From NCBI GenBank assembly GCA_037447655.1, contig JBBHKE010000962.1, forward strand, positions 295,822 to 317,321: DNA of 21,500 bases, given 5' to 3'. The notes below the pieces were generated by a model that was given only the letters and a program-made list of their open reading frames with translations, ran no database searches and was not told where the DNA came from. Positions 1-21,500 of this stretch are shown here, in pieces. Every line of letters begins with the position of its first letter. The first letter of the stretch is position 1. A program made the translations under genes and the position numbers. This DNA is from Zygnema cylindricum (Eukaryota; Streptophyta; Zygnematophyceae; Zygnematales; Zygnemataceae).

Positions 1-583
1 ATAGCTAACTGTAGTACCCAGCTAGCTTTATCTTTTTGTTTCATCGTATCAGACGCAGCTCTCATAGTATTAGGAAGTCCCCTCATTAGTAAAGCAGCGT
101 GTTGAAACTGAGGAAAAGATCCACCTGCACAAGCATGAGAATCTATTAGTATTCGAAATTTATTACAATATTCTGCCATTGTGCCACTTGTGTATATGTA
201 GTGCCAAATCCGTCCAGCCAGAAGTAGTTCTTCCTAAACATTAGCCTTTTCAAAATCATCCTTGAGAGATTTCCAGATATCGATCGCCTTTTTCATTTTT
301 ATCCGTGACATAGCCAATTTTTTTGAAATAGAGAATGTCAAAATTGACTGAGCTTGCGAATTTTTCTTTGACCAAGATGGATCCGATTCCTCTAATGAAC
401 CATCCAAAATATCCAAAAGATTAACATTCTCGAAATGTGTTTCCACCATGTCCGCCCAATATGCGTATTTTTCTTCGAGAAAATAGGAATTCTTGATGTC
501 AGGCCCATAACTTGTTGTTCTACGACCACTGGAGCAGGTGAAACATCAGCAGTAGTAGTAGAAGTAGACAAAATCTCACTCAC
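1..583 (-). pseudogene. gag: Copia gag (UBN2-type) of element A, broken
   Basis: N-terminal gag of a plant copia element. The first segment (583 to about 480) reads an S/T-rich leader followed by VMGLTSRIPIF. A frameshift near 480 then moves to the frame reading EEKYAYWADMVETHFENVN (about 480-234), with an LxDIxKSL-like segment typical of UBN2 gag. A second stop or shift near 230 leads into a frame reading TSGTMAEYCNKFRILIDSH and ending in LRGLPNTMRAASD at the left edge. The frame opens three codons after a stop with GTG where ATG is expected, so the initiator looks mutated. Downstream gag and pol lie outside the window. The identification rests on my recognition of the fold's sequence pattern, not on a search. 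Confidence 0.75.
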
Positions 584-1160
584 AAAAGCTTATCAAGAAT
601 CCTATCAAACATTTTTTTTCTACAGCTCACCAAATTGACACAAAGAAACAAATTGCTTCAAACTATTCCACATTATAGAATATCACAAAGACTGGCAACT
701 CTCAAAGTTTCAGCTAAATTGATCCAACATACACCAAGATATGCAACATAGAAGTTTCCCAAAAAGAGTCTGCAGATTACACAGTCTTAAAGTCTGGATA
801 CATAAAATGTTTTACGTCCTAAGTCTTATACTCTTCACTTAGTTGTCCTACTTACATAGTGTTGTACTACCAATACAAGTGTTCCTAAAAGATGCGTCCA
901 AAAGAACTAAACTGCCACTAAGGTCTCAGTGCTCCTAATCACGCTAAAACTTATCTATCACTATACAATCAATATTACTGAGAATCATATACAGGTGATT
1001 TGTTCAAATACTTGTTGCGTTGCTTAGTGGCATCGTCTGGGTACGTCCATCCGGCTGAGTCACTTAATTATTCTCTTATGAATCTCTTCTGTTGACTTGA
1101 TTCATATAAACCGTAGCAACGCAGTCTAATTCGTGATCACATTCAAATATCTGAAGCTTC
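584..1160 (-). other. Leader / LTR region of element A
   Basis: AT-rich stretch without a coding frame between the gag of element A and the tandem repeats of its putative U3. It should contain R, U5 and the primer binding site, but I find no clear TGGTATCAGAGC-like site on the minus strand and cannot place the LTR end. Nothing else is recognisable here. Confidence 0.45.
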
Positions 1161-1365
1161 GTAGCAACTACGTTGTCTTATACCAAAAGCAACCGCAACT
1201 GCGTTTGTCTTGTTGTGTAGCAACTGCGTTGTCTTGTACCAAATTATCAACAATTGCGTTTGTCCCGTTGCGTCACAGGCTGCGTTCCTCTGTACAGATC
1301 ATATCAAAAATAACCGCAGCTGCGCCTGTCTCTTTTGCGTCGCAGCTACGTTGTTCTAATGCTGG
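1161..1365. repeat. Degenerate 55-67 bp tandem repeats in LTR of element A
   Basis: About three and a half imperfect copies start near 1161, 1217, 1272 and 1339. Each opens with a variant of GTAGCAACTGCGTTGTC and most continue into a CAACTGCGTTTGTC-like half. Spacing is 56, 55 and 67 bases. They lie 100-300 bases inside the putative LTR start, that is in U3, where tandem enhancer-like blocks are common in plant copia elements. The regulatory role is inference. Confidence 0.65.
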
Positions 1366-1481
1366 TGTTGGTACCATTCAAAAACATGCATTGTGCTTCA
1401 AGTGACGACGCGTGTCCCTATAGATCTATTTTTCCGTCGTCCTATAAATTTGCTGAGACTTAAAGCTTTCCAAAAACAACA

Positions 1482-2602
1482 TCTTTCTCGGTCTCTCTCT
1501 ACTTGATTACCAAAATATATCTTGCCTCCCCTATATCTTCCATTTCAAATCTCTCGTTATGAGAGGTTTTTATTTTATATAATTTTTCCATTGATTTCCT
1601 TAAAACAAGCAAATCATCAACATAAATTGCAATAAATATAACACCTTCATCATCTTCAAAAACATAGAATGAGTGATCTGAGCTTATCCGAATATATCCT
1701 TGACCGGTAAGAAACTCATCAAGCTTTTTATTCCACTGTCGAGGCGCTTGTTTTAAACCATAAAGAGATTTAATCAGCCGGCATACCTTACTCTCCTCTC
1801 TTTCCTCAACAAATCCTTTGGGTTGTCGCATGAATATTTCCTCTTCCAAATCTCCAAGCAAAAAGGTTGTCTTGATGTCCATCTGGTGCACCTCTATGTC
1901 TTCCGTTGCTGCTAGACTGAGAAGTATGCAGACGGAGGGAAATCTAACGACTGGGGCAATGGTTTCCTCGAAGTCGATTCCTTCTTTCTGTGTAAATCCT
2001 TTTGCCACTAATCGGGCTTTATAACGCTCAATGGTGTTATATGGGTTATGTTTTAATTTGAAGACCCACTTACAACCGATTGGTTTTCGGTTAGTAGGAC
2101 AATCCATCAGCTCCCAAGTATCGGCTGCCATAATTGAGGCCACCTCCTCATTGATGGCTTTCTTCCACCGGTTCCTTTCTGGACAAGTCATCGCCTCTCT
2201 ATAAGTTTGAGGTTCAACTTGATGAGATAGTTTTGTTACCTTGTTATTAAATTGTTTTTCTTGCAATTTTTTGCAACTTCTCCTTCCCCCCTCAAAATCT
2301 GTGGCCGGAATAGATGGTTCTCGTGGGTTCTTTCGAACAATCTCGGCTTCTCCCCTGTCTTTTGATTTCGAATTAATTTCCATCACGTCTTCCGCTTCGG
2401 GTAGAGTTGTCACTTGAGTTTCCGCAGCCGAGTCTTTTTCGGTCTGATTTGTACCTCCAAGAATGTCATCTTCTCTAAAACTTGGATAGTTAGGAAGCTC
2501 AAAGTCATCGAAATTTCCTGTCTCAAATCTGATTTTGACTGTTTTTGTATGCTTAAAGAGATCTATAGATTTTCCTTCATCCATAACCACTAGATGCTTC
2601 AC
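1482..2602 (-). pseudogene. pol: Copia pol, integrase C-term and reverse transcriptase (element 1)
   Basis: One open frame of 367 codons. It starts in the variable integrase C-terminus (an acidic linker with a KNPREPSIPA segment) and passes into the copia reverse transcriptase: CKWVFKLK, ERYKARLVAKGFTQKEGIDF, a KSLYGLKQAPRQW block and the catalytic YVDDLLVL. The frame ends at VIK followed by TAG, where element 3 reads IQMERDR. Homology continues out of frame for about 15 bases to 1483 and then stops abruptly at the LTR start of element A. RNase H is therefore missing. The annotated first Met is internal to pol, not a true start; the polyprotein continues upstream through a stop near 2700. Confidence 0.9.
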
Positions 2603-3321
2603 TAGGATAATATCCTCTCTTTTGAGATCATAGACTTTGTATCCTTTTACATCTTGATCATATCCTAGTAGATATCCTGGTTTTCCTTTTCCGTCTAACT
2701 TCTAGTTTGAGCGATCTATGTCTAAACTGAACACTTGACTACCGAAAACCTTTCAGTGTGAAACATGTGGTTTTCGGCCTGTCCATCCCTCATAGGGTGT
2801 TTGGCCTTTTACTGCTGAAGTAAGAACTCTTTTTTTGAGATAATTTGCACAGTTTCGGCCCAAAACTTCTTTCCTATCTTCGTATCTGACAACATACTTC
2901 TAGGTGTATCACTGAGTGTTCGATTTAATCTTTCAGCTACACCATTCTGCTCAAGATTTTCAGAAACTGTCTTTTGGTGTTGCACTCCATCTTCTCTCAG
3001 AAAATCCTCAAACTAGTTAGAGGTATACTCTCCACCATTGTCACTCTTGACTCTCTTGATTGAGGTTTCATGGATTTTTTCACTCCATGCTTTATATTGT
3101 TTAAAACATTCATGAGCCTCTGACGTATTTTTCAAAAAATACACCGTAGAATACCGAGCCTAATCATCGGTGATAGTCATCATAAATCTCTTCTCCCTGG
3201 GTGATGGCACTCTGGCCGGCCCCCAAATATCTGTGTATACTAAATCTAAAATCTTTTCTCCCTTATAGGTGGCAGTTTTTGGGAAGGGTAACCTCTGTGC
3301 TTTACCTTGAGCACATCCACT
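2603..3321 (-). pseudogene. pol: Copia integrase (element 1), three TAG stops and a frameshift
   Basis: Integrase core between protease and reverse transcriptase. Translating the minus strand gives GCAQGKAQRLPFPK (end of the zinc-binding N-domain), then the first catalytic Asp in YTDIW, the second in KSDNGGEY and the Glu in EQNGVAERLNRTL, so the D,D,E triad is retained. The frame is broken by TAG where relatives have Trp (DDWSRY, near 3163), by TAG where they have Gln (SNQFE, near 3014) and by TAG for Trp near 2702 (SNWKLD). Between about 2830 and 2750 a frame change disrupts the join to the C-terminal part. All three stops fit single C-to-T or G-to-A changes. Confidence 0.85.
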
Positions 3322-3849
3322 TCAATCACTTAGATTCTCACTTTCACCGAACTGAATCCCTTTCACTACTCCCATCTTTTTCATCTCTCTTAACTTATCT
3401 AGATCCACATGCCCAAGCCTCTTATGCCACAACATTATATCATGAACACCAGCATAATAAAGTTTCTTCTTTTTATTGCTTATAATCAGCCTAAACATCC
3501 CTTGGCTACCTTTTTCAGCAGTGAAATAAACTTCCTCCTCAAAACTAGCAGTAAAGACTCCTTTCCTAGTGCTAGTATCAAAACCCTTACCATCTAATAC
3601 AGACGTAGAGATGAGGGTTTTGTTCAGCTCCGGAATAAACAATACATCGGAGAATGTAACTATGGATGTCTTTCCTTCTACTAACACTTTTACATCTACC
3701 GATCCTACAAGAGTAGTAGTGACCATCCTCCCATCCTCGTGCTCTATCTCTACGATGGGAATCTTTCTCATCTTAGTGAACAGATGTTTATCTTTACACA
3801 TGTGCATGGATTCACCTGAGTCTACAATCCAGTCTGCTTCACCTTTCAA
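3322..3849 (-). pseudogene. pol: Copia protease and gag-pre-integrase (element 1)
   Basis: Aspartic protease of the copia type: the active-site block reads WIVDSGESMHMC, where the family norm is DSGAS, so the residue after Gly is changed (A to E) but the catalytic Asp is kept. A VTFSDVLFIPELNKTLIS segment follows, then the gag-pre-integrase domain with LWHKRLGHVDLDKLREM, whose His begins the integrase HHCC motif. The frame ends at a TAG-like break (LSD stop) at 3322, just before GCAQGK. It is separated from gag by about 20 bases and a frame change at 3850-3868. Confidence 0.9.
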
Positions 3850-3867
3850 TCCACCGGAAGCACATTT

Positions 3868-4981
3868 CTACATTCGTGGAATTTGGACCTCGTTTTTTGC
3901 TTCCAACTCCTCATCCAATCGGAGTTTATCGTCCTCGTCCTCGGATTCCGCCTCATGAACCTGTGTCACAAGGGCCTTTTTCTTTCCTCTTAGGGGTCCA
4001 CCGGTCTGCCCCTCGTTTAACCGCAGCTCGGTTAACTTAGTGCATTCAGCTATATAGTGCCCGGGTTTATTACAAAAATGGCACAAACCCTTGGGAGTCC
4101 TTGGTCCGAACTCGTCGGTCTGATTTTTTTGCCCCTCCCCTCGATAATTTCCAACTTGTTTCCTGAAATCATTGTTCCTCCAATCGGTCCCAGCTGCCAA
4201 TGCTTGCCCACTCTTTTCTCCCATTCGGATCTCAATCGTATTCTCCCGAACGAGAATCATCCATACCACTGAATTCCAAATCCACCTTGAGTCCTCCAAG
4301 TCATGCACACGGTTGACTATGTTCTCGAACTCATCGGGTAACTTCATTAGTAAACAGTTAACCTTTTCCTTTTCGCTAAATACTTTTCCAACACTCTCCA
4401 GTTCCATGAAAAATGTAGCAAGCTCATTCCAAAAGTCCAATATCTTCCCCCCCTTTGTATACATACTCCTTAATTTTCTAATCAGCCAACTATTGTTGCT
4501 GAATCGAACCACTTCAATACATCTGTTTGAGAGCCACCCAAAAATCGGATGCCCTCTATACTTGCAAATGGGGAGATGCAAGCCCTTGAGTTAGATGGCG
4601 GAGGATGAAGTGCTTAGCCGCCGTATTGTTGTAGTCCCAGGTATCAATATCATTCTCCTCGTTCCTCGGAATAGGTGACATGAATGCCGAACCGGTTGCT
4701 ATTGGTGTGACCGTCTCCTTCTCCTTTCCTTTGTCCACCACCTCCCCTTTTTTTGTCTCCTCCGTTGAAGATGGATCTGCATTTCTAGTGAATCTGCCTT
4801 GTGTAAACCCTGGTGGTATCCTAAGACTTGATGGACGCCTCACCCGTCCACTCACTATTTCCCAGAACCGTTTCTGACATAGAGCTCCTGTCATTATACT
4901 TTCCCAGTATATGAAGCCAGCTCCATTGGATATGGGCACCCTAGATGGTGGGCCCATAACTTGAAACTGTGAGACCTCCAT
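3868..4981 (-). pseudogene. gag: Copia gag with CCHC knuckle (element 1), one frameshift
   Basis: The start ATG at 4981 (MEVSQFQVMGPPSRVP) gives an N-terminal frame to 4556 containing the GFIYWE block, a low-complexity E/K/T linker and the FILRHLTQGLASPHLQV segment. A frameshift near 4570 moves to the frame 4581-3868, which holds the rest of the gag (KLPDEFENIVNRVHDL), the zinc knuckle CHFCNKPGHYIAEC (CX2CX4HX4C, near 4040-4085) and an acidic tail. Elements 2 and 3 carry the same gag, with MGPPSRVP as a shared landmark, which supports this start. The product would be the nucleocapsid that packages element RNA; this copy cannot make it in one piece. Confidence 0.9.
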
Positions 4982-5982
4982 AGGTCCTCAGAGTAGGCAG
5001 CTCACACGAAGCCTCTAAGATAACCTTAACCCTTTTGTGTTTCGGAAAGATTAATTGCCACCTTGGCAAAGAAAAACTCTGACCAACTTCACCCTTGTGA
5101 AGGCAAGACTCCCCTAAGTCGATAGCAAAAAGAATCTCTGAATTTGCTCCCTTGAGCAGTAAGTTATGGAGGGTCAAAGTTGACCTTTTGTACAGAAGCT
5201 CTCTAAGAGAGAGGGTCCTATCCACCAATTTTTTCTAAGTCCTATCTCTCTCTAAAACTCTATCTACTGATGTACGGCACCAACCATAGTACACTTCCGC
5301 ACACAAAAGTAGAGCTGCTGGTGTACTTTTTGTACGAATATTGTACGACATGGTCTAAATGTCGACACATGTCATATCCGGATTCGGTCTCGTAATCCTC
5401 AGAGATGCTGCGATCAAATGTAGTGTGCCACGTGTCATCCGATGTGGCGATGACCACAAACCGTCGAGATTCTTTTTCGCGATCTCGGCATTCTTCCCGT
5501 CTTGCGTGGTATTTGTTTCGTTTAAAGAAGCAAATGCGCGGTACTCGTTTCTTATCCGTACTGTAATCCGTACTTTTACATAATTGGATCTATGTATCCC
5601 AAAAACAGTTGTCGTTAAATGAATTATCCTATGTGGTAACAATTAAATACCTACATATCCTACATCACGTAACTTTATTCCTAGACTTAATTGATAAGTC
5701 TATTGACTACCGGCGGCTATATCGGACGGTAGGTACCAAGATCAAATCCTAGATTCGACATCCCATTTTAGTAAATACACTACCTATACGTAAATCAACT
5801 AATCTATTTCTCGTAAATCTCCGAATAGCATAGGCAATCATGGCTCTAGCTTCCTCTCCAACTTTTAGTGACTGCAAGAAGTGTGGGAGTTGAAGAGAGG
5901 AGTTAGAGGCAGATTGCCATGGCTTCTTTTCTACATTATATTTTAGACCTAGAAAATACTAAAATATCCATCAATTTCTACA
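4982..5982 (-). repeat. 5' LTR and leader of element 1
   Basis: Non-coding 5' region of element 1. The LTR start is TGTAGAAATTG at 5982, matching TGTTGAAAAT of element 3. The CTAGAAAATA block next to it is shared by elements 1 to 3. Going leftward come a decayed GTAC palindrome region (about 5270-5345), TAGGACTTAG (minus strand, 5235-5244), a mutated TATA box (TACAAAAGG at 5184-5192), the palindrome 5172-5185, and leader hairpins at 5107-5120, 5087-5102 and 5055-5069. I cannot fix the LTR/leader boundary. Small frames here (e.g. 4941-5228, 5355-5642) look like chance. Confidence 0.75.
5055..5120 (-). promoter_or_regulatory. Leader stem-loops of element 1
   Basis: Three hairpins lie in a row in the transcribed leader: GACTTAGGGGAGTC (5107-5120), CTTCACAAGGGTGAAG (5087-5102, six-pair stem, AAGG loop) and TTGCCAAGGTGGCAA (5055-5069). 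The middle one recurs in elements 3 and 4 with paired base changes in the stem. A role in packaging, priming or translation is possible but is inference. Confidence 0.55.
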
Positions 5983-6941
5983 TCTTGAAGTCCATCTGGT
6001 GTACTTCCATGTCTTCTACAGCTGCCAGACTGAGAAGCATCCGGACCGAGGGAAATCTGACTTGAGGAGGTTTCTTCGTAGTCTATTCCCTCTTTCTGAG
6101 TAAAACCTTTTGCCACAAACCGGGCCTTATACCGCTCAATAGTATTTTCCGGATTTAGTTTTAATTTGAAAACCCACTTACATCTAATTGGTTTTTGGTC
6201 GGGTGGATAGTCCACCAACTCCCATGTATCAGCCGCCATGATTGAAGCCATCTCTTCATTGATGGCCGTCTTCCACCGGTTTCTTTTCGGGCAGTTCATT
6301 GCCTCTCGATATGTTTGAGGTTCATCCGGGTGAGAGAGTTTAGTGACCTTGTTGTTAACTTGTTTCTTTTGATGCCTTTTGCTGCTTCTTCTCCCTCTCT
6401 CAAAATCTGCTGCTGGAATAGATGGTTCACGTGGATTCTTTCGAATCACCACGGCTTCTCCCATGTCCCTTGGATCCATATCCATTTCCACCACGTCTTC
6501 TGCTTCAGGTATAGGTGTCATTGGTGTTTCCAAGTCCAAGTCTTTCTCGGTCTGTTTTGAATCTGCAAGAATGTCATCCGAACCTGCAACAGTATCATCT
6601 TCTTGGAGACCTGGATAGTTAGAAAGATGGAAGTCATCGGAATTGTCTGACTCAAATCTGATTCTGACAAACTTTGAGGATTTGAAGGGATCTACTGACT
6701 TGCCTTCATTCATAGCTACCAGGTGCTTTACTAAAATTATATCTTCTCTCTTTAGATCATACACTCTATATCCTTTTACATCCTCATCATATCCCAGCAA
6801 GTATGTGGGTTTCCCTTTAGGATCTAGTTTCCAGCTAGATTTATCTGTATCTAAACTGAAGACTTTACTGGCGAAAACCTTTAAGTGAGATAGATCTAGT
6901 TTTTCGCCGGTCCATTTCTCATATGGAGTTTGGCCTTTCAT
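5983..6941 (-). pseudogene. pol: Copia pol, integrase C-term and start of RT (element 2)
   Basis: The frame begins in the integrase C-terminal part (TPYEKWTGEKLDLSHLKVFASKVFSLD), crosses the acidic variable linker (KNPREPSIPAADFERGRRS) and enters the reverse transcriptase (CKWVFKLKLNPENTIERYKA). After KEGIDYEET it shifts: the TFAPVV segment is replaced by SSSQISLG, which fits a deletion near 6065. The remaining out-of-frame sequence still encodes the conserved QMD block before the junction with element 1 at 5983. The YVDD half of the enzyme is absent. The first Met is internal; the polyprotein came from upstream. Confidence 0.9.
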
Positions 6942-7639
6942 CGCTCAAGTTAGTACTCTATTTCTCAAATAATAAGCACAATTCATAGCTTCGGCCCAAA
7001 AAAATTTTCCTATCATTTTATTTGACAACATACTCCGCGCACTATCATTTAGTGTCCTATTCAATCTCTCGCCAACACCATTCTATTCCGGGTTTTTCCG
7101 GAATTGTCTTTTGATGTTGCACACCGTCCTCACTTAAGAACTCCTCAAACTGATTGGAGGTATATTCCCCTCCATTCTCACTTCTTACTCTCTTTATAGA
7201 GGTCTCGTGAAGCTTCTTGGCCCATGTTTTATATTGTTTGAAATACTCCGGAGTTTCTGATTTGTTTTTCAAAAAATATACCCGAGAGTACCGAGACCAA
7301 TCATCAGTAATGGTTAGCAGAAATCTTTTCCCTCCGGGTGATAGCACTCTTGCCGATCCCCAAATGTCCTTGCGTACCAAATCAAGATTTTTTCTCCTTT
7401 ATGGGTTGCTTCCTTTGGAAATGGTAATCTATGTGCTTTACCCTGAGCACACCGATTGCAATCACTTAAATCTCATTTTCCCCAAAGCGTATCCCATCTT
7501 CAACTACTCCCATCTTTTTCATTTCTTTTAACTTTTCTAGATTCACATGCCCAACTCTCTTATGCCACAACATAATATCATTGACACCAGCATAGTAAAG
7601 TTTGAGTTTTTTATTACTTAAAGCAAGCCTTAACATTCC
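6942..7639 (-). pseudogene. pol: Copia integrase and gag-pre-integrase (element 2), broken
   Basis: The best frame (7380-7057) carries KDIWGSARVLSPGGKRF (first catalytic Asp), ITDDWSRYSRVYFLKNKSE and RSENGGEY, in which the second catalytic Asp is replaced by Glu (relatives have CDNGGEY or SDNGGEY). It then shifts just before the EQNGVAERLN block, so the Glu of the triad is out of frame (near 7075-7090). Upstream, 7440-7640 still shows the CAQGK and RLGH segments in broken frames; downstream, 6942-7056 encodes the SARSMLSNKMIGK and FWAEA region with stops. The triad change and the frameshift make it inactive. Confidence 0.8.
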
Positions 7640-8044
7640 TTAGCTACCTTTCTCAGCAATGAAATACACATCTTCCTCAAAGCTAGCTGTAAAAACTCCT
7701 TTTCTAGTGCTAGTTTCAAAAACTTTATTATCTAATACAGATTTAGAGATAAGGTTTTTGTTTAACTTTGGAATGAACAATACATCGGAGAATGTAACTA
7801 TTGAGGTTTTACCTTCCACTATGACTTTCAGATCTACCGATCTTACATAAGTAGTGGTAACTACCCTCCCATCCCTATATTCAATCTCTACGGTAGGAAT
7901 ATTTCTCAGCTTAGTGAACAGATGCTTATCCTTGCACATGAGCATGGAGGCACCTGAATCCACAATCCAACCCCCTTCACCTTTCAGTCCACCGAAAGCA
8001 CATTTTTGCTTCCGTGGAATTTCGACTTCTTTCTTTGCCTCCAA
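7640..8044 (-). pseudogene. pol: Copia aspartic protease (element 2)
   Basis: Frame of 134 codons beginning inside the gag-protease linker (EIPRKQKCAFGGLKG). It contains the intact copia protease active site WIVDSGASMLMC, then VEIEYRDGRVVTTTYV and VTFSDVLFIPKLNKNLISKSVL, and ends at a TAG after AEKGS where element 1 reads GSQGMFRL (CAG-to-TAG-type change). This is the only protease of the three in the window with an unaltered DSGAS. It aligns throughout with 3322-3849 and 13655-14150. Confidence 0.9.
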
Positions 8045-8110
8045 CTCCTCATCTAAAAAAAGTTCGTCGTCCTCCTCATCGGATTCTTCCTCAAGTACCT
8101 GTGTGACAAG

Positions 8111-9124
8111 TTACTTTTTCTTCCCTCGTGGCTGACCACTGGTCTGCCTCTCCTTTATCCGAAGCTCGGTCAGTTTGGTACATTCCGCCATGTAATGCCC
8201 GGGTTTCGTGCAAAAATGACAAAGCCCCTTAGGTCCCCTTGTTCTGGACTCATCGGATTGTTTTTTCTCGATTTCCCCTCCATGACTTCTAAGGGTTTTC
8301 TGTGAACCTTTGTTTCTCCAACTTGCTACAGCCGCCAAGGCTTGTCCACTCTTAGATCCTCTCCGGATCTCGATTGTATTCTATCGGACGAGGATCATAC
8401 CAACTACCGAATTTCATATCCACCTGGAGTCCGACAGATTTTGTACCCGGTTCACAATGTTCTCATACTCATCGGGTAGTTTCATGAGTAAGCAGTGAAC
8501 TTTTTCCTTCTCGATTTCAGCTTTTCCAGCAGACTCTAACTCCATGAAGAGTATATCCAGCTCATTGTAGAAATGGAGCATCTTCTCTCCTTTGTGAAAG
8601 CATCCATTGATCTTTTGTTCTGCCTGCTTCTGTTCCTAAATCATATCGCTCCGGTACATATCTATAAACGCATCCCACAGATCGGATGTCCTTTCCACTT
8701 GCAAATGAGGACCTGCGAGTCCTTATGTGAGATGACGCAGGATAAAGTGCTTGGTTGCCATGTTGTTGTAGTCCTAAGTATCGATGACATTCTCCTCATT
8801 CCTCAAAATAGGAGACATGAAAACAGAACCGGTTGCTTTAGGTGAGGTTTTCTCTTTTTCTGTCCCCTTTTCCATCACGATGCTTTCTCCGTCTTGTGAG
8901 TCCTCTGATGGCGGTGGATCTGGTTTCCTAGCAAATTTGCTTCCTCCAAACCTTGGAGGGATAGCAAGAACAGATTGACGCTTTACTCGCCCACTCACTA
9001 TTCATCAATATCTTTTCTCACGAAGGGATCCCATCATCATACTCTCCCAGTAGATGAACCCAGTCTTGTTCAATGTGGGCACCCTAGAGGGTGGGCCCAT
9101 AACCTGCAACTCTGAGACCTCCAT
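8111..9124 (-). pseudogene. gag: Copia gag with CCHC knuckle (element 2), heavily broken
   Basis: The start is inferred at ATG 9122-9124, whose downstream codons match MEVS and then MGPPSRVP of element 1. The frame 8998-8774 holds the middle variable linker (MSGRVKRQSVLAIPPRFGGSKF, then an E/K/S-rich run ending in RNEENVIDT). The frame 8338-8111 holds the C-terminal part with the zinc knuckle CHFCTKPGHYMAEC and a basic RGKKK end. Between them (8774-8338) the FILRHL and KLPDEYEN segments can be recognised in changing frames. At least three shifts or stops separate the pieces, so it is a gag relic. Confidence 0.85.
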
Positions 9125-10107
9125 TGGTGCTTAGAGTACGGAGCTTATTAGAAGCCCCTAGGATAGCCTCAATTCCTTAGTCTTTGTGTGAGTGTTACTG
9201 ACACCTTGACAGAATACAGACTAACCAGATTGCAGACCTTGGAAGAGCAGACTCCTTTGAGTCAACTACAAAAAAAATCCTTAAATTTTCTCCCCTGAGC
9301 ACTAAATTATCAATGGTCAAAGATGACCTTTTATACAAGGGCACTCTTGGAAGAGAGGCGGCTACTTCTAATTCTCCTAAGTCCTAAACCCCTCTTTGAT
9401 GCCTCTACAACTGAAATACAGAACAATCTAATCACAGTACAGTACAGAAAGGTACTTGGTCTGGAGTACTTTCTGTACGGCTATTGTACGACATTGCCAA
9501 GAAGACGACGCCTGCCATATCCGTGTTTGCCATGGTATGCCCCGAAGATGCCGCTATCTAATTTCATGTTGCCACGTGTCACCTGGTGTGGCTGTTACCA
9601 CAAACCGCCAAATCGTCCATTCCGTGATCTCGACTTCTTCCTCCGCCATTTGATTGATATCGGCCTTAATTTATAGCCGTTTAAAATACAAGCAGTACCT
9701 TTTGATGTAATTTTATCTAACTATATCTATCTGATTGTGGTTTGTTCATCAATTAAATGAACTTCTCTAATTCCACGTCTTTAAATAGCTATCGTACCAT
9801 TTTTACTTCGACACATGTGCTAGGCTACATGGTAACGACAATATGCTTACTTGGACGGACGGTGGGTACCACGATCAAAATCTTCGGTCCGTCAACCTTT
9901 TTGGTAAGTTTTCCAAAGGGTTGCCTTCTGACTCTAGGGGAAGCATAGGCTGCCATGGCATAGCTTCCTCTCCAGCCTTTAGTGACTACGACAAGTATGG
10001 GGGCTAAAGAGAGAAGTTAGAAGCAGGCTGCCTCTGCTTTTTCTTGCTCCTATAAAAATCAATTAAGTAACCTAGAAAATACCTAAGTAAACCTTTCATT
10101 TCAAAAC
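9125..10107 (-). repeat. 5' LTR and leader of element 2
   Basis: Non-coding 5' region of element 2. The LTR start lies near 10107; its first bases are altered relative to the TGTTGAAAAT/TGTAGAAATT start of elements 3 and 1, but the CTAGGTTA/TATTTTCTAGG block (about 10070-10087) aligns. Further in: GTAC palindrome (9442-9478), TAGGACTTAG (9377-9386), TATAAAAGG on the minus strand (9327-9335), post-TATA palindrome (9315-9328) and a GACTC/GAGTC hairpin (9250-9263). The second leader hairpin is degraded here. Small plus-strand frames over this stretch have no family support. Confidence 0.75.
9315..9335 (-). promoter_or_regulatory. Core promoter (TATA box plus palindrome) of element 2
   Basis: Minus strand reads TATAAAAGG (9327-9335), overlapping the palindrome GGTCATCTTTGACC (9315-9328). 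Equivalent TATA-like sequences sit at the same place in element 3 (15445-15454) and element 4 (16356-16364) and, mutated to TACAAAAGG, in element 1 (5184-5192). Position 200 bases before gag fits a Pol II start for the genomic RNA. Confidence 0.6.
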
Positions 10108-10164
10108 TAGTTCCCTCTCACAACCCCTATCTAGTGACTATACAACGAATAATATCACTGTACA

Positions 10165-10201
10165 GTACAAGAAAGTACTACTGCCGATGTACTTTCTGTA
10201 C
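10165..10201. repeat. GTAC inverted repeat in LTR U3
   Basis: GTACAAGAAAGTAC (10165-10178) faces GTACTTTCTGTAC (10189-10201) across a 10-base spacer, and each arm is itself a near-palindrome. The same arrangement occurs in the 5' LTR (15561-15597) and in element 2 (9442-9478), with decayed traces in element 1. Confidence 0.7.
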
Positions 10202-10560
10202 GACCTCTGTAAGACAAGGCCATTAAGCACACGCGTGTCCACTTTCCACTCGTTTGTATATTCCTGTTAATTCCCACTACCAAATGTTATCCCTCCACGT
10301 GGCGCCAAGTCATGCCGCGTCATAAAGCGCAAAAGTGACCATTCTGGGACCTCGACGATGATGTTTGCCGTCGGATAAAAACCCGCATTCAATATTTGAC
10401 CGTCGAAACAAATGTCCGATTCATTTGTTTCGCGCGGTATTATATACGCACTGTATATAACATGTTCTATGTCGTTTCATTTGTATTTGCGTTCATCGGT
10501 TTATCGACCATAACATAGTTTAAATATTAATCATACCCTATATACTTCAACGAACTTGTA

Positions 10561-10660
10561 CGACAGATCGGTTACGGCTGGCGGCTACGCCTCGCTTTGC
10601 CGGTCGGAGGTTCGAGTCCTGTTGGACTCAACCTTTTGTTGAGAGTGACTTAAGTCACTC
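10561..10660 (+). repeat. tRNA-like B box plus palindromes in LTR
   Basis: GGTTCGAGTCC at 10609-10619 is an exact match to the Pol III B-box consensus GGTTCGANTCC, on the strand opposite to the element. It is followed by a six-pair hairpin CTCAAC-cttt-GTTGAG type (10627-10643) and a perfect 18-bp palindrome (10643-10660). The 5' LTR copy (about 15958-16057) has the same layout with changes. No full tRNA cloverleaf can be drawn, so this is a remnant, not a tRNA gene. Confidence 0.5.
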
Positions 10661-10834
10661 TTTAGTCCTGCTTATTAGGTTTAGGCAGCGATGGCTTCCC
10701 TTCTATTTCTCTCTCTCTCCTTCAATGACTATAACAAATATGGGGGGTAGAGAGGAAACGTGAAAGCAGACTGCCTACTCTTTTTTTATATTTTAGACCT
10801 AGAAAATATCTTATAAATCTAGTCATTTTCAACA

Positions 10835-10850
10835 CTCCCCTTATTTTCTA
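10835..10850 (-). other. Polypurine tract of element 3
   Basis: The minus strand reads AAATAAGGGGAG directly before the TGTTG start of the 3' LTR. A purine run at this place is the expected primer for plus-strand DNA synthesis. It begins only about four bases after the stop of the RNase H frame at 10854. Confidence 0.8.
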
Positions 10851-10853
10851 GTC

Positions 10854-11666
10854 TTATTTTAATTTTTCTTTTAGTTCACATTTTTCTCCGCAAAATTTTA
10901 ACTTGGGAGAGGGCATGGGTTTGGTCATCATGTGAGCTAACATTTCTTCATAAGATCTATACACAAGATTTACAATTTTATTTTCAAATTTCTCCCTCAC
11001 AAAGCTTAATCTTATATCCATATGTTTAGCTTTGAAATGATGTTCTGGATTGGCTGCATTTGCAATGGCAGCCTGATTATCACAAAAAACCGCATGCACT
11101 CCCTTCTTCATATACCCCAGTTCTTGCTACAAAGACTTGACCCACATTAATTCTTTCACAACAGAATAAGAGGCCATATACTAAACCTCTATAGTAGACT
11201 GAGCAACCACCTTTTGTTGCTTACTGCTCCAACAGCAAGCATCTTCCCCCAATTACAATACATATACTGAAATGCATCTTCTCATAGGTGCATCCCCATA
11301 ACTGGTATCACTCCAAGTAGTGATATCAATGTTCTCCTCACCCAAATGCAACCATAACTCTGTGGTTCTAACCAGATATCTCATGACTCTCGTGGCTTCT
11401 TCCCAATCTCTCTTCCTAAGATCGTTAAGACTCTTACTCAGGACTCCTACTTTTGCCGCTATGTCCCGCCTTGTACAGTTCATAAAGTAGATCAAACTTC
11501 CTACTACATGTTTATAAGGAATAGACTTCATAAACTCTCTCTTCTCTGGACTCATCTGAACATCTAAGATTATCACTCGTCCATCTACACTCCCATCACT
11601 TACTTTCTTCAAGTCCATGGGAGTGGTACAACTGTTTGCTTTCTCCATCTGGAATTTCTCAAGCAT
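10854..11666 (-). pseudogene. pol: Copia RNase H (element 3), broken
   Basis: C-terminal part of pol. The frame 11666-11253 begins with the connection segment (EKFQMEKANSCTTPMD, YKHVVGSLIYFMNCTRRDIA) and reaches the first RNase H block TTWSDTSYGD, which keeps an Asp; it then shifts. The frame 11111-10854 holds the second half: VFCDNQAAIANAANPEHHFKAKHMDIRLSFVRE, with the CDNQ Asp and the KHIDI-like block typical of copia, and ends at TAA just before the polypurine tract. The stretch 11112-11252 encodes the linking SRRQ-type segment in changing frames. One or two indels split the domain. Confidence 0.9.
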
Positions 11667-11669
11667 GTT

Positions 11670-12302
11670 TCATATTACTTCTTTCTGAGTGAGTCTAATG
11701 ATTCTTTTCCCCCTATCTCTTTCCATTTGAATTCCCAAAATATATCTTGCCTCCTCGAAATCCTTCATGTCAATTCTGCTTCTAAGATCTTTCTTCAACT
11801 TATTCATCTTTTCTAAAGACTTACTTAACACTAGCATATCATCCAAATAAATTGCAATAAAAATCACACCATCCTAATCTTCAAACATATAGATAGAATG
11901 GTCAGAGCTGATCCGAATATATCCCAGACTAGTAAAAAACTCATCTAGTTTATTATTTGACTGTCGGGAGACTGCTTAAGAACATATAAGGACTTTATGA
12001 GCCCGCAGACTTTGCTCTTTTCCCCATTCTCCACAAACCCTTCCGTTGCAGCATGACGATTCTTCCTCTAACTCACCATTGATGAAGGGGGTCTTAATGT
12101 CCATCTGAGGTATCTCCATGTCTTTCGCTGCTGCTAGACTGAGGAGAATCCTTACCAATGGGAACCGAACAACAGGAGCAAACGTCTCCTCATAGTCTAT
12201 CCCCTCCTTTGGGGTGAACCCCTTTGCTACCAAACGGGCCTTATATCTTTCAATGGTATTATCTGGGTTCAGTTTCAGTTTTGAAAACCCATTTACAGCC
12301 AA
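11670..12302 (-). pseudogene. pol: Copia reverse transcriptase (element 3), broken
   Basis: Frame 12302-11976 carries KLKLNPDNTIERYKARLVAK, KEGIDYEETFAPVVRFPLVR and QMDIKTPFINGELEEE, then shifts (the MRQP block is replaced by SSCCNGR). The SLYGL and SDHS(I)Y blocks follow in broken frames between 11976 and 11868. Frame 11867-11670 has IFIAIYLDDMLVLSKS, so the catalytic motif is YLDD instead of the family YVDD (both Asp kept), followed by EEARYILGIQMERDRGKRII. That last segment gives the reference for where element 1 is cut. Frameshifts and stops prevent a product. Confidence 0.9.
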
Positions 12303-12853
12303 TAAGTTTTATTTTCTAGAGGACAATCTGCTAGCTCCTAAGTATTTGCTTCCATGATGGAAGCCATCTCATCATTTATGGCTCTAATCCATCTGACTTT
12401 TTCTGGGCTGTTCACTACCTCCAAGTATGACTGAGGCTCATCGAGATGAGTTACATTAGTTACCTTACGAGCAGCTTGTTTCTCCTATATCCTTTTGTTG
12501 CTCGTTCTTCTTCCCTCAACCTCTAAAGCTGGAATAGAGGGAAGTCTTGGGTTTCTCCTTACTGTCTCAACGTCTCCCCTATCCATAGAAGTTGGGTCCG
12601 GTTCCTCCACTTCTGTCTCCTCGAAGTCCATAGGAATATGTGAGGTATCCGGTTACTCTCATGTTTCTTGGATCTCCCCTCAATGTGCAATGAGTGTCTC
12701 ACTCAAATCCCTTTCGGGAAACACAAAGTTCTCCTCACTTTCGACCTCAAACCCGATTCTTATCTTTTTGGTATATTTGAAGGGGTCAATTATCTTTCTT
12801 TCATCCATGACAACTAGGTGTTTCACTAGAATGATATCTTGCTTTGCTAAGTC
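12303..12853 (-). pseudogene. pol: Integrase C-terminus / RT linker (element 3), broken
   Basis: Corresponds to the acidic linker of elements 1 and 2. The minus strand shows HLVVMDERKIIDPFKY near 12820-12780, an RRNPRLPSIPALEVEGRRTS block near 12510-12570 and a YLEVVNSPEKVRWIRAINDE block near 12370-12430. Several stops interrupt it, among them TAG for the Trp of the ADTWEL block near 12336. The plus-strand frame at 12495-12857 is a shadow of this. Confidence 0.75.
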
Positions 12854-13625
12854 CTAGACTCTATATCCCTTGACATCCTCATCATTTCCTACAAAATATA
12901 CAGGTTTTCCCTTAGCATCAAGTTTCCAGTTTTTTTCATTCGTATCTAGACTATAAACTTGGCTACCAAATACTTTAAGGTGAGAGATATCCGGTTTTCT
13001 TCCAACCCATCTCTCATAAGGTGTCAAACCTTTGACTACTGAGGTAAGGACTTTGTTCTTAATATATTTGCCACAAGTCATGGCTTCTGCCCAAAATCTC
13101 TTTCCTATTTTCTTGTCAGCCAACATACTGCTTACACTATCTCTTTCCTATTTATCTCTTTCCTATTTTCTTGTCAGCCAACATACTGCTTACACTATCT
13201 CTTAGTGTTCGATTTAACCTCTCAGCTACTCCATTTTGCTCGGGATTATGTGGTACAGTTTTATGGTACTGCACTCCCTCATCTCTCAAGTATTCCTCAA
13301 ACTGGTTAGAGGCATATTCTCCCCCATTATCACACCTTATTCTTTTAATGGGGGTTCCATGCAACTTCTCACTCCAGGCTTTATATTCTTTGAAGTAAGT
13401 TGGTGTTTCAGACTTCGTTTTTAGGAAGTAGACTCTAAAATATCTGGACCAGTCATGAGTAATTGTTATCATATACCTCTTCCCTCTAATTGAGGGTACC
13501 CTTGCTCGTCCCCAGATATCTGTGTGAATCAAATCTAGTACCTTTTCTCCCCTATATGTGGCGGCTTTAGGGAAAGGAAGTCTGTGAGAATTACCTTGGG
13601 CACAGCCCCTACAATCATCCACCAT
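12854..13625 (-). pseudogene. pol: Copia integrase (element 3) with 58-bp tandem duplication
   Basis: Frame 13625-13152 reads DCRGCAQGNSHRLPFPK (end of the HHCC zinc domain), HTDIWGRARVPS (first catalytic Asp), THDWSRYFRVYFLK, RCDNGGEY (second Asp) and EQNGVAERLNRTLRDSVSSML (Glu): the triad is complete. A 58-base tandem duplication (13101-13158 repeated from 13159) then repeats the SVSSMLADKKIGKR segment and, not being a multiple of three, shifts the frame. Frame 13126-12854 resumes with LADKKIGKRFWAEAM, TPYERWVGRKPDISHLKVFGSQVYSLD. Apart from the duplication this is the best-kept integrase in the window. Confidence 0.9.
13101..13202. repeat. 58-bp tandem duplication in integrase
   Basis: The block starting TTTCCTATTTTCTTGTCAGC at 13101 recurs at 13159. 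The first 44 bases are identical and the shift is 58. The duplicated segment ends in short TCTCTTTCCTATTT repeats that could have favoured slippage. Confidence 0.85.
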
Positions 13626-13654
13626 TTCATTATCACTGAACTGAATGCCTTCTA

Positions 13655-14150
13655 CTACATTTTCATTTCCCTCAACCTATCAAAGTGCACATGCCCCAAC
13701 CGCTTATGCCAAATCATCAATTTTGGGACACCAACATAGTAAGCATTCTTCTTTTCATTACTCAGGTTAAGCCTAAACATTCCTTGGCTTCCCTTATCTG
13801 TAGTGAAGTAAACTTCATCCCCACACTTAGTTGTAAAGACTCCCTTTCTAATAAAAGTGTCAAACTCTTTGTCATCTAACACAGATGTAGAGACAAGATT
13901 TTTACTCAGCCGAGGAATCTAGAGCACATCTGAGAAAGTGAGTAAAGAAGTCTTACCCTCCACTAAGACTTTCAGATCTACTAATCCCACTAGATTTGTA
14001 GTAACCACTCTCCCATCCCAATATTCTATTTCTATAGTAAGGATTTTTCTAAGCTTAGTGAAGAGGTCCTTGTCACGACACATATGCATAGATGCACCTG
14101 AGTAGATGATCCATCCTTCTTGTGGAGCTTCCCGAATTGCTTCAAGGGCA
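13655..14150 (-). pseudogene. pol: Copia protease and gag-pre-integrase (element 3), active Asp lost
   Basis: The protease block reads WIIYSGASMHMCRDK (about 14110-14075): the catalytic Asp of DSGAS is replaced by Tyr, a single-base change. VEIEYWDG-like and LLTFSDVL segments follow to a stop at 13919 (VL then TAG). The frame 13882-13655 carries the FDTFIRKGVFTTKCGDEVYF segment and the gag-pre-integrase domain MIWHKRLGHVHFDRLREM. It runs on into integrase after a frame change at 13655-13625. The upstream part of frame 14374-13919 is the gag C-terminus and linker. Confidence 0.88.
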
Positions 14151-15254
14151 CACTTCTGTCTCCGAGGGATCTCTTTCTCATCCAGACTCTCGTTAAGAAG
14201 AAGCTCCCCATCCTCCTCAGAGGACTCGTCCTCGGTTTCTCCTGTCCCTTTTGTGACCATAAGTGCCTTTTTCTTCCCTCCGGAAAAACCCCCTCCACGG
14301 TTCTCCTCGAGCCTCATCTTTGATAGCTTGTACAATCCGCGATAAAGTGTCCCAAAATTTTGCAAAAATGGCATAGGCCCTTTTGAGGCTTTGGTCCTCT
14401 AGGCTGAACCCTTTCTCCTTTGTATGGTTTTTTGGGTCTTGTCTCCACCTATCCCCTCCAGAGGCTAGAGCTTGAACGATTTTTCCCCCTCTCCTGATCT
14501 AAATCGTGTTCTCCTGCACAAGTATCATGCGGACCACTGTATTCCACTTCCATCAACTATCAGTCATTTCTTGTACGTGGTACACTATGTTCTCATACTT
14601 GTCTGGTAACTTTATGATGAGAGTGTTAACTTTTATTTATTTTGTACTTGTCCATCTGGCACCCTCCATCTCCATATATAGATAAGAAAGATCATTACAG
14701 TTGTCTAACATCTTTGCCCCTTTGTAAGTATAATTTCCCAACTTTTGCTCTGCCAACTGGAGCTCCTGAATAATACCTGCTCTATAGATCTCTATCAAAC
14801 TAACCCACAACTCCTTCGCCTTGTAAACGTGAAGATGAGGAGTTTCCAAAGCTTGAGTGAGATGTCTCAAAATGAAGTTCTTGGCAGCCATGTTGGTGTT
14901 TTCCCACATTTGGGTGTCATTCTCCGCGGTCTTCACGATCCCCGCTCCGGATGTGGTGGAAATAGGAGCAATGGGAGTAAGAGGTGTCTCCTTTTCTTTC
15001 CCCTTTTCGGACAAGCTGGTGTCTCCATCATCTGCCTCCTCCGCTGCAGCAGATGCCGCTGTACAAAACCTTACTCCACCGAACCGTGGTGGAGTTCCTT
15101 GAGGTGGACGTTTCACTTGTCCACTTACAATACCCCAGTATCGTTTTTCCCACAAAGCCCATGTTATCATGGCTTCCCAATAGATCAACCTTGATCCATT
15201 GAAGATGGGCACCCTAGAGGGTGGGCCCATAACCTGTAATTATGTGTCCTCCAT
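14151..15254 (-). pseudogene. gag: Copia gag with CCHC knuckle (element 3), broken
   Basis: The ancestral start (ATG at 15252-15254) now runs into TAA after four codons; the usable frame starts at 15230 with MGPPSRVPIFNGSRLIYWE. It extends to 14637 through the alanine-rich linker, FILRHLTQALETPHLHVYKAKELW and LSYLYMEMEGA. From 14636 to 14375 the gag continues in changing frames. The zinc knuckle CHFCKILGHFIADC (CX2CX4HX4C, about 14330-14372) is out of frame with the basic/acidic C-terminus read in 14374-13919. At least two indels are needed to explain the breaks. Confidence 0.88.
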
Positions 15255-15502
15255 TGGACTACAGAATTCGAAAGCCTGTTGATAGTTGTTAACTATCCCA
15301 ATTCCAATGGCAACCACCACTGCCCAAGCAAACAACTAGACAATATGACTGCACTTATGTGCAGCCTGGACAACCCTGAGTTTGTACAAAAATGAATCAC
15401 TGAAAACGCCCAACCAGCCGATTAGTTATAGGGTGGCAAAGATGCCAATTTATAAAAACTCTCAAAGAGAGAGATGACTACCTACCATATTTTTCTAAGT
15501 CC
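15255..15502 (-). promoter_or_regulatory. Leader of element 3 with TATA box and hairpins
   Basis: Between the LTR-matching sequence and gag. On the minus strand from right: TAGGACTTAG (15495-15504), TATAAATTGG (15445-15454), palindrome TGGCATCTTTGCCA (15434-15447), hairpin CTGCACATAAGTGCAG (15349-15364) and a weaker GGCAGTGGTGGTTGCC hairpin (15309-15324). The TATA box lies outside the part of the LTR that matches the 3' copy, which suggests the real LTR extends into this region. No canonical primer binding site was found. Confidence 0.6.
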
Positions 15503-16229
15503 TAGTTCCCTCTCATAACCCCTATCTACTGATTGTATGAGCTAATAATATCACTGTACAGTACAAGAAAGTACTACTGCCGATATACTTTTTGTACGGC
15601 CTCAGTACGACAAGGCCATAAAGCGGACGCGTGTCCACTTTCCACTCGTCTGTACGTTCCTCTTAATTCCCACGACCAAATGTTATCTCTCCACATGGCT
15701 CTAACTCATGCCACGCCATAAAACGCCAAAGTGACCATTCGGGGATCTCGGCAATGATGTGCGCCGTTGGATAAAAACCCGCATTCAATATTGACAGTCA
15801 AAACAAATGTCCGATTCATTTGTTTCTTGCGGTATTATATTCGCACTGTATAAAACAAGTTCTATGTCGTTTCATTTGTATTTCCGTTCATCGGTTTATC
15901 AACCATAACATAGTTTAAATATTAATCATACCGTATACACTACAACGAACTTCTAGGACAGACCGGTTAGGGCTGACGTCTACGCCTCGCTTTGCCGGTC
16001 GGAGGTTTGAGTGTTGCTGGACTCAACCTTTTGTTGAGAGTGACATAAGTCACTTTTTAGTCTTGCTTATTAGGTTGAGGCAGCCATGGCTTCCCTTCTA
16101 TTTCTCTCTCTCTCCTTCAGTGACTACAACAAGTATAGGGGATAGAGAGGAAACGTGAAAGCAGGCTGTCTGCTCTTTTCTTTAATTTTAGACCTAGAAA
16201 ATATCCTATAAATCTAGTGATTTTCAACA
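15503..16229 (-). repeat. 5' LTR of element 3 (part matching the 3' LTR)
   Basis: Pairs with 10108-10834. It starts TGTTGAAAATCACTAG on the minus strand at 16229; GTAC palindrome at 15561-15597; tRNA-like block near 15958-16018 with a decayed B box (GGTTTGAGTGT); near-palindrome AGTGACATAAGTCACT close to 16040. Most differences from the 3' copy are transitions. Confidence 0.85.
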
Positions 16230-16448
16230 TATCGAGACCCGTACCCTCGCGTATTGTACTGTGATATGATCGGTCGGTACAGTTGTATTAAGGGTTCAAA
16301 GAGGGAGGGTTGTAGGACTTAGAAAAATTTGGCCGCCTCTTTGTGAGAGAGCATCTATATAAATCGGCAAACTTTGCCATGTAATATCAACTCACTCGGT
16401 TGACCATTTTAAGTGACTATTTTTGTTGCGGACTCAAAGGAGTCCAGG

Positions 16449-16464
16449 CTACACAAGGGTGTAG
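16449..16464 (+). promoter_or_regulatory. Leader hairpin of element 4, copy 1
   Basis: CTACAC-AAGG-GTGTAG, six-pair stem. It corresponds to CTTCAC/GTGAAG in element 1 and CTGCAC/GTGCAG in element 3, so the third stem position varies as A-T, T-A and G-C pairs. Confidence 0.6.
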
Positions 16465-16590
16465 TTGGTCAGAGTTTTTGCCTGCTAGGGTGTCTGCATT
16501 TATAAGGGAAAGTCAAAGTGGGGAATGTTATTTAAAACTCATATTCTAACTTTGCATATTTTGATAGAACTGAGCACACAGAAAGTCTTC

Positions 16591-16606
16591 TTTCACAAGG
16601 GTGAAG
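16591..16606 (+). promoter_or_regulatory. Leader hairpin of element 4, copy 2
   Basis: TTTCAC-AAGG-GTGAAG lies about 142 bases after copy 1 in a diverged repeat of the same leader segment, which also repeats an AGGGTGTCTG box (copies near 16487 and 16634). Confidence 0.5.
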
Positions 16607-16693
16607 CTATATTGGGGTTCTGACTGTCAGGGTGTCTGTCATTTGGGTTTATATCAACTTGGAGTCGGCACTATCTAGATAAGCTTCTTTGGA

Positions 16694-16780
16694 TGTGCGA
16701 ATTTTGTGGGTAAATGGACCTTATAGAATTTCACATATGTGCGAATTTTGTGGGTGAATGGACCTTATAGAATTTCACAT
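16694..16780. repeat. 44-bp tandem duplication
   Basis: Two adjacent copies (16694-16737 and 16738-16780) starting TGTGCGAATTTTGTGGGT and ending AGAATTTCACAT. They differ at one inner position (taaatgg versus tgaatgg) and at the last base. No gene overlaps it. Confidence 0.9.
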
Positions 16781-16807
16781 TCAATACTAGTTGTGGTCTC
16801 AATCAAA

Positions 16808-16810
<3 letters not shown>

Positions 16811-16881
<71 letters not shown>

Positions 16882-16894
16882 CATATATATATAA
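16811..16894. repeat. (AT)n microsatellite
   Basis: About 34 uninterrupted AT repeats (16811-16878), then TTTAC and a shorter (AT) run to about 16894. Polymorphic and cruciform-prone; its length in an assembly may be inaccurate. Confidence 0.95.
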
Positions 16895-17314
16895 TACATG
16901 GACCCTCTGTTTTCAATATCCTATTTGGTGTTGTTATGTTTTAAGTGTTAAAAGTCCAATTTGAATTTCATTGGCTCTTATCGTAAATACTTTATGTTTT
17001 CGATGTCATGTGTTTACAATTTATGTTTACATTTGCCGTGGCCCTTCGATCATGAAAAATTTAACATGGTAAGAAAGCCACGAGAGTTGTGGGGACCAAT
17101 TACATCATAACGAAAGATGTTGAGGTTGATAAAATACAATGTTTGATATTGGGAAGCAATTTGTTATAACCTTGAAACTCAAAACATAGACTCACAAATT
17201 TAATGTTAAGGCCAACTACCACCTTGCGTAAGATTTCAAAGTCTTAATATTCATGCCTTGGTCAGTTCACTTTTGGCTTTTATACTTTTACTTTGATCTA
17301 TAGTTTATAAAAAA
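16895..17314. other. AT-rich intergenic stretch, nothing recognised
   Basis: No open frame of note, no family motif and no clear repeat on either strand. AT-rich composition suggests intergenic or old transposon sequence. Confidence 0.5.
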
Positions 17315-17317
17315 TTG

Positions 17318-17450
17318 AACATCCTCTCCTTTTTCTCCCAACCTCCCCCTTTCCTCCCCTTCCTCCCCCTTTCCCTCCCCTTCACCTCCATACTCCCCCT
17401 CCCCTCTATTTCCCATTCTTTGCTCCTCCTCTCCCTTATTTGCACCCGTT
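17318..17450. repeat. Polypyrimidine (C/T) tract
   Basis: Some 130 bases of almost pure C and T on the plus strand, built of CCTCCCC and CCTTTCC-like blocks with a few A interruptions. The small plus-strand frame over it (17315-17536) is low-complexity and not a credible gene. Confidence 0.85.
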
Positions 17451-18017
17451 CTCTAAATCTAAAAAAAAATCCCTATTTCAAAAAAATTACAAACATACCG
17501 ATGCACGGAATACAGCTGCGATGTATGTCGGGCTAAAGTAACATCGGATAACATCGAAGCAGTAATATTTACACATGAAGAACAAAAAAAATGAAAATCA
17601 GGTAGCATAACAAACAATGGCCCTTGACGTCTGGTTCAATGGTTGATTTTTTTGCTTTAGTAGCTAACTTTGATGTCGTATACATCGATTGGAAAAAACG
17701 CATTGACATATCGAATTTGTGTTTTAACAACATGATGAGATTCTCTATTTTATTAAGTACCAAAAAAGTTTTTTGATGTAAACAACCTTGCCTATATTAT
17801 AGAGTGAGATCGAGTACTAAGGGTGCGTCTCCATGTCTTTGAAACTTAGCGAACTTACTTTGTTTTTTAGCGCAGATTCAAGGGATCCGCATTTAAACTG
17901 TCCTTATGGGCAACAACGAAACTTAAAAGTGTGACGATTGTATACGTTGACAATGCCTGTAATGGTTGTCAATGTCTACAATATGTGATGACGCACGTTA
18001 TTTTTTGTAGATGCTTG
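17451..18017. other. Intergenic stretch, nothing recognised
   Basis: Moderately AT-rich, with short A runs (17460-17490, 17585-17595). The minus-strand frame 17569-17763 shows no known motif. No repeat pattern was seen apart from loose ATCGGATAACATCG words near 17540. Confidence 0.4.
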
Positions 18018-18275
18018 TGACGTCGCGTGAATTTAGGTGACATTATAGACGTACCGCCTTCGAGCCTGTGCGGTTTCATTGTTGAAGGAGATGCGCTTTG
18101 CCTTTGCGCCTCTTGTGCGGTCGGCGTGAAATGGCATCGAAATCTTAAGACCCATGTAAAAAAAAAATGCAACGGACGCAAACAGACAAAAGAGAACCAA
18201 TTGTGTACTTTTTGTGGATGGTTGAATTTGTCTGAATTTTTGAAAAATCTCCACAAGTGCGAAGGTCCTATTTGA
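18018..18275 (+). CDS. Small open frame with two CX2CX12H zinc-finger-like motifs
   Basis: Open from the stop at 18018 to TGA after 18275, with no ATG; counting from GTG at 18027 it is 82 codons. It has two similar metal-binding patterns: Cys27-X2-Cys30-X12-His43-X4-Cys48 and Cys60-X2-Cys63-X12-His76-X-Cys78, separated by a basic stretch (KKKCNGRKQTKENQ). CX2CX12H is the classical C2H2/C2HC finger spacing, so this may be a DNA-binding exon, for example from a transcription factor or a transposase. Absence of a start and the GTAG just upstream (18007-18010) could mean an internal exon or a pseudogene. I do not recognise the gene. Neighbouring repeats suggest it may be transposon-borne. Confidence 0.35.
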
Positions 18276-18608
18276 TTAGCGTAAATTCTTTGTTATAAAA
18301 CACATCGCCCATATGTTTTAAAGAAGAGTTTGAAGATGACGTTATTTGGCTTGGCCATGGGTCGAAGAACACAAGACGACAACATGTAGTAGTACATCCT
18401 AAATGTGACGATGACGCAAAATGTACTTCTCTTTTATTCTATTTTTTTGTATGGTTAAAACTTACGTGGTACGGCTGAAAGTTTTACTGGAAAACGACAA
18501 AAAAAATGCCTTACTTTGGCACATGGAGAGGCACCCTAATTCACTAAAAAGCGAAATACAATGTGAATTTATTTTAAGTGGTTATAGAGATACGTCCAAA
18601 GCCTAAGT
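18276..18608. other. Intergenic stretch with an unrecognised frame
   Basis: A plus-strand frame (18421-18606) ends WHMERHPNSLKSE and EFILSGYRDTSKA; it carries no motif I recognise and may be a fragment of the same locus as the zinc-finger-like frame. The last 30 bases contain an AAGTGGTTATA word that recurs right of the next element (20069 and, shorter, 20091). Confidence 0.3.
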
Positions 18609-18914
18609 GTCCAATTCGTACTGATTTCGACTTTTTTACGATTTTTACGTAGTATTCGTTACTTTCATAGCGTTCGTTAGCTTTCGATGTACGATGTACG
18701 AAACCGTATTGAAGCCGTCCCCTTATTCCTAAAAAATCCATAAAAAATCTTAGAACGTACGAAAAACATATGGAAATGTACGACATTGTACGAAAGGTGC
18801 ACCCTAAAAAACCTAAGAGTACGGATAATGTAAGGTTGTTGTACTGTAATTTGCCGGAATGTAAAAAATGCACGGGAAGTACCCTAAACACACTAAAATC
18901 CCCCCTTCAATAAC

Positions 18915-18922
18915 CCTAAAAG
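18915..18922. repeat. Target site duplication, left (8 bp)
   Basis: cctaaaag directly left of TAGTGTTGGG; identical to 19317-19324. Confidence 0.9.
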
Positions 18923-19316
18923 TAGTGTTGGGTATCAGGTAGTTTCATATCGCGATAATTTCGATATTCGATATATCGAATATCGATCGAGGAGATTCTT
19001 CGATATATCGTATCGGGACCAACATAAATTATCGCGATATACATCGCAAAAATTGCATATCCATACAGTCAGACTACGGAAAACCGTAAGAAAAAGCGTA
19101 CGGAGAATCGCACGAAAAATCGTACGGATATTTTGCCCCCGGCCCGAGATAAAAAAATTCTAAAATTTTCATTTTCGATATATCGTCGATACGATATATC
19201 GGCGATATATTGCGATAATTTGAAATTCGATATATCGAAGCGATATATCGAATATCGGGTACATGAAATTCGATATATATCGAATATCGGCAATGGGTCC
19301 TCGATACCCAACACTA
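18923..19316. mobile_element. hAT-type MITE, 394 bp, copy 1
   Basis: Terminal inverted repeats TAGTGTTGGGTATC and GATACCCAACACTA, perfect over 14 bases, flanked by a perfect 8-bp duplication (cctaaaag). An 8-bp duplication with TAGNG-type ends is the hAT superfamily signature. No transposase frame. The interior is full of ATCGATAT/CGATATATCG palindromes, including a perfect 26-bp one at 18961-18986. Near the right end it holds one copy (about 19257-19290) of the segment that forms the array in copy 2. Confidence 0.88.
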
Positions 19317-19324
19317 CCTAAAAG
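19317..19324. repeat. Target site duplication, right (8 bp)
   Basis: cctaaaag directly right of CCCAACACTA; identical to 18915-18922. Confidence 0.9.
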
Positions 19325-20290
19325 TATTGAAATATTCGGACGTTGTACGTAGATGTACGAAGGATGTAAGTCCGTATAATTGAAATATTCAGAAAGGTAC
19401 GAAAATGTACCCTAATAATCTCAAAATAATAACCGTCAAAAGTACGATTATATACGGACACTCTACGTAAATGTACGAATAAAAGTTGGTTTGTTTAACA
19501 GAAATATATGAGAATGCACGAGAATGTACCCTAAACCTCAATCCCCCCTTAATAACCCTAAAAGTACTGAAATGTACGAAGACATTACGCAAATGTCTGA
19601 AAAAGTACGGTACGGTAAAAAGTACAAATATACGGTATGCATCAAACGATGATGAAAAGTAAGTACAATGCGTACCTTACTTTGTACCCGTACAATATTT
19701 TTTACACTTACGTACAGTGTCCGTCTATGTTCGTACATTTTAGGGTTATTTTAGGGGATTTTTTAGGGTTTTCAAGGTACATCGCCGTACGTTCCTTTAT
19801 ATTTCAGTACGGCTGTCGATGCATTCCTACTATTTGGTTTTTAAGGGTACACTTTCATACAATTTCGTACATTTCTGTTAATTTTCCGTTTTTTTTTAGA
19901 TTTTTATGGATTTTCTAAGGTTAGGATTTCCGTACGTTTTTGTACATGGCCGTACATCGAAATTTACACGAATTTTACGAAAAGTATGAAATTGATGAAT
20001 GCTACTTTGTTTTCGTAAAAAAATTGAAATCCGTACGAATTGGACATCAACGTTCCAAAGGTTGCAAGTGGTTATAAAGATTCGCCGAGGGTGGTTATAA
20101 CTAGTGTTGGGTATCGGGTAAATTCATATCTCGATAATTTCGATATTCGATATATCGAATATCGATCGGGCAGACTCCTCGATATATCGTACCGGGACCA
20201 ACATAAATTATTGCGATATATATCGCAATAAATGGGTATCCGTACATCTAAAGTACAGAAAATTGTACGGTAAATCGTACGGAACCCCGT

Positions 20291-20345
20291 CACCCCCCCA
20301 CCCCCACTGAGCGCGCGCCACGGGGGGCGAAGGGGGGGGGGGGGG
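20291..20345. repeat. C-run / G-run pair in MITE copy 2
   Basis: CACCCCCCCACCCCC near 20291-20305, then GCGCGCGCC, GGGGGG, and a run of 14 G (20332-20345). The corresponding place in copy 1 is only TGCCCCCGGCCCGAG (about 19134). Could form a hairpin or G-quadruplex; run lengths may be unreliable. Confidence 0.75.
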
Positions 20346-20396
20346 ATCGGGAAGAATAATAAAAAATCGCATAAATATCGGGATATTTAGTTTCTA

Positions 20397-21500
20397 GGTA
20401 CATGGATTCGATATATATCGATTATCGGGTACCTAAAATTCGATATATATCGAATATCGGGTACCTAAAATTCGATATATATCGAATATCGGGTACCTAA
20501 AATTCGATATATATCGAATATCGGGTACCTAAAATTCGATATATATCGAATATCGGGTACCTAAAATTCGATATATATCGAATATCGGGTACCTAAAATT
20601 CGATATATATCGAATATCGGGTACCTAAAATTCGATATATATCGATTATCGGGTACCTAAAATTCGATATATATCGAATATCGGGTACCTAAAATTCGAT
20701 ATATATCGATTATCGGGTACCTAAAATTCGATATATATCGAATATCGGGTACCTAAAATTCGATATATATCGATTATCGGGTACCTAAAATTCGATATAT
20801 ATCGAATATCGGGTACCTAAAATTCGATATATATCAAATATCGGGTACCTAAAATTCGATATATATCAAATATCGGGTACCTAAAATTCGATATATATCG
20901 ATTATCGGGTACCTAAAATTCGATATATATCGAATATCGGGTACCTAAAATTCGATATATATCGAATATCGGGTACCTAAAATTCGATATATATCGATTA
21001 TCGGGTACCTAAAATTCGATATATATCGAATATCGGGTACCTAAAATTCGATATATATGGAATATCGGGTACCTAAAATTCGATATATATCGAATATCGG
21101 GTACCTAAAATTCGATATATATCGATTATCGGGTACCTAAAATTCGATATATATCGAATATCGGGTACCTAAAATTCGATATATATCGATTATCGGGTAC
21201 CTAAAATTCGATATATATCGAATATCGGGTACCTAAAATTCGATATATATCGATTATCGGGTACCTAAAATTCGATATATATCGAATATCGGGTACCTAA
21301 AATTCGATATATATCAAATATCGGGTACCTAAAATTCGATATATATCAAATATCGGGTACCTAAAATTCGATATATATCGATTATCGGGTACCTAAAATT
21401 CGATATATATCGAATATCGGGTACCTAAAATTCGATATATATCAAATATCGGGTACCTAAAATTCGATATATATCAAATATGGGTACCTAAAATTCGATA
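20397..21500. repeat. 32-bp minisatellite array, at least 34 units
   Basis: Exact period 32. Each unit has GGGTACCTAAAATTCG followed by ATATATATC and a variable triplet before TATC. The core TTCGATATATATCGAA is a 16-bp palindrome and GGTACC gives a KpnI/Acc65I site per unit. Four variants occur at the triplet: GAA (major), GAT, AAA (from CAAATATC) and one with GGAA. The first unit (20397-20428) has GGTACATGGATTCG, closer to copy 1 of the MITE. One unit near 21479 lacks two bases. The array runs beyond the window. Confidence 0.97.

Follow-up and report, generated by a model that had tools for sequence, protein, structure and literature searches.

A 32-bp minisatellite that was probably born inside a hAT-type MITE of Zygnema cylindricum

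Introduction

How is a minisatellite born, and do its first steps survive in the genome that carries it? The question is raised by a stretch of 21,500 nucleotides from Zygnema cylindricum (the window, C719:295822-317321 of the 352.8-Mb assembly with its 2689 contigs), at the right border of which a 32-bp unit is repeated in tandem directly behind the left part of a MITE. Several MITE-derived arrays have been reviewed (PMC9659126, PMC12628747, PMC6947457), and in the model of Haber and Louis 1998, as outlined in the cited part of PMC6947457, short repeats flanking a motif come first, followed by duplication and expansion. Here we argue that the array in the window is very probably a young minisatellite, amplified locally within a single MITE copy of the non-autonomous hAT type.

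Results

The array in the window

The following features are required for the argument (window positions):

18915..18922, no strand: left 8-bp target site duplication CCTAAAAG of MITE copy 1, 8/8 against 19317-19324
18923..19316, plus strand: MITE copy 1, 394 bp, 14-bp perfect TIRs TAGTGTTGGGTATC (18923-18936, 19303-19316)
19243..19290, plus strand: 1.5-unit seed of copy 1, ATATATCGAATATCGG at 19243 and 19275, spacing 32, linker GTACATGAA
19317..19324, no strand: right 8-bp target site duplication CCTAAAAG of copy 1; the best-scoring paralogous empty site keeps one duplication
20102..20405, plus strand: MITE copy 2, left part as far as the array, starting with the TIR of copy 1
20381..20410, plus strand: left flank of the seed, of the type of copy 2's subfamily (GGATATTTAGCTTCTCCGTACATGGTCTCG in relatives), including TACATG at 20399-20404
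20406..21500, plus strand: 32-bp minisatellite array, 34.2 copies in the window, 97% matches at period 32, continuing into 5000 N
20413..20460, plus strand: opening 48 bp of the array, the same as the 1.5-unit seed in array-less relatives (e.g. L024, L035, L036, L038)

The array thus has the more than 34 tandem units that a sequence-only reading of the window had counted. Read in frame it comprises 34 units, 33 of which fall into four types, i.e. one main type and three others that each differ from it by a single base, and the last of which carries a one-base deletion; in pairwise comparison units 1-33 have a mean identity of 0.976. The unit contains an 18-bp perfect palindrome, ATTCGATATATATCGAAT. 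As single-stranded DNA a run of three units folds far better than its shuffles (z -6.1); a single unit does not (z -1.3). A conserved hairpin was considered and rejected: the point variants, at unit positions 14, 15 and 17, all fall within the same arm of the palindrome and all break pairs, none of them being compensated, so that there is no sign of selection for a hairpin. We found no support for a function of the array.

Units 22-32 repeat units 7-17 without any difference, as an 11-unit block at a lag of 15 units; a repeat of this length is reached by 4 of 20000 unit shuffles and by 27 of 5000 neighbour-preserving shuffles. Moreover, at a lag of 480 bp 573/576 bases of the array are identical, as compared to 97.2-98.3% at the seven other lags tried. 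Both results suggest that a block of approximately 15 units was duplicated once the array existed, and the 15-unit (480-bp) super-repeat is likely the trace of such a multi-unit block event. Contig breaks are frequent in tandem arrays, and this one stops exactly at the start of the 5000 N, i.e. its length or the block repeat might be a product of the assembly. We regard such an artefact as quite unlikely, as the point variants are ordered among the units and as copies with 2.5 and 3.5 units exist in other contigs with other flanks. A real, locally grown array remains the reading that we follow.

A further tandem repeat of the window is an (AT)41.5 microsatellite at 16811-16893. The region 1492-16229 harbours three related copia-type retrotransposon bodies on the minus strand (approximately 1492-5497, 5983-9641 and 11716-15257), which share 64-74% DNA identity over the longer matches; the 120 matches listed include copia relatives with 36-53% identity. 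The third body is bracketed by direct repeats of 728 bp (10107-10834 and 15502-16229, 89%) that start with TGTTG when read on the minus strand and resemble LTRs of this body; a flanking duplication was not seen around them. Rfam and tRNA searches of the window gave no hit, and scans of viral contigs and genome contigs, from which records near the genome of the window were possibly left out, returned no locus.

MITE copy 1 carries a seed of 1.5 units

Copy 1, with its perfect TIRs and its 8-bp duplication, was found where the sequence-only reading had placed it. Its paralogous empty site is the opposite arm of the host element, with an alignment score of 47 if one duplication is kept, as compared to 39 with both duplications and 30 with none. 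The host is an element with long inverted arms (18608-20046, ~1.04 kb excluding copy 1), in which copy 1 is nested; the arms start with TGTCCAATTCGTAC, GTAC words are frequent and diverged ~120-bp repeats lie inside. Copy 1 folds strongly as single-stranded DNA (z -8.4).

The segment of copy 1 that had been described as a single unit is indeed unit-like, matching the array unit in 30/32 bases, but the count has to be corrected to 1.5 units: the seed at 19243-19290 agrees with the array period in 46/48 bases, and its 16-bp repeat is exact. The best unit match in 1000 dinucleotide shuffles of copy 1 is 25/32, and the best one elsewhere outside the array is 21/32. Shuffling in 8-base blocks gives 29 at most, and 12-base blocks reach 30 in 6/1000 cases because the element itself is full of such palindromes.

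Copy 2 resembles copy 1 in its left half, as had been proposed, with 154/182 bases alike over 20102-20283. From there to about 20346 G and C runs are abundant, and once the array-like segment is removed the middle parts of both copies align at shuffle level only (146/500 reach the score). Two joined units match the left end of either copy better than shuffles do (the score is reached in 0 of 1000 for copy 1 and in 13 of 1000 for copy 2). The idea that the unit is a copy of the left-end motif was rejected nevertheless, as the match consists of shared CGATATAT palindromes from base 44 of the element on and does not involve the terminus.

The seed precedes the MITE right end at other places of the genome

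The sequence-only reading had proposed to search the genome for the 32-mer. Of the 904 candidates of a two-unit genome search 40 were scored, and all 39 places listed outside C719 were read; these are the best matches and hence no random sample. In 39/39 of them the MITE right end follows the seed, and 37 contain 1.5 units, with 2.5 units in L011 and 3.5 units in L010. The palindrome motif TCGATATATATCGAWTATCGG occurs at 947 exact places in the genome, its reversed pattern at one. A second batch was drawn from these, consisting of 19 places (roughly every fifth of the 100 that were listed) plus a place on C1084 (L049). All 19 and the C1084 place lie before the MITE right end (at most 3 mismatches), and none is amplified. 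In 58/58 other places (39 best and 19 sampled) the last palindrome lies 26 bp ahead of the MITE right end, which supports the earlier proposal that the array originated from part of a hAT-type MITE. The usual element contains 1.5 units: a 16-bp repeat recurs almost unchanged 32 bp further on, behind a linker. Extrapolating from the 947 motif places, approximately 30 of which are inside the array, the family may have about 900 copies.

Counted automatically, linker plus palindrome occurs once in 55 of the 59 fetched places, twice in L011, three times in L010 and not at all in L055 and L062, where the linkers are deviant and the segment is single by eye; consequently, 57/59 places are single. 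A mark of amplification, i.e. a full palindrome followed by GTAC, occurs in exact form at 31 genome places: 27 in the array of the window, two on C486 (L010), one on C621 (L011) and one on C1084 (L049). The latter was rejected as an amplified locus, its first palindrome merely being two bases longer. In the whole assembly the exact mark revealed no further long array, a search that diverged or assembly-collapsed arrays would escape. For satellite DNA long or many arrays would be expected, as compared to the single long one detected here.

The hAT superfamily is characterised by 8-bp TSDs and TIRs of 5-27 bp, according to the cited section of PMC3517528. Copy 1 has an 8/8 duplication and short, 14-bp TIRs. 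Among the 39 loci of the first batch, 21 have a left TIR and eight of these an 8-bp duplication, L014 and L016 not being independent; in the second batch it is three of the six loci with a left TIR (of 20). Agreement is 7/8 in L030, L032 and L051 and 5 bases at most in the remaining 11 first-batch and two second-batch loci, with a left flank of only 4 bases in L018. The distance from TIR to TIR is 272-841 bp in the 21 first-batch loci with both TIRs. The array lies between both TIRs in L011 (flanks 8/8) and in L010 (flanks only 5/8); of copy 2 in the window the left end alone is readable. Judged from the form of the TIRs and the 8-bp duplications, the element would be a non-autonomous hAT-type MITE.

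Three observations concern the surroundings of individual copies. L014 and L016 lie on different contigs and have the same duplication, CTTGTAAG, and the same right flank; they result from a segmental duplication or are the two haplotypes of a single insertion. The flanks of L024, L027, L029, L030, L038 and L039 resemble each other (e.g. CACCGTGAATCG or its complement), most of them lacking a duplication that matches, which would fit a MITE that often lies next to or within one other repeat. In L015 a stretch of about 420 bp holds three right-end motifs, which may be MITE ends in tandem or nested.

Copy 2 belongs to another subfamily than copy 1

Copy 1 had been taken for the progenitor of the array, and the first unit, with TACATG, for a transition unit that retained the ancestral linker. 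Neither view can be upheld. The stretch before the array matches GGATATTTAGCTTCTCCGTACATGGTCTCG in 25/30 bases (score 40, maximum of 1000 shuffles 21), as compared to a score of only 19 with the other flank type, that of copy 1. The flank GGATATTTAGCTTCTCCGTACATGGTCTCG precedes the seed in 8/59 fetched places (L013, L024, L035, L036, L038, L049, L053 and L058; scores 48 to 60), none of which has an array, and five of these (L024, L035, L036, L038, L053) have the CCTAAA linker. TACATG at 20399-20404 is therefore the left flank of copy 2's subfamily, and copy 1 was rejected as the direct progenitor since copy 2 carries a different flank type. The CATGAA linker of copy 1 accompanies its own flank type, common to L010 and L054. 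In the relatives with flank GGATATTTAGCTTCTCCGTACATGGTCTCG, CGATTATCGG is found in the first half of the seed in 6/8 and CGAATATCGG in the second half in 7/8; these halves are likely the source of the B and A units, which alternate in parts of the array.

The genome reads N over 5000 bases from the base directly after the window (C719:317322-322321), and an exact TIR was not found in the 2279 bases beyond the N run. With its right end hidden by the N run and no exact TIR in these bases, copy 2 might have been cut by a rearrangement. As this right end is not seen, one could also imagine that an unrelated, pre-existing satellite or minisatellite was inserted or recombined into copy 2. This is very unlikely, however, given that 20413-20460 equals the single seed of copy 2's relatives behind the same kind of flank, and that the exact mark revealed no other long array. 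If, as we favour, the array grew inside the element, it should be followed by the MITE right end, GGTCCTCGATACCCAACACTA or a close variant, and then by GTTATAAC.

Amplified copies probably arose more than once

The three amplified copies differ in their linkers, which are CCTAAA in copy 2, CATGAA in L010 and CATTAA in L011. Within L010, within L011 and within the 32 automatically recognised units of copy 2 the linker is uniform (besides the flank). L010 and L011 are close relatives (356/367 aligned bases) and could share one first step, with a change of the linker afterwards. Since copy 2 is separate and L010 and L011 possibly go back to one step, there were at least two births, probably three. 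On balance, we lean towards the view that the family constitutes many hundred natural replicates that generally share the same primed seed, minisatellites arising in them independently of one another.

Alternatively, the family might be older as a bearer of arrays, the single-seed copies being arrays that shrank to 1.5 units; for the clam element DTC84, the cited part of PMC5139131 argues that internal arrays shrank to a monomer. We consider this very unlikely for the present family, as 57/59 fetched places are single across both flank types and several linkers, and as each larger copy has its own uniform linker, which points to growth in place. Growth from a seed, in contrast, is in line with the stages observed: all copies read have the seed just ahead of the right end, there are copies with 1.5, 2.5, 3.5 and at least 34 units, and each array has one linker, i.e. 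seeds, intermediates and a long array coexist.

Discussion

The 48-bp seed just before the MITE right end is made up of a 16-bp half unit, a linker and the 18-bp palindrome, and the right part of this palindrome, together with the following bases, repeats the 16 bp exactly or nearly. As these repeats are spaced by 32 bp, slippage or unequal exchange between them would add exactly one 32-bp period. We infer that the first duplication may have occurred by slippage (or unequal exchange), perhaps aided by the palindrome, leaving no direct trace, and that the array may then have been enlarged by unequal exchange or conversion of multi-unit blocks.

The birth of minisatellites inside MITEs is already known, and the sequence-only reading's view of the locus as a rarity does not hold, since a MITE unit that exists as monomer or array has been published (miDNA4); it is the set of stages that is unusually complete here. 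The comparisons below refer to the cited portions of the respective sources. The nearest known cases are miDNA4 and Xstir of Xenopus. miDNA4 (Scalvenzi and Pollet 2014) is a Tc1/mariner MITE with an internal satellite (PMC9659126, PMC12628747). Like the MITE studied here it contains its internal unit singly or in arrays of variable number, with short direct repeats proposed as driver, but it belongs to another superfamily. Xstir (Hikosaka and Kawahara 2004) also has tandem repeats of an internal sequence and occurs in MITE, composite and array forms, which we count as a likeness; the route proposed for it, however, involves two neighbouring elements and stem-loop excision, whereas here one element is enough. 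In Tetris of Drosophila virilis (TIR-220, PMC4079207) internal tandem repeats of the element seed longer arrays, as is the case here, although with a ~220-bp unit located in foldback TIRs and with arrays of kb size, as compared to 32 bp and the one long array found in our case. BrickBuilt of Porphyromonas gingivalis (PMC4596501) is similar in that a 23-nt minisatellite lies in a MITE with small inverted-repeat ends; it is bacterial, however, and defined by its tandem repeat, whereas arrays are the exception in the present family. Our literature search, which covered open-licence PubMed Central, yielded no hAT MITE with a minisatellite that we recognised as closer.

The seed corresponds to the starting state of the kind described by Haber and Louis 1998, with 16-bp repeats 32 bp apart, but the repeats of that model have 5-10 bp, whereas here 16 bp plus a palindrome are preset in many copies. 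Usually, the first duplication of a minisatellite has to be deduced from the end product; in this genome the state before duplication, two small steps and a long array are found side by side, in copies of one element that started from much the same sequence. The step size of 32 bp is predicted by how far apart the 16-bp repeats lie and the starting copies are countable, and thus the flanking-repeat model could be tested by resequencing individuals. If the minisatellites of this family were indeed born independently, the rates of birth and growth would be measurable within one genome.
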